IMG/VR virus record: IMGVR_UViG_3300032050_000028
Coordinates: 1 to 64,000 of that record
DNA length: 64,000 nt
DNA from: a virus
Reading direction: 5' to 3' (one strand)
The notes below the pieces were generated by a model. That model was not told where the DNA came from and made no database searches. It saw only the letters and a list, made by a program, of their open reading frames with translations. Numbering within the stretch: the first letter of the stretch is position 1; every line of letters starts with the position of its first letter. This document shows, piece after piece, positions 1-64,000 of the stretch. The translations under genes and the position numbers were made by a program.

Positions 1-172
1 GTGCAAATGGTGCTAACGGAACATCTGGTACATCCGGCTCTTCTGGTGCAAATGGTGCTAACGGAACATCTGGTACATCCGGCTCTTCTGGTGCAAATGG
101 TGCTAACGGAACATCTGGTACATCCGGTTCTTCTGGGACCAGAGGAACATCTGGTACATCCGGTTCTTCTGG
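1..172 (+). repeat. 45-bp tandem repeat coding for Gly-X-Y triplets
   Basis: Three copies of a 45-bp unit start at bases 1, 46 and 91, differing only by a C-to-T change near the end of the third. A shortened, diverged 36-bp copy follows from base 136. The near identity at DNA level, including third codon positions, suggests recent duplication or gene conversion. The array continues beyond the left edge, so copy number is unknown. Confidence 0.9.
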
Positions 173-719
173 GGCAAATGGAACCTTAAGTCTCACAGGA
201 GCCACCACGAATGGTGTCATAACTTATGATGGAAGTGGATCGAATGCTACTGTTGAATCTAATTTAACTTTTGATGGTTCTTTGCTAAATGTTAGTGGAG
301 ACTTGAATGTTATCGGTTCTTATGACTTTACACATAATCCAACTACTGAATTATCTACTTCAGGTGGTTACGGAGACGTGGTCACGTTTGGTTCAGGAGG
401 TGGTGTTACATTTAGTTGTTATTATTTTACTTCTGGTAGTGCTTGGTCTCTAAGTGATTCTAACGGAGTTGCAACTTCGACTGGTATGTTAGCTATAGCT
501 TTGGGTAATACGGTAGCGTCTGGTATGTTACTAAGAGGATATGTTAGAAACGACTCTTGGACCTTTGCTACGGCTTCTGCTGTCTATCTAAATTCTACGG
601 CTGGAGCTCTTTCAAACACAGCTCCGACTGCTGCAAATGATGTAATTAGAATTGTTGGATTTGCTATTAGTAGAACTGTAATATTTTTCTGTCCTGATAA
701 TACTTGGATAGAAATATAA
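1..719 (+). CDS. Collagen-like tail fibre protein, C-terminal part (5' end outside window)
   Basis: The open frame is read from base 3 and runs off the left edge, so the start is missing. The first ~60 residues are uninterrupted Gly-X-Y triplets built from a 15-residue unit of the type GANGANGTSGTSGSS, coded by near-identical 45-bp repeats. A non-repetitive C-terminal domain of about 175 residues follows, with beta-rich, Gly/Ser/Thr-rich sequence (VSGDLNVIGSYDF, TGMLAIALGNTVASGMLLRG). Collagen-like stalks with a globular tip are common in phage fibres, so a receptor-binding or decoration fibre is the likely role. The stalk is unusually rich in Ser and Thr, and a glycosyltransferase cassette lies 1.7 kb downstream, which makes O-glycosylation worth considering. 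Three small paralogous genes follow on the same strand. Fibre assignment is by architecture only. Confidence 0.75.
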   Translation, partial: ANGANGTSGTSGSSGANGANGTSGTSGSSGANGANGTSGTSGSSGTRGTSGTSGSSGANGTLSLTGATTNGVITYDGSGSNATVESNLTFDGSLLNVSGDLNVIGSYDFTHNPTTELSTSGGYGDVVTFGSGGGVTFSCYYFTSGSAWSLSDSNGVATSTGMLAIALGNTVASGMLLRGYVRNDSWTFATASAVYLNSTAGALSNTAPTAANDVIRIVGFAISRTVIFFCPDNTWIEI

Positions 720-723
720 ATTA

Positions 724-734
724 TTTATATATAG
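724..734 (+). promoter_or_regulatory. Putative late promoter motif (TTTATATATAG)
   Basis: The motif ends three bases before the ATG at 738 and belongs to the TTAATATATA(G/C) family found upstream of many genes in this window. Confidence 0.5.
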
Positions 735-737
735 AGT

Positions 738-1304
738 ATGAGTAGATACAATACATATACACTTCCATTAGGCCCAGTTGATATTACGGCTGATGCTGGT
801 GATCCAGATGTTAGAAAAGTTATAAGTAGCACAGTTACTGGAATAACAACAAGCTCATTGACTGATGTTTTACTTTATAGTACTCTTGTTCCGGCAGGAA
901 CTTATATAGCAAATGAGGTATTGGATATTAGAACTTTAGGTACAAAATCCGCTACTAATAATACTTGCACTCTTAGATTTTGGTATGGTACCACTGCTTC
1001 TTTATCAGGAGCGACTCAGTTAGCTCAGTGTTTATATACTTCAACTTCTCGGTCTCTTCCTCTTCATAGAAGATTGGGTATAAGATCAGCAACTAACAGT
1101 ACAATAGCTTTTGATACCACTAGAAGTGCAACAACTGATTTAGCTTTTGGAGGCAGTGAATTAAATGGTAGGAATGGTGAATCACCAGGTGGTATTGATT
1201 TGGTATCTGTTAATTGGCAAAATGATGTTTGGATTCTTGTAAGTGGAGATGTTGATAATGCTTCTGATGTTTTACAGGTTAGATATTTTAAAATAAATAA
1301 TTAA
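738..1304 (+). CDS. Fibre-associated virion protein, paralog 1 of 3
   Basis: A 188-residue Thr/Ser-rich, apparently all-beta protein of unknown function. It shares a common layout with the next two genes: an N-terminal SRYNTYTLPLG-type strand, a central hydrophobic plus PAG(T) turn followed by a (N/D)-x-(V/L)-x-I segment, a W/Y-containing strand followed by a Leu-Thr/Ser-rich turn, and a C-terminal pattern of (V/I)-(N/D)-W...I-L...D-V-D, ending R-Y-F-K-I near the stop. Its position directly behind the fibre gene suggests a tip, knob or decoration subunit. The start at 738 is three bases from a late-type promoter motif. No signal peptide or membrane segment is visible. Function is inferred only from position and composition. 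Confidence 0.75.
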   Translation: MSRYNTYTLPLGPVDITADAGDPDVRKVISSTVTGITTSSLTDVLLYSTLVPAGTYIANEVLDIRTLGTKSATNNTCTLRFWYGTTASLSGATQLAQCLYTSTSRSLPLHRRLGIRSATNSTIAFDTTRSATTDLAFGGSELNGRNGESPGGIDLVSVNWQNDVWILVSGDVDNASDVLQVRYFKINN

Positions 1305-1305
1305 A

Positions 1306-1812
1306 ATGGGTAAAATTAATACTTTTGAGGTAGCTGGTGCTGTTGGATTTGTTGATGGTGTTACTGTAACTGATTCAACAACTGATGGACAAATAGCTCT
1401 TATAGAGTCATTTTTTATACCAGCTGGTACTTTGAAATCAAATGATGTTATTAATATACAAGGAGTGGTTCAGAGGGCATCAACAAGTGATTCTCAGTAT
1501 TCTTGTTATGTATATTGGAATGAAACTAATGATTTAACAACTCCTATTTTATTGGCTCGATCTCTTACAAATAGTGTGAATGATGACTATTGTCCGATAT
1601 ATAGAACAATGGCAATAGTGGATTCCACCACAACTTTAGTTTGGAGTACTAGTCAAACAACTGCAACTGATTTGGGTGATACTGGTGGTGAAGAGACCAA
1701 CATTGATATGACTACAATAACAACTATAAATTGGAACACAGATGGTTATTTAATACTAGCGACTGATAGAGTGGATACAATGACAAAAAGATATTTTGGA
1801 ATAATAAAATAA
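1306..1812 (+). CDS. Fibre-associated virion protein, paralog 2 of 3
   Basis: A 168-residue protein starting one base after the preceding stop codon, so probably translated from the same message. It repeats the layout of its neighbours: N-terminal INTFEV, IPAGTLKSNDVINIQ in the middle, VYWNETNDLTTPILLARSL, and C-terminal INWNTDGYLILATDRVD ending KRYFGIIK. It is the shortest of the three and lacks a stretch of about 20 residues present in paralog 1 before the final strands. Likely a virion surface or fibre-tip protein; the exact function is unknown. Confidence 0.75.
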   Translation: MGKINTFEVAGAVGFVDGVTVTDSTTDGQIALIESFFIPAGTLKSNDVINIQGVVQRASTSDSQYSCYVYWNETNDLTTPILLARSLTNSVNDDYCPIYRTMAIVDSTTTLVWSTSQTTATDLGDTGGEETNIDMTTITTINWNTDGYLILATDRVDTMTKRYFGIIK

Positions 1813-1819
1813 TAAAATT

Positions 1820-2464
1820 ATGGCGGAAACGAATACATATAGTTTAGGAAAAGCTTGGAATGTAATTAGCAATTGCGCGGCGGTTACTGGCATAACAGCT
1901 TCTGGTCCTGCATTGATAAAGTCAATTGAAGTTCCACCAAATAACTTCGGTGTAGGAGATATTGTGCAAATAGAAGCATGTTTTTCAAAACAGGGTAGTA
2001 GTGGTAAATATTTCACTGAACTATATTGGAATACATCAGCTACACTAACAAATGCTCGTTTAATTTGCCATGGTACATTAAATCCTACTTATGACGGTGA
2101 TTATGCTCCTGCTTCATTTACATATAGTAATATATTTAGAAGAGTTCAAATTGTTAGTTTAACTAATTCTACGAGATCTTTTGATCCATACAATACTTTT
2201 AATTCTTCTACTTTTAGTAGAGGTACTGATTTATTTTTTAGAGACAGAGTTTCAGGTACTGTTGATGATCAGTATCAAATTATTGGAACACAAGAGTCTC
2301 TCGGATCTATAGATTGGACACACTATAATCAAATAGCTCTTAACGGTGGTTTTATTATTGCTGCTGGGGGTGTGGAAAACTCTAATGATAGGTTAAGGTG
2401 TGAGTGGATAAAGATAAGTAATTTGACCACAGGTAACTTTACTGTACCAGCTCCTCCTCGTTAA
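1820..2464 (+). CDS. Fibre-associated virion protein, paralog 3 of 3
   Basis: A 214-residue protein, the longest of the tandem family. Matching landmarks are ETNTYSLGKAW at the N-terminus, VPPNNFGVGDIVQIEA, ELYWNTSATLTNARLICHG, and a C-terminal IDWTHYNQIALNGGFIIAAGGVE followed by RCEWIKISN. It carries an extra loop around residues 95-150 and a short tail after the shared core. It ends four bases into the convergent DUF6165 gene. Three diverged tandem copies fit either a heteromeric fibre tip or a locus for diversification. Function is unproven. Confidence 0.75.
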   Translation: MAETNTYSLGKAWNVISNCAAVTGITASGPALIKSIEVPPNNFGVGDIVQIEACFSKQGSSGKYFTELYWNTSATLTNARLICHGTLNPTYDGDYAPASFTYSNIFRRVQIVSLTNSTRSFDPYNTFNSSTFSRGTDLFFRDRVSGTVDDQYQIIGTQESLGSIDWTHYNQIALNGGFIIAAGGVENSNDRLRCEWIKISNLTTGNFTVPAPPR

Positions 2465-2832
2465 TATTTTTGATAAGACTTCTCTTCTACAAATAAAGAT
2501 CCATATTTTATATTAATTTCTTTTTTAATTTCAGCTCTTTGATCATTTGTGAAATAAACTAATCTTGCGAGTTCTATAAAATTTTCGTCAAATTCTTTAT
2601 TTCTTTCCTTATCTCTGATATCATCTTCTATTATCCAAAGTTTTTTATTTATAGAAACTAATTTTTGATAGTCAATTTCTTCGATTTTTAATTGATTAAA
2701 AACTATATTATTCAGATAAATAAATTCTTTTTCAATATTTTTCAATTTTTCATTATTTGTGATATTTTTCATTTTTATATCTAATATTGATAGTTTATCA
2801 ACTATTTCACCAATTGAAACTTCTATTTCCAT
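2461..2832 (-). CDS. DUF6165 family protein, last gene of glycosylation cassette
   Basis: A 123-residue helical protein beginning MEIEVSIGEIVDKLSILDIK, which matches from memory the DUF6165 family signature (I-E-V-S-x-G-E-(L/I)-x-D-K-(L/I)-(S/T)-I-L-x-I-K). Proteins of that family are usually found among glycan-biosynthesis genes and have no established activity. Here it sits five bases downstream of the heptosyltransferase/methyltransferase gene on the minus strand, so it is probably cotranscribed. A supporting role in glycan assembly is inferred from context. The 3' end overlaps paralog 3 by four bases in convergent orientation. Confidence 0.75.
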   Translation of the reverse strand: MEIEVSIGEIVDKLSILDIKMKNITNNEKLKNIEKEFIYLNNIVFNQLKIEEIDYQKLVSINKKLWIIEDDIRDKERNKEFDENFIELARLVYFTNDQRAEIKKEINIKYGSLFVEEKSYQKY

Positions 2833-2837
2833 TTTTA

Positions 2838-4640
2838 TTAATAATTTTTTATGTGTATAATTACTTCTGTAAAGTATTCTAAAAAGTGATCATTGAATAA
2901 GTCCCATTTTACATTGTATCCATCTAAAGAATAAACCTCGTAGTTTGGAAATTGAACTAATATTTCATCTCTAAACTTTCTAAATTTTTCCTTTAAATTA
3001 TTTCCCAAGTGCCATTCTCCAGAAATCTTACTCACATTACTTTTAATCCATTCAATATTTTTTGAATTAAAGATGTCATATTCACCACCTTCGCAGTCCG
3101 TTTTTAAGAAGTCAATTTTATTAATATTATATTTTTCAATCAGGTCACTGAATGAAATACATTCCATTTTTTGTTGTCCTCCGTAAATATAATCACCATC
3201 GGTTATTCCTGTTTCATCGGATATTCCCAGCTTCAAACAGGTGGATGAAATATCTTTCATATTTTCCAATAAAGTATCAAATTCCACATCGCTTGGTTCT
3301 AAACAATACACGTGTTTAATTTTTTCACCAGCTGAGTAAGGAAATGGACCTACTGAACTTCCAATATCCATAACAACATCACCTTTTTCAATTTGAAAAA
3401 ATCTTTCATAAATTTTGTCTTCAAATATTTCTTTGATAAGTATTTCTTTTTGATTCAAATTATCTTTCATCCATCCCCATTCGAAGTTATTTAATTTATC
3501 AATACTTTTGATTCTATTGATTACCATTTGACCGGTAATCTTTTTGTGACATTCAAATTGTCTGTCGGTTCCTTTATGGACAGGACACCAATTCCAGTCG
3601 CCTTTATCAAATCTAAACTCACTTTTATTCCAACATCCAGAACAAACACTTCTATCAATAATTCTACTACAGTTTGATTGAAATTCGTGGTCTGATGTTG
3701 TAAAATTAGAAATCATGACAACATGTTTTCCTAATGCCCATGACAACCATGAAAGTCCACTCGATAAACCAATCATAAACTCACTGTGGTGAATCACATT
3801 CATTGTATATTCTATGCTAGTATCTAATAAATTTTCAACTCCGTAGTATTCTACCGAATCTTTTGATATATTTACGACTTTGTATCCAGATCCGTTTAGA
3901 TAGTTTATAACTTCTTGCCATCCAGTTAGATTATTCCAGTATTTAAGACCAGATGTTGAGTGTGGTGCAATAACTACATATTTTTCTTTATATGGATTTT
4001 GACCAGGCACGAAGTCAATTTCAGGTTTAATTTCTTTAAATTCTAATCCTAATATATTAGAGGCCGCTTTTTGTAAAGGTATTGTATTTGGTTCTTCCGG
4101 CTCTTTGTCTTTATTCCAGAACCATCCTAAAACATACATAGCATAAAGGTTATGAACTACAACTCCTGGATCTATAAACTCTATTTCAGGATAAGAATTC
4201 CTAAATAATTTATTCCAAAATGTTGATGTGATTACATGACAATTCCATTTTTTTCTAAATTCATCAATATAAGGCATCCAAGCGATAGTGTCTCCTAATG
4301 AAGATGAATCCATGCTTATATAGACTCTTTTTCCTGTGCAGTCATAATTAAATTCTATTAACTTACCTGAGTCATCAACGACAATTCTCCATTTCTCAAA
4401 ATAGGTTTTACTTGGAGATGCCCACATTCCTGAACTTAAATCAGTTTTATAAACTAAATTATTTTCTCCATCAAAGAAAAAGACTGGATACTTTTTCTTT
4501 GAATTACCAACAACTTCAAAGAATGCCTTTTGAACAAAGTGTAGATTAAATGAAACGTTGTCTTCAATTGTTTGTTTTTTTATTAACTCAGTTGAGTTAA
4601 ACTCATCAATATATCTTTGTTTAGTTTCTTTTGAATTCAT
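2838..4640 (-). CDS. Fusion: autotransporter-type O-heptosyltransferase + FkbM methyltransferase
   Basis: A 600-residue two-domain protein. Residues ~1-385 resemble bacterial autotransporter heptosyltransferases (TibC/Aah family), which attach heptose to Ser residues of beta-helical adhesins. Landmarks are SMDSSSLGDTIAWMPYIDEF (109-128), PHSTSGLKYWN (226-236), SSGLSWLSWALG (293-304), and a four-cysteine set C333-x2-C336, C352, C364 with WCPVHK and RQFEC, the metal-finger pattern of that family. Residues ~395-600 are an FkbM-type SAM-dependent methyltransferase, with motif I DIGSSVGPF (425-433) and the acidic TDCEGGEYDIF motif (514-524). The product would presumably transfer and then methylate a sugar. 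The start overlaps the upstream glycosyltransferase stop by four bases (ATGA), indicating coupling. The acceptor is unknown; the nearby Ser/Thr-rich fibre is a candidate. Confidence 0.8.
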   Translation of the reverse strand: MNSKETKQRYIDEFNSTELIKKQTIEDNVSFNLHFVQKAFFEVVGNSKKKYPVFFFDGENNLVYKTDLSSGMWASPSKTYFEKWRIVVDDSGKLIEFNYDCTGKRVYISMDSSSLGDTIAWMPYIDEFRKKWNCHVITSTFWNKLFRNSYPEIEFIDPGVVVHNLYAMYVLGWFWNKDKEPEEPNTIPLQKAASNILGLEFKEIKPEIDFVPGQNPYKEKYVVIAPHSTSGLKYWNNLTGWQEVINYLNGSGYKVVNISKDSVEYYGVENLLDTSIEYTMNVIHHSEFMIGLSSGLSWLSWALGKHVVMISNFTTSDHEFQSNCSRIIDRSVCSGCWNKSEFRFDKGDWNWCPVHKGTDRQFECHKKITGQMVINRIKSIDKLNNFEWGWMKDNLNQKEILIKEIFEDKIYERFFQIEKGDVVMDIGSSVGPFPYSAGEKIKHVYCLEPSDVEFDTLLENMKDISSTCLKLGISDETGITDGDYIYGGQQKMECISFSDLIEKYNINKIDFLKTDCEGGEYDIFNSKNIEWIKSNVSKISGEWHLGNNLKEKFRKFRDEILVQFPNYEVYSLDGYNVKWDLFNDHFLEYFTEVIIHIKNY

Positions 4641-6475
4641 ATTTCTTCTAATTTTTTTATCATTTTATTTAGTATTGGTAAGTTTTTTTCGCCGTGTATG
4701 AATAGTAAGTTTTCTTTTTTTGATGGAATTCGTAACCATGAATCTACTATTACATCTTTGTCAGAAAAACCAATTTCTGAATATACTCTATCAATCGTAT
4801 CTAAAGTTCCATTTACATAAATACAAGGTAATCCGTCTAATATTTTCTTTTTATATAAAAGACAATTTAAAATAGTTTCTTCGTTATAAGGAGCAAACCA
4901 TTCGTTATTTTCTAATATTATTGGATTTTCACACATATCGGACCACTCTTGTAAAAAATCTAAAGTATTTTTACCAGCGATAAAATAACCTGTTTGTCTA
5001 TATCTTTCTCTAATTTTCTGATCTATATCATACAATTCACAAACTGGATGCTCTAGTGTATTTGTTAAGTCTTCTTTAGTTTCAGCTCCTCCTCTCCCGT
5101 TGTAAAAAAGATAGTCATATACTCCTTCTACAAAGTATGGATATTCTAAATATTTAGGATACATTGAAAAGATGTTATCAACATATTTAGTAGCAATTGA
5201 ATCGCTATCTACATATGCGACTGTTTCTACATATTTTTCTAAAACATCTTTGACTACTTTTGGTCTTTGTATTAACATTTTATAAATGTTAGAGTTTCCT
5301 CTATTTATGTAAAAGTTATCACCAATAGTGTTATACATTTCGGAATCCACTTCTAAATCACATATCCAATTTATTGTATGGCAGTTTTCTATATCTAAAA
5401 CTCTATCTGAATTCATCAGATAGACATAAATTGGGTGATTACTTGATTTTCTTATTGATTCAGCACATAATTTCGATATTTCAAAGTATTTTTCATTTGA
5501 ATAAAGAACATATCCAAATTTATGTTTAGAATTTTCCTTTATTATATTTTCTAATAATTTTGAGTCTTTATTAGTATCCCCTTTCAAGAAATGGCAATTT
5601 TGTTCATTATTATAGATTCCACAATATGTCTGTAAGTTGAACATTAGTATCGGTATATCATAACAGAGAGTTTCTTTTATGACGAGTGGATTTAATTCAA
5701 ATCGTGAAGTAAAAAGAAACACATCACATGCTTCAATAAAGTTTTTGACATCTGATCTTTCTCCCCAAATTCTACAATTATCTGGTTTATTTTCAATTAC
5801 TGGACCCCAATAATCTTGAAAATTACCCGCTAAGTTACCTACAAAATGAAATTCGTAATTTTTGTCTAAAAAATGTTTAGCAATTTCAAATGCGTATCCT
5901 TGATTTTTTCCGGAAGTAAATAACCCAACATTTAAGACGTGTATTTTATTAGGGTCAAGTCCTAATTCGACTTGAGATTTATATTTGTTTCGACTTTTTT
6001 TATCAATTGGATATTCGATGACCGTCGAATCCACTCCTAAATGTTTGTACATTTCTAATGACCACTGAGATACAAATGTAAATTTATCTGGAAGATATCT
6101 TTTAAGTCCGGAATTGTTATGAGAACTATGAGTTGTCTCTATTATTTTCCAATTTCTTTCACTGCAATAAATCTTTTTAAGTATCTCTTCTTTAATGAAT
6201 GTTTCGGATATCTCTTCAATTAAAATTAATTCTGGTGATAATTCATCAATAATTGAAATTATTTTTTCTTTATTTTCATAAAGTGGAATAAAGTTATCGC
6301 CAAGTATTTCGATAACAGCATTTCTTTGAACAACAAAATCTGATGATAAAAAATCATATTCTATACACCAAATATCATAGGTGTCTTTTAAAATTTGTAT
6401 TTTATTTAGAGTGAATTGTGGAGCTCCTCCTGTTGAAAAGTGAGAAGAAATTATTAAAAGTCTCTGTTTCATCAA
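4637..6475 (-). CDS. Two-domain glycosyltransferase (GT-B + GT-A-like)
   Basis: A 612-residue protein with two apparent transferase domains. Residues 1-~310 look like a GT4-type GT-B enzyme: an N-terminal GGAPQF turn (16-21), VLNVGLFTSGKNQGYAFEIAK (180-200), and the E-x7-E-like segment FELNPLVIKE (259-268). Residues ~318-612 look like a GT-A nucleotide-sugar transferase with a DxD-type metal site, YVDSDS (421-426), and a typical C-terminal acidic and aromatic stretch. It is first in the minus-strand glycan cassette, separated by 49 bases from a divergent gene. The sugar donors and acceptor cannot be read from sequence. A virion-protein or host-surface glycan are both possible targets. Confidence 0.8.
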   Translation of the reverse strand: MMKQRLLIISSHFSTGGAPQFTLNKIQILKDTYDIWCIEYDFLSSDFVVQRNAVIEILGDNFIPLYENKEKIISIIDELSPELILIEEISETFIKEEILKKIYCSERNWKIIETTHSSHNNSGLKRYLPDKFTFVSQWSLEMYKHLGVDSTVIEYPIDKKSRNKYKSQVELGLDPNKIHVLNVGLFTSGKNQGYAFEIAKHFLDKNYEFHFVGNLAGNFQDYWGPVIENKPDNCRIWGERSDVKNFIEACDVFLFTSRFELNPLVIKETLCYDIPILMFNLQTYCGIYNNEQNCHFLKGDTNKDSKLLENIIKENSKHKFGYVLYSNEKYFEISKLCAESIRKSSNHPIYVYLMNSDRVLDIENCHTINWICDLEVDSEMYNTIGDNFYINRGNSNIYKMLIQRPKVVKDVLEKYVETVAYVDSDSIATKYVDNIFSMYPKYLEYPYFVEGVYDYLFYNGRGGAETKEDLTNTLEHPVCELYDIDQKIRERYRQTGYFIAGKNTLDFLQEWSDMCENPIILENNEWFAPYNEETILNCLLYKKKILDGLPCIYVNGTLDTIDRVYSEIGFSDKDVIVDSWLRIPSKKENLLFIHGEKNLPILNKMIKKLEEI

Positions 6476-6510
6476 TAAATTATATTGTCAATAAAATAAA
6501 AGTTTCTTTT

Positions 6511-6520
6511 TTAATATATA
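6511..6520 (+). promoter_or_regulatory. Putative late promoter motif (TTAATATATA)
   Basis: A perfect copy of the consensus lies four bases upstream of the ATG at 6525. If transcription starts 5-6 bases after the box, the message would be leaderless. Confidence 0.55.
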
Positions 6521-6524
6521 CTCT

Positions 6525-7289
6525 ATGAAATTGACAAAATTCTTTGAGTTTAAAAGAGGAGCTTTTACTCCAATTAAGTCATTTAGGATTCAAAATGAAT
6601 TACCTTCAAAGTTGTGGGATAATTTTGAATTGGACGGTGATATTAAAAAACAGTTATTACAAATTGCTCAGGATTTCTTTGAAGGAACTGAAATAAAAAC
6701 GGATGTTGTTGATATAGTTTTATGTGGATCTCTGTGTAATTATAATTGGTCTGAAAAATATTCAGACTATGATTTACATATAACTATAGATTATAAAAAT
6801 GTTGATGAAGACTATGATTTAGTTGAAAAACTATGTGATTATGCTAAGAAAATTTGGAACCAACAACATGATATTAAAATAAAGGGTTATGAGGTTGAGG
6901 TTTGTATTCAGGATGATGCAATTATGCGTGATGAGTTAAAAACCGGAAAAATGGGAGGAGTCTACTCATTGATGAATGATAAATGGGTTAAAAAACCAGA
7001 AAAAGTTGATTTTAAACCAAATGAGAGAATGATTAAAGAAAAATCTAAGACTATTATAATGTCTATAGATGATATTGAATCCGATTCTAAAGAAAAGGAC
7101 TTTGATGAACTAGAACCAAAGATAAAAAAGGTTTGGAAAAAGATAAAAAGTTATCGACAAAGTGGATTAGATTCCGAAAGTGGTGAATTTTCATTGGGTA
7201 ACTTAGTATTTAAGTTACTAAGAAGAAATGGATATATCGGAAAAATCATGGAAATGAAAAGAAAATTATACGACAAACAATTTAAATAA
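6525..7289 (+). CDS. Pol-beta-type nucleotidyltransferase-like protein
   Basis: A 254-residue protein with a minimal nucleotidyltransferase signature around residues 65-88: VLCGSLCNYNWSEKYSDYDLHI, i.e. G-S followed by a W and the S-D-x-D-L-H metal-binding pair. A second acidic strand, YEVEVCIQDD, could supply the third carboxylate. The C-terminal third is Lys/Glu-rich and helical. The N-terminus MKLTKFFEFKRG resembles the recurring MK-x2-K-x-F-E leader found in about ten proteins here. Family members transfer NMP to RNA, proteins or small molecules; the substrate is unknown. It is followed after one base by the next gene in the same operon leading to the portal. Confidence 0.65.
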   Translation: MKLTKFFEFKRGAFTPIKSFRIQNELPSKLWDNFELDGDIKKQLLQIAQDFFEGTEIKTDVVDIVLCGSLCNYNWSEKYSDYDLHITIDYKNVDEDYDLVEKLCDYAKKIWNQQHDIKIKGYEVEVCIQDDAIMRDELKTGKMGGVYSLMNDKWVKKPEKVDFKPNERMIKEKSKTIIMSIDDIESDSKEKDFDELEPKIKKVWKKIKSYRQSGLDSESGEFSLGNLVFKLLRRNGYIGKIMEMKRKLYDKQFK

Positions 7290-7290
7290 T

Positions 7291-7986
7291 ATGGATATTA
7301 AAATTTCAGAAATACAAGAACTATTTAAAGAGATATTCGAGGAAGAAGAGGGAATTGCTTCTTCCGTAGAGATAGTTTATGAGATGTCACCAGATGAAAA
7401 GTTTTATAAGATGGTGATATCTATTCAGGGTTTAGAAACTGAAGATGTTTCTATTATACATACAAAGTACATATTCAAAGTTGATTTAAATAAAAAAAAT
7501 CTAATTGAGAATTCTTTTATTTACTTATATGATATAAATTGTGTTTATCACAAAATTGAGTTTGAAAATGTATTAGATGTTAAGAAGAAAATTGAAGATA
7601 TCATAGACTCAAATGATTTTGGTCAAGATTTACAAATTCTTTCAGACTTTATTGAAGCACCCGCTATGTTTTTAAATTACTACATGCGTAGAGCAAAAAT
7701 CACTGACTATTCGGTCTTTGATGTTGAGTATCAACCAAAGTTTAAAACAACTCCTTGTGATGAAACCACATTTGACTTTAAAATCAACATAAATAATAAC
7801 TATAATATGGAGTTGTCAATTTCTAAGGTTGATAAAACAAGTGAGGATGAAATAGACATATATAAATACCAATTTCGTTTTATGGATGAGATAGAGACGT
7901 TTGAAACAGACACTCTTAAAAACCTGCACTTCTTTATTGGTGACCATGTCGCTAAAATATTAGATAAAAAACTTAAAAATAAATAA
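7291..7986 (+). CDS. Conserved-looking phage protein of unknown function
   Basis: A 231-residue acidic protein I do not recognise. It has alternating charged beta-like strands in two similar-looking halves (residues ~20-75 and ~155-215, each with a YKF/YQF-type strand followed by an acidic turn), which hints at an internal duplication. It has no membrane segment, cysteine cluster or signal peptide. It begins one base after the upstream stop and its last base pair is shared with the next start codon (TAATG), so it is translationally coupled to both neighbours. Confidence 0.7.
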   Translation: MDIKISEIQELFKEIFEEEEGIASSVEIVYEMSPDEKFYKMVISIQGLETEDVSIIHTKYIFKVDLNKKNLIENSFIYLYDINCVYHKIEFENVLDVKKKIEDIIDSNDFGQDLQILSDFIEAPAMFLNYYMRRAKITDYSVFDVEYQPKFKTTPCDETTFDFKININNNYNMELSISKVDKTSEDEIDIYKYQFRFMDEIETFETDTLKNLHFFIGDHVAKILDKKLKNK

Positions 7987-8633
7987 TGAAATATTTACAT
8001 AAGTTTTTACAACATTTAAATGAATCTCAGGATATAACAGATCTTTCTAAAGAAGAGTTAGATGAGATGTTACTTCCTATAAAGGATTTGGATATTGAAT
8101 ATTCTTTTCAGCCACCAAGAACAATCACAGAAGGTGAATATGAGGGATATACTTCAATGAATATCATATTCAGAAATTCATTTAAAACTGGACCTATGGG
8201 TGGTTACACCGAAATGATAATTGATGATAAGTTTTGGGAGTTTTTAGATGAACTTATATCTTTTAAAAATCGTTTAGAAAGTGTCCAGGTGTCAATTAAT
8301 ACTAGTTGGAAATGGGGTATTGTCGTTTGTTTTATTCAAAATGCAAAAGTAGAAGGCGATTTATTCAAAGTTCAAAAATTGTACAATGAAATGTCCAAAA
8401 GGACAAGTGCTGCAAAAAGTGATTTTGTAAATGGTATTGTGAAAAGATTAAATAAAGAAGAATTTAAAATTACTGTAAATTGTAATGGTTTTGGACCTGG
8501 TAGTTATACTGATAGAAAGTGGAATGGTCTTTTTAGGGGAATAGATTTCTCTGATTTCGATGTTGAGAAAAATATAACAGAGGACCGATACGGTGATAAA
8601 CAGGCAGAGATTACAATAACTATTAAAAAGTAA
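7986..8633 (+). CDS. Unknown protein with capsid-targeting-like N-terminus
   Basis: A 215-residue protein beginning MKYLHKFLQHLNES, a good match to the recurring amphipathic leader and ending in L-N-E-S, which resembles the I-x-E|N/S cleavage site deduced for the phage protease. The rest is mixed alpha/beta, with a hydrophobic central strand (TSWKWGIVVCFIQNAKVEG) and a C-terminal strand TITIKK. I do not recognise the family. It overlaps the upstream gene by one base and precedes the portal gene, so it may be a head-associated protein. Confidence 0.65.
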   Translation: MKYLHKFLQHLNESQDITDLSKEELDEMLLPIKDLDIEYSFQPPRTITEGEYEGYTSMNIIFRNSFKTGPMGGYTEMIIDDKFWEFLDELISFKNRLESVQVSINTSWKWGIVVCFIQNAKVEGDLFKVQKLYNEMSKRTSAAKSDFVNGIVKRLNKEEFKITVNCNGFGPGSYTDRKWNGLFRGIDFSDFDVEKNITEDRYGDKQAEITITIKK

Positions 8634-8655
8634 TTTCTGGAGGAATATCAAAAAT

Positions 8656-8665
8656 TTAATATATA
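8656..8665 (+). promoter_or_regulatory. Putative late promoter motif before portal gene
   Basis: A TTAATATATA box, followed by T, is located 23 bases upstream of the portal ATG at 8689. The intervening leader is A/T-rich and has no Shine-Dalgarno sequence. Confidence 0.5.
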
Positions 8666-8688
8666 TCACAAAATTTTAGCATTTTTAA

Positions 8689-10416
8689 ATGGCTACTTAT
8701 AACAATTTTAATACATCAGGATTTGGTCAGAATTTCATAGGAAATAACTCAGCAATAGAAAATAAAGGATTATTTAGTAGAATCTTAAGAACACTTTCTA
8801 ATTATGGTATGAACTATGATGACATGATTATAAAAAATCAAGTCGGTATTGGAATCAATGAAGATCCTTACTCAGCAAAGGGTAATTCTATGTATGATTT
8901 CTTTTCACAAAGAGCTGTTGCTTCAGTTTTAAATAGAAAATCAATTCCTTATTTAGATAAGTCATATGCTGATAAAAGAAGAATTTTAAGAGAGTATTCA
9001 ATTAAAGATGAAATTAGAGATTTTGTTTCTGCTATATCAGATGAGACAGTAGTTTATAACGAGGATAAAGACTTTTGTTCACCAAGACCGCTGCCTACTG
9101 ATTATTCACAAGAAATAACAGATAAGTATCAAGAATTTTTTGAGAGATTATACACAAAATTTGGATTCTCGGATAATATCACCGCTTGGAATATGTTGAG
9201 AGATTTCTTAATTGATGGATATATTGCAATTGAAATAATTTATGATGATAAAAAGAAAAATGTTATCGGATTCAACAGATTGAGACCCGAGACATTAGTT
9301 CCGGCTTATGAGCCAAATGTTGGCCACCTTTGGATTCAGTTTCCAGAAGATCCTCAACTTAGGAGAATTTTCTTAGATTCTCAGATTATTTATATATCAT
9401 ATTCCACTCAAAATGATTATTCGGAAACTTCTTATGTGGAAGGATTAATCAAGCCTTATAACCAATTAAAAATTCTTGAACAAACAAGAATTATGTGGAA
9501 CGTAACAAATGCAATGATTTGGCAAAAATTTACAATTCCAATTAAAGGTTTATCTCGTCAAAGAGCAGAAGAACAGATAGGTCAATTAATTCATGACTAT
9601 TCGGAGGAAGTTGAATGGGATGATACCTTAGGAACTTTATCAATAAATGGGTCTAAGCACTTACACTATAACAAACAAATCTGGTTTCCAGAAGGAGATG
9701 CCGGAACACCGGGATTTGAAATCGTTAAACAAGAGGGACATGACTTAAATGATGAAACAATGTTAAAGTGGTTTCACCAAGGACTTAAAAGAGCTTCAAA
9801 AATTCCACTTACTCGTTTTGAGGGTGACTCGGGTGGTGGTAACTTAATAACAGATGCCGCTGAGATGACAAGAGATGAAATTAAGTTTCATAATTTTATT
9901 AGTAGATTGAGAGCAAATTTTAAAGAGATTATTGTTAAGCCTCTTAAATTACAAATGCTAATCGAGTTTCCTGAGTTAAAGGATGATGAAGTTTTTGTTA
10001 ATAGCGTTGATATCATTTTCTATACTAATCAGATTTTTGAAGAATGGAAAAAAATAAATAATTTAGCTAAAAGAGCTGAGGCTGTTACTACATTAACCGG
10101 AATTATGAATGGAGAACAACCATATTTTCACATTGAGTGGATTATGGATAATGTCTTTAAATTAACACCTGAAGAAAAAACTGAAAACCAAAGATATTGG
10201 GCTAAAGATGCCGCTAATAAAGCGGCTGCTGGTGCGGCTGGTGCTGCTCCTGGTGCTGAAGGTGGTGCTCCAGTTGAAGGAGAAATGCCGGCTGAAGGTG
10301 GAGAAGCTCCTGTTGAGGGTGGTGGTGAAGCTCAAGCAGGAGCTCAAGATGCTCCAGAGGCACCTGCTGAAGGAGGAGGAGAAGCGCCCGCTGAAGGAGG
10401 AGAATTTGAGTTTTAA
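8689..10416 (+). CDS. gp20: Portal vertex protein, T4 gp20-like
   Basis: A 575-residue portal protein forming the dodecameric DNA gateway of the head. Characteristic T4-type segments include SIKDEIRDFVSAISDETVVY (~105-125), the hydrophobic DGYIAIEIIYD with RLRPETLVP downstream (~180-205), WNVTNAMIWQKFTIPIKGLSRQRAEEQI (~268-295), and the stem/crown region LKWFHQGLKRASKIPLTRFEGD (~360-381). The last ~70 residues are a low-complexity Ala/Gly/Glu/Pro tail (repeated PAEGGEAP), absent from T4 gp20 and probably disordered. The 3' end overlaps a convergent minus-strand gene by four bases. The protease/scaffold and capsid genes follow 3.3 kb downstream, after a minus-strand insert. Confidence 0.9.
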   Translation: MATYNNFNTSGFGQNFIGNNSAIENKGLFSRILRTLSNYGMNYDDMIIKNQVGIGINEDPYSAKGNSMYDFFSQRAVASVLNRKSIPYLDKSYADKRRILREYSIKDEIRDFVSAISDETVVYNEDKDFCSPRPLPTDYSQEITDKYQEFFERLYTKFGFSDNITAWNMLRDFLIDGYIAIEIIYDDKKKNVIGFNRLRPETLVPAYEPNVGHLWIQFPEDPQLRRIFLDSQIIYISYSTQNDYSETSYVEGLIKPYNQLKILEQTRIMWNVTNAMIWQKFTIPIKGLSRQRAEEQIGQLIHDYSEEVEWDDTLGTLSINGSKHLHYNKQIWFPEGDAGTPGFEIVKQEGHDLNDETMLKWFHQGLKRASKIPLTRFEGDSGGGNLITDAAEMTRDEIKFHNFISRLRANFKEIIVKPLKLQMLIEFPELKDDEVFVNSVDIIFYTNQIFEEWKKINNLAKRAEAVTTLTGIMNGEQPYFHIEWIMDNVFKLTPEEKTENQRYWAKDAANKAAAGAAGAAPGAEGGAPVEGEMPAEGGEAPVEGGGEAQAGAQDAPEAPAEGGGEAPAEGGEFEF

Positions 10417-10847
10417 GAGTTAAGAATGTCTAAGTCAAAGTCGGTAAGAGAATCAATTCCTTTATCTAAAATTTTATCTAAGATATCATCTTTTGAAATC
10501 CATTCTTTTTTATATTTTTTTATCAAATATAAAATTTCTTCCTCGACATTCCTTTGATAATTGTTGTAGTATTTTGTTTTTATAAAATCGTCATTGATTA
10601 TTTGTCTTGTTAAATCAATCAATTTAAATTTTAAATTATAACTATTGTAGAGGATATCTAGCTTTTTTAGCAAATAATCATTTAGAATTGCAAACATACA
10701 TTCAAAGTTATTCTCGTCTGTATATTCTACTATAGATATTTTACTGTATAGACTTTGAATATACTCTACCTCTGTAGAGCTCATTTTTTTCAATAATTTA
10801 TCCAACTCATACTGAGTGTGTTGAGTTACAACTTTATAAAATTTCAT
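10413..10847 (-). CDS. Unknown protein with DUF6576-like C-terminal motif
   Basis: A 144-residue helical protein. Its C-terminus, DDILDKILDKGIDSLTDFDLDIL, resembles the short helical motif (L-D-x-I-L-x-K-I-x-x-x-G-x-x-S-L-T) found at the C-terminus of many Bacteroidetes proteins (DUF6576). The same kind of ending occurs in the 38917-39360 product. The start overlaps the preceding gene by four bases. It is last in the minus-strand group with RNase R. Molecular function is unknown. Confidence 0.7.
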   Translation of the reverse strand: MKFYKVVTQHTQYELDKLLKKMSSTEVEYIQSLYSKISIVEYTDENNFECMFAILNDYLLKKLDILYNSYNLKFKLIDLTRQIINDDFIKTKYYNNYQRNVEEEILYLIKKYKKEWISKDDILDKILDKGIDSLTDFDLDILNS

Positions 10848-11278
10848 GCCGCCATTTTTGGTAATTCAAAATAAAAATTATCTATTTGACCTTCTATATT
10901 TATATGTTGAAATAGTTTTAAATCTATGTCGGATTCAAGTATATTTTTAACTTTTTTACCCCAGTTCGTGTCTAAAAAGGTAACATCAATTTTTAAGTTA
11001 ATGATTTGGTTGTTTAGGATAATAAAAACAAATTTATTTATAACAGAACAAACATTTACCAAAGCGGTTGTGTATTTAAAATCATCCGAAACACTAACAT
11101 AAAAGACACTTTGATTATTTGGTATTTCAACATCAAATTGAATTTTTTTACCTTCTTCTAATAAAATATTTAGGTTTATTTCTCTTTTGTATTTTTTCCA
11201 ATTACTAAATCGTGATAGAATGTCTTCATAATCCTCTATTTTGGAATTATTTAATTCTATTTCAAATGTCCTTTTCAT
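10844..11278 (-). CDS. Unknown small protein downstream of RNase R
   Basis: A 144-residue protein of alternating beta strands (NLNILLEEGKKIQFDVEIP, SVFYVSVSDDFKY, KFVFIILNNQIINLKIDVTFLD), probably a compact soluble domain. I do not recognise it. Its start codon shares a base with the RNase R stop codon and it overlaps the next gene by four bases, so the three are translationally coupled. Confidence 0.7.
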   Translation of the reverse strand: MKRTFEIELNNSKIEDYEDILSRFSNWKKYKREINLNILLEEGKKIQFDVEIPNNQSVFYVSVSDDFKYTTALVNVCSVINKFVFIILNNQIINLKIDVTFLDTNWGKKVKNILESDIDLKLFQHINIEGQIDNFYFELPKMAA

Positions 11279-13155
11279 TAGAATAATTTAAAGTCAATTT
11301 GCTTTTTTTCTAAATCAACTGTTGATACTATAACTTTTAAAGGATCCCCTAGTCTAATTTTATTACCCATTTCATCTGAAATAGTATAATGTTCTAAATC
11401 TACTTTTACTTTACCTATTGTATTATATCTTATCATTCCCTCGCATTTGGATTCGGTTAATTCTACATAAATTCCCCAATCTGTTACACCTGATACAATT
11501 CCGTCAAAAACTTGACCAATTTTATCTTGTAAAAACTCAGCTTGTTTGTATTTTATAGAGTCTCTTTGTGCTTTTGCTGCTATTAATTCTCTACTAGAAC
11601 ACCAACTAGCATTTTCTTCAATTTTAGCAGGATTTCCTTGTTTTCCTTTATTTAAAAAATCAAATAAAATTCTATGTGTGATTAAATCCGGATATCTTCT
11701 AATTGGAGATGTAAAGTGAGAATAGTGACTGAAACCTAATCCATAGTGACCAATGTTCTTGATAGTATATTTAGCCTTAGACATACATCTGGTAACTAAA
11801 GTCTCTATCATGTTTTCTTCAGGAGTTCCTTTTATTTCTTTTAGTAGTTGATTAATTGATTTTTTTAAATCATCTCCTTCTCCTTCTATTTTAACATTGT
11901 GTCCAAAATTCTCACAAACTCCTACTAGTTGTTGTAATTTTTCCATATTTGGTGTATCGTGTATTCTATAAACATTAAACCATTGATTTTCTGAAAGTAT
12001 TTTAGCAACTGATTTGTTAGCTAGTAACATAAATTCTTCAATAAGTTTGTTAGCTTCTTTTTGTTCTTTGAAATAAACTCCAATAGGTTTTTTATTATCT
12101 TCTGCTAATTTAAAACGAACTTCAATTCCTCCCATTTCGATTGAACCATCTTTTATTCTTTTCTTTCTAATTTTCTGAGCTAATGTATTAAGAACTCTTA
12201 TTTCATTGTGAAAGTCTCCGTCAGATCCTTCGATTATTTCTTGAGCTTCTTCGTAAGTAAATCTTCTATCTGAGTGTATAACCGTTTTTCCGTGCCACTC
12301 TTTAATAATTTTCCCATCTTTATCTATATTGAATATTACAGAAAAGGCCAAACGATCTTCATGTGGCTTTAGTGAGCAAATTCCGTTACTTAGTCTCTCA
12401 GGTAACATCGGAACGCATCTATCAACTAAATATACCGATGTTGCTCTTTTGTAAGCTTCTTCATCTAGTTTAGTTCCTGGTTTTACATAGTGACCAACGT
12501 CTGCTATATGAACTCCTACTTCAATATTATTTTCGTTGATTATTTGTATTGAAAGAGCGTCATCAAAATCTCTAGCATCGACCGGATCTATTGTTAGTGT
12601 TGTTACACTTCTTAAATCTTTTCTTTTTAGTATTTCATTTTCAAATATTACTTCAGGTACTAATTCTGACTCATTTAAAACTTCTTGTGGAAAATCAACC
12701 GGTAGATTATACTCATACATTATTGAGTTCATTTCCGCGTTGTTATCACCTGCGTCTCCGAGTATTTTAGTTATTTTACCCTGTGGTGACTTAGAATCTT
12801 CCCATTTTGTTAGTTCTACAATAACTTTTTGTCCGTCTTTTGCAACTAATCCACCTTTGATATAAAAATCTACTGATAATTTATCACTGTCTGGTATTAC
12901 AAATGTCGACTTTTTTCCTATTTGAACTCTACCAACAAAATCTGTTCTAAATCTTGAAACTGTTTCAATTACTTTCCCCTCTAATTTCTTTTCACCTTTA
13001 AATATTTCTACTTTTACTTTATCTAAGTGTAGTGAGTTATGAGTATTTTTTCTGTGTATAAAAATTGACTTTTCTCCAATTGTTATGTTTGCATTTCCAC
13101 TATTTGAGAACTCTATTTGACCTTCATATCGATCACCTTCTATTATGTTTATCAT
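11278..13155 (-). CDS. rnr: RNase R / RNB-family 3'-5' exoribonuclease
   Basis: A 625-residue exoribonuclease that degrades structured RNA from the 3' end. It has N-terminal cold-shock-like OB segments (~5-130), an RNB catalytic core opening at TLTIDPVDARDFDDALSI (186-203), which holds the conserved metal-binding Asp cluster, then GVHIADVGHYVKPG (214-227), SVYLVDRCVPMLPERLSNGICSL and GLGFSHYSHFTSPIRRYPDLITHR. A C-terminal S1 domain follows (GIVSGVTDWGIYVEL, ~555-625). All key motifs are intact. It is shorter than E. coli RNase R (about 810 residues), lacking N- and C-terminal extensions. In bacteria RNase R works with tmRNA-SmpB to clear non-stop mRNA; this phage also carries tmRNA. A role in general phage RNA turnover is the alternative. 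Confidence 0.92.
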   Translation of the reverse strand: MINIIEGDRYEGQIEFSNSGNANITIGEKSIFIHRKNTHNSLHLDKVKVEIFKGEKKLEGKVIETVSRFRTDFVGRVQIGKKSTFVIPDSDKLSVDFYIKGGLVAKDGQKVIVELTKWEDSKSPQGKITKILGDAGDNNAEMNSIMYEYNLPVDFPQEVLNESELVPEVIFENEILKRKDLRSVTTLTIDPVDARDFDDALSIQIINENNIEVGVHIADVGHYVKPGTKLDEEAYKRATSVYLVDRCVPMLPERLSNGICSLKPHEDRLAFSVIFNIDKDGKIIKEWHGKTVIHSDRRFTYEEAQEIIEGSDGDFHNEIRVLNTLAQKIRKKRIKDGSIEMGGIEVRFKLAEDNKKPIGVYFKEQKEANKLIEEFMLLANKSVAKILSENQWFNVYRIHDTPNMEKLQQLVGVCENFGHNVKIEGEGDDLKKSINQLLKEIKGTPEENMIETLVTRCMSKAKYTIKNIGHYGLGFSHYSHFTSPIRRYPDLITHRILFDFLNKGKQGNPAKIEENASWCSSRELIAAKAQRDSIKYKQAEFLQDKIGQVFDGIVSGVTDWGIYVELTESKCEGMIRYNTIGKVKVDLEHYTISDEMGNKIRLGDPLKVIVSTVDLEKKQIDFKLF

Positions 13156-13165
13156 AGAAGTTGTA

Positions 13166-13564
13166 TTATTCAGAATCTTTTTGTTTAGTTTCTTTCTTTG
13201 AAATGTTTTCTACTCCGTATTTTTTTAGGAGAGTTTTTTTCATTTTTCCCATTAATTTTTTATTCTGTATAGGGTAATCCACTCCGTAGTTTTTTTGTAA
13301 AGTCTCTTTTCTTTTCTTTTCTGAGCATTTTCTACAATTATATTCTCCCCAGTTGTTATCATATTTGACGTAGTTTTTAAAAATAACTTCTTTTTCTAAA
13401 CCACACATATCACATTTGCATTTAATCTTGTAATGAGATCCTTTAGACATTAGTTCAACGGGTATTAAAAGATTTTCTCCAATTAATACTTCGTAACCAA
13501 GATCCTCATAGTATTGATAATTGGATTCAGTAATCTTAATCTTTATTTCTCTGGTAAGAATCAT
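13166..13564 (-). CDS. Zinc-finger protein resembling homing-endonuclease accessory domains
   Basis: A 132-residue basic protein. A central four-cysteine knuckle (CKCDMCG ... YNCRKCSEKK, residues ~48-83) is followed by two copies of a short motif, Q-K-N-Y-G-V-D-Y-P-I-Q and K-K-Y-G-V-E-N-I-S-K. This architecture is typical of DNA-binding portions of phage free-standing endonucleases, but no nuclease motif (HNH, GIY-YIG) is visible. It may be a truncated remnant or a DNA-binding protein. It is the first gene of the RNase R group, 10 bases upstream of that gene. Confidence 0.6.
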   Translation of the reverse strand: MILTREIKIKITESNYQYYEDLGYEVLIGENLLIPVELMSKGSHYKIKCKCDMCGLEKEVIFKNYVKYDNNWGEYNCRKCSEKKRKETLQKNYGVDYPIQNKKLMGKMKKTLLKKYGVENISKKETKQKDSE

Positions 13565-13618
13565 AAAAAACCGTTTAAAATTTAAAGTTATTTATTAAAT
13601 AGTTTCTTCTTCCTACTA

Positions 13619-13648
13619 ATGTTTTACATGTCTTTTTATTTTCAGTAG
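13619..13648 (+). other. Possible 9-codon leader ORF upstream of protease/scaffold gene
   Basis: A tiny open frame, MFYMSFYFQ then TAG, is immediately followed by a 16-bp palindrome and a terminator-like hairpin, before the gp21/gp22-like gene at 13747. The order resembles an attenuator leader, but such short frames arise by chance in AT-rich DNA, so this is weak. Confidence 0.2.
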
Positions 13649-13661
13649 TTCTCGAGGACTA
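13646..13661. promoter_or_regulatory. 16-bp near-palindrome TAGTTCTCGAGGACTA
   Basis: The two 8-base arms pair completely as RNA if one G-U is allowed. It sits in the divergent gap between the minus-strand RNase R group and the plus-strand head genes. It could be an operator or an RNA hairpin. Confidence 0.35.
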
Positions 13662-13662
13662 T

Positions 13663-13696
13663 AAAAAATCCACCTTTTAAAATAGGTGGTTTTTTA
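13663..13696 (+). terminator. Terminator-like hairpin in a divergent intergenic region
   Basis: The stem CCACCT/AGGTGG is flanked by an A run on the left and a T run on the right. The two flanking genes point away from it, so it does not end a visible gene. It could act as an attenuator, insulate the head operon from antisense transcription, or end an unseen small RNA. Confidence 0.6.
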
Positions 13697-13701
13697 TTAG
13701 G

Positions 13702-13710
13702 AATATATAC
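13702..13710 (+). promoter_or_regulatory. Putative late promoter motif (AATATATAC)
   Basis: It lies 36 bases upstream of the ATG at 13747, directly downstream of the terminator-like hairpin. Confidence 0.45.
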
Positions 13711-13746
13711 AACAACTTTAAAAGGGTAAAAAATAATTATTTTTGA

Positions 13747-15840
13747 ATGAAACCAGTATTAATCGTAGAAAACTCTACTAGTTCGTTGATACGAGAAAAT
13801 GCTTCCGGTAAAAAAGATTACGTTTTAGGTGGAACCTTCACAGAATTTGGTGTGAAGAACCGTAATGAACGTATTTACACGGCAGACAGATTCTTACCAG
13901 CGTTAGATGAGTTAAATGAAAGAATGAGCAGTTTAGGTGCTGTTTACGGTGAATTTGATCACCCAGATGTTTTTGACACTTCGTTAGCAAGAGCATCACA
14001 CGTAATCACCAAGGCACAATATGTTAAAGAACAAAATATTGTATCAGGTGAAATTAGACTTCTAAGTACTTATTGGGGTAAAGAGGCAAAAGCATTAGTA
14101 GATGATGGTTGTCCAGTTTTCGTTTCTTCTAGAGCGGCTGGTATCACTGAATCGGATGGTTCTGTTTCTTTGAAGAAGTTATTTACATATGACATCGTTG
14201 CTGATCCAGGATTTGCTTCGGCTAAAATGTCTGTAAAGGTACTAAATGAATCTTTAGGTTATACTAACCCAAAATCTAACTTTAGGATATATGAAATGTC
14301 CGACGAGTCAAAAATAAATGAATTATTCAACATGAACAAGAACGAATTTGTTACAAAAAAACAGTTGACTGATTATTCAAAGTATCTAGTAAATGAGATT
14401 GCTTCTACTAAAAAAGAAGTTAAATCTGCTATTTCTAAAGGTGATATGGCTCCTAAGAAATTAGAGCAATTGCTTGAATACTATGAAGAATTAAACACAA
14501 CTAATGAGAAAGTAGTTAAGTATTTAGATTACTTAGCAGAGAAAATTCAGGTAGTGGTTAATGAGAACAAATCTCTTAAATCTACAACTGAGAAATTAGC
14601 TAAACACAATGACTATTTAGCTGAAAATCTTGAAAAGGCTATTAATTACACTGAGTATGTAGCTGAGAATCTTGATAAAAACATTGAGTATTCTGAGTAT
14701 GTAGCAGAAAACTTAGATAAAAACATTTCTTATTCTGAGTATATCGCTGAGAATCTTGATAAGAATATTTCTTATTCTGAGTATTTAGCAGAAAACTTAG
14801 ATAAAAACATTGCTTACTCTGAATACATCGCAGAAAACTTAGACAAAAACATTGCTTACTCTGAATACATCGCAGAAAACTTAGACAAAAACATTGCTTA
14901 CTCTGAATATATCGCAGAACATGTTGATAATTCAATTGCTTACTCTGAGTATTTAGCAGAACATGTTGAAGGTAACATCGCTTACTCTGAGTACATTGCT
15001 GAGCATTTAGATGATAATATCGCTTATTCAGAATATATCGCAGAAAATTTAGATAAATCAATTTCTTATCAAGGAATGATTGTTGAGAAATTAAACTCTA
15101 AAGGTGGTAAATTATTTGAAAATAATGAAGAAGAGAATTTTCCTTCACTTTCAGCTGCAGGTTTTGAAGCAGTAGAAGACGAGGATGAGAATGAAAACAA
15201 TTATGATTATAAAGGTGTTCCTTCTCATGAAGAGGAAGAATCCTATTCTTATGAAAATGAAGATGAAAACGAAGATGATGAAGAATGTGGTCCAAATTCT
15301 TATGAAGTAAGTGGTCACGAAGATTCTGAATTGTCTGAGTCAATTAATAAACTTATTGAAGAAGCTAAAAAACGTAAAGTTTCTGAAACAACTGACTTGA
15401 ATTTCTTAAAATTCTTAAACAAGTCACAAGTTGACAGCTTTTATGCACTTTCTGATGAAGAACAAGAAACTGTTAAACTACACATAAACGAAAGTAGTTA
15501 TTTTACACAGAAGGAAGTTCTATCATTAATCGCTGAAGCTCTATCTACAAAGAATGAAACTCTAGAAGAAAGAGTAATCAGATTAATGCCTGAAAACACT
15601 AAGGCAATCTGGAGTCAAATGAACGAATCAGCTAAAAAATCTATCTTATCACAAGCTAGACTTTATCCATCTGAAGTTTTAATGACTGAATCACAAGTTG
15701 AGCATTTCTGGTTAACTAGAAACCTCAAAAAGAATGAATCTGTAACTAAAAAATTAGTTGCTCACGAGACTTTGATACAAGAAGATAAACTTTCTGATAA
15801 TGAAGCTCAAGCTATTTTAGAAAGATTCAAAAAGATTTAA
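13747..15840 (+). CDS. gp21: Prohead protease-scaffold fusion, T4 gp21 + gp22-like
   Basis: A 697-residue protein. Residues 1-~175 are a T4 gp21-type maturation protease: NRNERIYTADRFLPAL (38-53), GEFDHP with the likely catalytic His72, and PVFVSSRAAG (123-132) with the likely catalytic Ser. In T4 the protease and core scaffold are separate; here a long helical scaffold-like part follows. It includes eleven 14-residue repeats of the YSEYIAENLDKNIA type (~289-440), two heptads per unit, then an acidic linker (~465-510) and a helical C-terminus. The N-terminus contains L-I-R-E17-N-A, close to the I-N-E-N-A site in the capsid protein, suggesting self-processing. It lies 80 bases upstream of the capsid gene. 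Confidence 0.88.
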   Translation: MKPVLIVENSTSSLIRENASGKKDYVLGGTFTEFGVKNRNERIYTADRFLPALDELNERMSSLGAVYGEFDHPDVFDTSLARASHVITKAQYVKEQNIVSGEIRLLSTYWGKEAKALVDDGCPVFVSSRAAGITESDGSVSLKKLFTYDIVADPGFASAKMSVKVLNESLGYTNPKSNFRIYEMSDESKINELFNMNKNEFVTKKQLTDYSKYLVNEIASTKKEVKSAISKGDMAPKKLEQLLEYYEELNTTNEKVVKYLDYLAEKIQVVVNENKSLKSTTEKLAKHNDYLAENLEKAINYTEYVAENLDKNIEYSEYVAENLDKNISYSEYIAENLDKNISYSEYLAENLDKNIAYSEYIAENLDKNIAYSEYIAENLDKNIAYSEYIAEHVDNSIAYSEYLAEHVEGNIAYSEYIAEHLDDNIAYSEYIAENLDKSISYQGMIVEKLNSKGGKLFENNEEENFPSLSAAGFEAVEDEDENENNYDYKGVPSHEEEESYSYENEDENEDDEECGPNSYEVSGHEDSELSESINKLIEEAKKRKVSETTDLNFLKFLNKSQVDSFYALSDEEQETVKLHINESSYFTQKEVLSLIAEALSTKNETLEERVIRLMPENTKAIWSQMNESAKKSILSQARLYPSEVLMTESQVEHFWLTRNLKKNESVTKKLVAHETLIQEDKLSDNEAQAILERFKKI
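14611..15066 (+). repeat. 42-bp in-frame tandem repeats coding for 14-residue coiled-coil units
   Basis: About eleven in-frame copies of a 42-bp unit encode Y-S-E-Y-(I/L/V)-A-E-(N/H)-(L/V)-D-x-x-I-(A/S). Two central copies are nearly identical at DNA level and outer copies are more diverged, a pattern expected from unequal exchange. The 14-residue period equals two heptads. Confidence 0.9.
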
Positions 15841-15883
15841 TCTATAAAAAATCCACACCTTCAAAAATTAGGGAAATAAAGGG

Positions 15884-15893
15884 TTATATATAG
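15884..15893 (+). promoter_or_regulatory. Putative late promoter motif before capsid gene (TTATATATAG)
   Basis: It lies 26 bases upstream of the capsid ATG at 15920. The leader is A-rich and lacks a Shine-Dalgarno sequence. Confidence 0.5.
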
Positions 15894-15919
15894 ATAACAA
15901 AAAAAAATAAATTTAAACT

Positions 15920-17626
15920 ATGTCACACATTAGAATAGACAAATCAAAAGCTCTTAAGAAGTGGTCTCCAGTTCTTGAGAACATGGGTGTAGCAGGTGAA
16001 GACAGACTTGATTGGATGTCAGAATATGCTGAGTATCACTCAATTAATGAGAACGCGTATGTAAACGCTTCTAACGTAGCTGGTATGGGTGCAGTATTGA
16101 ACCCAGTAATTGGTGGTCCTGCTGGAACAACAGTAGGTGCTAACTACACAGGAACTCCTGGTTCTGGTGATGTTGGTCAAAACCTATTACCTGTAGCTAT
16201 GAAAATCGCAGCTCAAACAATCGGTCTTGACCTTGTTGCTGTTAAACCTTCTCCAGGTCCAAAAATCGACTTACTTTACATTGACTTCCAATATGATGAT
16301 ACAAGATTGGGACAACAAGATGAAAGACCACAAGTTTTCAAATTAAACGTTGATGATGCTGCTCAGAAAGCTGCTGTAAATGCTACTTTGACAGCTAACG
16401 CTGGTGCTCAAACACAAGGTGGTCTTCAAGGAAGATGGTTCACAAACATCTACGGTTCAACTGTAAATGCTGCTGCTGATCCAGGTGGTTCTAGAGCGGG
16501 TGTTGTTGAATTCTTAGGATTCTCTCGTATTGATGGTTATCCAATGTTTAGAGCTTTCAGACAATTTAATACATCTCATACAGCTGTTAATAGTGGTGCT
16601 GGTGCTCTTTGGTCATTTGATGAAACAAGAAACACTTTCAATGCAACTATGTCAATGGTTGATCAAATCGCTACAGTAGGTACTGTATCTGTTACTCCAG
16701 GTGCTGCTAACTTAACAGTTGAATTAGTATCAGCTCTTGAAGATCATATCCCTGGATTCTCTTCAAACTGGACATCAGGAGCTTCTGGATTTACTGGAAA
16801 CTACCCAATGTCTCGTCAGGATGATGATGATACTTACTCAGGTGTTATCGGTCCAAAAATCTCTTCTAAAACTATCGCAGTTGGTACTATCGAAGTATCT
16901 TCAGCTCTTAGAAGAACTGAAATTGAAGATATCAAAGCTAACACAGGTATGGATATCGTTCAAAAAATGGAATCTATTCTTGTTAATGAATTATCTCAAA
17001 CAATCTCTAAGCAAATCGTTGCTAAGATTTTTGAATTAGGTGATCTTAACAGAACTTCAGCTCCAGCAGCAGGTGCAGCATTAACTGGTGACCCAGCTGG
17101 TAAGACTATCTTCGACTTAAACACAGCTTATGTTGGTACAGGTGGTCCTGGTGGTGAAACTACTCACGCTGTTCAAAGAAAGCTTGTCACTAAGATTGCT
17201 CACGCTTCTAACTATATCGCAACTGAAGGTCGTGTAGGTCCTGCTCAGTACGTTATTACAAACGGAGGTCTTGCTGCAGCTCTATCTGATATCGCTGGTT
17301 ATACAATTAACCCGTTGAAGTCTAAAATGAATGCTTCTGGACAACTTTACCCTGTAGGTTCAATTGGTGATATTTCAATCTATGTTGATCCATATATGAA
17401 ATATAACGACAACAGAATCGTTCTTGGTAGAAAGAACAATCCTGACCAACCAGGTATCATTTTCGTACCTTACTTAATGGCTCAGTCAATCTCTATCATT
17501 TCTGAAGCTACATTCGCTCCAAGAATGTTACTAAGAAGTAGATATGCAGTTGCTGAAGTTGGTTGGTTCCCACAAAAGCAATTTATGACTATCAAAGTTG
17601 TAGATGCAGCTGGTTTCCTTAACTAA
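15920..17626 (+). CDS. gp23: Major capsid protein, T4 gp23-like
   Basis: A 568-residue precursor of the main head shell protein. The most diagnostic segment is LPVAMKIAAQTIGLDLVAVKPSPGPKIDLLYIDFQYDDTR (~94-133), nearly as in T4 gp23. Other landmarks are TISKQIVAKIFELGDLNRT, YIATEGRVGPAQYVITN, and the C-terminal FVPYLMAQSISIISEATFAPRMLLRSRYAVAEVGWFPQ. The N-terminal ~44 residues are probably a scaffold-binding propeptide removed by the phage protease at H-S-I-N-E44|N45-A, as gp21 does in T4. Codon use looks more C-rich than in its neighbours, as expected for a very highly expressed gene. A strong terminator follows. Confidence 0.95.
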   Translation: MSHIRIDKSKALKKWSPVLENMGVAGEDRLDWMSEYAEYHSINENAYVNASNVAGMGAVLNPVIGGPAGTTVGANYTGTPGSGDVGQNLLPVAMKIAAQTIGLDLVAVKPSPGPKIDLLYIDFQYDDTRLGQQDERPQVFKLNVDDAAQKAAVNATLTANAGAQTQGGLQGRWFTNIYGSTVNAAADPGGSRAGVVEFLGFSRIDGYPMFRAFRQFNTSHTAVNSGAGALWSFDETRNTFNATMSMVDQIATVGTVSVTPGAANLTVELVSALEDHIPGFSSNWTSGASGFTGNYPMSRQDDDDTYSGVIGPKISSKTIAVGTIEVSSALRRTEIEDIKANTGMDIVQKMESILVNELSQTISKQIVAKIFELGDLNRTSAPAAGAALTGDPAGKTIFDLNTAYVGTGGPGGETTHAVQRKLVTKIAHASNYIATEGRVGPAQYVITNGGLAAALSDIAGYTINPLKSKMNASGQLYPVGSIGDISIYVDPYMKYNDNRIVLGRKNNPDQPGIIFVPYLMAQSISIISEATFAPRMLLRSRYAVAEVGWFPQKQFMTIKVVDAAGFLN

Positions 17627-17646
17627 TATTAAGTTACCAAATATTC

Positions 17647-17675
17647 AAAAAAGACCTCTAAATGAGGTCTTTTTT
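17647..17675 (+). terminator. Rho-independent terminator after capsid gene
   Basis: A 12-bp stem, AAAAAAGACCTC/GAGGTCTTTTTT, with a five-base loop and a T tract, starts 21 bases after the capsid stop codon. Confidence 0.85.
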
Positions 17676-17681
17676 GTTTTA

Positions 17682-17697
17682 TATAAATAATATATAT
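17682..17697 (+). promoter_or_regulatory. Late promoter region: TATAAATA plus TAATATATAT
   Basis: An exact T4 late-promoter octamer (TATAAATA, 17682-17689) overlaps a copy of the window's own motif (17688-17697), which ends three bases before the ATG at 17701. Confidence 0.5.
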
Positions 17698-17700
17698 GTA

Positions 17701-18084
17701 ATGAAATATTTGAAATATTTTGAAAGTAAAAAGCCTAAATTCCCAGATATCAAAAAGATTGAAGTTGATGGTTTTTTTCTACAATATGGAAGAGATGCTA
17801 AATCAAATGACTATTTAACTTTTAATGTTGCTGAGGATGAAGATATTTGGATGCACGTTAAAGGTGTTCCTGGTTCTCATGTTGTTATAAGAGTTAGAGA
17901 AAACTTACCTACACCTGAAATATTAAAATATGCCGCTGAAATTGCTAAAAAGAATTCAAAAGCAGCTAAAGAACCTTCTGTCAAAGTGGTTTATTGTCAA
18001 AGAAAGTTTGTCAAAAAAGAACCTGGTATGAATGATGGTCAAGTTAAAGTTGATTATATAAATGCGGAAGAAATCACTATTTAA
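17701..18084 (+). CDS. Stand-alone NFACT-R (RqcH/NEMF-type) RNA-binding domain protein
   Basis: A 127-residue protein made almost entirely of an NFACT-R domain (DUF814). Diagnostic residues are GFFLQYGRDAKSNDYLTF (24-41), D-I-W-M-H-V-K-G-V-P-G-S-H-V-V-I (48-63), and a C-terminal PGMNDGQVKVDY (108-119). In RqcH/NEMF this domain contacts ribosome-bound tRNA and nascent-chain complexes during ribosome-associated quality control; the other RqcH domains are absent here. The first nine residues, MKYLKYFES, are the recurring capsid-targeting-like leader. An upstream in-frame ATG at 17662 lies inside the terminator hairpin, so 17701 is the better start. It could help rescue stalled ribosomes or simply bind RNA. 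Confidence 0.85.
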   Translation: MKYLKYFESKKPKFPDIKKIEVDGFFLQYGRDAKSNDYLTFNVAEDEDIWMHVKGVPGSHVVIRVRENLPTPEILKYAAEIAKKNSKAAKEPSVKVVYCQRKFVKKEPGMNDGQVKVDYINAEEITI

Positions 18085-18086
18085 AT

Positions 18087-18096
18087 TTAATATATA
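18087..18096 (+). promoter_or_regulatory. Putative late promoter motif (TTAATATATA)
   Basis: A perfect consensus copy, followed by C, lies five bases upstream of the ATG at 18102. Confidence 0.55.
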
Positions 18097-18101
18097 CTGA
18101 T

Positions 18102-19643
18102 ATGAATTTATTTAAATTTAATCAAATATTTGAGGCTGGAACACAGTCTATAACTGATCCAAATAGAAATATACCAACTGGTGCATATAAATCTAAAGAA
18201 GATGTTTTCAAAAAAGAAGCACCAAAAGACGTAGATAGGAGTGCTAGAATTAAAATTTCTAGTGAATTAGAAAAAGTTCTTAAGAAAATGGAAGATAATG
18301 ATAGTTATCTTGCATTTGAAATGCTTTGGTTGGGTGAGCCTGGATCTAAGTATCAAAATGGTTTAGGAATTACAGATGTTACAATTTCAAATAAGGCTTA
18401 TTGTTTTGAGGTAACTATTGGTGGTAAAAAATTTGATATGAAGATTGGTAAGTTCTTTAGATATTATTGGCCTGGTCTTCTTACTGAAGATGAAATAAAG
18501 TCTTTTATTTATCAATACAATGATATGGTTTCTGATAATATCGGAGATGAATCTACGACTTCCGCTCAAAGAATACAAGTGCCTTCTTTTACTTATAATC
18601 CAAAGGATGTTAAGGCAACTTTTCTGTCTTTGACTACTAAAACTTATCCTCATTTTGATGATTGTAGACATGAAAAAGAAGTATTACAGTTTTTACCAAA
18701 AGACTTAAAAAGAGACGAAGTTGGTAATTATTATAAAATAATAGGAAGTGATAAACCAACAATAATGTTTACTTGTCACTTAGATACCGCCGATAGAGAG
18801 CAAAAAACTACTAAACTTTTTCAAGCAAATGGTAGAGTATCGGAAGAGGGATATTCTTTTAGACTAATTAAAACTGGATCTGGTGATGAGCATATCTACA
18901 CTGATGGATCTTCAATTTTAGGAGCCGATGATAAAGCAGGAACTGCTGTTATGTTATATATGATGACTAACAATGTGCCGGGAATTTACTATTTCTTTAT
19001 TGGTGAGGAAAGAGGTGGAATTGGTTCAAATGCACTCTCTTCAATATATGATAGATGTGAATATCTTACTGATGTTAAAGCTTGTGTATCATTTGATAGA
19101 AGAAGAACTACATCTGTGATTACTCATCAGTTGGGAAGACAATGTTGTTCAAATGAGTTTGGACAAGCACTTTGTGACGAATATAACAAAAGCGGTTTAA
19201 ATCTTTCATTAGATACAACTGGTGTTTATACTGATTCGGCTTCTCTAATGGAGGATATTGCTGAATGTACTAATATATCTGTTGGTTATTATAACGAACA
19301 CAGAGGAACAGAAATGCAAAATATGACTTACCTCATTAAGTTAGCAGAGGCTTCTGTTAAAGTTGATTGGAATAAACTTCCGATTAAAAGAAAGGTTGGT
19401 TATAATGAAGAATTATTTGCAAAACATAAGAATCTTATAAACGAGATTAAAAAGAATGTATTTGGGATTGATGTAAAGGTCATTGGTAAAGATGATAGAA
19501 TATTTGTTAGTTTAGATTTAGAAGAGACTGATATGGGTGAAATTTATGATTCACTTATAAGAATACAGACAATACTTAACAAGTACAAAATAGAGGATTT
19601 AGGAATCTTTGATGAAACATATTTTAAAATAGAGCTAAAGTAA
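18102..19643 (+). CDS. M20/M28/M42-like zinc metallopeptidase
   Basis: A 513-residue protein. Residues ~170-430 carry the di-zinc aminopeptidase signature: TCHLDT (H226, D228), GADDKAG (D276), GEERGG (E302-E303), VSFDRR, and YYNEHRGTE with a late His ligand, in the order expected for M20/M28/M42 enzymes. Residues 1-165 form an unrelated N-terminal region and ~430-513 a C-terminal alpha/beta domain. The N-terminus MNLFKFNQIFEAGTQ fits the capsid-targeting-like leader with an I-F-E|A site. Substrate is unknown: amino-terminal peptide trimming, dipeptides or an amidase role are possible. It starts 17 bases after the NFACT-R gene and is one base from the next gene. Confidence 0.82.
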   Translation: MNLFKFNQIFEAGTQSITDPNRNIPTGAYKSKEDVFKKEAPKDVDRSARIKISSELEKVLKKMEDNDSYLAFEMLWLGEPGSKYQNGLGITDVTISNKAYCFEVTIGGKKFDMKIGKFFRYYWPGLLTEDEIKSFIYQYNDMVSDNIGDESTTSAQRIQVPSFTYNPKDVKATFLSLTTKTYPHFDDCRHEKEVLQFLPKDLKRDEVGNYYKIIGSDKPTIMFTCHLDTADREQKTTKLFQANGRVSEEGYSFRLIKTGSGDEHIYTDGSSILGADDKAGTAVMLYMMTNNVPGIYYFFIGEERGGIGSNALSSIYDRCEYLTDVKACVSFDRRRTTSVITHQLGRQCCSNEFGQALCDEYNKSGLNLSLDTTGVYTDSASLMEDIAECTNISVGYYNEHRGTEMQNMTYLIKLAEASVKVDWNKLPIKRKVGYNEELFAKHKNLINEIKKNVFGIDVKVIGKDDRIFVSLDLEETDMGEIYDSLIRIQTILNKYKIEDLGIFDETYFKIELK

Positions 19644-19644
19644 T

Positions 19645-20214
19645 ATGAAAATAAAAACATTTATAAAATATTTAGAAAATATCAGAGAAGACGAATTTAG
19701 TCATCTTAATAACGAACTTTCTGCTAATAAGAAAAATGAAGCTCGTTGGCCAGAAGATGATTATGGATATGATGATGATTCTACTAAAGATTATGGAGAT
19801 TATGATGATTGGTATGACGATGAAAGTACGCGTGATAACTCGAGAAAATCATCAAATCCTAAATTCGATGATGAAGATGATGACTATGGATATGAATCAG
19901 ATGATGATGATGATGATGATGACGTGCAACATTTAACTTATTTGCTTCGTCAAATGTTTAGAAACTCGGGTGTTGATAATGTTCAGATTACGGCAAAAAG
20001 AAATGAGGATATTGTCATTGAAGTTAATATGGCAAAAAAAGAGACACTTAGAAGTATTATTAAAGTTTTTGAAGTAGCTAACAAACTTAAAAGAGATATA
20101 TTAGCTCAATATGATGCTGAATTTGACATTTGGCAATCGAAATCCGGTGGTGGAATACTTTCGTTTGGTTTTACATTAGATGAAGGTTTAGAAGATGATA
20201 ATATGCCATTTTAA
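19645..20214 (+). CDS. Highly acidic protein with leader-like N-terminus
   Basis: A 189-residue protein. It begins MKIKTFIKYLENIRED, a variant of the recurring leader, followed by an Asp/Tyr-rich disordered region (~37-92) with a run of eight Asp. A compact C-terminal alpha/beta domain (~93-185) contains VQITAKRNEDIVIEVNMAKK and GGGILSFGFTLDEG. It is the last protein gene before the tmRNA. Acidic tails of this kind can mimic DNA or bind basic proteins, but I do not recognise the fold and assign no function. Confidence 0.7.
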   Translation: MKIKTFIKYLENIREDEFSHLNNELSANKKNEARWPEDDYGYDDDSTKDYGDYDDWYDDESTRDNSRKSSNPKFDDEDDDYGYESDDDDDDDDVQHLTYLLRQMFRNSGVDNVQITAKRNEDIVIEVNMAKKETLRSIIKVFEVANKLKRDILAQYDAEFDIWQSKSGGGILSFGFTLDEGLEDDNMPF

Positions 20215-20239
20215 TTAAACTTTTTCTTATTTTCAAATA

Positions 20240-20254
20240 TTATATATACATTTG
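20240..20254 (+). promoter_or_regulatory. tmRNA promoter: TTATATATAC plus TACATTTG
   Basis: A late-type TATATATA box (20240-20249) overlaps a perfect Bacteroidetes -7 box TAnnTTTG (TACATTTG, 20247-20254). Transcription from the latter would start near 20261, about 15 bases before the mature tmRNA 5' end, which RNase P would then form. Confidence 0.5.
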
Positions 20255-20275
20255 TAAAATAATTACAATGACTAT

Positions 20276-20649
20276 GGGGATGTCATAGAATAGATTCATA
20301 GAGTAGTGGTAGTTATGCAGGTGTCGGGTGGTTAAATGACCGACTAATAAATTAGGTAACAAAAGTCGTAAATGGCAAAACAAATGAAGTAGCATCCCGT
20401 GAAGATTTAGTAGCGGCGTTACAAAACAACATGCTTAAGGCAGAAGAGCTAGCAGTAGTTTAAGCTTTTAAGCTAATCGCAAAAATTCTCCAGCTGAATC
20501 ACACAGTTTAAAATGTGAAACCAGAATTGTTAGAGTGATGGGTTAGTTCAACTAAATATTTTGTGAGTTTAGAAAAATTTCACTAAGCCTGTAAATGAAT
20601 AATTATTGTTAGCTAGGGAAGACACCGGAGGCAGAGCCGGTCATCTCCA
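20276..20649 (+). ncRNA. ssrA: Transfer-messenger RNA (tmRNA) with 29-codon tag frame
   Basis: A phage tmRNA, which rescues stalled ribosomes and appends a degradation tag. The 5' GGGGATG (20276-20282) pairs with 3' CATCTCC (20642-20648), giving a 7-bp acceptor stem that keeps the G3-U70 pair required for alanylation. A pseudoknot-like GTCGG...CCGAC region precedes the tag frame. The likely resume codon is GGC at 20374, with UA at -5/-4 as in other tmRNAs. The tag runs in frame to TAA at 20461-20463: 29 residues beginning GKTNEVAS and ending KAEELAVV, against about 9-11 in most bacteria. Oddities: the T-arm (ACCGG/CCGGT) has an eight-base loop without TTCRA, and the encoded 3' end is ACTA instead of ACCA. 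Confidence 0.9.
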
Positions 20650-20658
20650 CTAAAATTA

Positions 20659-20682
20659 AGTCCGCCTAAGGTGGACTTTTTT
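20659..20682 (+). terminator. Rho-independent terminator after tmRNA
   Basis: Stem AGTCCGCC/GGTGGACT (one G-U pair) with a three-base loop and a T run, ten bases after the tmRNA 3' end. Confidence 0.85.
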
Positions 20683-20703
20683 AATTTATAACATATAAGA
20701 ATT

Positions 20704-21222
20704 ATGAGTTATATCAATTCTTTTAGAGGTCGTTATTATTTCCTTTCAAACTTTTATCCCTGTAAAATTGAACATAAAGGAATTACATATCCTTCTGTAG
20801 AACACTATTATGTTGCTCTAAAAGTTACTCAAATGCAATTCATTGATGGTGTTTATTATACTGCTCCTGATTTTAGAGAGTTAATTGCTAGAATACCAGA
20901 TGCTGGTGATGTAAAAAAATTAGGAAGTCGAGTAAAAGTTAGACAAGATTGGGAAGAAAAAAAATTAGACTTTATGAATTGGGGAATTCGTGAAAAATTC
21001 AAAGATCCTAAATTATGCGAGATGTTATTGGATACTGGTAAATTAGAACTTATAGAGGGTAACTTTTGGCACGATGTCTTTTGGGGTCAGTGTTCTTGTC
21101 CAAAATGTAATAGTATTGGTGAAAATCATTTAGGTAAAATTTTAATGAAGATTAGAGAAGAATTAAGACAACAAAATGAAAGACCTTCACTAGAAGAACA
21201 AATTAAAAATCAAAATAAATAA
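20704..21222 (+). CDS. NADAR-domain protein (YbiA-like)
   Basis: A 172-residue protein covering a complete NADAR domain: FRGRYYFLSNFYPC (8-21), the PSVEHYYVALK active-site region (~31-41), WGIREKF, and the C-terminal FWHDVFWGQCSCPKCNSIGENHLGKILMKIR (~118-150). NADAR proteins are N-glycosidases; some are reported to remove ADP-ribose from guanine and so act as antitoxins to DarT-type enzymes. In a phage this could counter an ADP-ribosylating defence or recycle NAD-derived metabolites. A short Cys pair (CSCPKC) is inserted before the conserved G-E-N-H-L-G. It is one base upstream of the Dam gene, suggesting cotranscription. Confidence 0.85.
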   Translation: MSYINSFRGRYYFLSNFYPCKIEHKGITYPSVEHYYVALKVTQMQFIDGVYYTAPDFRELIARIPDAGDVKKLGSRVKVRQDWEEKKLDFMNWGIREKFKDPKLCEMLLDTGKLELIEGNFWHDVFWGQCSCPKCNSIGENHLGKILMKIREELRQQNERPSLEEQIKNQNK

Positions 21223-21223
21223 A

Positions 21224-22165
21224 ATGGCGGTAATAAGTTATTTCGGAGGTAAGAGTTCCTCAGCATTTCAAGAATTAATCAATACAAAAATCCCAAAAAC
21301 TGGAATTAAAACGTATTTAGAACCTTTTTCTGGTTCAATGGGAACGTATATGGATGACGATCAACTTAAATTCGATGTAGTTGTCTATAATGATAAAAAT
21401 CGTCATCAGGTGAACTTATACAAGTGTTCATCACAACCTGAGGAGTTCCTACCTTATTTAGAGAATTTAAAAAATACTCTTCTTTTCACAGAAGAAACAG
21501 ATCCATTAAAGAAATGGGATTTCTATAAAAAGATTTATAAAGAATATCAAAAAAATGATTTCTTAGATGATATGAATTTTGAAATTGGTGATTTTGAGAA
21601 AGCCGCTATTTATGCTTTTCTTATCACTTCTGCTCATAACTCTGTTTATCCTCGAGGTGCTGGTTTCAATGGTTATAAAAAAGATAAAGACCGTTTGAAA
21701 TTAGAAGTTCTTATTGATAAATTGAAAAAAAATAAATATACTCCTAAATTACAATCAATTACTGATTTCTTAAATATTGATTTTGAAGAACTTATTACAA
21801 AATATGATTCAGAAGATACTTATCTTTATTTGGATCCACCATACTTCAGACCAGATGAAAATGGTGAAGATGACGCTAAAAGATTGTTTTGGTATGGTGC
21901 TGACAAAGAAGGAATGTTTGGACCAGCTTCTCATAGAAGACTATTGGAGTTAATCAAAAAGACTAAGTGTCGTTGGTCACTTTCTTATTATTATTTTCCT
22001 CTTTTAGAAGAGTTATTACCTAAAGATAAATACGTTTGGACAGAGAAAGAAGTATTTAGAAGTTCGGCTCAAGGTGGAAACAACTCTGATTTAAAATCCG
22101 AACAAGCTAAAGGTATTGAGTTGTTAATTATGAATTACGATCCCAAAACCGGTATTAAACTATAA
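21224..22165 (+). CDS. dam: D12-class adenine-N6 DNA methyltransferase (Dam-like)
   Basis: A 313-residue SAM-dependent methylase. It has the N-terminal SYFGGKSS motif, LEPFSGSMG (motif I), NDKNRHQVNLY, the catalytic LYLDPPYF (~202-209), and SLSYYYFPLLEE. The order and spacing match the D12/Dam family of about 270-320 residues. The target site cannot be read from sequence; GATC is possible but unproven. It probably protects phage DNA from restriction or marks it for packaging or replication. It shares a base with the next start codon. Confidence 0.9.
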   Translation: MAVISYFGGKSSSAFQELINTKIPKTGIKTYLEPFSGSMGTYMDDDQLKFDVVVYNDKNRHQVNLYKCSSQPEEFLPYLENLKNTLLFTEETDPLKKWDFYKKIYKEYQKNDFLDDMNFEIGDFEKAAIYAFLITSAHNSVYPRGAGFNGYKKDKDRLKLEVLIDKLKKNKYTPKLQSITDFLNIDFEELITKYDSEDTYLYLDPPYFRPDENGEDDAKRLFWYGADKEGMFGPASHRRLLELIKKTKCRWSLSYYYFPLLEELLPKDKYVWTEKEVFRSSAQGGNNSDLKSEQAKGIELLIMNYDPKTGIKL

Positions 22166-22395
22166 TGACTGTTAAACTTCAACCTAATATATTTAATGTG
22201 AATAGTTCAACTGGTGATTCTGTTCTTAGAATAGAACCAGATGGTTATTGTGTTATAAAAAAATTAGCTCTACTTGATGATGTCACTGGTAACAAATGGG
22301 AAATTAGAATATCAAACGGTGAGATAATAGTAGAACCAATTGAAATAGAAGATAAAAGAGAGAATAAACTTAGTAAAATATTAAAAAATGTTTGA
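22165..22395 (+). CDS. Small unknown protein
   Basis: A 76-residue protein with beta-strand character (SVLRIEPDGYCVIKKLALLDD, KWEIRISNGEIIVEPIEI) and a Lys-rich C-terminus. It starts at the last base of the Dam stop codon and overlaps the next gene by eight bases, so coupled translation is likely. I do not recognise it. Confidence 0.65.
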   Translation: MTVKLQPNIFNVNSSTGDSVLRIEPDGYCVIKKLALLDDVTGNKWEIRISNGEIIVEPIEIEDKRENKLSKILKNV

Positions 22396-22720
22396 TCATT
22401 TAGATAGAATTGAAAAATTAGGATTTACTATAAACTTAAATTGGAATAAATCAATTGATATTATCTATGACACTGAACAGCCATTAGATGTTAGAATTTT
22501 ATTTTGTGCTTATGATTCAGTTTCGGAACCTTCTTATGAAGATATAGTTGAGACTGCATGTGATTTCTTTTATATGTGGTATAATAAAAATTTAGAAACA
22601 CTTAAAGATTATGAGATTGACTCAACAGATTCAAATTTTGATAAATTACTTGATACTGGTTTAGGTGATATAACAAAACAAGTTTATAGAGACTTTAATA
22701 TTGACAATCTATTAGATTAG
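22388..22720 (+). CDS. Small unknown acidic protein
   Basis: A 110-residue acidic protein, mostly helical in appearance (SYEDIVETACDFFYMWYNKNLETL). No motif is recognised. It ends the Dam operon and overlaps the convergent minus-strand gene by four bases. Confidence 0.65.
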   Translation: MFDHLDRIEKLGFTINLNWNKSIDIIYDTEQPLDVRILFCAYDSVSEPSYEDIVETACDFFYMWYNKNLETLKDYEIDSTDSNFDKLLDTGLGDITKQVYRDFNIDNLLD

Positions 22721-23430
22721 CCTTTTCCATATTTTTGAGCACTTGCTCTAATCCTTTTGATGTGTCCTTCTAAAACTTTAAATTTTGTTGTAAAATCCTT
22801 ATCAAAGTTATATAGATCATCAATAGCTAGTTGTGACATTTCAGAGTCTCTTTCTACAGAAGTTTCTGCTTTCTTTTTCCAAATTTGAATAAGTTTTTTA
22901 GGGTCATATTTATTCTTTGGATGTTGAGAATAAAGAAATTCGGGTAGTAATGTAAAATGAATTCTGTGTGCTTGAGCAATTTGAATAGCATTATATTCCA
23001 TTAAACAATACTCTAGTTTCAATCTTTTTAACTCATTATACATTGGCTCAAATTTAACTTTTATAAAGTGTCTGCCTTTTAGTCTTTCACACTTTTCAAA
23101 ATCAGCTTCTGTAAGATACTTATCAAAAATAGCCACTCTTACCTCTAAAGGTAGAAAATTAAAATTTACACATAGTAAAATAATTTTATTACTATAAACT
23201 TTTACATCAACTACAAAAACAGGAGACCATTTGACCCAGTTAGAGTCATCTTTATAGTGAAAAAAATAAAATTGACCTTTTATAATATTTGTGACAGGAG
23301 TTGATTTGACATAATCATCTGACTTTAAATATCTTTGATAGAAGTCGAGAGAATTTTGCTTAAAAAAACTTGGAACGTCATTGCTTTTTACAAACTTATT
23401 TAGTTTTAGTCTTTCATATAGTTCTCCCAT
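22717..23430 (-). CDS. Phage protein of unknown function beside gp4
   Basis: A 237-residue protein. A compact N-terminal half contains GQFYFFHYKDDSNWVKWSPVFVVDV and IILLCVNFNFLPLEVRVAIFD, beta strands suggestive of a small barrel. A basic helical C-terminal half follows (IQIWKKKAETSVERDSEMSQ, HIKRIRASAQKYGKG). It has no signal peptide or membrane segment. It is a single-gene minus-strand unit divergent from gp4, and a TTTATATATAAAAT box lies upstream. A structural or head/neck role is possible from the neighbourhood only. Confidence 0.7.
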   Translation of the reverse strand: MGELYERLKLNKFVKSNDVPSFFKQNSLDFYQRYLKSDDYVKSTPVTNIIKGQFYFFHYKDDSNWVKWSPVFVVDVKVYSNKIILLCVNFNFLPLEVRVAIFDKYLTEADFEKCERLKGRHFIKVKFEPMYNELKRLKLEYCLMEYNAIQIAQAHRIHFTLLPEFLYSQHPKNKYDPKKLIQIWKKKAETSVERDSEMSQLAIDDLYNFDKDFTTKFKVLEGHIKRIRASAQKYGKG

Positions 23431-23478
23431 AGGGTTTAAAGTTTATTTTATATATAAAATAAATAGAATCCTTTATTT

Positions 23479-24006
23479 ATGTTAAATTCTAAACCAAGTA
23501 ATAAGAACTATAATCAGGGTAATTATATACCTAAGTTTAAAGATAAAGTCATAAAGTTAAATACTTATGGTGGTGTCTATTTTAGAAGTTCTTGGGAAAA
23601 GAAGATAATGACTTGGTTAGACCACAATACTAAAATTACAAAGTGGGGGGCTGAATGTATGAGAATACCTTATCAAATGACCCATTTTGAAAACGGAGAT
23701 ACAAAAATTAAAGAGCATTGTTACTATCCTGATTTTTACTATGAAATGAGACTGGAAGATGGATCTTTAAAACAAGTAGTGGTTGAAGTTAAGCCAATGA
23801 AAGAGTATAAAATGGTTCAAGACTTAAATGAAGGTCGGTTAGTTGTTCCTCAGTCTGGTGCAAAAAAGTTAAAAAACTTTGAATACGATTTAAAAATGGC
23901 TTATAAGAATAAGAATAAGTGGGAAACTATGATATCATATTGTAATAAGAAGGGATATGAATTTATTATAATAACTGAAGATCACTTAAAAAAGTTTAAT
24001 GTTTAA
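23479..24006 (+). CDS. gp4: Head completion protein, T4 gp4-like (TnsA-type nuclease fold)
   Basis: A 175-residue protein with the T4 gp4 (gp50/gp65) layout: VYFRSSWEKKIMTWLDHNTKITKWGAE (~34-60), an IPYQ strand, HCYYPDFYYEM (~81-92) with the catalytic-type Asp, and VVVEVKPMKEY (~103-113) with the E-x-K pair. In T4 this protein finishes the head after packaging before tail joining. The PD-(D/E)xK-like residues are intact, so nuclease activity is plausible. The 3' end overlaps a convergent membrane-protein gene by 21 bases. Confidence 0.8.
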   Translation: MLNSKPSNKNYNQGNYIPKFKDKVIKLNTYGGVYFRSSWEKKIMTWLDHNTKITKWGAECMRIPYQMTHFENGDTKIKEHCYYPDFYYEMRLEDGSLKQVVVEVKPMKEYKMVQDLNEGRLVVPQSGAKKLKNFEYDLKMAYKNKNKWETMISYCNKKGYEFIIITEDHLKKFNV

Positions 24007-24339
24007 AAAATAAGTTAAAACTATCAAAGTCATTAACACTATTGAGATTATAGGTGTTATTAAGTTAGATATTTTGTATAATTTAGTTGAAAAACGATAT
24101 GACAAAAACTTTACTATAGTCAGTGAGATAAGTATCAACACTGGGGTGTATAATTTCAAATAAATTCCAAAAATTATCCACATCCAGTATAAAATTTTAG
24201 TAATATAAAATAAAATTAAAGTCTTATTACTTTTTGACAAATCTATTTGATGAAACCTAATATCAATTTTAGTAATATTGGAAAGATAAAAAAGATTCAT
24301 CCAAATAAAGAGAGGAATAAGTGATAAGTAAGATATCAT
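23986..24339 (-). CDS. Small multi-pass membrane protein
   Basis: A 117-residue, very hydrophobic protein with about four membrane segments (near 2-20, 40-60, 67-85 and 93-114). It is the second gene of a two-gene unit, overlapping the upstream gene by four bases. No family is recognised; a holin or superinfection-exclusion role would be guesswork. Codon use and the coupled start support a real gene. Confidence 0.6.
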   Translation of the reverse strand: MISYLSLIPLFIWMNLFYLSNITKIDIRFHQIDLSKSNKTLILFYITKILYWMWIIFGIYLKLYTPVLILISLTIVKFLSYRFSTKLYKISNLITPIISIVLMTLIVLTYFLNIKLF

Positions 24340-24626
24340 GCTTGTTTTATTTTTTTAAAACCAATTAGGTTATTGAATTCAACTTCTGTTATTCTTATAT
24401 TTTTGTTTATTGAGAGTATATCCCATAATTCTTCTGATATTTTAACAAATGATTCTCTACCTACTATCCTTTCGTAAGTATCTGGTACTTCTTCTGTTCT
24501 GTTGTTATAAAAATTTTCAACATATCTATTTCTATATTCTTTATCAATATGTAAAGTGCATCCATCGGGTGATATTGAGTTATCACTAAACGACTCTTCC
24601 CAAATTTGTATAATAGCTAATCTCAT
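24336..24626 (-). CDS. Small unknown protein
   Basis: A 96-residue soluble protein beginning MRLAIIQIWEESFSDNSISP, with an acidic and Tyr/Arg-rich middle (RNRYVENFYNNRTEEVPDTYER). It has no recognised domain. It is first in a two-gene minus-strand unit with the membrane protein and lies 68 bases from the divergent glutamine synthetase gene. Confidence 0.65.
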   Translation of the reverse strand: MRLAIIQIWEESFSDNSISPDGCTLHIDKEYRNRYVENFYNNRTEEVPDTYERIVGRESFVKISEELWDILSINKNIRITEVEFNNLIGFKKIKQA

Positions 24627-24694
24627 ATTACAAAAGTATATTTATTTATCTAAACTTTGTTTTAAAATTTAATAAAATAAAAAAAAACACTTTT

Positions 24695-25756
24695 ATGAAA
24701 ATTAAATTAGAGTATATTTGGTTAGATGGTTCCGAGCCCCAGCAACTCAGAAGTAAAACAAAAATAGTTGATAAAGCAGAAACTATGAATCCCGAGGACT
24801 ACTCAATGTGGTCTTTTGATGGTAGTTCAACTCTTCAAGCAGAGGCAGGTAAAGGTAAAAACACAGATTGTTTGTTAAAACCAGTATTTGTTTGTAAAGA
24901 TCCATTTAGAGAATATCCTAATAAATTAGTATTTTGTGAGGTTTTGAGTCCAGATGGAACTAATCATCCAACAAACAATAGAAGAAAATTAGCTTCTATT
25001 GTAGATGGTTTAAATCTTAATTCTTTAATTAAGAATGATGCTCCTTGGTTTGGTTGGGAACAAGAATACACTTTGACTCATAAGCCGGGTATGCCTTTTG
25101 GAGAGGGTGTTGGTTTGCCTTTGGGATTTGAAGTTGGTAAAACTCCAAGAGCACAAGGTGACTACTATTGTGGAATTGGGGCTGATACAGTAATTGGTCG
25201 TCAAATTGTTGAGGAGCATATGGATATGTGTTTAGAGATTGGTTTAGATATCTCGGGAATCAATGCCGAAGTTCTACTTGGACAATGGGAATATCAAATT
25301 GGTCCTGTTACGGCTCTCAACGGTTCTGATCAACTTTGGATATCAAGATATATCTTAGAAAGAGTTGCTGAAAAACATAGTGTTAATGTTTCTTTGCATC
25401 CAAAGCCTATCAAAGGTGACTGGAATGGAACAGGGTGTCACGTTAATTTCTCTTCTAAAGAAATGAGAGAAGATGGTGGTATTGAATTGATTAAAGAAAC
25501 AATGCCAAAACTTGAATCATCTCATATGGAACATATTGAAGTTTATGGTTTGCATAACGAACAAAGATTGACCGGTGAGCATGAGACATCGGGAATTCAT
25601 GAATTTAGCTATGGGTATAGCACTAGAGATACATCTATTAGAATTCCGGCTCAATCACTTGTGGATGGACGAGGATATTTTGAAGATAGAAGACCATCTT
25701 CAAATTGTGATCCTTATTTGGTATCTGCTAAAATGTTAGAAACAGTTTATTCGTAA
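24695..25756 (+). CDS. glnII: Glutamine synthetase, type II (eukaryote-like GSII)
   Basis: A full-length 353-residue enzyme that makes glutamine from glutamate, ammonia and ATP. Diagnostic GSII segments are YSMWSFDGSSTLQAEA (~36-51), PWFGWEQEYTL (~112-122), RAQGDYYCGIGAD (~152-164), INAEVLLGQWEYQIGP (~188-203), the ATP-binding GDWNGTGCHVNFS (~240-252), NEQRLTGEHETS (~290-301), and YFEDRRPSSNCDPYLVSAKM (~329-348). All metal and nucleotide residues I can check are present, so it should be active. This is unusual in a phage. It is a single-gene unit with its own terminator and no clear TTAATATATA box; TAAACTTTG upstream is a near match to a host -7 box, so it may be expressed early. It could sustain nucleotide or amino-sugar synthesis during infection. 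Confidence 0.93.
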   Translation: MKIKLEYIWLDGSEPQQLRSKTKIVDKAETMNPEDYSMWSFDGSSTLQAEAGKGKNTDCLLKPVFVCKDPFREYPNKLVFCEVLSPDGTNHPTNNRRKLASIVDGLNLNSLIKNDAPWFGWEQEYTLTHKPGMPFGEGVGLPLGFEVGKTPRAQGDYYCGIGADTVIGRQIVEEHMDMCLEIGLDISGINAEVLLGQWEYQIGPVTALNGSDQLWISRYILERVAEKHSVNVSLHPKPIKGDWNGTGCHVNFSSKEMREDGGIELIKETMPKLESSHMEHIEVYGLHNEQRLTGEHETSGIHEFSYGYSTRDTSIRIPAQSLVDGRGYFEDRRPSSNCDPYLVSAKMLETVYS

Positions 25757-25761
25757 AAAAC

Positions 25762-25788
25762 AAAAACCCACTTTTAAGTGGGTTTTTT
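25762..25788 (+). terminator. Terminator after glutamine synthetase
   Basis: Stem AAAAACCCACTT/AAGTGGGTTTTTT with a short loop and T tract; the A run on the left may also let it serve the convergent gp55 gene. Confidence 0.85.
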
Positions 25789-25805
25789 AATGACTTATAT
25801 TCTAT

Positions 25806-26171
25806 TTAGATTGAGTGAAGACCTTGTCCATCGTTACTTCCTTCAATTGATATTAATTTAATCTGATTTTCGTTATCACCTTTCTTTTTATAGATTTCAT
25901 TAAATCCTTTGGCTATTCCTCTTTTAAATACTTCGGTGAAGTAAGCAAATGCGTTAACTGATTTGTCTTCATTAAAATTGTACCAGTTTTGGAACATATC
26001 TAAAAGTCCAGATTGATAACAGTCTAATTTGTCATCATTTGACCAGTATCTCATTTTTTTTATTGTTTTTTTGGCTAGGAGTTCTAACATTTTTTCGGCG
26101 TTTCTGGTAAGTTTGCCTTGTGCTTTTGATACGATAATTTCTACGTATAGATCTTTATTATTTAAATACAT
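25806..26171 (-). CDS. gp55: Late-transcription sigma factor, T4 gp55-like
   Basis: A 121-residue protein alignable by eye to T4 gp55: N-terminal YLNNKDLYVEII (T4 has YVNNKELLQAII), then KLDCYQSGLLDMFQNWYNFNEDKSVNAFAYFTEVFKRGIAKGFNEIYKKK, matching the gp55 region-2-like segment with its N-F-(N/D)-E...N-x-(H/F)-A-Y-(I/F)-T core. It is shorter than T4 gp55 (185 residues), lacking most of the C-terminal clamp-binding part, although a short hydrophobic tail remains. It would direct host RNA polymerase to late promoters. Its leader contains an 11-bp inverted repeat, and a TTAATATATA box lies upstream, which suggests self-regulation. Confidence 0.75.
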   Translation of the reverse strand: MYLNNKDLYVEIIVSKAQGKLTRNAEKMLELLAKKTIKKMRYWSNDDKLDCYQSGLLDMFQNWYNFNEDKSVNAFAYFTEVFKRGIAKGFNEIYKKKGDNENQIKLISIEGSNDGQGLHSI

Positions 26172-26176
26172 TCATT

Positions 26177-26220
26177 AAGCTTTATTTTTAAGAAATAATC
26201 TGATTATTTCTTTGAAGCTT
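26177..26220 (-). promoter_or_regulatory. Long inverted repeat in the gp55 leader
   Basis: AAGAAATAATC (26190-26200) and GATTATTTCTT (26202-26212) are perfect inverted copies separated by one base, framed by AAGCTT at 26177-26182 and 26215-26220. It lies between the promoter-like box and the gp55 start codon, within six bases of the ATG, so it could be an RNA hairpin controlling translation or an operator. Confidence 0.6.
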
Positions 26221-26230
26221 TTTACTTCAT

Positions 26231-26242
26231 GTTATATATTAA
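26231..26242 (-). promoter_or_regulatory. Putative late promoter motif of gp55 (TTAATATATAAC)
   Basis: A perfect consensus core on the minus strand, 60 bases upstream of the gp55 start at 26171 and just upstream of the inverted repeat. Confidence 0.5.
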
Positions 26243-26269
26243 TTTATTTAAAAAGTTTATAAAACAAAA

Positions 26270-26295
26270 AAATCCTCAAATTTCTTTGAGGATTT
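26270..26295 (-). terminator. Terminator after the 427-residue protein gene
   Basis: Stem AAATCCTCAAA/TTTGAGGATTT with a four-base loop; on the minus strand it is followed by a T run. It separates the upstream gene from the gp55 promoter. Confidence 0.85.
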
Positions 26296-26316
26296 AATTT
26301 TTATATTTTAAAAAAA

Positions 26317-27600
26317 TTAAAGTTTAATTCTTTCTTTATATTGAAGTTCTTTAACACCACCAAGTTCAGCTTTAAGAACTACTTCTCTTTTTTCTAAGTT
26401 TTTAAGAGCGGTAGTTAAAACTTCTGATTCGCCTATCATTTGAATTGATCCTCTGACTTTTTCAATGTTGAATTGAACATCTTCTAGCTTTAAACTGATT
26501 TCTCTTTCTTTATCTTCAAGTTTTCTTTTAACAACAGTTTCTTTAGATAATTTATTTTCATAAAAGTAAGTTAAATCATAGTTTAACTCATTTCTTACTT
26601 CATTTACTAATTCTAAAGCCGATTCGTATTTAAAGAAAGAATTTCCATATCTTTCATCACATCTGTAAAGATAAGTGTTGTTTTTGTAGTTAAATGCGTA
26701 GCACTCTAAGTGAGGATTTATGAGGTTTTCAATTTTCTTAACTACGTCTAATTCTACAAATTTGTCTAAATTTTCAGATACTTCTAATAAAATTGGATAG
26801 AAGTTCTTATTTACGATTGGAACAATCGGAGAATTAAATAAAGACTCAAGTGTAGTGTCTGAGTTTAATTCGTCGTCATTTATGTAGATTCCTCCTTTTT
26901 TAGAAACGGAAAGACCTAATGTAAGATATTCAGAAATTCTGAAATTAATTCTATCCTCATTAACTGTAGCATATTTCATAGCAGTTTCTAAAGTTCTTAG
27001 AGTTCTAAGTTCTCCTTCTTCTTTAATATTTGATTCAAGTAAAGTTTTTTCGATTGTGTTTTCTGTTAAAATAAACCAAGAATCTTTGATAAGTGCGATG
27101 TGACCATTTTCTACTTGTTCTACAATTGAATAAACTGATTCCCCTTTACCCCCACTTAACAAGTTGCTTCTCTTCTCAGGAGAAGTAGTTAAATTGTGAA
27201 CAAATAATTTAACTTCAGGTACCCAATCATAAACAGCTAATTCATTAAGAATTTTAGACATTCTATCTTGATCTGATTCAAGATTAATAGTTTGTAATAA
27301 AACATTAATTGGTTGTCTATAAAGCTCTCCTTGATTTTTTGAATTTAAAACATTATATAAATTCTTTAATTCATATAACAATTCATAATTAGCCATGTCA
27401 TCGTTTAGGCCCTCTAAAAGAGACTTAACACTCTTATCATAAGTATAAGCTTTTAATCTCTCATTTAATGATTTGATTATTGTTTTTTCTGAGTGCTCTA
27501 TGCAAGCATTCATATGTCCTTCTACTATAACAGAAATCTCTTCTTGATCAAGGGAAAGATTCTTTTTGAAGTTAAACAACTCGAGTTTAAGATTCTTCAT
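26317..27600 (-). CDS. Unknown 427-residue protein with C-terminal coiled coil
   Basis: I do not recognise this protein. Residues 1-~120 are helical and acidic, ~130-330 look alpha/beta (IALIKDSWFILTENTIEK, LTLGLSVSKKGGIYINDDE, CYAFNYKNNTYLYRCDERYGNSF), and ~345-427 form a predicted coiled coil (KLEDKEREISLKLEDVQFN, LKNLEKREVVLKAELGG). No membrane segment is present. It is a single-gene unit with its own late-type box and terminator. An abundant virion or scaffold-like protein would fit the architecture, but this is speculative. Confidence 0.75.
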   Translation of the reverse strand: MKNLKLELFNFKKNLSLDQEEISVIVEGHMNACIEHSEKTIIKSLNERLKAYTYDKSVKSLLEGLNDDMANYELLYELKNLYNVLNSKNQGELYRQPINVLLQTINLESDQDRMSKILNELAVYDWVPEVKLFVHNLTTSPEKRSNLLSGGKGESVYSIVEQVENGHIALIKDSWFILTENTIEKTLLESNIKEEGELRTLRTLETAMKYATVNEDRINFRISEYLTLGLSVSKKGGIYINDDELNSDTTLESLFNSPIVPIVNKNFYPILLEVSENLDKFVELDVVKKIENLINPHLECYAFNYKNNTYLYRCDERYGNSFFKYESALELVNEVRNELNYDLTYFYENKLSKETVVKRKLEDKEREISLKLEDVQFNIEKVRGSIQMIGESEVLTTALKNLEKREVVLKAELGGVKELQYKERIKL

Positions 27601-27628
27601 ATTTTAAAATATTATTTTTTCTTTATTA

Positions 27629-27639
27629 CTATATATTAA
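27629..27639 (-). promoter_or_regulatory. Putative late promoter motif (TTAATATATAG)
   Basis: Perfect consensus on the minus strand, 28 bases upstream of the start codon at 27600. Confidence 0.55.
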
Positions 27640-27672
27640 CACAAAAAAGTCACTTTTTGTCATTTTATAATT

Positions 27673-28854
27673 TTACAAAGGATTAGGATTTGTTGGTGGA
27701 TTTGATGCTCCATCATTAGCATTTGTTGGTGGTCCTGAGTTTGGATTAGGACTTTGAGCAGCAGACCTCTGTCTCGCTTTTAGTATATTGTTAAACCATT
27801 TTGTTCTTTTTGGTGAAACCATAAAGTAGTCAGGGTCATTTGTAAGAGTTCCGTTAGGACCAATTACTTGTGATAAGTTAGATCCAAATGGATTACTTAA
27901 TTCATTGAATCCACCAGTTTGTCCAAAGAATCCAGTATTTCCATCTTGACCCGGAACTCCTGTTACTCCTGTTTCAGTACCTCCGATGGTTGAAAATGGA
28001 GGTGTTAAAAATGGAGGACCAATATATGGTGGTCTTGGCCATCCTGGAAATCCACTTGCCTCATTTGTTGTGTTTGTTACGGAAGTAAATGTAGGATTTC
28101 TGCTGCTTGATCCTGTAAAACCAGGACCTGCAAAGTACTCAGAAACACCTCCTGTTATTGTGTAATTGTTAAGATCTGTCATTGATCCTCCATAATATTT
28201 AGGATATCCTTCAATATTTACTCTATCTCTTCTAAATGCTGGATAATAAGTTTCTACCGTAAAAGACACTTTTAATGTGATGTTGTTATCACTGGTGAGG
28301 TTTTTTTCTCTAGATAATTCAATTTGATTAGAATCTGGCATTAATATCACCGCGTCAATATTCATAAAGTTGTATTCAAAATACATAAATTTATAAATCC
28401 AAAGTGTGTCCATAATAGCTTGACTACACTTAAATGTGTCTATTTCATTTGAGAGAAGAATAGTTAAGTCATAATTTACAGTAATCGGAATTGCTCTCAC
28501 TTTTGCTAAAACTTTTCTAATTTCTATTTCATTTTCAACAACCATTCTAAGCCAAACATTTGGATTGGCAAATTCATCTGACTTAATATTAAATCCTGTT
28601 AGTGTAAGATGTCCTCTTGGTATGATATCGGTATTTAGTTCAACAAATCTGTTTTCTGATACTATATCATCTTGAAAAGAATCAAGTAAAAATCTTTCAT
28701 CGCCACTCAGTGAGTAGTAAAATGGTACGCTAACCGGAATATCCCCTGATGAGAATCTATTAATCCAATTGACTTGGCCTTCTAGTGTGTCTAAGACACA
28801 AACCGTTAAGTCTCTAAAAAATACATCTTCAAAATTAAATTTTTCTCCAATCAT
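27673..28854 (-). CDS. gp15: Tail-end / sheath stabiliser protein, T4 gp15-like (probable)
   Basis: A 393-residue protein if started at 28854. Its first ~250 residues share the gp15 pattern from memory: an N-terminal helix-strand with VPFYYSLSGDERFLLD, an I-I-P-R-G-H-L-T-L-T-G-F segment, then IPITVNYDLTILLSNEIDTFKCSQAIMDTLWIYKF, a MNIDAVILMPDSNQIELS strand, and LKVSFTVETYYPAFRRDRV. In T4 gp15 caps the tail and joins it to the head. The C-terminal ~140 residues are a Gly/Pro/Asn-rich tail not found in T4. An in-frame ATG at 28887 lies upstream of the TATATA box, so 28854, six bases after the box, is preferred. Other tail-terminator or neck roles remain possible. Confidence 0.6.
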   Translation of the reverse strand: MIGEKFNFEDVFFRDLTVCVLDTLEGQVNWINRFSSGDIPVSVPFYYSLSGDERFLLDSFQDDIVSENRFVELNTDIIPRGHLTLTGFNIKSDEFANPNVWLRMVVENEIEIRKVLAKVRAIPITVNYDLTILLSNEIDTFKCSQAIMDTLWIYKFMYFEYNFMNIDAVILMPDSNQIELSREKNLTSDNNITLKVSFTVETYYPAFRRDRVNIEGYPKYYGGSMTDLNNYTITGGVSEYFAGPGFTGSSSRNPTFTSVTNTTNEASGFPGWPRPPYIGPPFLTPPFSTIGGTETGVTGVPGQDGNTGFFGQTGGFNELSNPFGSNLSQVIGPNGTLTNDPDYFMVSPKRTKWFNNILKARQRSAAQSPNPNSGPPTNANDGASNPPTNPNPL

Positions 28855-28860
28855 ATTCGT

Positions 28861-28870
28861 TATATATAAA
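28861..28870 (-). promoter_or_regulatory. Putative late promoter motif (TTTATATATA)
   Basis: Minus-strand box six bases upstream of the chosen ATG at 28854; it decides the start codon of the gp15-like gene. Confidence 0.5.
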
Positions 28871-28926
28871 AAACTTAGTCCCTGCATTTATCTATAACTT
28901 TCACATAGTAAAATCATATAAAATTT

Positions 28927-29898
28927 ATGAGTTCAGTTAATCAATTATTGTTATGGGAAAAATGGCGTCCTAAAAAATTAGAAGATATTATATTACTTCC
29001 AAGAATAAAAAAACAATTCGAAAATGGAATAAATGGTAATTACATTTTTTACGGACACTTTGGTACCGGAAAGACTAGCTTAGCTAGAATATTAATTGGT
29101 AAATACACAAAAGATAAACCTTTTCTTGAACTAAACTCCTCACTTTTTACATCAATTGATGTTTTGAGAAATCAAATTGAAGACTTCTGTAAATTTACTC
29201 CATTAATGTTATCTGATTCTGATTCTGATATCAAATATATATTTTTAGATGAGTTTGAAAGAGTATCATCTCAATTTCAAGATGCATTTAAAGCATTTAT
29301 TGAGAAGTATAATAAGAATGTAAGGTTTATAATAACAACTAATCATATAAACAAAATTTCGGATGGGATAAAATCTAGAATACCTCAAATATGCTTTGAT
29401 TGTCAAAATATGGAAGAAGAAAAGTTTTTAAAGCAGGAAATATTTAAAAGATTAACAACAACAATTCTACCAACAGAGCAAAAAGAAATCAAAAAAGAAG
29501 AGTTGGTTTCGATAATTCAAAAGAAATTTCCAGACTTTAGAAGTATAATTGTGGAAGTTCAAAGTTTCTTAGAATCCGGTGTCACAAATACCTCATCGAT
29601 AAACGTTTCAAATAAAATAAAATTAGATTTATATAATATTATCTATGATAAATCTTTAGATTATGAGAAAATTTATCATTTTCTAATGAATACATTTACA
29701 GCTGATAGAATTGACACAATGATAAAACTTCTAGGAAAACCTTTTATTGATTGGTCTATATCTGAGGGAAAAAGTATAGAAAAATTATTTGAATGTAATT
29801 ATATTATCGCTGACTATGGTTCTAAATTAGAAACCAATACCGACCCAATAATACTAGCGATGACTATTATTGGAAAAATAAGAGATATATTGAATTGA
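28927..29898 (+). CDS. gp44: Sliding-clamp loader large subunit, T4 gp44-like AAA+ ATPase
   Basis: A 323-residue replication ATPase that loads the sliding clamp with a small subunit (gp62). It has an N-terminal LLWEKWRPKKLEDIILL (8-24), Walker A GHFGTGKTS (43-51), Walker B YIFLDEFER (~103-111), sensor 1 FIITTNH (~133-139), and an SR motif in GIKSRIPQ. The C-terminal helical domain is present and length matches T4 gp44 (319). No gp62 or gp45 gene is visible here. It is followed by the baseplate gene gp25, an unusual replication/structure neighbour pair. Confidence 0.88.
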   Translation: MSSVNQLLLWEKWRPKKLEDIILLPRIKKQFENGINGNYIFYGHFGTGKTSLARILIGKYTKDKPFLELNSSLFTSIDVLRNQIEDFCKFTPLMLSDSDSDIKYIFLDEFERVSSQFQDAFKAFIEKYNKNVRFIITTNHINKISDGIKSRIPQICFDCQNMEEEKFLKQEIFKRLTTTILPTEQKEIKKEELVSIIQKKFPDFRSIIVEVQSFLESGVTNTSSINVSNKIKLDLYNIIYDKSLDYEKIYHFLMNTFTADRIDTMIKLLGKPFIDWSISEGKSIEKLFECNYIIADYGSKLETNTDPIILAMTIIGKIRDILN

Positions 29899-29909
29899 GA
29901 TTCTAATTT

Positions 29910-29919
29910 TTAATATATA
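29910..29919 (+). promoter_or_regulatory. Putative late promoter motif (TTAATATATA)
   Basis: Perfect consensus, five bases before the gp25 ATG at 29925 and twelve bases after the gp44 stop codon. Confidence 0.55.
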
Positions 29920-29924
29920 ATTTT

Positions 29925-30302
29925 ATGAGTAATTTTAATTTTGTAGATTTTTATATAGGGTACCCTGGTCATCCCAGATTTAAAACTCCGGATATTATTG
30001 AGGATGATGTTGTAAGAGTTATAATACAAAAATATGAAATGATTTTATTCACTAATAAAGGTGATTTTTTTGGTGATCCTAATTTCGGAGGAGATTTATA
30101 TCAACTATTACATGAGACAAGATTATCAGCTGAAAGTATAGAAAATGAAATTAAATCACAAATAAATGAATATATTCCTGAATTAAAAGAAATTGAATAT
30201 TCTTTATTAGTTGAATTTTTTGAAGATCCAGAGAGATTTCAAGAATATATGGAAATAAACTTTGAGGTAGCGGGTTATGAAGTTTATGCTTCTGTTTCTT
30301 AA
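29925..30302 (+). CDS. gp25: Baseplate wedge subunit, T4 gp25-like
   Basis: A 125-residue protein of the gp25 family, which forms the inner baseplate and nucleates sheath assembly. Key features are VRVIIQKYEMILFTNKGDFFGDPNFGGDLYQLLHETR (~28-64), containing the characteristic acidic-G-D-(P/F)-x-F-G-(C/G)-x-L-x-x-L core, and a C-terminal beta hairpin. Length matches T4 gp25 (132). It overlaps the convergent SET-domain gene by four bases. Confidence 0.85.
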   Translation: MSNFNFVDFYIGYPGHPRFKTPDIIEDDVVRVIIQKYEMILFTNKGDFFGDPNFGGDLYQLLHETRLSAESIENEIKSQINEYIPELKEIEYSLLVEFFEDPERFQEYMEINFEVAGYEVYASVS

Positions 30303-30751
30303 TTAACTCGATATTTATTTATTTTCCAGTAACTTTTTCCGTATCCAACAAATATTTCTTCACCTGATTTGATATCTCTATCTGATAATAAAACAACATT
30401 GTTATCATCGTCCATTGTTATAATTGAGTTATTTTCAAAATTTGAAGGAATTCCTTCAGCATCATTTGCAAATTTAGCAAAACAATCTGTTCTTTTACAG
30501 TCTAAAGTTTCTCCTGATGGTAAATTCATAAAGTAATCATCATCTCCTAGATAGGCTCTTCTTTTTGCTTCTTCATCTGATATTACTTCCCCTTTAAATT
30601 TAGAAATGATTTCACCACATTCTATATCTATAGAGGTAAAAAGACCATTACCTGCATTTTTAATTTGTGAGGGTTGGATGTAAAGATACTCTTCTTCTGG
30701 TAATTCTATTTCTTCATATTCGAAGTTTTCAAAAAATTTTAAATATTTCAT
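30299..30751 (-). CDS. SET-domain protein (putative lysine methyltransferase)
   Basis: A 150-residue protein. It has a complete small SET domain: NAGNGLFTSIDIECGEIISKF (~32-52), DYFMNLPSGETLDCKR (~72-87), FAKFANDAEG (91-100) in place of the R-F-I-N-H-S pseudoknot, and NVVLLSDRDIKSGEEIFVGYGKSYW (118-142) with the C-terminal G-E-E-(L/I)...Y-G. SET enzymes methylate protein lysines using SAM; most are eukaryotic or host-interacting. The N-terminus MKYLKFFENFE is the recurring capsid-targeting-like leader, so it may be delivered with the DNA. It lies seven bases downstream of the isochorismatase-like gene. Confidence 0.8.
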   Translation of the reverse strand: MKYLKFFENFEYEEIELPEEEYLYIQPSQIKNAGNGLFTSIDIECGEIISKFKGEVISDEEAKRRAYLGDDDYFMNLPSGETLDCKRTDCFAKFANDAEGIPSNFENNSIITMDDDNNVVLLSDRDIKSGEEIFVGYGKSYWKINKYRVN

Positions 30752-30758
30752 TTGTTTT

Positions 30759-31373
30759 CTACTTTATTGGACAACTTGTAGCGGTCCAGATGTATTTATA
30801 ATCTCTTTTTATTTTGACACCTAAACTTTCAGCTGTTGTTACTACATCCTCTAGACACTCGCCGTCAGCTCCACCAACAATAGTAACTTCTCTTCCCTTT
30901 AAGTCTATTAAAAGATCATATAGTTTTTTAGGACAGTGAAACCAAACATGATTGTTGTTTATAAATGTGATTATAGTTCCCTCCTTTGTCTCAAAGATAT
31001 CTCCTTTTTTTAATGTTTTTTCCTCTTCTTTTTTACTAATTTTATCATAAACTTCTTTATCTAGTATTTTCTTGTAAAAATCGGCATCAACGTCGTAATT
31101 ATATCTTTTTTCAATTAATTCTTTTTGATTTGGAAAGTGATAAATGTCTTTATGGATAGGAATTTCAGGAGTCTCATCATATAGATAATCTTTATCCACA
31201 TTTTTACCATCCGGATGATTATCCCAAATCTGATAAACATTATTAAAATTTTTACAGTATTTTTTAAGTTCGTTTAGATACATTTCGGAAAAATACTTTC
31301 TAAATGATTTCTGAACATCCACTATGATTAAAGTATCTTCATTGTAGCTTTCAAATGTTTTAATAAACTTCAT
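30759..31373 (-). CDS. Isochorismatase/nicotinamidase-like cysteine hydrolase
   Basis: A 204-residue protein with an isochorismatase-like fold: TLIIVDVQKSF (14-24) with the catalytic-type Asp19, an EKRYNYDVDADF region carrying a possible catalytic Lys, and TIVGGADGECLEDVVTTAESLGVKI with the nucleophile-type Cys173. An insertion (~115-150) is unlike standard nicotinamidases. Substrates in the family include nicotinamide, isochorismate and ureidoacrylate; none can be chosen here. It starts MKFIKTFES, a clear leader copy, and a TTAATATATAG box ends four bases upstream. Confidence 0.7.
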   Translation of the reverse strand: MKFIKTFESYNEDTLIIVDVQKSFRKYFSEMYLNELKKYCKNFNNVYQIWDNHPDGKNVDKDYLYDETPEIPIHKDIYHFPNQKELIEKRYNYDVDADFYKKILDKEVYDKISKKEEEKTLKKGDIFETKEGTIITFINNNHVWFHCPKKLYDLLIDLKGREVTIVGGADGECLEDVVTTAESLGVKIKRDYKYIWTATSCPIK

Positions 31374-31377
31374 AAAC

Positions 31378-31388
31378 TATATATTAAA
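31378..31388 (-). promoter_or_regulatory. Putative late promoter motif (TTAATATATAG)
   Basis: Minus-strand perfect consensus, four bases upstream of the start at 31373. Confidence 0.55.
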
Positions 31389-31392
31389 TAAA

Positions 31393-31416
31393 AAACCCAT
31401 CATTTCTGATGGGTTT
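31393..31416 (-). terminator. Terminator after Gln-rich protein gene
   Basis: Stem AAACCCATCA/TGATGGGTTT with a four-base loop; the minus-strand copy continues into a T run. It sits directly before the next promoter box. Confidence 0.8.
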
Positions 31417-31436
31417 CTTTAATATTTTATTTTAGA

Positions 31437-32192
31437 TTAAGCTGGTAATTCCTCTTCTCCCTCTTCTTCCTCTTCTTGAGCTTGTCCTTGAGCTTGTCCT
31501 TGAGCTTGTCCTTGAGCTTGTCCTTGACCCTGACCTTGTCCTTGACCCTGAGCTTGTCCTTGAGCTTGTCCTTGAGCTTGTGGTTCTTCAAATTCTCCTT
31601 CTTGAGCTTGTCCTTGACCCTGAGCTTGTCCTTGACCTTGAGCTTGTCCTTGACCTTGAGCTTGTCCTTGAGCTTGTCCTTGACCCTGAGCTTGTCCTTG
31701 ACCTTGAGCTTGACCTTGAGCTTGTCCTTGACCTTGAGCTTGTCCTTGTGTTTGAGCTTGTCCTTGTGTTTGAGCTTGTCCTTGTGTTTGAGCTTGTCCT
31801 TGTGTTTGAGCTTGTCCTTGTGTTTGAGCTTGTTCTTGTGTTTGAGCTTGTTCTTGACCACCTTCTACTTGAACTTGTGTCTGATTTTGTCCTTGAGTTT
31901 GTCCTTGAGCCCCACCCATGAGAGCATTTCCTGGTAGTTTTTCAACATCAAGATTATTCAAGTTTATATACTTAACAATTTCTTCAGCGATATCAACATC
32001 TCCAAAAAATTGTCTCAAGTTTTTACCTGTAGTATCTTTTACTTTTTTAACATAAGCATTGATTAATGATTGTGGAATATCAATCATAGTCTTAACTTTA
32101 TAGATATCGTTTACTTGAAGAACAGATTCTTTAATAATCTCTTCTCTGTTTTTTCTTATACGATAACTTTCAAATGTTCTAATGTGCTTCAT
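31437..32192 (-). CDS. Gln/Gly/Ala-rich repeat protein with leader-like N-terminus
   Basis: A 251-residue protein. Residues 1-~90 form a folded helical part starting MKHIRTFESYRIRKNREEIIKES, which contains both the F-E-S leader and an I-K-E|S protease-type site. From ~95 to ~240 it is almost pure G-Q-A-Q / T-Q-G-Q tetrapeptide repeat, ending in an acidic EEEEGEEELPA tail. Such Q/G-rich stretches are disordered and can phase-separate or aggregate. No catalytic motif is visible. It has its own late-type box (32216-32226) and terminator. Packaging into the head is a hypothesis from the leader. Confidence 0.75.
   Translation of the reverse strand: MKHIRTFESYRIRKNREEIIKESVLQVNDIYKVKTMIDIPQSLINAYVKKVKDTTGKNLRQFFGDVDIAEEIVKYINLNNLDVEKLPGNALMGGAQGQTQGQNQTQVQVEGGQEQAQTQEQAQTQGQAQTQGQAQTQGQAQTQGQAQTQGQAQGQGQAQGQAQGQGQAQGQGQAQGQAQGQGQAQGQGQAQGQGQAQEGEFEEPQAQGQAQGQAQGQGQGQGQGQAQGQAQGQAQGQAQEEEEEGEEELPA
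31470..31915 (-). repeat. Short-period tandem repeat coding for (GQAQ)n / (TQGQ)n
   Basis: Six- to twelve-base units (plus-strand TTGAGCTTGTCC and variants with TTGACC, TTGTGT) tile ~450 bases. The array is open in several frames on both strands, which creates false overlapping reading frames. Copy number is likely variable through slippage. Confidence 0.9.
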
Positions 32193-32215
32193 TTTATAGC
32201 TATATTTTTTATAAT

Positions 32216-32226
32216 GTATATATTAA
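32216..32226 (-). promoter_or_regulatory. Putative late promoter motif (TTAATATATAC)
   Basis: Minus-strand perfect consensus 23 bases upstream of the Gln-rich protein start at 32192. Confidence 0.5.
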
Positions 32227-32252
32227 TTAAAAAAACCAATTTTTTTTCAATT

Positions 32253-32750
32253 TTAATGAATAAATAAAACAAGTAGAATGCCTCCGATAACTCCTCCAAT
32301 CCCTACACCATATGCAATATTTCTCTTTGTTTTCAAAGTCTTAATTTCATCATTGAGTAAATTAATTTGACTATCTCTTATAGAAATTTGAGAATCACAT
32401 GCTGCTTTATTAGTTTCGCAATTATTTAATTGTTTTTGAATATTTGATAATTGTCTATCTTTGTCTATTACTTGTCCTTTATATAAACTTAAATCTAATT
32501 CTAAAAGAGAAACTTGTCTTTTTAGACCGTCTATAACTTTTACATAAGATAGAGTAAGACTATCACATTCAGCTCCTGCCTTTTCTAATAGAGTGACTAA
32601 TTCAAATGCGTTATCAATTTTTTGAGCTTGTTCATAAGTCATTACTACCAATTTTATTCCGTTTGAATCAGTTTCAATTCTAGGATAGTCTTGAGAGAAA
32701 CAAATAGTTGATAAAATTAAGAATATTGAAGTTATTAATATATTTTTCAT
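32253..32750 (-). CDS. Exported coiled-coil protein with C-terminal membrane anchor (spanin candidate)
   Basis: A 165-residue protein. It has a Sec-type signal peptide (MKNILITSIFLILSTICFSQ, Bacteroidetes-style cleavage before Q), a periplasmic coiled-coil region (~45-140) with five Cys (SQISIRDSQINLLNDEIKTLK), and a C-terminal membrane helix NIAYGVGIGGVIGGILLVLF (~143-162). Topology places the coiled coil in the periplasm, anchored in the inner membrane. Paired with the next-upstream membrane coiled-coil gene two bases away, it resembles a lysis (spanin-type) pair, but no lipobox is present. Function is inferred from topology only. Confidence 0.7.
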   Translation of the reverse strand: MKNILITSIFLILSTICFSQDYPRIETDSNGIKLVVMTYEQAQKIDNAFELVTLLEKAGAECDSLTLSYVKVIDGLKRQVSLLELDLSLYKGQVIDKDRQLSNIQKQLNNCETNKAACDSQISIRDSQINLLNDEIKTLKTKRNIAYGVGIGGVIGGILLVLFIH

Positions 32751-32752
32751 TT

Positions 32753-33169
32753 TTATTTTAATTTTTCTTTAAGAGAATTTATAAGGTCTTCGCCTTCTCT
32801 CTTTATTGGATCTTTTTTAAGTTTTTCTATTTTTTTTCTAGTCTCTTCTAAATCTTTTTTATTTTTTTGTAATTGATTATTGGATGAATTAAGATCTTTT
32901 TTAACTTTTACTAATTCATATTCTACCTTTTTAATTTCTAAATTTCTTTCATCAATTTTCTGTTGAATTTTTTCAAAGTCAATTTTTAATTTTATATTGA
33001 CTGCTTCTAATGAATCTCTTGTTTTTTGTAATTTTTGAAATTCTAATTCTAGTTTCTTAAATTCTTTTTTATAACCAGTTCCTTTTAGAAACCACATTGA
33101 GAAAAACAAAATTGATATTCCTAAAAACACCAAAATTAAAATCGATTTAAAGTCAAGTTGTATTTTCAT
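32753..33169 (-). CDS. Membrane-anchored coiled-coil protein (i-spanin-like candidate)
   Basis: A 138-residue protein with a single N-terminal membrane helix (ILILVFLGISILFFSMWFL, ~10-28), then a Lys/Glu-rich coiled coil to the end (~33-125). This is the topology of Rz-type inner-membrane spanins. It is first in the minus-strand group, with a palindromic TTATATATAA box 8 bases upstream of the ATG. No endolysin or holin is recognised next to it, so a structural role at the membrane is an alternative. Confidence 0.65.
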   Translation of the reverse strand: MKIQLDFKSILILVFLGISILFFSMWFLKGTGYKKEFKKLELEFQKLQKTRDSLEAVNIKLKIDFEKIQQKIDERNLEIKKVEYELVKVKKDLNSSNNQLQKNKKDLEETRKKIEKLKKDPIKREGEDLINSLKEKLK

Positions 33170-33224
33170 AATTAAATTATATATAATTTTTTATTCTTCT
33201 GTTTCTACTTTTAAATAATTTATA

Positions 33225-33232
33225 TATATTTG
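33225..33232 (+). promoter_or_regulatory. Host-like -7 box TATATTTG before HAD-ClpS pair
   Basis: A perfect TAnnTTTG Bacteroidetes box, overlapping a TATATATA stretch, 20 bases upstream of the ATG at 33253. The -33 element is not obvious. Confidence 0.4.
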
Positions 33233-33252
33233 TGAAAAAATAAATAAATTTT

Positions 33253-33774
33253 ATGTATAATACTTTATACTCATTCGACTTTGATGAAACATTAATACAT
33301 ACTATGTTACCTGAACCGGGGAAGCAAATATGGCAAGAAAAAACTGGCAGTGTCTGGCCTCATAGAGGATGGTGGTCTAAAGTAGAAACTTTAGATATTT
33401 CTATTTTTGATACACCAAAAAACGAATGGGTTTATAAAAAATATGTAGATGCAAAAAATGATCCAAGTGGTTACTTAATATTAGCAACCGGTAGATTGGA
33501 TACGGTTACGGGAATGAGAGACGCTGTTTCTAAAATATTAGAATACTACAATTTTCAATTTGATGAATTATATCTTAATTGGGGAGGTGATACTTTTAAA
33601 TTTAAAACTACTCTTTTTGAAAAAATGATATCAAAAACAGGTTGTCGTCATTTTGTTATGTATGATGATAGATTGGAACATCTACCTCATTTTGAAGAAT
33701 GGGCTAAAACACAGATGTGTGTGGTTACAATAGTAGATGTTGTAAATAAAACAGCTAAAACTTTTAACTCATAA
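33253..33774 (+). CDS. HAD-superfamily phosphatase-like protein (SAK-type HAD)
   Basis: A 173-residue protein with HAD motif I FDFDET (8-13), the insert WPHRGWWSKVETLD (~35-48) that recalls HAD domains of Swiss-Army-Knife RNA-repair proteins, motif II LATGR (~77-81), a Lys-containing segment KFKTTLFEK, and motif IV-like YDDRLEHLPHF (~137-147). The catalytic Asp pair is intact. It is probably a 3'-phosphatase or nucleotidase; RNA end healing after host tRNA cleavage is one possible role. It is 15 bases upstream of clpS and probably cotranscribed with it. Confidence 0.7.
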   Translation: MYNTLYSFDFDETLIHTMLPEPGKQIWQEKTGSVWPHRGWWSKVETLDISIFDTPKNEWVYKKYVDAKNDPSGYLILATGRLDTVTGMRDAVSKILEYYNFQFDELYLNWGGDTFKFKTTLFEKMISKTGCRHFVMYDDRLEHLPHFEEWAKTQMCVVTIVDVVNKTAKTFNS

Positions 33775-33789
33775 AATAATATTACTTAT

Positions 33790-34074
33790 ATGGCAACAAT
33801 TACAAAAAAGAAAACACAAAGTAAAGTAAAAGAATTACTTTCTAAACCTTATCGATTAGACCTTCATAATGATGATCATAATACGTTTGATCATGTAATC
33901 AATTGTCTTATGAAATACTGTGGTCACGAATTTGAGCAAGCAAATCAATGTGCTCATATTGTCCATTTTAAAGGAAAATGTGATGTAAAATACGGAGATT
34001 TTGATACAATTTCTTCTATGAAAGAAAAATTACAAAATTCTGGATTGTCTGTAACAATGGAAGAAAATGGTTAA
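33790..34074 (+). CDS. clpS: ClpS, ATP-dependent protease adaptor
   Basis: A 94-residue ClpS. It has LDLHNDDHNTFDHVINCLMKYC (23-44) with the N-D-D motif that contacts N-degron substrates, a helix QANQCAHIVHFKGKCDVKYGDF (50-71) containing the conserved His59 of the binding pocket, and a C-terminal strand. It most resembles Bacteroidetes ClpS (N-T-F-D-H-V-I and H-x-K-G-K-C). ClpS hands N-terminal-degron proteins to ClpAP/ClpCP. A phage copy could redirect host proteolysis. Its stop overlaps the convergent terminase gene by four bases. Confidence 0.9.
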   Translation: MATITKKKTQSKVKELLSKPYRLDLHNDDHNTFDHVINCLMKYCGHEFEQANQCAHIVHFKGKCDVKYGDFDTISSMKEKLQNSGLSVTMEENG

Positions 34075-36212
34075 TTTTTACCAAACCAGTTAATTCCTGA
34101 GTTTTTGTTCATATTTCTTTGATTTTGATTTTGTCTTCTAATTCTCAATACTTGTCCGTAATCAACACCCTCAACATAGTCAAGTCTATTCATACATTCT
34201 TTAATATATGATAGCATTTCTTTATCTAATTGTTTGTTAGAATATTCTTCAACCATTTCCTTAAACTCATTTTTTTGAAAAACTGTAGTAGCATTTACTA
34301 TAGTCATTACTGTATCATCATGTCCAACGTCTGCTGCGTATCTCACGTTACCAGCTGTTGTTATGTGTTTAACAAATGTTGTAATTTCTCTTATAGTATC
34401 CTCGTTATTGATAGCAAATGATTTAGCATACATTAAATCTTGGTAATCTTTCACCAAAAGATTCTTATTTTCACCAACTTTGAGTCCAATTTTTTCTTCT
34501 GTCGAATCCGCTCTATGTTTATATCTTACAAAGATAGATGATCCGTAGTTATTATTTCCATCAAAAACGTGAGGCATTTCAGCTAAAAGGGTGTTTCCAT
34601 AGTTATTTAATTCAAGAACTATTTTTACATTTTCAGGATTTAGATATTCAAATGCCAAAATGTATAAGAACTCGGATAATTGTTTTACTGATACTAGATT
34701 GCTTCTGAAAATTCCTACTTGTTCAAGTCTAAAGAAATCAACTATGGATTTATAAGAATCTTTTTGAGATTCTATTGTTTCTTTAGTCTTTTCGCTTATT
34801 TTAAAAATATTTATCACTGAGTAGTCTTGACCTAAACCTTCGGATATATCCACTGATATAACTATTTTATATTCTTTTCTTCTTACTGGTAAGAATATAT
34901 TATCATCATCTACCCATTTCAAATCTCTATAACTAAATTTTATTTTTTTATCAAATTCGTAAATTTCTTCAAATTCATAGTTCTTTTTGTTTCTAAGTAG
35001 CTCATCTATTATTCCTTCATTTAATAGTGATTTTGAAGCATTTATAAACCTTAGACCGTATTCTTGATTAAATGCGTCTTCTCCTCCAATGTCTTTTATT
35101 GCTTCTTCTTTCCAAGTGGTCACTTCCGCTAAAAATCTAATAGGAACTTCAAATCCTTTGTTATCTATAAATGTCATTGATTTGACATCTTCATCAGAGC
35201 AATTTTCATTATTATAGATATGAATTACATCTTTTTGTAAGTCAGAGTTATATCCTATTTCAATTTTTGTTTTATTTTCCCATCTTTCTCTGCAAATTTC
35301 AAAAATCTCCTCTTTTGTTAATCCATGTTCATATAGCTTATGTGAGTTTAGTCTTAAATATGTTACAAATCTACCAGGTACTTGATACCAATAGACTCTC
35401 ATTGCTTTATAGTTATTCCTTAATGGATCTCCCTCTGGTCTTTCAGCGTCTGTTAAAAGTTTATGAAATAGATTCATACCATTAGGAGTGGAAGTAATTA
35501 TAATTTTTGAGTTTTGTACAGCAGCTGTAGTTGGGAAAGCAGCGGTATAATATGGTTCGATGATATTCGAAGGAATATGAGCAAACTCATCTAAATAAAG
35601 AACGTCAATGGTGAAACCGATTGCTGGAGTTTTTGTTCTAGCTGATGTTTTTATTCTACATCCATTCTCAAATGTTAGTGACTTTTGATTCCAAGTTTTT
35701 ATACCTGGTTTTAAGAAGAATGGAAGCAATGTATAAATTGATTTTATTTTATCGACGATTTCTACAGCTGTATCTCCTTTGTTTGCAACAATCATTATGT
35801 TTTTATCATTATCAAAAAGAATTTTATGTAACATAAAAATTGAAGAAGAGACTGTTTTTCCTACTTGTCGAGAGGCCATAAGTATATTAAATCTACTATT
35901 TACAAAGTTATCTAATATATCTTTCTGATAATCTCTTAGGAAAATATTTCCAATTGAACCATCTTCTCTTTTAACTTTACAATATTTTTCAACAAAGTAA
36001 TGAACATCTATTGCACATCTTACATACTCTTGTTGTTCATCGGGAGTCATTCTGAAAGTTACTCCCGATCTTCTTAGACCTACTTCACTTTTTAGCCATG
36101 GATTTTGATATCGTTTTAAAACAACACCGTCATTTATCTTATCAGTTGATTCATCTACCAATTTGGTAGTAAATATCATCTGTTTTTCTTTTTCTTCTCT
36201 AATATTAGTCAT
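34071..36212 (-). CDS. gp17: Terminase large subunit, T4 gp17-like
   Basis: A 713-residue DNA-packaging motor. ATPase half: LRDYQKDILD adenine-binding region (92-101), Walker A ASRQVGKTVSSS (113-124), Walker B VLYLDEFAHI (204-213), and the coupling motif TSTPNG (240-245). Nuclease half: IVISVDISEGLGQDYS with the first catalytic Asp, a central acidic strand IVLELNNYG, and YAADVGHDDTVM with the last Asp pair. All motifs are intact; it is longer than T4 gp17 (610) through insertions between ~300 and 400. It is divergent from the gp16-like gene, sharing a 44-base promoter region with TATATATA. Confidence 0.95.
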   Translation of the reverse strand: MTNIREEKEKQMIFTTKLVDESTDKINDGVVLKRYQNPWLKSEVGLRRSGVTFRMTPDEQQEYVRCAIDVHYFVEKYCKVKREDGSIGNIFLRDYQKDILDNFVNSRFNILMASRQVGKTVSSSIFMLHKILFDNDKNIMIVANKGDTAVEIVDKIKSIYTLLPFFLKPGIKTWNQKSLTFENGCRIKTSARTKTPAIGFTIDVLYLDEFAHIPSNIIEPYYTAAFPTTAAVQNSKIIITSTPNGMNLFHKLLTDAERPEGDPLRNNYKAMRVYWYQVPGRFVTYLRLNSHKLYEHGLTKEEIFEICRERWENKTKIEIGYNSDLQKDVIHIYNNENCSDEDVKSMTFIDNKGFEVPIRFLAEVTTWKEEAIKDIGGEDAFNQEYGLRFINASKSLLNEGIIDELLRNKKNYEFEEIYEFDKKIKFSYRDLKWVDDDNIFLPVRRKEYKIVISVDISEGLGQDYSVINIFKISEKTKETIESQKDSYKSIVDFFRLEQVGIFRSNLVSVKQLSEFLYILAFEYLNPENVKIVLELNNYGNTLLAEMPHVFDGNNNYGSSIFVRYKHRADSTEEKIGLKVGENKNLLVKDYQDLMYAKSFAINNEDTIREITTFVKHITTAGNVRYAADVGHDDTVMTIVNATTVFQKNEFKEMVEEYSNKQLDKEMLSYIKECMNRLDYVEGVDYGQVLRIRRQNQNQRNMNKNSGINWFGKN

Positions 36213-36230
36213 ACGGAAAGACCGTTTTAT

Positions 36231-36239
36231 TATATATAT
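36231..36239. promoter_or_regulatory. TATATATAT box in the terminase divergent promoter region
   Basis: A nearly symmetric TATATATAT block lies 17 bases upstream of the gp16-like ATG at 36257 and 18 bases upstream of the gp17 ATG at 36212, so one element could serve both directions. Confidence 0.4.
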
Positions 36240-36256
36240 CGTAAAAAACCGCTTCT

Positions 36257-36886
36257 ATGTCGAAATCAGAAAACGAAAGAAATAGATTGAAAGATGAATT
36301 TGAACAGATTCAGTCAGAGGGTGGTGATTTTGATATATCAAAACACTTAGCTAAGCCAGAAGATTTACCTGATTTAGGTGAAATTGAAATATATGACTAT
36401 GATTCAGACTTAACAGTTTCATCACAACAATCTATGGATGTATTAGAGTCTTTAGTTGATCTTTATTTAAGTGATATTCCTCAATTAAAAGAACACCCTT
36501 ACATCAAAAACAAAATGAAAGAGGATGCTATGGTTTATGCTGAAGGTCTTTTTCTACAAAAAATGACTAGAAAAAACTTCCTTTCTCAATTAAGACAAGT
36601 TGATAATGGTGATAATTCTGCTAGAATGCATGAAGTAGTTAATCAGACTATTGGTCAAATAAGAGAGAACTCTAAATTTTTAATGGGTCAAAGAACTGAT
36701 TTTGAAAAGTTTTGGAAAACATTGAGAAAGGATATGGGATTCAATGAAATTGAAAATCCAGATATAAAAAACAACGAAGAGTTGTCTGAGAGTACAAATA
36801 CTGATGGTGAGATTATGGATAATAGAAAACTAAATGAACTTATTAAGACCGCGATGTTAAATAAAGATTCTGGTAAAAAAGACTAA
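36257..36886 (+). CDS. gp16: Terminase small subunit, T4 gp16-like (probable)
   Basis: A 209-residue, largely helical protein. The segment KPEDLPDLGEIEIYDYDSDLTV (~34-55) parallels the (S-D)-L-P-G-I-D-G-E-E-I-K-V-Y-E start of T4 gp16. The central helices (MKEDAMVYAEGLFLQKMTRKN, RMHEVVNQTIGQIRENSKFLM) fit the oligomerising core, which recognises DNA and stimulates gp17. Location directly opposite gp17 supports the call. The 3' end overlaps a convergent gene by 44 bases. The N-terminus is basic and could bind DNA. Confidence 0.6.
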   Translation: MSKSENERNRLKDEFEQIQSEGGDFDISKHLAKPEDLPDLGEIEIYDYDSDLTVSSQQSMDVLESLVDLYLSDIPQLKEHPYIKNKMKEDAMVYAEGLFLQKMTRKNFLSQLRQVDNGDNSARMHEVVNQTIGQIRENSKFLMGQRTDFEKFWKTLRKDMGFNEIENPDIKNNEELSESTNTDGEIMDNRKLNELIKTAMLNKDSGKKD

Positions 36887-37715
36887 AACTTTCAAAAGTC
36901 TTAAAAATTTTATCTAATTCAATTTTTATTTCCTTTTTTACAAATATATTTACTTTATTGAATGTAACAAGATTTGTCTCAACTACTGGATAAGATTTTA
37001 GAATTTCTTTGATATTACTTTGAACATTTTTTTCTGAATTACCATAAAGAAATTTTAATAAAGTATTTGAGTTATTGATTAAATCAATTGACTCAATTTC
37101 GTCATCATAAAATATTATTTTATCGTATTTGGTAATTTCTTCTTCTGTAAATTTATCGATATCTGTTTTCAATCCAACGATGTGTTGTAATATAAGCCTA
37201 CATTTTTTATGAGATATATCGTCCTGATCTCTATTATAAAAAGTCTCTGAAATAAAATAATAGTCTTTTATTTGTATTCCGATATTTCTCATATCTTCCT
37301 CTAATTTGTCAATTAGTGACTCATAGTTTCTTTTGTTGTTTTTAGAGCAGATTATATAAATATCATCTTGTGAGTTTCTTAAATGAATAAAGTGTTCATT
37401 CCAGATTTTAAAGTTAATGTTACTGATTAATTCTGGATTCATAAATTCTTGCATTGAAAAGTGAAGGTTATTTATATTAACTTTTAGATTTTTACATCTA
37501 ATTTTTAATTTATTCATAGTTTGTTCGTCTATCCAATAACTTTGACCATTTATTTTTATTTGTTGTTCGTGTTTTTTGAATATTCCTTTCTTAATCAAAT
37601 TAAAATCTGACTGAGAAACTTTAAGTATTGGTTTATTAGGCTCGGATTTCGAAACAATCCAAACCTCAGCATGTGATTGAATAACTGAATTGATATCAAA
37701 AAAATGAGCTGTCAT
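36843..37715 (-). CDS. Unknown protein with HAD-like C-terminal half (weak)
   Basis: A 290-residue protein. Residues 1-~85 form a small domain (NSVIQSHAEVWIVSKSEPNKPILKVSQ ... INGQSYWIDEQTMNKL). Residues ~110-235 contain DDIYIICSKNNKRNYESLIDKLEE, a VGLKTDIDKFTEEEITKYDKIIFYDDEIESI segment reminiscent of HAD-type motifs seen in other phage proteins, and no clear catalytic first Asp pair. I do not assign activity. It overlaps the gp16-like gene convergently and the zinc-ribbon gene by four bases. Confidence 0.65.
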   Translation of the reverse strand: MTAHFFDINSVIQSHAEVWIVSKSEPNKPILKVSQSDFNLIKKGIFKKHEQQIKINGQSYWIDEQTMNKLKIRCKNLKVNINNLHFSMQEFMNPELISNINFKIWNEHFIHLRNSQDDIYIICSKNNKRNYESLIDKLEEDMRNIGIQIKDYYFISETFYNRDQDDISHKKCRLILQHIVGLKTDIDKFTEEEITKYDKIIFYDDEIESIDLINNSNTLLKFLYGNSEKNVQSNIKEILKSYPVVETNLVTFNKVNIFVKKEIKIELDKIFKTFESFSLFYQNLYLTSRS

Positions 37716-37969
37716 TGTCTATATTGAGTAATTTTATATTTATATGAATAAATTGAAGATCCTGGATAAAAACATTCGTCTTCTCTTTCTTCATAAGTTT
37801 TGTCGTTCCATTCAACACCACCACTTAAATCATTTGAAAAGCTATTACATTTATGACAAGTTTTTGGATGTTCTAAGGTACCGTCTTCTTTTTTTATAAA
37901 ATGAGTTTCATTGTATCTAAACAATCCTTTACACCAGGGATTCTTACAAATTTTTTCAAATTCTTCCAT
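37712..37969 (-). CDS. Small zinc-ribbon-like protein
   Basis: An 85-residue protein with two Cys pairs, C-K-N-P-W-C (8-13) and H-P-K-T-C-H-K-C (34-41), plausible as a zinc ribbon, and an acidic and Tyr-rich remainder. A TTTTATATATAG box ends three bases upstream of the ATG, and a terminator of the previous gene lies just beyond. Likely nucleic-acid or protein binding; no family is recognised. Confidence 0.6.
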   Translation of the reverse strand: MEEFEKICKNPWCKGLFRYNETHFIKKEDGTLEHPKTCHKCNSFSNDLSGGVEWNDKTYEEREDECFYPGSSIYSYKYKITQYRQ

Positions 37970-37972
37970 AGA

Positions 37973-37984
37973 CTATATATAAAA
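37973..37984 (-). promoter_or_regulatory. Putative late promoter motif (TTTTATATATAG)
   Basis: Minus-strand box three bases upstream of the start codon at 37969. Confidence 0.45.
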
Positions 37985-37987
37985 AAC

Positions 37988-38012
37988 AAAACCCATCAAA
38001 TTGATGGGTTTT
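37988..38012 (-). terminator. Terminator after the 163-residue protein gene
   Basis: Perfect stem AAAACCCATCAA/TTGATGGGTTTT; on the minus strand it leads into a T-rich tract. Confidence 0.85.
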
Positions 38013-38017
38013 AAAAG

Positions 38018-38509
38018 TTAGTTGATAAATCCTTTACTTAATGCAAAATCGTATAGAATGGCTAAGTTCAAATATTTTAAAAAATGTTTTCTAATATCAC
38101 CTAAATTTTTTGACCTTTTTACAATATTTATAATCAATATTCCAAATTCTTCCTGAAAATCTAAATGACACTTTGACCAATTAATGATGTAATTTTCACA
38201 AGACGACCATTCATTTTTACCACCAGTAAGCCAGAATAAACATTTTTCTGGTGTAATAGATTCTGACTTTGTTTTAATTTCCAAATTCCAAATTTCATCT
38301 TTAGAATCATAAAGTCTCATCATTAAAGTTACTGCTTCTGCTAAGTCTGATGTAACTTCTCTTCCAATTTCAAAATACCACTCTCCGTCTATTTTATTTA
38401 TTTTTGTTTTTTCATCTTTAAAAATAGATTCAGATATTTCTGAATCAATTAAAAGTTTTCTCTTTTTCATAGTAGTGTGATTATTTTTTATTTTAATCCG
38501 CTTTTCCAA
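38018..38509 (-). CDS. Unknown protein
   Basis: A 163-residue protein with a basic N-terminus (MEKRIKIKNNHTTMKKRKLLI) and a hydrophobic helical C-terminal half (EEFGILIINIVKRSKN, YLNLAILYDFALSKG). An internal ATG (residue 14) is an alternative start just outside the overlap. It contains EIADAV-like SEISESIFKDEK and ITSDLAEAVTLMMRLYDSK segments that echo the neighbouring 93-residue protein (IDSEISESI versus IDSEIADAV), suggesting the two share a short motif. Overlap with the upstream gene is 22 bases. Confidence 0.6.
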   Translation of the reverse strand: MEKRIKIKNNHTTMKKRKLLIDSEISESIFKDEKTKINKIDGEWYFEIGREVTSDLAEAVTLMMRLYDSKDEIWNLEIKTKSESITPEKCLFWLTGGKNEWSSCENYIINWSKCHLDFQEEFGILIINIVKRSKNLGDIRKHFLKYLNLAILYDFALSKGFIN

Positions 38510-38769
38510 TTGCCTTTAAATAAACCGCTTTCCCATATTCCGTTTTCCCAGTTACCGTAAAATTCACCATTTTTGAATATTCCATAGTGCCAGTCTCCAG
38601 TCATAAATATACCATCATGCCATATAAGTGTATTATTTTTTATCTCAATGACAGCATCTGCAATCTCTGAGTCAATTAACCAATAAAATTCATTTGATTT
38701 AAGTGTATTGATTATGTCACGTTTGTTAGTATAAATTCTATCATTATACTTAAGTTCTAAAATTTCCAT
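38488..38769 (-). CDS. Small protein with W-x-x-G-I-F repeats
   Basis: A 93-residue protein. Its C-terminal half is built of short repeats, H-D-G-I-F, W-H-Y-G-I-F-K-N-G-E-F, W-E-N-G-I-W-E-S-G-L-F, W-K-S-G, resembling MORN-like or beta-hairpin repeat sheets. The N-terminal half is alpha/beta with IDSEIADAVIEIKNN. It probably forms a repetitive beta structure for binding. It starts downstream of a TTCTAATATATAAC box. Function is unknown. Confidence 0.65.
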   Translation of the reverse strand: MEILELKYNDRIYTNKRDIINTLKSNEFYWLIDSEIADAVIEIKNNTLIWHDGIFMTGDWHYGIFKNGEFYGNWENGIWESGLFKGNWKSGLK

Positions 38770-38887
38770 CTTTAAAAAAGTTCAATTTACATGGTTATAT
38801 ATTAGAACTTTTTTTCATTAATATTTGAAAAGGCGGATTTTTTAAAAAATTTAATAAAATTTCAAAAAAAATAATTTTAAAAAAATA

Positions 38888-38910
38888 AAACCGACAAATT
38901 TTGTCGGTTT
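38888..38910 (-). terminator. Terminator between minus-strand units
   Basis: Stem AAACCGACAAA/TTTGTCGGTTT in a short AT loop, directly after the stop of the 147-residue protein gene when read on the minus strand. Confidence 0.8.
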
Positions 38911-38916
38911 TTTACA

Positions 38917-39360
38917 TTATTTCTGAGACTCTTTGTCCAAAAACTCTTTTTCAGATTTTGTCAAAGAATTAATTCCAAAATTGAATATTTTTTCTAAAAT
39001 AGCATCTACCTCAAGTTTTACAGAAATCGTTGATTCGGATTTAGTGTTTTGAACTTTGACAACTGAGTTTTTACTATCAAAATTAGTTCCTGACATTTTG
39101 ATAAGATTTTCTTTTTCTTTTTTTGAAAGATAAGAATATTCTGTTGTGAGTATAAGACCTTTGTAAGAATATAGGTAATTAGATGTTTCTTTAATTATTT
39201 CACCGATGAATAAGTTTTTTTCTTTATCGAAAAAAACTTTCTTAACACCTTCTTTTTTTGAAGATTGAAGAGACCCATCTACTATACCGATAATGTCTGA
39301 TATTTTTGACAATTGTGACTGATTGTATTTAGTTAAATCAACGCAGATGATGTTTTTCAT
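38917..39360 (-). CDS. Unknown protein with DUF6576-like C-terminal motif
   Basis: A 147-residue protein. Its N-terminal ~90 residues are alpha/beta (NIICVDLTKYNQSQLSKISDIIG, KNLFIGEIIKETSNYLYSYKGLIL). The C-terminus VDAILEKIFNFGINSLTKSEKEFLD is a clear copy of the short helical motif (I-L-x-K-I-x-x-x-G-I-x-S-L-T-x-x-E-x-x-F-L) frequent at the ends of Bacteroidetes proteins. The portal-proximal 10413-10847 product ends similarly. Role unknown. Confidence 0.7.
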   Translation of the reverse strand: MKNIICVDLTKYNQSQLSKISDIIGIVDGSLQSSKKEGVKKVFFDKEKNLFIGEIIKETSNYLYSYKGLILTTEYSYLSKKEKENLIKMSGTNFDSKNSVVKVQNTKSESTISVKLEVDAILEKIFNFGINSLTKSEKEFLDKESQK

Positions 39361-39459
39361 TTTTTTGTTTTTTGTAGTGATTATTTATACAAATATAATA
39401 AAAAAATTAGAAGTGACAAATTTATTTATTAAATAAAGTAAAAATTGAGCAATTTAATC

Positions 39460-39470
39460 TTAATATATAG
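39460..39470 (+). promoter_or_regulatory. Putative late promoter motif (TTAATATATAG)
   Basis: Perfect consensus 22 bases upstream of the ATG at 39493. It overlaps the reading frame opened by an earlier ATG at 39445, which argues for the later start. Confidence 0.55.
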
Positions 39471-39492
39471 AAAAAATATATTTTACTTTAAC

Positions 39493-42369
39493 ATGAAGTA
39501 TTTAAATCACAAAGATAATTACTTACAAAAAAGGTCTCAGATTAGAGAAAAACAACAAGAAGAACTCTTTTATAAAAATTTGCAGAAAGTTTATGAAAGT
39601 AGTCCAAATACTGGGCCATTAGGTAACGAGATTAACTGGGGAGACTCTTTATTGGGAAGACTTATAAACTCCACATTAAGAAAAGTTCAAGAAAATGCAA
39701 ACGCTCTTAGAATAGATATTCAAGGTAGAAGATTGAAGAATCATTTCAATTATATAATGCAAACATCTATTGAAGAAATTTCAAATGAAGATTCTGAAAC
39801 AGGTTCTAGAATATCTAGAATGAAAATAGCAACTCTTCTGAGAGCTTTGACTCAAGCAGTCGAAGATGGTCTTAGAGTTGGTGATATTAAAAATATCTGT
39901 GATGAAACAATTTTCGAGATAGATGCAATTCAGGTTGATGAAGAAAGTCAAGATGTAAAAGAAGAGTTGTTGGATAAATTAGAAGAATTTAGAAAATGGC
40001 TTGACCAATTCAAAGATGATGAAGGTGGGAGATCAAGAGAAGAAGAACTCAGTGAGGGTGAAGAAGGAGAAGGTGATGGTCAAGGAGAAGATTCTCAGTC
40101 AGCTGATGGTCAGACCGGTTCTGATGGAAAACCTATTTACACAACAATGATTAAATCATTAAAGTCACTTGCTCTTATTTTGGCTTATTATAAAAAAGTT
40201 ACAATAAATGCAAAACCTCAAGCTGATTCGAAAAAACATACATATGTTACAAAACAAGGTGATACATTGACTAAAATAGCAACAGATTTACAAACAAATA
40301 AATTCAAGTTAAAAGAAAAAGATATCTTGGCAAAGAATCAAATTGTAACACATAAAGGTGAAAAAAAGAAATTCGCTGAGTTTTTTGAGCCAGGAAAAGA
40401 CAAAAATACTCAAACGCTACCAGCTGAAATAGTACTTGTAATGGAGGACTTTATGTTCTTATTCGAAGATGCTTTAGGTGGTAGTAATAAAGAAGGTAGT
40501 AAAACGCCAATAGGCGCTGGTGGTGGTCAGGAAAGAGCCAATATCAAAACCGGTGAAGATTTTCTAACTCAGGCCTTTGCTAAACTTAAAAAGTCTTGTG
40601 AATTTTTAGAGTCTAAAGATAAAGACATTTCGGTGACAACTGATTTCTTAAATGCGGTTACATCACAAGCTGTTGTTAAAGATAAAAAAGTTACAGCTCG
40701 TGCAAAAAGAGTTATTTATAGTCTTTTCTTTGAAGTTAATCGATTTTTAGTTGGTGATAAAAAGAATACATTAAATGCGGCTCAAGATCCACTGTATAAA
40801 GAGAGTCTAGAAGTTTTAGATAATACTGGAACTACTATAAACGTGTCTCAAAAAATTGCAATCTTTACTAAAAGAGCGATGCAATTTGATGGTGAAAATC
40901 TTTACGGTGGTTTAGGTGATTTAGGAAAACCACTTAAGGAATATGTTGAGGCGATGAAAGTTCTTACAAAATCTCAAATTAAGAAAATAGAGCCTAAGAA
41001 AGAAGAAGGTGAAGAAGTAAAGAAAAATGAAAAAGTTCTTCTAAAATATGATTCATTTATTCGTAAAATAAATGAAGCTGAAGAAGGTGAGGGTGAAGGT
41101 GAAACTAAAAAGTCTGTATCTGACCAAATTAGAGAATATTACAATAAGAACTTTGACTTAAAATATTGGGCAATTTCACAAGATGATGTAGATGAAGTTG
41201 AAGAGAAAGTTAAAGAGTATAAAAAAGATAATGAAGGTCGAATAGTTATTCAAGGAATCGGACCTATTATTGAAATCTTTAGAATATTTAATAGAGCTTA
41301 TAAAATACATACTAAAAATGCTATACCTTTTTCAGGAAGAACAGATGGTAAATTAAATGCCATTACTATGAATCAATGGACCGCCTTTGGTAACACATCT
41401 GGTGAAATGTCGGGAAAAGGAGATGGTCCTTATAGAAATAATAGACTATTTAATAAGTGGGAAAATTATGTATTTGATGTTTTCAAAGAATATGAAGAGG
41501 TATTTGATAAAGGCACATCAATAAGAAATGGTGATAGAGTTAAAGATAACGCTGGTGCTATTCTTAGACAGATGATTTTAGACTTATTAGATGGTGAAGA
41601 ATTATATAAATCTAGTGATTCCGGTAGTACTGCGGGAACTCAAAAGAAATACCTTAACAAATATTTTGGTGAAGTGACTGATGACGTTGATATCAAAGAT
41701 GAGAGTGTTAGTGATAAAGATCCAAGAACTGGAAATCCAGATACTGAAGATATTGGTCCTATTGCTGATGCTATTGAAGAATTGAAGTATGTTTTTGTTA
41801 GAAGAGAGGAAGTCAAAGATGAATTGAATTCTGGTAAATTTGATGGAATGTCTTTTCAGATAAAGGCAACCAACGAAAAGGGAGAAGATGTTAGATTTTA
41901 TTTTAATATTCAAGATTTTCAAAAAGATTTCTATTATCTGACTTATTCAAGAACTTTTTACTATCACAATGCTTATTTAAAGTCTCAAATTAAGGGAGGA
42001 TCACCTACTGTGAGTAGAGAAGATTCCATTAAAAATGGAGCCCAGGTCAAATTAGAAAAAGAATCCTTTGGAATATTTGGGACAAAAATTAAAAAACAAG
42101 ATTTAATAGATTTTATACTTAAAAGAAAAGAAAAATTTGAAATTAACGCTATTGATTCAAAGGGAAAAAATGATGAAAAAGGAAAAACAATTTCAGTTAA
42201 AGATATTCACTTTTTATCTAAACAGAGTGGAGAGAAAGATAAAGAAACATATACTCTTTACAAAAATACGGATATGGCTAAATTGAGAGTTGCCATTGAC
42301 CAAACCTCTGGTTTTAAAAATATTTTAGAAAGTCTAAAATCTGATGAAAATATTTCAAAATCAAAATGA
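39493..42369 (+). CDS. Large unknown protein, putative internal head protein
   Basis: A 958-residue soluble, charged, helix-rich protein. It starts MKYLNHKDNYLQKRSQIREK, a diverged leader, with a possible V-Y-E|S cleavage point near residue 36. Low-complexity acidic stretches (~165-205) divide it. Residues ~247-285 (TYVTKQGDTLTKIATDLQTNKFKLKEKDILAKNQI) resemble a LysM repeat, which binds peptidoglycan or chitin-like glycans. No enzyme motif is seen. Its size, leader and position before the sheath suggest a virion protein delivered with DNA; tail or baseplate membership is the alternative. It overlaps the next gene by four bases. Confidence 0.7.
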   Translation: MKYLNHKDNYLQKRSQIREKQQEELFYKNLQKVYESSPNTGPLGNEINWGDSLLGRLINSTLRKVQENANALRIDIQGRRLKNHFNYIMQTSIEEISNEDSETGSRISRMKIATLLRALTQAVEDGLRVGDIKNICDETIFEIDAIQVDEESQDVKEELLDKLEEFRKWLDQFKDDEGGRSREEELSEGEEGEGDGQGEDSQSADGQTGSDGKPIYTTMIKSLKSLALILAYYKKVTINAKPQADSKKHTYVTKQGDTLTKIATDLQTNKFKLKEKDILAKNQIVTHKGEKKKFAEFFEPGKDKNTQTLPAEIVLVMEDFMFLFEDALGGSNKEGSKTPIGAGGGQERANIKTGEDFLTQAFAKLKKSCEFLESKDKDISVTTDFLNAVTSQAVVKDKKVTARAKRVIYSLFFEVNRFLVGDKKNTLNAAQDPLYKESLEVLDNTGTTINVSQKIAIFTKRAMQFDGENLYGGLGDLGKPLKEYVEAMKVLTKSQIKKIEPKKEEGEEVKKNEKVLLKYDSFIRKINEAEEGEGEGETKKSVSDQIREYYNKNFDLKYWAISQDDVDEVEEKVKEYKKDNEGRIVIQGIGPIIEIFRIFNRAYKIHTKNAIPFSGRTDGKLNAITMNQWTAFGNTSGEMSGKGDGPYRNNRLFNKWENYVFDVFKEYEEVFDKGTSIRNGDRVKDNAGAILRQMILDLLDGEELYKSSDSGSTAGTQKKYLNKYFGEVTDDVDIKDESVSDKDPRTGNPDTEDIGPIADAIEELKYVFVRREEVKDELNSGKFDGMSFQIKATNEKGEDVRFYFNIQDFQKDFYYLTYSRTFYYHNAYLKSQIKGGSPTVSREDSIKNGAQVKLEKESFGIFGTKIKKQDLIDFILKRKEKFEINAIDSKGKNDEKGKTISVKDIHFLSKQSGEKDKETYTLYKNTDMAKLRVAIDQTSGFKNILESLKSDENISKSK

Positions 42370-42899
42370 AATACTTAAAATACTTTGAAGATATTGAAAT
42401 TAAAGACACTGATAAACCTGATGTTAAACTTGCAAAGGAACAGACAAATGATGTGTCACAAAATTTATTAGAATATAATCAAAAAAAGTCTAAAATTGAA
42501 TCTCTCTATAGTAGCACTTCTAATAATTTAGAAATTGAAGAAGGTTTAAAAAAGATATTAGGTGAAGAAAAGGATAAAAATCCGTTTTTATCGGAACTTA
42601 CAAAATTATTAAGACTTCAAAAAGAAATATTTGATATTCAAAAAAATAAAACAGATGATAAAATTAAATTAGATGATTTTAATAGTGAAATGTCTTTAGC
42701 GCAGGGGTCTGATATTAAACAACGTATATCATTTAAATTGAATGATATTAAGTCGAGAATGGGTAGTTACGATGCTAAAATAGCCAATAAGATGAAAGAG
42801 TTACAAGACTTTAAAACTAAACATACTAAAAAAATGGAAGATTTAAAGAAAGAAATTACTAAAAATACACAGAATATTAAACAAGAAGACCAAAAATAG
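42366..42899 (+). CDS. Coiled-coil protein with capsid-targeting-like N-terminus
   Basis: A 177-residue, strongly helical, Lys/Glu-rich protein beginning MKYLKYFEDIEIKD. Two coiled-coil segments (~25-60 and ~120-177) are likely. Translationally coupled to the 958-residue protein (ATGA overlap), so it may form a complex with it. No membrane or catalytic feature is visible. Confidence 0.65.
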   Translation: MKYLKYFEDIEIKDTDKPDVKLAKEQTNDVSQNLLEYNQKKSKIESLYSSTSNNLEIEEGLKKILGEEKDKNPFLSELTKLLRLQKEIFDIQKNKTDDKIKLDDFNSEMSLAQGSDIKQRISFKLNDIKSRMGSYDAKIANKMKELQDFKTKHTKKMEDLKKEITKNTQNIKQEDQK

Positions 42900-42920
42900 A
42901 AAAAATATCATTTTTTCAAC

Positions 42921-42930
42921 TTTATATATA
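42921..42930 (+). promoter_or_regulatory. Putative late promoter motif before tail sheath (TTTATATATA)
   Basis: It lies 32 bases upstream of the sheath ATG at 42963; the leader is A-rich without a Shine-Dalgarno sequence. Confidence 0.5.
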
Positions 42931-42962
42931 CTATAAAAATTATAAAAAATTAAAATAACAAT

Positions 42963-45900
42963 ATGGCAATTCAAATTGGAAAATACAAGAGACCAGGAAT
43001 CTTCATCGAGGAATTTGACAAATCAGTCATAACTAGTCCTGTGGTAGAAGGAATCACAAATTTAATTATTGGGGTTTCTAAAAAAGGACCAGTTAATACT
43101 CCAATCAGAGTCACTACTACTGGTGATTTTGAGTCTATTTTTGGTCAATTAGATAGATCTCTTGAGAGAAAAGGATCATTCTTTCACAGAACAGTTGCAA
43201 AAATGCTTGAAACAGCTCCTGTTTTTGCAATGAACTTGTTATTAACAGACGATACTTTAGATGTGATTGAATATCAATCATTATCATCTTCTTCTGGATA
43301 TAACAACGACATTGAAAGAGAAGGTCCATATAGAAGATTTTTTGATACTACTGGTTTCTGGAAAAGAGACACTGAGTCATTTATTAATCTTACAAAAAAT
43401 AACTTAGGTTACTCAGAGAGAGCATTAAGTCTAACTAACTTATCAGATAGATATGTAACTATATTTACTTTCAAATCTACATTAACTGGTTTTGATAGAA
43501 CTATGTTAGAGTGGTACGGATCAATTGAAAGAATGCCAGCTTATGTCAATCCTAATGATTATGCGTCTGATTACTTAGTGGATGTTGTTATTGTAGCTGG
43601 TGATTGGTCAAATTATCAAGAACTTGCTGTTGATAACAGATGGAGTGCTTACTTTAATGCTTCTGGTTTGAGAAAGAGTGAAGTTAGAAACTTCGCCAAT
43701 GATAGAAATATCACTACACTTGCTTATTATGAAGGATTGTCATTAATACCATATTTTAGAGATTTAAACGGAAGAAATATATTTATTGAAACTACAATTA
43801 ACAGAGATACTGATAGAACTGGTGTGTTCTGTGCATTTAACAATGATTTAGTTGAAAAAGACTATTACACAGGATTACTTGACTTATTAGGTAATACTTT
43901 AGTTGGAGCTGAAGATATGGATGTTAATTTCCTTTCTTATAAAGAAACCATCACTGAATCTGTGATGATTACTAATACTCCATTAGACTTACCTGGTAAC
44001 GTAACTGCTATGTTGGGTGGTACTTGGTCCGGATATGGATATATTAATCAAGATCCTCATGCATTTGGTGGAAACGTTTCTGGTGGTGTTAAGCCTTCGG
44101 GTGTTGTGGTAAATGCTGATGAGAGAACTGCTTGGTTTGCTGAATATTCGGTGTATGGTGTTACAAGACCGACTTCTCCTATCACATCTTCAACTCAATC
44201 TATTAGTGTTGATTATGATTTGATATCTGATTCTTATGTTGTTATTGGAGAGACTTATATTCCTGTTCAAGGAACATCATCTGGTTCAGTTACACTTAAT
44301 ATAAGTGCTTCTGATTATCCTTACTCTACAACTACTGCGACATACCGTTCAGTATTTGTTATTGATAATACTGGTGAAATCTCAGTTATTAATAGCTTGA
44401 CAGAAGGTGTTAATCCAAGTGTCGCTACAACAGATATCGTATTAGGATATATTGATGTTGATGTAAATGCTAATCAATTTGTCAATTTAGGTTCACTTGT
44501 ATCTAACTTTATAAATGTTAATGTTGGAACACAAGGATTTATTGATTATCAATTTGGTACTCAATCTGGTGACGACTATTATATCTCATTAGAAGACCCA
44601 ACTACTGGTAAAATTAAAATTACATTTAATGATACAGCGGCAATCGCTAGTCCATCTAACTACGATCAATACAGAAGATTTAAACTATTTAACAGATTAA
44701 CAAATATTATTGATAGCCCAGGAAAAGATAAAATGACTCTTTTACTTGGACCAACTGATACTGATGTGAAATATAGTATGTCGAATGTGACTATTTCAAA
44801 TATTGTTAATTCAACAACTCAAAATAAGTCGTTTATTTTAACAACTGGTCTTTCACAAGCCGAACTTTCTAATGTATTAGGTGGTATGTTTATTCTTTAT
44901 ACTGAAGATAACGAATTCTTACTTGGATTTGATGGCGTAATCACTAAGGATGAAGTTGCTGGAACAAGCTTAAATGAATTGGGAGTTGTTGCAAAATACT
45001 CTAAATTCTATCAAAGATATTTTGATGGTCAAATCAATACAAAAGACTTCTTCTACGCTAACAGACTATATCTTGATGCTTCGGCTATGGATGGTGGATT
45101 TGCTAACGCGTATGCTTCTACAGGTGGAACAGTTGATGTGGTATTTGTGGATGGAGAATCTGCTCCTCTTGGATCACCTACGTCTTCATACGCTGGTTAT
45201 GATTATATTATCTTCAATGCTCCTAGCTTTGAAACTGAGACTAACTTAGCAACTTTTGAACAACTAATGTTCCCTTCAGCTTCTAAAAATAAAGGATCAT
45301 TTACAATAGTATCAAACTCTGTAAATGCTGGTCAAACTCCAGCTCAGTTAGCAGCGGCTCTTGGTTATACAGCTTCTAACTTCTTCGCTTATCAAGTTAA
45401 TGAAGAAGTTGAATATGAAGAACTATTTGATGTTAGTCTTATTTATGACTATTTAGGAAGACATTATTTAAGAATGTTCTTAGATGGAAATGGAGTACTT
45501 TCGGTTGAGTTTAAAGACTCTTTACTTGATAGTGATATTGATGTTGATCCTGAAGCAAATAATACTTTCTATGTTCAATCTGATAAGTCAAACTTTACTC
45601 AGACTATTGAACTTGAGGTTCCATCTGGTTATGTTCAAACACCTAATAAGATTTTAATTGATGGTGCTAGATATACAGAAATTAAAGTTGGTGATTTCTT
45701 AGAGGCTTTCTATGATACATCACTTTTACAAGTTGGTGAATATCCAAGAAAAATAACTAGAGTTCTTTCTAAAAGACAATATAGTGGAGATCCATCACTT
45801 GTTGAGGTTACTTGTGACTCAAGAATTGCTATAAGAAACTTTGGTGGTGACTTACAAACTACAAGATTTGTAACAATCGATCAATATGCTACTACATATA

Positions 45901-46943
45901 AGGCAATCTCTCTTAAAGGATTTAGAATCAGAAATGCTTCACTTCCTGATGGTACAGAATCTAAGCAAAATGCTATCTTAAACTTAGTTGCTAAAGGAAC
46001 ACCTTTATTTAAAGCAACAACTAATAAAGAAGCAATTGACTTTAGATATTTAATTGACTCATTTGGATTGGGTCTTACTGAAAGAAGTAAGCAACAATTG
46101 ATGGATATTTGTGGAGATAGATTAGACTCATTCGGTTTCATTAACATGCCGTCTGCTAGATCTTTCAAAAATTCATCTTCGCCTTCTTTTGTTAATAATG
46201 AAGGAGTTTTACAAACTGCGTTTATTGCTTCAGGAGGTGATCCTGAGAGTAATCCAGCATTCCTTTACTCATTTGGTGAAGGAGGAGGAACAACTTGTGT
46301 AGGATACTTCTTCCCTTATGTAAATATAAATGATAATGGAAGACCTTTAGATCATCCACCAGCTCCATTCGTAGCAACTACATATATGAGAAAACATATC
46401 TCTAATGTAGGAAATGTTACTCCTTGGACGATAGCTGCGGGTGTTACTAATGGTAGAATTACAAACATCAATAGTTTGGAACAAGATTTAACTCCAAGTG
46501 ATATTGAAAACCTTAACATAGCTCAAATGAATCCTTTGGTATTCAAAAGAAATAGAGGTTTTGTAATTGAGACTGAAAATACGGCTCAGACTCTTTATAA
46601 GTCAGCTCTTTCTTACATTCACGTAAGAGAGGTATTGATTGAACTTGAGAGAGAGTTATCGAGAATGTTATTGGACTTCCAGTGGAAATTTAATACACCA
46701 GATATCAGAGCTGAAATTAAGTTAAGAGCTGACGTTATTTGTGAAACATATGTTGGTAAAAATGGTTTATATAACTATTTCAATAAAATGGATGATGAAA
46801 ATAACACTCCAGAAATCATTGATAATCAAATCGGTGTTCTTGATACTTATGTTGAACCAATCAAAGGAATGGGTGTTATTGTTAATAACATTACGATTCT
46901 TAGAACAGGTGCTATCAGTGCTGGTGGTTTCATCAACTCTTAA
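42963..46943 (+). CDS. gp18: Tail sheath protein, T4 gp18-like, enlarged
   Basis: A 1326-residue contractile sheath subunit, twice the T4 length (659). The N-terminus is typical: QIGKYKRPGIFIEEFDKSVI (4-23), a LIIGVSKKGPVNTPIRVTTTGDFESIFG segment, and RTVAKMLETAPVFAMNLLLTDD. The C-terminal core is also conserved: KSALSYIHVREVLIELERELSRMLLDFQWKFNTPDIRAEIKLRADVICETYVGKNGLYNYFNKMDDENNTPEIIDNQIGVLDTYVEPIKGMGVIVNNI is present at ~1214-1310, read in shorter motifs such as IHVREVLIELERELSRML and RAEIKLRADVICETY. The extra ~650 residues (~330-1050) are Ser/Thr/Asp-rich beta domains, probably displayed on the tail surface. Confidence 0.92.
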   Translation: MAIQIGKYKRPGIFIEEFDKSVITSPVVEGITNLIIGVSKKGPVNTPIRVTTTGDFESIFGQLDRSLERKGSFFHRTVAKMLETAPVFAMNLLLTDDTLDVIEYQSLSSSSGYNNDIEREGPYRRFFDTTGFWKRDTESFINLTKNNLGYSERALSLTNLSDRYVTIFTFKSTLTGFDRTMLEWYGSIERMPAYVNPNDYASDYLVDVVIVAGDWSNYQELAVDNRWSAYFNASGLRKSEVRNFANDRNITTLAYYEGLSLIPYFRDLNGRNIFIETTINRDTDRTGVFCAFNNDLVEKDYYTGLLDLLGNTLVGAEDMDVNFLSYKETITESVMITNTPLDLPGNVTAMLGGTWSGYGYINQDPHAFGGNVSGGVKPSGVVVNADERTAWFAEYSVYGVTRPTSPITSSTQSISVDYDLISDSYVVIGETYIPVQGTSSGSVTLNISASDYPYSTTTATYRSVFVIDNTGEISVINSLTEGVNPSVATTDIVLGYIDVDVNANQFVNLGSLVSNFINVNVGTQGFIDYQFGTQSGDDYYISLEDPTTGKIKITFNDTAAIASPSNYDQYRRFKLFNRLTNIIDSPGKDKMTLLLGPTDTDVKYSMSNVTISNIVNSTTQNKSFILTTGLSQAELSNVLGGMFILYTEDNEFLLGFDGVITKDEVAGTSLNELGVVAKYSKFYQRYFDGQINTKDFFYANRLYLDASAMDGGFANAYASTGGTVDVVFVDGESAPLGSPTSSYAGYDYIIFNAPSFETETNLATFEQLMFPSASKNKGSFTIVSNSVNAGQTPAQLAAALGYTASNFFAYQVNEEVEYEELFDVSLIYDYLGRHYLRMFLDGNGVLSVEFKDSLLDSDIDVDPEANNTFYVQSDKSNFTQTIELEVPSGYVQTPNKILIDGARYTEIKVGDFLEAFYDTSLLQVGEYPRKITRVLSKRQYSGDPSLVEVTCDSRIAIRNFGGDLQTTRFVTIDQYATTYKAISLKGFRIRNASLPDGTESKQNAILNLVAKGTPLFKATTNKEAIDFRYLIDSFGLGLTERSKQQLMDICGDRLDSFGFINMPSARSFKNSSSPSFVNNEGVLQTAFIASGGDPESNPAFLYSFGEGGGTTCVGYFFPYVNINDNGRPLDHPPAPFVATTYMRKHISNVGNVTPWTIAAGVTNGRITNINSLEQDLTPSDIENLNIAQMNPLVFKRNRGFVIETENTAQTLYKSALSYIHVREVLIELERELSRMLLDFQWKFNTPDIRAEIKLRADVICETYVGKNGLYNYFNKMDDENNTPEIIDNQIGVLDTYVEPIKGMGVIVNNITILRTGAISAGGFINS

Positions 46944-46966
46944 GATAAGAATAATTAAACAATCTA

Positions 46967-46992
46967 AAACCTCCAATTATAATTGGAGGTTT
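46967..46992 (+). terminator. Terminator after tail sheath gene
   Basis: Perfect 12-bp stem AAACCTCCAATT/AATTGGAGGTTT with a T tract, 23 bases after the stop codon. Confidence 0.9.
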
Positions 46993-47080
46993 TTTTATTT
47001 ATAATATAAACTTATTTGAAATTATTAATTATAATAGAGGAGATAAACTCTCGAATATATAAAAAAAAATATTTAATAAT

Positions 47081-48022
47081 ATGTCAGATAATAAAAAACA
47101 AGAAATGTCAGAAGAAGACTACTTAAAAAAACATTTAAGTGAGTTAGAAACTGGTAAAAAAATTGCTGATGGGGAGATTCCATTTATTCAACAAGTAGAT
47201 GCTTCAAGAACTACAGATTTACAATTCTTTAATATGGATGTAAATCAACTACCTTGTGGTCAATTTTATCCAACCGGAACACTCTTTATGGTAAGACCAG
47301 CTCAAGTGAAAGAAATACAAGCTTATTCTATGGTTGATGATGAAAACTTCTACGATATAGTTGAAAAAATGAATGATATGCTTCAAGCGTGTGTTAGGAT
47401 TAAATACCCTGATGGTAAAGTTGGATCATTTCTTGAGGTTAAAGACCAGGACAGGTTATATTTAATATTTTTAATTAGAGAGCTTACTTTTCAACAAGGA
47501 AACTCTTTAGCTGTTACGCTAAATTGTGGTGCTTGTGGTGCTGAGCAAAAAATAGAATTAAACAGAAATCACTTTGACTATTATGATATCGATGAGAAGT
47601 TACAAAAATATTTTAGTTTGTCTTCAAGAACTTTTAATTTCAAAACGGTCAATGGTAAAAACTTTGAATTAACTCCTCCAAATATTGGATTACAAAAAGC
47701 ATTTACCGACTATATTGTCAAAGAAAATAATGAAAAAAGAACACCAAATCTTTCTTTCTTAAAGATTATTCCATTTATGTTACCAGGTAGAACTGCAATA
47801 ACATACGACGGTATCAAAGCTAAATTAAAAGAGTTTGAAGAAATGGATGATATCTCTTTCCAATTTTTGAATGCTGCTGTTACAAAGATGACTTTTGGTA
47901 TCAAAGATTTGAAAAAAACTTGTGAGTGCGGTGCGGAGGTCCGCACTGATATGCAATTTCCCAACGGAGCCTCAGGCATTTTCGTTGTTTCAGATGCCTT
48001 TGAAGCATATATTAAAGAATAA
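47081..48022 (+). CDS. gp26: Baseplate hub protein, T4 gp26/gp51 family
   Basis: A 313-residue protein with the T4 baseplate-hub family pattern: DLQFFNMDVNQLPCGQFYPTGTLFMVRPAQVKEIQAYSMVDDENFYDIVEKMNDMLQAC is represented by motifs LPCGQFYP (~57-64), VKEIQAYSMVDDENF (~75-89), and LIFLIRELTFQQGNSLAVTLNC (~127-148). Two CGxCG-like clusters, NCGACGAEQ (~147-155) and CECGAEVRTDMQF (~283-295), probably bind one zinc. In T4 gp26 is a minor hub protein needed for assembly. The gene's 3' end overlaps a small downstream gene by 29 bases, and a 6-bp GC-rich hairpin lies in its coding sequence at 47931-47946. Confidence 0.72.
   Translation: MSDNKKQEMSEEDYLKKHLSELETGKKIADGEIPFIQQVDASRTTDLQFFNMDVNQLPCGQFYPTGTLFMVRPAQVKEIQAYSMVDDENFYDIVEKMNDMLQACVRIKYPDGKVGSFLEVKDQDRLYLIFLIRELTFQQGNSLAVTLNCGACGAEQKIELNRNHFDYYDIDEKLQKYFSLSSRTFNFKTVNGKNFELTPPNIGLQKAFTDYIVKENNEKRTPNLSFLKIIPFMLPGRTAITYDGIKAKLKEFEEMDDISFQFLNAAVTKMTFGIKDLKKTCECGAEVRTDMQFPNGASGIFVVSDAFEAYIKE
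47931..47946 (+). other. GC-rich inverted repeat inside the hub gene
   Basis: GTGCGG and CCGCAC are perfect inverted copies around AGGT. It is strikingly GC-rich for this genome and lies 47 bases before the overlapping downstream start codon, so it may influence ribosome movement or coupling. Coding constraint by the Cys-Gly motif could also explain part of it. Confidence 0.4.
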
Positions 48023-48248
48023 ATTACAGCTTCAAAAACATTTTCATCTTCAAGAATGGGCAATTGATGGTTGGCCATTCTGGATGTTTGAAGAAAACAT
48101 CAAACTCGTTAATGAATTAATTGAAGAGGAAGAAAAAGAGAAGAAGAAACAAGAAGATGATCATTCAAAGTCAATGCCTGACACATCTTCAATGATGAAG
48201 GGAGCTGGAAACTTTAGTGCGCCAAATTTCAGTATGCCAAAGTTCTAA
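47994..48248 (+). CDS. Small overlapping protein after the hub gene
   Basis: An 84-residue protein if started at 47994, reading in the +1 frame relative to the hub gene and overlapping it by 29 bases. The sequence LQLQKHFHLQEWAIDGWPFWMFEENIKLVNELIEEEEKEKKK is helical, and the tail is Met/Ser/Pro/Phe-rich (SAPNFSMPKF). A frame-compatible ATG at 47922 would lengthen the overlap to 101 bases and is less likely. Position suggests a baseplate-hub assembly partner. No slippery site is evident, so re-initiation is the simpler model. Confidence 0.6.
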   Translation: MPLKHILKNKLQLQKHFHLQEWAIDGWPFWMFEENIKLVNELIEEEEKEKKKQEDDHSKSMPDTSSMMKGAGNFSAPNFSMPKF

Positions 48249-48262
48249 AACTGTAGAAATAA

Positions 48263-48292
48263 AAAACCCACCAAAATTTGGTGGGTTTTTTT
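48263..48292. terminator. Bidirectional terminator between hub and tail-tube genes
   Basis: Stem AACCCACCAAA/TTTGGTGGGTT flanked by A and T runs, located between convergent genes and usable from both sides. Confidence 0.85.
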
Positions 48293-48310
48293 GTTTTAAG
48301 TAGTTTAATA

Positions 48311-48931
48311 TTAATAACCACTAACGATTGGTGGATTAATCTGAAACTGAGCATCAATGTACTCATCGATGAAGTAATCAGCTACGAAATCAGCTGAAAC
48401 GTTTTCTTGAATGTTGTTAGAACCCCAGTCAAGTGAAAATCCACTTATTTTGGTTAATTGAACGTTTTGAAAAGTTACTCTTCTTAATACAACACCTTTC
48501 TTATCGTGTTGATTTACAATAATTGTTCCGATGATATCAGATTTATAGTGAAGAGCTCCGTTTTGAGAGTTGAACACTAAATCGTACCAAGCTTTTAAAG
48601 TATTCCAAGTTTCCATAGAACCTGCTTGATTCACATTCACTTGGAATGGAATTGAAAAAGCAATGTCTGTTTTATCCGGAGGAGTCATAAACATTCTAGT
48701 TGAATACTTGAATCTTTGTGGTTTTGCTGTAACTCCAAATTCAGTTAAGTTTAAGTCTATTTTAGTTGCGTTTTGAAGCAATAAAAGTGGATCTCTACCT
48801 TGAGCTTGAAGTATAACTGGTAAGATAAAGTTTATCTCAAACAGGTTTAAGTATACAACCTCATCAGGTAATGTTCCAGGTCCCCCTGGTGTTCCTGTGT
48901 TAATTACTTGAGTAAAATGTGGTAATCCCAT
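48311..48931 (-). CDS. gp19: Tail tube protein, T4 gp19-like
   Basis: A 206-residue protein with the gp19 fold pattern: an N-terminal loop, LNLFEINFILPVILQ, a long SIPFQVNVNQAGSMETWNTLKAWYDLVFNSQNGALHYKSDIIGTIIV stretch represented by WNTLKAWYDLVF and YKSDIIGTIIVNQHDKKG, then VTFQNVQLTKISGFSLDWGSN and a C-terminal VSADFVADYF strand. These match the tube/Hcp-type architecture, in which W...W and the final beta strand form the ring. T4 gp19 is 163 residues. Unlike T4, it is convergent with, not downstream of, the sheath gene, and separated by the hub gene. Confidence 0.82.
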   Translation of the reverse strand: MGLPHFTQVINTGTPGGPGTLPDEVVYLNLFEINFILPVILQAQGRDPLLLLQNATKIDLNLTEFGVTAKPQRFKYSTRMFMTPPDKTDIAFSIPFQVNVNQAGSMETWNTLKAWYDLVFNSQNGALHYKSDIIGTIIVNQHDKKGVVLRRVTFQNVQLTKISGFSLDWGSNNIQENVSADFVADYFIDEYIDAQFQINPPIVSGY

Positions 48932-49049
48932 GTTTTTTATTATTTTTTTGTATATTATATATTTTTCTCGTTTTTGTCTCTAAGTCTTTTTGAAACAAAT
49001 ATGTTGTAAAAATTGCCTTTTCCACTTTTTAGATTTAATAGATATAATT

Positions 49050-49388
49050 ATGAACTGTAACTATAGATATTGCGGAAGACCAATAAAATACGGAAGACCT
49101 GATAGAAGATTCTGTAATAAAAATTGCAAATCAAAAGAAATGGCTATATCAAAAGAGTTGAAGGTGTTAAATAGAAAAAGTTTAAAAAGTAGGCAATTTA
49201 TTTTAAAGTCCATAATCAAACACAATAATAAGTATGTATATGATTTAGTTCTATATGAGAATTGCAGAACTAAAGTAAAGATAATATGTCCAGTTCATGG
49301 AGTATTTGAGCAGACTCCGGATGCTCACCTTTATTCTGGTAGAGGATGTGAGAAATGTGCTAGAGAAGCCAGAAGAAAAGATTCATAG
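49050..49388 (+). CDS. Zinc-ribbon protein resembling phage endonuclease accessory domains
   Basis: A 112-residue basic protein from the ATG at 49050; an earlier in-frame ATG at 48990 would add 20 residues but lacks a better context. It has CNYRYCGRPIKYGRPDRRFCNKNCKSKEM (zinc knuckle) near the N-terminus and a C-terminal IICPVHGVFEQTPDAHLYSGRGCEKCAREA domain. The second is a common DNA-binding module of phage mobile endonucleases. No nuclease motif follows, so it may be a remnant or a regulator. It stands alone upstream of gp47. Confidence 0.65.
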   Translation: MNCNYRYCGRPIKYGRPDRRFCNKNCKSKEMAISKELKVLNRKSLKSRQFILKSIIKHNNKYVYDLVLYENCRTKVKIICPVHGVFEQTPDAHLYSGRGCEKCAREARRKDS

Positions 49389-49420
49389 AGTAAATAATAC
49401 AACTATTTTTGATTTTAGAC

Positions 49421-49429
49421 TATATATAG
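49421..49429 (+). promoter_or_regulatory. Putative late-type promoter motif (TATATATAG)
   Basis: It lies 21 bases upstream of the gp47 ATG at 49451. Confidence 0.45.
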
Positions 49430-49450
49430 TAACAAAAAATGTTTTAATTT

Positions 49451-50578
49451 ATGTCTAAAATTTACCTTATAGGTGATTCACATATTGGACTTGGATATCC
49501 AAATTCTGTCGATAAGTGGTATAAAGTTCATCAGGAGTATTTTACAGAATTTCTAATTCCAACTCTTAAAAAAAGAGTTCAACCAGGTGATATTATTGTT
49601 CATTTAGGTGACTTATTTGATAATAGAAATGTTATTCCAATCAATTTATTAAACTATGGAATGGATGTGGTTGAGGAGCTATGTAAAATCGCACCTACCC
49701 ATATTATAATAGGAAATCATGACCTTTGGTCAAAATCTGCTTCTGAAATAAACTCAATCAGACCATTTAGATATATTCCTGATGTAACAATTTACGATAA
49801 AGTTACTAAGATTGAATATAATGGTAGAAAAATACTTATGATGCCCTATATTGAGAAAAGATTAGAACAGGCCAAATACATAGATGAAAATAGAGATTGT
49901 GAGTATCTTTTTTGTCACTCTGATTTAAATGGTTGTAAAATGCACTTAACATCGGTTGCTCACAAAAACTCTGATAAAATTGATATTGAAAACTTTTCGG
50001 CTTTTAAAGGAGTATATTCTGGGCATATACACCTTGTCCAGCGTAATAAAAACTTTACATTTGTGGGTTCGATTTTCCAAATGGATAGAAATGACTACGG
50101 TGACCAAAAAGGAATTTTTGTAATTGATACTGAAGATAACACAGAGGAATTTATTCCAAATAAAGTATCACCTGTATTTAAAAAAGTCAGAGTTGTTGGT
50201 GAAGATGATGTTCAATTATTAGAAAGTCTTAAAGATTCTAAAGATTATATTGATATTGCTATTTCTAACAATCTTTTAATTTCAAATAGAAAACTAAGAA
50301 GAAAATTGGAAGTTATTTTAGAAAAAAGTAACTTTGCTTCTGTAGAATATATAGATGACATTACTAAAAATCTAGAAGATGATGATGAGTTAAATGAGGC
50401 AATCGAAGTTGATGAAGAGACTTTTGAGATATCAATAGCATTGGATTATGAAGATTATGTAAAAGAGTATATTTTAAAACAAAAATATGATAATGAAAAG
50501 TTTAAACAAGGAATTTTGAACGAGTATAACGAAGTTATAAAGATTTACAAAGAAAATTTTAATTCAAAAAACGACTAA
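49451..50578 (+). CDS. gp47: Recombination endonuclease subunit, T4 gp47-like (SbcD/Mre11)
   Basis: A 375-residue calcineurin-type nuclease that works with the gp46 ATPase in recombination and host DNA processing. Metal-binding motifs are all present: GDSHIGLG (8-15), HLGDLFDNR (~51-59), IIGNHDLW (~87-94), FCHSD (~157-161), and YSGHIHL (~188-194). Length is close to T4 gp47 (339) with an extended acidic C-terminus. No gp46 partner is visible in the window. Its stop is one base from the next start. Confidence 0.9.
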   Translation: MSKIYLIGDSHIGLGYPNSVDKWYKVHQEYFTEFLIPTLKKRVQPGDIIVHLGDLFDNRNVIPINLLNYGMDVVEELCKIAPTHIIIGNHDLWSKSASEINSIRPFRYIPDVTIYDKVTKIEYNGRKILMMPYIEKRLEQAKYIDENRDCEYLFCHSDLNGCKMHLTSVAHKNSDKIDIENFSAFKGVYSGHIHLVQRNKNFTFVGSIFQMDRNDYGDQKGIFVIDTEDNTEEFIPNKVSPVFKKVRVVGEDDVQLLESLKDSKDYIDIAISNNLLISNRKLRRKLEVILEKSNFASVEYIDDITKNLEDDDELNEAIEVDEETFEISIALDYEDYVKEYILKQKYDNEKFKQGILNEYNEVIKIYKENFNSKND

Positions 50579-50579
50579 A

Positions 50580-50789
50580 ATGGATCCATACGAAGTTTAT
50601 GATAGATGTCTTTCTAATAAACCTTACACTGTAGATTTTAAAATTTATTCAGAAAAATATCTACAAAAAGTTATTACAAAACTTGCGGAATTAGAAGAGT
50701 ATGAAAAATGCTCTGACTTGTCTAAATATATTAGACAGCGATTTAATCATCAGGAAAATTATTATGTATTAGTTGCTCAAAAGAGTTAG
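50580..50789 (+). CDS. Small helical protein with UVR-like motif
   Basis: A 69-residue protein. The segment YLQKVITKLAELEEYEKCSDLSKYI (~28-52) resembles a UvrB/UvrC-type UVR helix hairpin, also found at the C-terminus of the 52011-52379 product (KELEAQEEYEKCAKI). It is one base downstream of gp47, suggesting cotranscription. Protein-protein interaction is the likely role. It overlaps the convergent gene by four bases. Confidence 0.6.
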   Translation: MDPYEVYDRCLSNKPYTVDFKIYSEKYLQKVITKLAELEEYEKCSDLSKYIRQRFNHQENYYVLVAQKS

Positions 50790-51052
50790 TAGAGTTTATC
50801 TAATTTAATCTTTAAATCACCTGTTCCTTTTATCAATCTATGATAAGCTCCCATTGGTATAAATACTTTTCCCTCTATTAATTTAGGTAGTTCGTTATCT
50901 ATTTGTATTTTCCAATCTGTATCTTCAATTGACTCTATTATACGATCTTCGTAATCTCTGTGCCACATAAACTCTCCAGAATCAGTGTTTTGACTGAATA
51001 CTCTGATAAATGTATTATCTGATATTTTATTTTCTTTGAAAGGTAGTTCCAT
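50786..51052 (-). CDS. Small cupin-like protein
   Basis: An 88-residue protein containing GEFMWHRDYEDRIIESIEDTDWKIQIDNELPKLIEGKVFIPMGAYHRLIKG, read as F-M-W-H-R-D, D-W-x-(I/L)-Q-(I/F)-D-N-E-L-P and I-P-x-x-x-Y-H-R. This His-x-Asp...His pattern is seen in small cupin-like proteins of other large phages. A metal-binding role is plausible; no substrate is known. It is last in a three-gene minus-strand unit. Confidence 0.6.
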   Translation of the reverse strand: MELPFKENKISDNTFIRVFSQNTDSGEFMWHRDYEDRIIESIEDTDWKIQIDNELPKLIEGKVFIPMGAYHRLIKGTGDLKIKLDKLY

Positions 51053-51059
51053 AAATCAA

Positions 51060-51995
51060 TTACCAGAATCCAGGATAAGTTTTACCACCCCACAAATGTC
51101 CGTATTTCGTCAGACGACACGCCCAGTATCCAGCTTTAGTCTTATCTTTCTTAGTTGAACATTTATGACGAGCCGCAAATGACTTTCTAGCGTCTGGATT
51201 ACTAACTTTAGCTGTTAAGCCACCGTGAACATCACCGAAAGAAATCTTTTTAACATTTCCTGTTTTTGGATTTTTAACATAAACATAGTATTTTTTTCCA
51301 CCGCCGCTATTTCTCATTGGGTGATTTAATTTCACTTCTTTTCCTTTATATTCTGCTTCAGAAACAAATTCTATATTTTCCATAGGTAAATCCAAAGGAA
51401 CTAATTCTCCGTTAAAGTAACCAAATTTACCAATTTCTGTTGATTCATAAATTTCTTTATCTATTTCACATAATTTGACTTTTCCTTCATCAAATAATTG
51501 GCGAGCCTCTTTAATAACTTGATAGAAAGCTTCTGAGCCTGGTCTGAAAATATTTTCAGTTATTGGTTTATTATTTTCTAAATGATACTTTAAACTCTCT
51601 GAAAACAGAACATTTACAAATTCAGATGCTTTTTTAACATTTTCATCAGTATCACATTTGCAGTCATCACATCCACAATAACAACCTTCCTCTCCCGTGC
51701 AGTCACTACAACATCCACAACCAGATGTTTCACTTTCTTCGTAGTCTGCATCAAAGTTATCTTCATCGTGTTTAATTTCTAAATTTTCAATATTATCTAT
51801 ATGAATATCAATGAAAGATTCAAACTTTTCAACTTTATCAGAATTCTTTTTGAATTCTTTTTCAATTTTTTCTTGGTCTTCAACTGAAGTTTTGAAAGAA
51901 GGTCTGTTTTCTTTATCTTTTTCTAAAGACTTTACGTTGAATAAAGCCTCTTGGTCTTTATTTTTATCCTTTTCAGAGAGTTTTTTAATTTTCAT
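51060..51995 (-). CDS. Phage protein with Cys-rich insert and C-terminal conserved domain
   Basis: A 311-residue protein. Residues 1-~90 are charged and disordered. A Cys/Asp-rich block (~92-114, ten Cys including CGCC and CYCGCDDCKC) could bind several metal ions. Residues ~115-205 are helical. The C-terminal ~95 residues (KGKEVKLNHPMRNSGGGKKYYVYVKNP ... DARKSFAARHKCSTKKDKTKAGYWACRL) match a domain I recall from many T4-like cyanophage and pelagiphage proteins, of unknown role, possibly DNA or virion associated. The Cys-rich insertion is not usual there. Confidence 0.7.
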   Translation of the reverse strand: MKIKKLSEKDKNKDQEALFNVKSLEKDKENRPSFKTSVEDQEKIEKEFKKNSDKVEKFESFIDIHIDNIENLEIKHDEDNFDADYEESETSGCGCCSDCTGEEGCYCGCDDCKCDTDENVKKASEFVNVLFSESLKYHLENNKPITENIFRPGSEAFYQVIKEARQLFDEGKVKLCEIDKEIYESTEIGKFGYFNGELVPLDLPMENIEFVSEAEYKGKEVKLNHPMRNSGGGKKYYVYVKNPKTGNVKKISFGDVHGGLTAKVSNPDARKSFAARHKCSTKKDKTKAGYWACRLTKYGHLWGGKTYPGFW

Positions 51996-52010
51996 ATCTG
52001 TGATTTATTT

Positions 52011-52379
52011 TTATTTATTATTTATTGCTTTTAAAATTTTAGCACATTTCTCATACTCTTCTTGAGCTTCTAATTCTTTCATCCATTCTTTTAGTTGTTG
52101 TCTGCTTGATAACTCGATTCTTAGTCTGAATCTTATTTCCTCAACGTCCTTCATATTTTGAGCAGAACCATCAATTATTTTGTTTATAATATACTTATCG
52201 GTCTTTTTTGAATAAAGAAAATCATCCCATGTGTAAATTCCGTTTTCTGCAAGAAAATTTATTATCTCCTCAACGCATATATCAGTATTGGATTTTTTTT
52301 CAGACTTTTTATTTCTACCAAAAAGTTTTTTAAAAAACTCTTCATTAAGAAAATCGTCATAATTATAAATTTTACTCAT
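52011..52379 (-). CDS. Small helical protein with leader-like N-terminus and UVR-like C-terminus
   Basis: A 122-residue protein starting MSKIYNYDDFLNEEFFKKLFG, which resembles the T4 capsid-targeting peptide pattern (Y-x-x-F-(I/L)-x-E). The middle contains a helix-hairpin region (EEIINFLAENGIYTWDDFLYSKK). The C-terminus WMKELEAQEEYEKCAKILKAI is UVR-like. A perfect TTAATATATA box ends four bases upstream. First gene of the three-gene unit. Function unknown. Confidence 0.6.
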   Translation of the reverse strand: MSKIYNYDDFLNEEFFKKLFGRNKKSEKKSNTDICVEEIINFLAENGIYTWDDFLYSKKTDKYIINKIIDGSAQNMKDVEEIRFRLRIELSSRQQLKEWMKELEAQEEYEKCAKILKAINNK

Positions 52380-52383
52380 ATCT

Positions 52384-52393
52384 TATATATTAA
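52384..52393 (-). promoter_or_regulatory. Putative late promoter motif (TTAATATATA)
   Basis: Minus-strand perfect consensus four bases upstream of the start codon at 52379. Confidence 0.55.
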
Positions 52394-52417
52394 TTTTGAC
52401 GATTGAGAAATAGGTTT

Positions 52418-52428
52418 TTAATATATAG
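52418..52428 (+). promoter_or_regulatory. Putative late promoter motif (TTAATATATAG)
   Basis: Perfect consensus 20 bases upstream of the ATG at 52449, divergent from the minus-strand box at 52384-52393. Confidence 0.55.
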
Positions 52429-52448
52429 TTAAAACTCAATTAGAATTA

Positions 52449-55400
52449 ATGTCTAATCATAAAAATTTATACTTTTTCAACAAAGAAGGAGATTATCTGA
52501 ATTTCAACTATAATGAAGTTGAAGAAAGATTTGAGGGTGATATACTTTTTCACGAAAACTCAAACGATACATACAAAACAGTCGGTTTATATACTCTAGA
52601 GCATATTCCTTCTTTTGATTTTGAGCTGCCTGGTCAGCTTACAACTAATAAATTTCAATTATTTAACGAATATGGATTTCATTTTTATGGATCCAAATGG
52701 GCTACTCAATCAATAACTACAATAGAGCCTGTGAATAACGATCCGACTTTTTATACTAAGTGGATTTATGGTGATAATTTTGACGCAAAATTCCCAATTG
52801 GTACTTTTATTAGGTTTAATGAATCATTTACGGAATTTACAAATACTGATCAGATTTATACTGTTGTAGGATCAAAACCAGGAGCAATTATGATACTTTC
52901 TCAGATGGACAATGCAACATTTGAAACAACTTATCAATCTATATATACTGGTCTTCTTTCAACTCAAACTCCCAATTTAACTCCATTGTATAGTATTTCC
53001 GGAGTTAATGCTTTTGGTGTTTATGACTATGCTGTTAATTTTAATAATAAATTAGCAAGTTGGAATGAGCCAGATTTTCATCAAAAGTATTATGTTGGTA
53101 AAAAATTAAATGTTGTAGGTAGTGAGAAAAATGATGAAATTTTAGTTGTAAAAAATCCCAACTTGACTGATGCTACTCACTTTGAATATATTTTGAATAA
53201 GTCAGCTTTTCCGCAAAACTCTGATTTAATAATTGAAGTTATAACAAAGACCGATGTTCCACTAGTTTATTCTGGAGAAATGGAAATACAATCTGGTGGA
53301 ATAATCAAAATTATAGACAATTTTAATTATCCACAATCAATGAAGCCGGGTAAAGAGTTTAAAATTATTGGATCATTTAATAATAATAACTTTTATACTG
53401 TAGCTGGAATACCAGAGTTTGATAAAATTACTCAGGCTACCTACTTTGCTTTACAGTCTCAGGTTATTTATAACAATAGAATTTATCAGTGTATTCAAGC
53501 TTATACACAGAGTTTTGGATTATCAGAAGCTACTAACTTTGTTAATCCGGAAAATACTACTTATTGGTCCAATCCTGATTATATCAAAGTAGAACAGCCT
53601 ACATTTGTTGAAAACTTGCTAGATGCTCAATTGTATTTTACTACAGATAGATTTTACTACACTTATGGTTTTACTGTCTCAAATGAGGTCACATTGGCGT
53701 CAGCGGCTCAAAAATTTAAAACAGATTTAGATCTTTTTAATGTTGATTTATTTTATGAGAATAATAAATTAAGAGCTGATTTAAAATATGCGTCTTTATA
53801 TACGCAAGTCAATTTTTACCACACTCAGTTAGGTTCAACTTTTTCAGTCGGTCAAACAAGACAAACAATTGAAAGATTAGTTGAAGTAGAAGAAGTTTTA
53901 GATTATGAACTGAATTACAATTTTTCTCAAAATTTTAGATATAATGTTGTTTTTACCGACATTGATGAGGTTGGGATTAAGATTTTGATAAATGGAATGG
54001 TCTATGATGAAGAAGTAGCATTTGTTTTTTCGGGTTCTACAATCGATATGGAGAGAACTATTGATAGAACTTTGAGAAGTTGGTTAAGAAGATGGAGTTT
54101 TAGACTACTTTCATTAGGTATAATTGTGGATCTTCAATATACTGGAAACTCTACGTCAATATTTTACAACTCAATTCTAATTAAATCTCAATATCCAAAT
54201 GTTCCAATAACTATCGAGGAAATAGAAGTAGGAACAACAGCTTTTTATTATATTGAACATTCAAAAATATTATTTACAAATTTAGGACCTTATTTAACTA
54301 TTAATATTAATGATGAGGATTATGGAGTACAAACAATTTTTGCTACTAATTCCGTTCCTAATATCTCGGCTACTCTAACAGCCTGGGCTGAGGAACATGC
54401 CGAGACTCTTTTGGAATTTGGAGTTTTAGCTGGGGCTTATAATACAATATTAAGATTAGATTTATTAGATGCTGATTTTAGATTAGACTATACTATAAAT
54501 ACTGGTAAGTTGAATATTCCAGGAATTGTTGATTATAAAATCACAAAAAGACTTTTGGGTAACGAGGGTGTATTGGTCGCTTCAAATGAAGTAGTTATTC
54601 CTCAATCTTCTACAGTATCCTTTGAACAAGAAGGATTTGCAACTGGAATGGCTTTTGCGATTAATAATACTTTTTATCCTTGGCTTAATCAAGATTACGT
54701 TATACAGAATCTTGAACCAACATCAATGAATTTAAGTTATCAAGGTCCTTTCTGGGGATTGACCGGACCTGAGTGTAATACAGGAGCATTTGCTATACTT
54801 GGATTTAACAATGGATTTGGTCAAACTGCTTGCACGATTATTGTTCCTCCAACTGGTGGAACCGGAGGACCTTTTGATCCTACTATGTTTGATCCAAATA
54901 TGTTTTCACTTACAGTCTATCCAAACGTTTATTCTGTTAATACTTTTAACTTTAGTTCGAATCCAGGATCAGGAAACTTTGTTGATATTGAGTATATACA
55001 ACTATCTAATTCAATTTATTGTTTTGGTGATGGTGTTGTTGTAATTGATGCTTTTTTAGGTGAGTACATTACTAGTATTTTGCTACCTGGTAATACTCAA
55101 AGTATTGAAATGAAATTCAATCCAATAAATAGTTATCTTTATTGCTTATCGGAAAGTTATTTATGGGTTGTAGATCCAACAAGTAACTTATTAATTACTG
55201 GAATTACTTTTTCAAATATTGCTCAAGAAATAGAAATAAATCCTGTAAATGGAGATGTTTATCTAACATTTAAAAACAATGGAACTCCGCGATATTGGAC
55301 ATCTGATAATTTAACAAATAATCCTTCTGGTGTTATTCCAAATGGTGGATTTGATTGTTCTGGAGGTGCTATGGTATTTAATGACTTTGAACAAGATATG

Positions 55401-58193
55401 TATATAACTTCATTTGCTGGTACTGGTCATGTTATAAGAATTAATGGAGTCAATCGATCTTTCTCGACAGCTTATGGAGTTCCCGGGGCAACCAACTCAA
55501 TATTTTACGAACCAGTTCAAGAAGCGGTTTATGTTTATGGATCAGGAACACTTTGGGAAATTGACAATGGGGTTACTCAATCAATAACTAATGTTTCAAC
55601 ATATGGATTTAGAGATATTATTTTTAATAACATCTCGGGTCTTATGAATATATCGGACTCTAGTTTTAATTATTATGATTTGGACCTATCCGATACAACT
55701 GCTGATTCTACTTTATTAAGTAATTATGGTTATTTGGTTGTTAATCAATTTGATGGTGATGTTTATATGTCCTCTCAAGCTTTTAATACAATAGTTATAT
55801 TAGACTCTCAAACAAAACAGGTATTGAATACTCAACCTTTGCCTTCTGGTACGGGAAGAATTATTTATAATCCTGAGAGAAAGACTGTTTGGGCAATTCA
55901 ACCTACTTTAAATTCAGTTGTAGAAGTATCAGTTGAGTTGAACAACCAAATAAATCCATTACCTCTAACGTTTTCTAATATTGAGGATAATGTTTATGGA
56001 ACTTTAGATCCAAATTATGAACCAAGAGAAAGTATTTGGTTAAAGACTAGAGATTATTTTAGAAGACCACGTGAAAATTTTGAAGGTGATGTTTCTGTAA
56101 AATACTACTGGAAGTGGCTAAGTGATGAAGTTCCTGAGTTTTTTATATATGATTTTTCAGGAGAACAATTAGCTACTACTGGTGTCTATGCTTATAGTGG
56201 AGAAAAACCTCTAAAAAATGCAGTTTTAAATAGAAATATAAATAAAGATATAACTAAAGTTTCTTATTCTGCTTATCAACAAACAATATTTGATAAGGTT
56301 GAATATACGTTAAGTTACGTAGATGATGAAGATGATGTATCTTCAGCTCCTCAGGCTTTAGAGTTATTTTTAGGATTTAAAGCTGATAATGAAGGAGCTT
56401 TACGTTCTGTTTTACAACTTTATAAAAAAGAAGAAATTGAATTTGATATTATTTCAGATTCACTTACAAATATAACTTTTGAAACAATAGATATAGAAAA
56501 CGTAACTGATAAAAGAGGTAGAATTTTTATAAATGAAACATCTTCTGTCAATTTTACGGGTAGAGGATTAAAACCTGGCCAGCATTTGGTAATCTATGTC
56601 AAAGATACTTCTAATGTTAAAAATCAATATATTTCTGATAATAATGCGATTATAGTTAAAATAAGAGAGGTTTATACAAAGATTTTAATTGTAGATTTTT
56701 TCAACATCGATGTTGATATTTTAGAAAATGAAAATACAGTTTTGACCAACTATCCACAGTATGGTAAAACAACTTACCTAAAAACAAATTTTAGAGTTAG
56801 AGATAGAGAAATAGGAAGATTCATTACTTGGGGTCAAACTGAAGAAGAAGATATTAGATTTAAAACCGAATTAGGGAATATAGGAAAACTCATAAATCCA
56901 GATGAAGTCTTTATTTTTAAAGAATATGATATTAATGAAGGTGGTATAGATTGGATGTATCTTAATAAGAAGAGAAAAGAGATGTTGATGGTTAGAAATG
57001 TAATTTATCCATACATAGGTTCTTATAAGTCATTAATTAATGCAATCAATTATTTTGGATATAATGATTTGCAATTGAATGAATATTATCGAAATAAAGA
57101 TGTTAATTCAAAAGAATTTGGAAAACTCTTTAAAGTGGAGATTCCGGATATATTCGATAATACTATAAAGGGGTGGAATGAACAAGATTTTCTGATAAAA
57201 TATCTACCAAGTGATAATTATGAAGAGACAAACATGTTCAATCTAACTTATTTCATAACCGATAAAGAGGGAAATTATATTCTCAATTATAGCTTAGATG
57301 AAATCATTATAAAACTACAAGGTTTAAAATATTGGCTAAAAAGAAATATTATTCCTTTAACTCATAAAATACTTGATATTACAGGAAGAGCTTTCTTTAC
57401 TGGAGGTAACCAAATAACTCATCAAACTTATGACATGAGAATAATTAAAATTAGTGATGAAATGTCACCGGTAACCTTTAAAATGAATGAGGCTTATTTG
57501 CATCCGGTTAATTCTGGTTCTACTGTTTATAATTGTGTTTTAGATTTCTATAATATATTACCTGGTACAAATCAGATTAATGAGTTTTTACCAAATCCAA
57601 AACCATATTATAATTCTAAAGTTTCTGTTCCTGAGTTATATGATATTAAAATTAGAACTTATAAAATATATAAAGAATGGGCTCCATATGTTACCTATAA
57701 TAAAGGTGATAAGGTAGCTTATTTTGATAAAATTTATGAATCACAAATTGATAACAATAGAATAAAAAATCCTAGAAGATTCGAGAATGTTAGTACCTGG
57801 GATGAATTCTCAACTTATGAATCAACATCTACGGTTGAATGGGAGAGAGATTATTATGTTTATAGTGGACTTGGTGATCCAAATTCTACTGTTATTCCGA
57901 ATTTAGATCCAACAAATTGGTTGAAGATTACAGAATGGAAACAAATTGATTTAGAACCAGTTCAGACTTTAACTGAAACAAGACCTGGTGAAGAACTTAC
58001 ACCTTATAACTTTACTGTAGATTCAAATATCGACCCATTCTTAGTTATTGAGGTTAGCTCTCATAATGGATATGGTAGTGTGTATAGAGATAAAAAGAAT
58101 TATTATCTTAAAGGAACAAAAGATTTACAAGAGCCATATAGGTATATTGATCCAATTGGGCCTTTTGTGCCTATCACTCCAGTTTATACATAA
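52449..58193 (+). CDS. Giant tail/baseplate protein with beta-propeller and carbohydrate-binding-like regions
   Basis: A 1914-residue protein, the longest complete gene here. Residues ~1-790 are mixed beta-rich modules with repeated YTVAG/YKTVG-like strands. Residues ~870-1175 form a run of about six 40-50-residue repeats with N-P-x-x-x-x-(L/V)-Y and (V/I)-(W/Y)-x-(I/V)-D, typical of a YVTN/NHL beta-propeller. Residues ~1400-1660 contain DWMYLNKKRKEMLMVRNVIYPYIGSYKSLINAINYFGY, reminiscent of baseplate or tail-protein-I assembly regions. Near ~1738-1770, EWAPYVTYNKGDKVAYFDKIYESQ is a CBM5/12-like glycan-binding pattern. A baseplate wedge (gp7-type) or adsorption role is the best guess. Confidence 0.7.
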   Translation: MSNHKNLYFFNKEGDYLNFNYNEVEERFEGDILFHENSNDTYKTVGLYTLEHIPSFDFELPGQLTTNKFQLFNEYGFHFYGSKWATQSITTIEPVNNDPTFYTKWIYGDNFDAKFPIGTFIRFNESFTEFTNTDQIYTVVGSKPGAIMILSQMDNATFETTYQSIYTGLLSTQTPNLTPLYSISGVNAFGVYDYAVNFNNKLASWNEPDFHQKYYVGKKLNVVGSEKNDEILVVKNPNLTDATHFEYILNKSAFPQNSDLIIEVITKTDVPLVYSGEMEIQSGGIIKIIDNFNYPQSMKPGKEFKIIGSFNNNNFYTVAGIPEFDKITQATYFALQSQVIYNNRIYQCIQAYTQSFGLSEATNFVNPENTTYWSNPDYIKVEQPTFVENLLDAQLYFTTDRFYYTYGFTVSNEVTLASAAQKFKTDLDLFNVDLFYENNKLRADLKYASLYTQVNFYHTQLGSTFSVGQTRQTIERLVEVEEVLDYELNYNFSQNFRYNVVFTDIDEVGIKILINGMVYDEEVAFVFSGSTIDMERTIDRTLRSWLRRWSFRLLSLGIIVDLQYTGNSTSIFYNSILIKSQYPNVPITIEEIEVGTTAFYYIEHSKILFTNLGPYLTININDEDYGVQTIFATNSVPNISATLTAWAEEHAETLLEFGVLAGAYNTILRLDLLDADFRLDYTINTGKLNIPGIVDYKITKRLLGNEGVLVASNEVVIPQSSTVSFEQEGFATGMAFAINNTFYPWLNQDYVIQNLEPTSMNLSYQGPFWGLTGPECNTGAFAILGFNNGFGQTACTIIVPPTGGTGGPFDPTMFDPNMFSLTVYPNVYSVNTFNFSSNPGSGNFVDIEYIQLSNSIYCFGDGVVVIDAFLGEYITSILLPGNTQSIEMKFNPINSYLYCLSESYLWVVDPTSNLLITGITFSNIAQEIEINPVNGDVYLTFKNNGTPRYWTSDNLTNNPSGVIPNGGFDCSGGAMVFNDFEQDMYITSFAGTGHVIRINGVNRSFSTAYGVPGATNSIFYEPVQEAVYVYGSGTLWEIDNGVTQSITNVSTYGFRDIIFNNISGLMNISDSSFNYYDLDLSDTTADSTLLSNYGYLVVNQFDGDVYMSSQAFNTIVILDSQTKQVLNTQPLPSGTGRIIYNPERKTVWAIQPTLNSVVEVSVELNNQINPLPLTFSNIEDNVYGTLDPNYEPRESIWLKTRDYFRRPRENFEGDVSVKYYWKWLSDEVPEFFIYDFSGEQLATTGVYAYSGEKPLKNAVLNRNINKDITKVSYSAYQQTIFDKVEYTLSYVDDEDDVSSAPQALELFLGFKADNEGALRSVLQLYKKEEIEFDIISDSLTNITFETIDIENVTDKRGRIFINETSSVNFTGRGLKPGQHLVIYVKDTSNVKNQYISDNNAIIVKIREVYTKILIVDFFNIDVDILENENTVLTNYPQYGKTTYLKTNFRVRDREIGRFITWGQTEEEDIRFKTELGNIGKLINPDEVFIFKEYDINEGGIDWMYLNKKRKEMLMVRNVIYPYIGSYKSLINAINYFGYNDLQLNEYYRNKDVNSKEFGKLFKVEIPDIFDNTIKGWNEQDFLIKYLPSDNYEETNMFNLTYFITDKEGNYILNYSLDEIIIKLQGLKYWLKRNIIPLTHKILDITGRAFFTGGNQITHQTYDMRIIKISDEMSPVTFKMNEAYLHPVNSGSTVYNCVLDFYNILPGTNQINEFLPNPKPYYNSKVSVPELYDIKIRTYKIYKEWAPYVTYNKGDKVAYFDKIYESQIDNNRIKNPRRFENVSTWDEFSTYESTSTVEWERDYYVYSGLGDPNSTVIPNLDPTNWLKITEWKQIDLEPVQTLTETRPGEELTPYNFTVDSNIDPFLVIEVSSHNGYGSVYRDKKNYYLKGTKDLQEPYRYIDPIGPFVPITPVYT

Positions 58194-58196
58194 AAA

Positions 58197-58219
58197 AACC
58201 TCTTCAAATTGAAGAGGTT
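58197..58219. terminator. Terminator between giant tail gene and convergent gene
   Basis: Perfect 11-bp stem AACCTCTTCAA/TTGAAGAGGTT. The T run is on the minus-strand side, so it serves mainly the gene at 58238-58900. Confidence 0.8.
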
Positions 58220-58237
58220 AAAATTAAGTAATTTATT

Positions 58238-58900
58238 TTAATTGTTTGGAAGAACTTGAGCCTCGATTGTTTTGGGTTTTCTTTCTTCTTTTATTACACT
58301 TTCTTCAAAAGTGGCAACCCAGTCTTGAATATCTGTTGAAAGATTTTTACCAGTCGTGTCATAGTAATTAAAAACTTTACTAATGTCTCCAATTTTTAAA
58401 AGTATTTCAGAGAAAAGAATTGCACTTTTATTAAGTCCTTTTACATTGTGTTTAGAAATTAAGTGATAAAGATAAGTAATTTCTGTCGCATTTAACTTAT
58501 GACATGCCATATCGGTTGAATTTTTAAGCTTGGTGGATTTCATTTCATCAAACATTGACTTTAACTCGATTGCAAAAAATACGGTATTGACATCATATTC
58601 AAGTTTTGTTAAAACTAAGTCTGTTAAAAAGTTTAACTGGTCTTGATTAAGATAGAAGTTATATTTTGCATCTTTAAGATTTTTTGCAAATTCTTTCCAC
58701 AATTTTTGTGACTCTAAATAAAGAGAATCTTGTTCTTGATTAGATTTTCCTTTACCGTGATTATTATTTATATAATCATTTACACTTTTTATTGAATTAT
58801 CCAGTTCAGTTTCAAAATTTGAGTCTATAAGTAGATATTCAGTTTCATTTACTGTAAAAGAAGTTTTTGGTTTAACAACATTTGTTTGAAAATTTTCCAT
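58238..58900 (-). CDS. Unknown helical protein, tape-measure operon
   Basis: A 220-residue soluble protein, mostly helical in its middle (LYLESQKLWKEFAKNLKDAKYNFYLNQDQLNFLTDLVL), with a short beta N-terminus (SFTVNETEYLLIDSNF). No motif is recognised. A TATAAATATAAA stretch lies just upstream. It is last in the minus-strand group that follows the tape-measure-like gene, so a tail-assembly role is possible. Confidence 0.65.
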   Translation of the reverse strand: MENFQTNVVKPKTSFTVNETEYLLIDSNFETELDNSIKSVNDYINNNHGKGKSNQEQDSLYLESQKLWKEFAKNLKDAKYNFYLNQDQLNFLTDLVLTKLEYDVNTVFFAIELKSMFDEMKSTKLKNSTDMACHKLNATEITYLYHLISKHNVKGLNKSAILFSEILLKIGDISKVFNYYDTTGKNLSTDIQDWVATFEESVIKEERKPKTIEAQVLPNN

Positions 58901-58923
58901 AATTTATATTTATATTTTATTTT

Positions 58924-59169
58924 TTATCCTTTGATAACACTACTTAGTGTTATATCAAATAATTCATCTAAAGATGATAATTTGTCTTTAGCATCTGTGT
59001 ATTTTTCAATCCAAAGATTGAATTCAGTCATTAGATCAGAGTGTTCTCCAATTCCTGTAAGATTGGATGAGTAAAGAGATAAATTTGCTTTAGCTTCTTC
59101 CATCTCTGCTAAGTATTTAATTCGTAGAGCCGAGATATAATTTTTTCCTATTTCATTTGGTTTAATCAT
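58924..59169 (-). CDS. Small helical protein, tape-measure operon
   Basis: An 81-residue protein of two or three amphipathic helices (YISALRIKYLAEMEEAKANLSLY, DLMTEFNLWIEKYTDAKDKLSSLDELF). It is two bases downstream of the previous gene. Small helical proteins next to tape-measure genes are often tail-assembly chaperones, but nothing here proves that role. Confidence 0.6.
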   Translation of the reverse strand: MIKPNEIGKNYISALRIKYLAEMEEAKANLSLYSSNLTGIGEHSDLMTEFNLWIEKYTDAKDKLSSLDELFDITLSSVIKG

Positions 59170-59171
59170 GA

Positions 59172-59600
59172 TTATATAATAAATTCTTCGTCTTTAGCAT
59201 CACTTTGTTGCTCTTGATATAACTCTTCTACTTTATTTGCTCTAGCAACTTTTTCTACTCCGTATTTATTTACTAAAGATGAAAAAGTATTTAGGTCTGT
59301 TTTTACTAATTTTATTTTACCCGAATCTAAGTTAATATTTATTTTATCAATTTCTTGTTCAAATAAAATAGTTACTGACTCATCATCATAAACATTCATT
59401 AGGTCTTCATTGATGCAAACTTTGAGTTCTTTCTGAAGAATGAAAGCGTAATCATCGGCTACTTTAGCAATCTTAATTAGGTTTTTTTGTTTGCTGTCTC
59501 CAATAAATTGGAATTTTACAGATACGGGAAATGACTTTTTGTTGAAAACTTCAAAAAAGTCATTAGTGGTATCCTCAGATAATTCATAAAATCTATCCAT
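59172..59600 (-). CDS. Unknown alpha/beta protein, tape-measure operon
   Basis: A 142-residue protein with FPVSVKFQFIGDSKQKNLIKIAKVADDYAFILQKELKVCINEDLM and DKININLDSGKIKLVKTDLNTFSSLVNKYGVEKV. The second part recalls a phage protein family sometimes labelled putative metallopeptidase, but the HExxH motif is missing, so catalytic activity is not supported. It sits between the small helical gene and a membrane-anchored gene. Confidence 0.65.
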   Translation of the reverse strand: MDRFYELSEDTTNDFFEVFNKKSFPVSVKFQFIGDSKQKNLIKIAKVADDYAFILQKELKVCINEDLMNVYDDESVTILFEQEIDKININLDSGKIKLVKTDLNTFSSLVNKYGVEKVARANKVEELYQEQQSDAKDEEFII

Positions 59601-59646
59601 TTTGTTAATATAATTTTTTTATTATATTGTTATTTTGGGATAAAGT

Positions 59647-60066
59647 TTATAATAAGATTAAAAGTAATGCGATAATTGAAATTGATATACCTGGTATTAC
59701 TCCATAATATAGAGTGTTATAATATTTTTGACTTTTGAAAAGTGAAAATCCAAAAACTAAAAGATATGAGTATTTGTCTACTTTTTGAATTTCATAAACA
59801 TCATAAAGTTCTTTTAGATTTTTATTATCTAAATAGTTTGATAGTTCTGATGAGAATTGTCTTAAGTAAGTTTCTGATATTCTATCAATATCAGATTTTT
59901 TTATAGAATATGCTTCTCCTATTAATTCTTCGGGAATATTTATTACAGTATAAAGTCTTTGAGCTTTATCAACTCTTATATTGAACATAGTTTCTAGCTC
60001 AGTTTTATTCTGGCTAATAAATTTTCTGTATGTGAGAAATAATTTTAACTTTTTAAACATATCCAT
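59647..60066 (-). CDS. Tail-anchored membrane protein downstream of tape-measure gene
   Basis: A 139-residue protein. The soluble N-terminal ~112 residues include NIRVDKAQRLYTVINIPEELIGEAY and KVDKYSYLLVFGFSLFKSQ; a single C-terminal membrane helix (VIPGISISIIALLLILL) ends the protein. Its position directly after the tape-measure-like gene suggests a tail or injection role, for example helping the tape measure enter the membrane. I recall similar proteins from other Bacteroidetes phages but know of no function. Confidence 0.65.
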   Translation of the reverse strand: MDMFKKLKLFLTYRKFISQNKTELETMFNIRVDKAQRLYTVINIPEELIGEAYSIKKSDIDRISETYLRQFSSELSNYLDNKNLKELYDVYEIQKVDKYSYLLVFGFSLFKSQKYYNTLYYGVIPGISISIIALLLILL

Positions 60067-60089
60067 TATATTTTTTATTTTAAAATTGT

Positions 60090-63000
60090 TTACATTTTAT
60101 CTAACGGAGGAGCTTGTTTGATTTTACCATCGGTTTGTAATGTAATAAATTCATCAATTGTAGCAGTAGATCTTGCAATCATTTTTAATATTTTATTTGT
60201 TTTTTCAACCTGTTCTGATAAATACCAAATGTTATTTTTTTGTTGAAGATTTCCCTTTAAAGCTGGACCACTATCTTCTCCCTCTTTTTTCCCACTTGCT
60301 GTTACACGAGCCATCTCACCATCAGTTTTTCCAACTTTTTTGTTGGATGATTCTCTAACATCAATTTGTTTCCCACTCTGAATCGCATTTGTAAGCATCG
60401 CTAATTGTGAAAAACTTTTTAAATTTAACAATTTCATTGCGAATCCTAATTTAATTAATGAGTTTGCTAATGCATCATATCCTTTTGATAAAGTTATCAT
60501 TTGTTTTGCCATCTGAGTTATAGGATCGTTACCCGTTAAATTTTTAGCAGCGTCTGCTAATGATCCAAGAATACCTCCTCCTTTTGATTTTTGAAGTTCT
60601 CTAACTAATGAATTAAAATCTAATAAACTCTTTCTTATTCTTTTTACCCAGTTTTGGTCAAATTTTGTATCAAAGAATTTTTTATTTTTAGCAAATATTT
60701 TCGCAATGTTTGACATTTTATTTGCTACAACAATAGGATTATTTAAAATACTTAAATCTAATTCTGCTATAGATTGTGATACTCTTACAAAACTTCCAAC
60801 TGCTAATTTTAAAGCCCAAGACCATTTTTTTGTTGGATAAGATTTCCAGTCAATGTTTTTATTTGAAAATTTGAGACCTACTGCAACTATAGCTCCTGCG
60901 ATACTCTTAATTCCATTTACCATTCCTTTGATGACATCATCTCCGGATGAGAACCATCCAGTATCTTCACTTAGAGCTTTGAATACCGGAGCAAAAGCTC
61001 TGATAGCTGCTCCTACACCCTGTCCCCATTTTGCAGAAGGATAATTTCCTTTATCAAAAGTTGCTTTGTTTTTTCCAAATATTCCAGCTGCTTCCACAAT
61101 ACCTTTAGATATTGTTATAATTGCTTTCTTGAATTTATCGATTGAAACTCCTGAACCAAAAAGTCCTTTCTCGGCTGCTAAAATTTTATACACAGGTGCG
61201 AATGCTCCAATGGCTAATCCGACACCTTCGGCCCATTTTTTAGAAGGTCCGCCTTTATAAACCGCTTTCATGCCCGGTGCTCCAAAGAAGTTAGCAGCAT
61301 CAACAATACCCTGAGAAATAGTCCTTATTGCAGCTGCGAATTTCGTAGGACTTGGTCCTGATCCAGCAAATATAGACATAATTCCACCGCTCATCAACAT
61401 TTTATAAATAGGTGAAAATGCGCCTAATGCTATTGAAACACCTTCAGCCCACTTCTTAGTTGGACCTTGTTTCCAAACAGCTCCACTTTTTGCAAAAATA
61501 CCAGCAACATCTACAATTGATTGAGCAATTAGTTTTACTGCGGCTGAACCTGCTTTTATGGCAACGTATCCAAGTCCTAAACTAGATACTATTAGTAATC
61601 CTACTCCAAGAATAGCTCCTCCGAATACTAACATTAAAGATCCAACTGATGAGGCCCATTGCCAATTTGGACCTTTATTATATTTTCCTTTTGAAAGTAT
61701 CTCATCTACCGCAACAATCGTCTTTGCTATCTTTGGAACCATTTTTGTTCCTACTACAATAGCTAACGCTCCCAATCCAAATCCTGTTATAGCTAATATA
61801 CCGAGAGTTACGACCGCTGCTCCAAAAATTGCTAACAGAGCTCCTATACTCAAAATCCATCTGGCTCCTGGGAATTTATCATATTTACCTTTACCTATTA
61901 TTTTATCAGTTGCTAAAATTGTCGCTGCGATTAGTATAACTGCTCCAGCTCCAGCAATCATCGCTACTGCTCCTAAGCCAAATCCTGTTATAGCTAATAT
62001 ACCTAAGGTTACAACCGCTGCTCCAAATCCAGTCATTACTGCTCCAACACTTAATATCCATTTTAAACCTGGATATTTATCATATTTACCCTTACCTATT
62101 ATTTTATCAGTTTCTACAATTGTCGCTGCTATCAGTAAAACCGCTAATGAGCCAGCCACCAACGCTACTGCTCCTAATCCAAATCCTGTGATTGCTAATA
62201 CACCTAGTGTTACAACTGCTGCTCCAAAAGCAGTCATTACGGTTCCAACACTTAATATCCATTTTAAACCTGGATATTTATCATATTTACCTTTTCTGAT
62301 TATACCATCTACTTTAACAATTGTCTTTGCAATCATTGGGACAACTAATACTCCTGCTAAAACAGCTACTAACCCTATACCTGTCAGTGCTAAAGCTCCT
62401 AGTCCTACTATAGCAATTGCAAATCCAGTCATTACAGATCCTACACTTAGTATCCATTTTAAACTTGGATATTTATCATATTTACCTTTTCTTATTACTT
62501 TATCAACTAAAACTATAGATAGGGCAACTAATGGAACTAGTAACATTCCTGCAGCAACCGCTGCGATTCCGATACCTGTCAATGCTATTGCTCCTAAAGC
62601 AACTACTGCTGCTCCGAATATAGTCATTGATAGTCCTACACTAAGAGACCATTTCCAACTTGGATATTTCGAATACGTTCCGGCATTCAAAATGTGAGAA
62701 GATGCCATAATAGCAGCTGCTATTAGTGGTATCATTAAAACACCTAATCCTATTGCTCCTGCTCCAACCCCTGAAGCAGCTACCGCCCCAACTAATAATA
62801 CGGAAGGTAACATTGCTAATACAATAATAGCCAGTGCTACTCCAAATACTGCTATCTGTAGAATTTTTCCGAGTGCAATGTCAGCGCTCATATTTAATAT
62901 GTGAGAAGAGAGCATTATAGCAGCTGAAATTGCTACAAATACAAGTGGGAATAAGAATACTCCTTTTTTACCAAGTATTTTATCAATTATATATAAACCA

Positions 63001-64000
63001 GCTGCTAGTTCTGGCATTACATAGGACATAAGTGCGAACAATAGAGCTATTCCAAGTGCTGTCAAAAATTGTGATAGTGTTGTAGGTATAATTAAAGCCA
63101 TCACCCATGATGAAAGAGTTATTGCTGTAGCGATTCCAACAAGAGTGAGTAATAAAACACTTTTCTTAATTTTTAATTTATCAAATGCTGCTATACCCAG
63201 TGCAATTTTTTCAAAATTTAATGATATAATTAAAAATATTGCGGATATTAAAATGGCTGTTATAGCTTTTCCGAAACTCATAGGTATAATTAAGGCCATA
63301 ATCCAAGATGATAAAGTAATTGCGGTAGCAATTCCAACGAGTGTCAATATTAAAGCTGATTTTTTAACATTTAGTTTATCAAAGGCAGCTACTCCCAGTG
63401 CTATCTTTTCAAAGTTGAATGCTATTACTGCAAAAACACCTGCTATTAATATTGCTGTGAGTGCTTGTAGAAATCCAATTGGAGTTACAAGTAGTAAAAT
63501 CCAGGATGATGCGGTAATTGCTGCTGCTATTGAAACTAATGCTAAAACTAAGGCAGTTTTTTTAACTCTTAGTCTATGAAAGACCGCTACTGCAATAAAT
63601 ACCTTTTCTAATTTGGATGCCATCACCGCAAACATTGCAGCAATTAAAATAGCTGTAACCATTTGTGCGAATCCAATTGGTGTTATTAGTTTTAAAATCC
63701 ATGAAGACATAGTTATTGCAACCGCCATTAGAACTAATGCTAAAGAAGCAACTAATACTTCTTTTACTTCGAGTTTTAATTTCGCTACTTTTTCAAAAGC
63801 AAAAGAAATTGCCAATATGGCTAATCCAAGTCCAATAACAGAAAGAAAATCTATTTTACCGACTAATTTGAAAGCCATTCCTATTGCTAATACAGCAATC
63901 GCTATTAATATGATAGTCGCTACTCCTTTTTTAAGACTACTTTCCTTTTTCTTGTCACCACCTGCTTCCTCAAAAAGTCCAGATTTTTTATCACTAGACT
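60090..64000 (-). CDS. Tape-measure-like giant hydrophobic-repeat protein (N-terminus outside window)
   Basis: The frame stays open through the right window edge, so Met at 63878 is not the start; at least 1303 residues are present. In the visible part, a Lys/Ser-rich segment leads into four ~60-residue hydrophobic repeats with S-S-W-(I/V) and I-P/T-P turns (63850-63000), then about six 66-67-residue repeats opening G-K-Y-D-K-Y-P-G-L-K-W-I-L-S-V-G (62700-61500), then four soluble W-x-x-G-P-(T/S)-K-K-W-A-E-G-V repeats. A helical non-repetitive C-terminus ends it. Long repeats plus membrane-like helices fit a tape measure that sets tail length and may enter the host membrane. An integral membrane protein is the alternative. 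Confidence 0.7.
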   Translation of the reverse strand, partial: SSDKKSGLFEEAGGDKKKESSLKKGVATIILIAIAVLAIGMAFKLVGKIDFLSVIGLGLAILAISFAFEKVAKLKLEVKEVLVASLALVLMAVAITMSSWILKLITPIGFAQMVTAILIAAMFAVMASKLEKVFIAVAVFHRLRVKKTALVLALVSIAAAITASSWILLLVTPIGFLQALTAILIAGVFAVIAFNFEKIALGVAAFDKLNVKKSALILTLVGIATAITLSSWIMALIIPMSFGKAITAILISAIFLIISLNFEKIALGIAAFDKLKIKKSVLLLTLVGIATAITLSSWVMALIIPTTLSQFLTALGIALLFALMSYVMPELAAGLYIIDKILGKKGVFLFPLVFVAISAAIMLSSHILNMSADIALGKILQIAVFGVALAIIVLAMLPSVLLVGAVAASGVGAGAIGLGVLMIPLIAAAIMASSHILNAGTYSKYPSWKWSLSVGLSMTIFGAAVVALGAIALTGIGIAAVAAGMLLVPLVALSIVLVDKVIRKGKYDKYPSLKWILSVGSVMTGFAIAIVGLGALALTGIGLVAVLAGVLVVPMIAKTIVKVDGIIRKGKYDKYPGLKWILSVGTVMTAFGAAVVTLGVLAITGFGLGAVALVAGSLAVLLIAATIVETDKIIGKGKYDKYPGLKWILSVGAVMTGFGAAVVTLGILAITGFGLGAVAMIAGAGAVILIAATILATDKIIGKGKYDKFPGARWILSIGALLAIFGAAVVTLGILAITGFGLGALAIVVGTKMVPKIAKTIVAVDEILSKGKYNKGPNWQWASSVGSLMLVFGGAILGVGLLIVSSLGLGYVAIKAGSAAVKLIAQSIVDVAGIFAKSGAVWKQGPTKKWAEGVSIALGAFSPIYKMLMSGGIMSIFAGSGPSPTKFAAAIRTISQGIVDAANFFGAPGMKAVYKGGPSKKWAEGVGLAIGAFAPVYKILAAEKGLFGSGVSIDKFKKAIITISKGIVEAAGIFGKNKATFDKGNYPSAKWGQGVGAAIRAFAPVFKALSEDTGWFSSGDDVIKGMVNGIKSIAGAIVAVGLKFSNKNIDWKSYPTKKWSWALKLAVGSFVRVSQSIAELDLSILNNPIVVANKMSNIAKIFAKNKKFFDTKFDQNWVKRIRKSLLDFNSLVRELQKSKGGGILGSLADAAKNLTGNDPITQMAKQMITLSKGYDALANSLIKLGFAMKLLNLKSFSQLAMLTNAIQSGKQIDVRESSNKKVGKTDGEMARVTASGKKEGEDSGPALKGNLQQKNNIWYLSEQVEKTNKILKMIARSTATIDEFITLQTDGKIKQAPPLDKM
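61500..62700 (-). repeat. About six tandem ~200-bp repeats inside the tape-measure-like gene
   Basis: Each unit encodes 66-67 residues from G-K-Y-D-K-Y-P to D-K-I-I-(G/R)-K, with strongly conserved ILSVG and (L/I)-A-(I/L)-T-G-(F/I)-G-L cores. The two central units are nearly identical in protein and closely similar in DNA. Unit gain or loss would change protein length by about 67 residues. Confidence 0.85.

Follow-up and report, generated by a model that had tools for sequence, protein, structure and literature searches.

A divergent tmRNA family of huge phages with long tags lacking a terminal Ala-Ala

Judged by comparison with its relatives, the segment at positions 20276–20649 of the window (the whole 64,000-nt stretch of viral DNA analysed, positions 1 to 64,000 of IMG/VR record IMGVR_UViG_3300032050_000028) is an intact phage tmRNA that is under selection and has kept its alanine identity. 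It belongs to a tmRNA family overlooked by standard finders. An initial annotation, made from the sequence of the window, had proposed a phage tmRNA with exactly these boundaries, and a match to the Rfam tmRNA model RF00023, homologues and covariation all agree with it. The host of the huge virus carrying this gene is probably a member of the Bacteroidota. The phage is of the same kind, the Mahaphage clade, as genomes described earlier, and Bacteroidetes hosts were predicted for genomes >634 kb (Al-Shayeb et al. 2020, PMC7162821).

Detection and structure of the tmRNA

ARAGORN calls no tmRNA at the window locus, and Rfam gives no match there at its gathering threshold of 47 bits, which is a library setting and not a biological feature. 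A local cmscan run aligns the locus to RF00023 across the full model with 26.8 bits (E 5.1e-9), compared to 105–200 bits for Bacteroidota tmRNAs. The folding energy of the single sequence is uninformative (z -0.7), so the reality of the tmRNA has to be decided by comparative evidence. Full-length homologues with 75% and 72% nucleotide identity were found by blastn in the 635-kb genome LR745206 and the 642-kb genome LR756502, with no further relative of comparable coverage among 50,697 phage records. Pattern scans of IMG/VR recovered 17, 57 and 65 contigs in overlapping sets, about 70 viral contigs in all. Matches to the tag core that had no matching T-arm likewise proved to be tmRNAs, and their tag is of the same type. 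One Bacteroidota chromosome carries a second, divergent tmRNA (L150:562-973, 49 bits, tag GENNYALAA) beside the normal one, and this too is missed by ARAGORN.

The covariation alignment comprised 36 distinct copies of the family. Standard pairs fill 98.0% of the 994 pair cells of the named structure, compared to 83.9% in shuffles, and slid versions of the structure are only 28–54% paired. Double changes occur at 19 pairs, with 136 compensatory cells; each of these levels was reached by 0 of 500 shuffles. Such pairing shows that the tRNA-like domain is not degenerate, a possibility that the initial annotation had allowed for. The G3–U70 pair, noticed at the outset, lies in the acceptor stem of the window (Table 1) and is present in 36 of 36 aligned copies after register correction of two rows. 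The features of RF00023 found here are the alanine-type G3–U70 acceptor, PK1 5' of the resume codon and an internal tag frame with an in-frame stop; those lacking are a score above the gathering cut-off and the 7-nt TTCRA T-loop, the latter being usual but not strictly defining.

Table 1 Positions of the tmRNA gene, its parts and neighboring elements in the window
Feature	Position	Strand	Evidence
One-piece tmRNA (ssrA-like) gene, 374 nt to discriminator base	20276–20649	+	RF00023 match, full-length homologues, covariation
Acceptor stem 5' strand GGGGATG (G1 = 20276)	20276–20282	+	Partner strand 20642–20648
Acceptor stem 3' strand CATCTCC with discriminator A (20649)	20642–20649	+	Sequence, covariation
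PK1 stem 1, GTCGG 20323–20327 x CCGAC 20340–20344	20323–20344	+	100% of cells paired, compensatory changes
PK1 stem 2, GTT 20331–20333 x AAC 20358–20360	20331–20360	+	100% paired, double changes at 3/3 pairs
Tag reading frame, 29 codons + TAA, GKTNEVASREDLVAALQNNMLKAEELAVV	20374–20463	+	Frame intact in every complete copy of the family
Hairpin A inside tag frame, CCGT 20397–20400 x GCGG 20413–20416, loop GAAGATTTAGTA = E-D-L-V codons	20397–20416	+	
Hairpin B inside tag frame, GCTT 20433–20436 x GAGC 20446–20449	20433–20449	+	
Probable pseudoknot 3' of stop codon, CTG/CAG with TCACA/TGTGA	20494–20518	+	Sequence
T-arm, ACCGG, 8-nt loop AGGCAGAG, CCGGT	20624–20641	+	Compensatory changes at 5/5 pairs
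Promoter -7-like element TACATTTG, Bacteroidota type (TAnnTTTG), 21 nt 5' of G1	20247–20254	+	Sequence
Terminator-like hairpin AAGTCC...GGACTT, then T-run	20658–20683	+	Sequence
Stand-alone NFACT-R domain protein, ~2.3 kb 5' of tmRNA	17662–18084	+	PF05670, E 1.4e-14

The 3' end is encoded as ACTA, as first read: the discriminator A is followed directly by genomic CTA. Since CCA is absent from the gene, it must be added. The TAnnTTTG element recurs 10–26 nt 5' of G1 in most members of the family, and the probable pseudoknot after the stop codon is mostly conserved among relatives, as judged by eye and from partial counts. Immediately 3' of the tmRNA lies a gene for a NADAR-domain protein (window 20704–21222).

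The T-loop is altered, in agreement with the initial annotation. The 8-nt loop of the window, which its species carries, has no TTCRA, and its ACCGG/CCGGT stem covaries throughout. Most of the family has GGGCAGTAC, or a six-pair stem with the loop GGCAGTA; one branch has TTCGTTA, AGCGAAA or AGCGATA, and TTCG persists in a few members. The phage SmpB probably either copes with the altered loop or is matched to it. Compared to Bacteroidota proteins, phage SmpB has an R to K change at one otherwise conserved site (RKLLLH), and this single site is too little for a claim of co-adaptation between SmpB and the T-loop.

The tag peptide and its constraints

The tag runs from GGC 20374 to TAA 20461 and ends in ELAVV; an Ala without a codon, supplied by the charged RNA, would stand before its first encoded residue. 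The resume context TAAAY/GGC is common to the window tmRNA and many Bacteroidota tmRNAs, which supports GGC 20374 as the resume codon. An earlier in-frame start at GTA 20368 may be used instead. Bacteroidota tmRNAs are a fair comparison because of the predicted hosts (PMC7162821) and the similar resume context. In 46 of 46 of them the tag has 9–10 residues and ends in LAA or MAA, and the T-loop contains TTCRA in all. The 29-residue tag is thus three times the usual length and lacks LAA, as had been noted from the window.

Throughout the family the tags are 27–30 residues long, with the frame intact in every complete copy. They share the core (E/Q)V(G/A)(T/S)xEDLVxxL, usually followed by QNN; in members L010 and L198 the second half of the tag differs from the rest of the family. 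No family tag has a terminal Ala-Ala as in the LAA-type canonical ssrA degron, and the endings include AVV, ATV, AVA, SLV, EVA, QFA and VEA. Terminal Ala-Ala is the main ClpXP recognition element (PMC7652416), so host ClpX recognition of the ELAVV tag is likely different, as initially surmised. Such varied C-termini are nevertheless odd for a strict degron and count against a model in which the phage tags proteins for degradation.

Values of pN/pS rise from 0.24 in EDLVAALQNN to 0.5 in the wider core and 0.78 in the tail, and the codon-position bias in the tag frame is modest. A good deal of the tag owes its form to RNA hairpins, which the initial annotation overlooked. Compensatory changes are seen at 4/4 pairs of hairpin A (95.8% paired) and at 3/4 pairs of hairpin B (96.5% paired) in the 36-copy alignment, and the linked residue changes TR..AA to SN..FA are compensatory base changes of these hairpins. 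Conservation of the tag therefore partly reflects RNA structure, which rules out protein-level selection as the sole cause of core conservation. Taken with the pN/pS gradient, the covarying hairpins indicate mixed constraints on peptide and RNA. A search for tag-like peptides elsewhere in LR745206 and the window's contig gave nothing above a weak background score. In bacterial genomes the tag core has only three matches, all in an ABC-transporter-like reading frame and not in tmRNAs, and they were discarded.

Partner genes and unfoldases in huge phages

The two complete relatives, LR745206 and LR756502, each combine the tmRNA with SmpB, an unfoldase with a ClpP loop and ClpP in one genome. SmpB is encoded by one gene in each (E 1e-49 to 1e-53) with a GKKLxDKR tail, and ClpP by two and three genes, respectively. 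The unfoldase is a ClpC-like Hsp100 protein of 701/707 amino acids with both AAA modules, UVR, D2-small and a GVGF loop for ClpP docking, and no Clp_N. The third ClpP-like gene of LR756502 (L218:9437-10003) lies ~2.6 kb 5' of smpB. Lon was rejected as a reader of the tag, as no Lon_C was found in the six records searched. The window's own 122-kb contig shows neither SmpB nor ClpP; since it is a fragment, this absence is uninformative, but the link to partners stays indirect for the window.

A stand-alone NFACT-R protein is encoded ~2.3 kb 5' of the tmRNA in LR745206 and LR756502 as in the window; of 12 related records, 11 have it. Among phage records, it occurs at 65–72% identity only in these two relatives. 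Its nearest solved structure by sequence is B. subtilis RqcH. That NFACT-R shares a process with the tmRNA is a guess. The NFACT-R gene adjoins the major capsid gene.

Seven huge phages were compared for tag and unfoldase. Lak-C1 and Lak-B5 have the tags DDEIDFRMAA and DDEIEFRMAA and a phage ClpX. LR756504 has a 24-residue tag ending in AVAA, with a ClpX lacking the zinc finger and a ClpC-like protein. The 29-residue tags of LR745206 and LR756502, ending in ATV and AVA, occur with a ClpC-like protein only. LR756508 has a 36-residue tag ending in AAV and a ClpC-like protein, and LR756501 has a 33-residue tag ending in VLA and a ClpB-like protein with an N-domain and without a ClpP loop. Short MAA tags are thus found with phage ClpX, and tags of 24–36 residues with Hsp100 unfoldases. 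From this pattern, tag and unfoldase seem to change in step among huge phages; the seven genomes represent about five lineages, which is not enough for statistics. No phage ClpP was found in LR756501 or LR756508 at E 1e-15, and LR756508 is missing from the records with SmpB, so the full set is documented only for LR745206, LR756502, LR756504 and the Lak phages. The ClpB-like protein without a ClpP loop in LR756501 the ClpP not found in these two phages and the SmpB missing for LR756508 count against the tag-and-degrade model.

Some of these loci have further peculiarities. The phage ClpX frame of Lak-C1 (L280) contains a large intein-looking insertion. For LR756508 (L256), ARAGORN gives the tag GRRKPLSW, compared to the 36-residue tag ending in PAAV from the frame after TAACT/GGC. 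In LR756501 (L266, 735 kb) the 3' part of the tmRNA is flanked directly by a group I intron (RF00028, 96 bits), a placement that resembles bacterial T-loop introns.

Function of the tag and relation to known systems

We consider it slightly more probable than the alternatives combined, on genomic evidence, that this is a working tmRNA with a partly private pathway of trans-translation and degradation, whose tag is read mainly by the phage ClpC-like protein and ClpP. Host AlaRS would charge the phage tmRNA, which would then bind phage SmpB and enter stalled host ribosomes during infection, adding Ala and the 29-residue tag and freeing the ribosome. The later steps are less sure: host ClpXP may handle a tag without a terminal Ala-Ala poorly, and the main reader of the tag may be the ClpC-like unfoldase that lacks the N-domain, leading to degradation with ClpP. 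The wider proposal is more tentative and, in our estimate, falls somewhat short of an even chance: huge phages of Bacteroidota would run orthogonal trans-translation and proteolysis, with host ClpXP a poor and phage ClpC-ClpP a good reader, and tag and unfoldase would co-evolve.

Alternatively, the chief benefit of a functional tmRNA could be ribosome release, the tag having drifted in length and ending under the dominance of the RNA hairpins, and tagged proteins being slowly cleared by host ClpXP, Lon and FtsH. The in-frame hairpins do account for the linked residue changes, the tails vary with the high pN/pS given above, and small hydrophobic residues still end the family tags; an AAV ending is a slower, not a dead, ClpXP degron (PMC9382460). 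We nevertheless regard this explanation as rather unlikely, given the invariable LAA or MAA of host-type tmRNAs, the low pN/pS of the tag core, and the unfoldase and ClpP that the complete relatives encode themselves. The initial annotation suggested that the tag could stabilise, redirect or label nascent proteins. Loss of the main ClpXP element (PMC7652416) and the long conserved core would suit such a role, but neither a binding partner nor a targeting signal was identified, and no similar peptide occurs elsewhere in the phage sequences searched. SmpB, the Hsp100 with its ClpP-docking loop and ClpP in LR745206 and LR756502 point instead to a machine, encoded in part by the phage, that degrades the tagged proteins, which leaves the suggestion unsupported and, in our view, improbable. 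The odd T-loop would also fit a degenerate RNA or a decoy, acting by titration of SmpB or by blocking trans-translation in the host; a precedent is the RNA of mycobacteriophage DS6A, which consists of a tRNA-like domain only and is reported to be a tmRNA inhibitor (PMC4131195). This reading is very improbable, since covariation shows that the mRNA-like domain is conserved in full, along with the pseudoknots and the tag frame, and the complete relatives have their own SmpB. Chance resemblance or an assembly artefact, to which the ARAGORN miss and the low Rfam score might point, is refuted by the covarying structure on ~70 contigs and deserves practically no credence.

The RNA resembles the one-piece tmRNA of Bacteroidota type (RF00023) in G3–U70, PK1, the TAAAY/GGC context, the internal tag frame and the 3' pseudoknots, and differs from it in a tag of 27–30 instead of 9–10 codons, the absence of a terminal Ala-Ala, a T-loop without TTCRA and hairpins within the tag frame. 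Both tmRNAs and SmpB were already known in huge phages, but the tmRNAs were called there with ARAGORN, which misses the present family, and the main text of that study is silent on tags and Clp proteins (Al-Shayeb et al. 2020, PMC7162821). Other phage-encoded tmRNAs have been reported in Bacillus phage G, mycobacteriophages and DS6A (PMC4131195), in the OM43 phage Melnitz (PMC9004378), and in Sinorhizobium phage AP-J-162, where the tmRNA occurs alongside Clp genes, as in the complete relatives (PMC11242549). The available parts of these reports describe neither a long tag of this kind nor a relation between tag and unfoldase for any of these phages. The closest earlier example of a change of protease is Mesoplasma florum, whose long tag without LAA is tied to that change and usable as an orthogonal degron (PMC9382460). 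That bacterium has no active ClpXP and its tag is read by Lon, whereas here the candidate reader is the ClpC-like protein with ClpP. We found no report of the present tmRNA family, its tags or the tag–unfoldase relation in the openly accessible literature searched.

The ssrA tags of huge phages span 10 to 36 residues, and the type of tag is linked to the phage's own unfoldase. They form a natural, testable set of tag–protease pairs, which is useful for studying the reasons for ribosome rescue in giant phages and as a source of orthogonal degrons.
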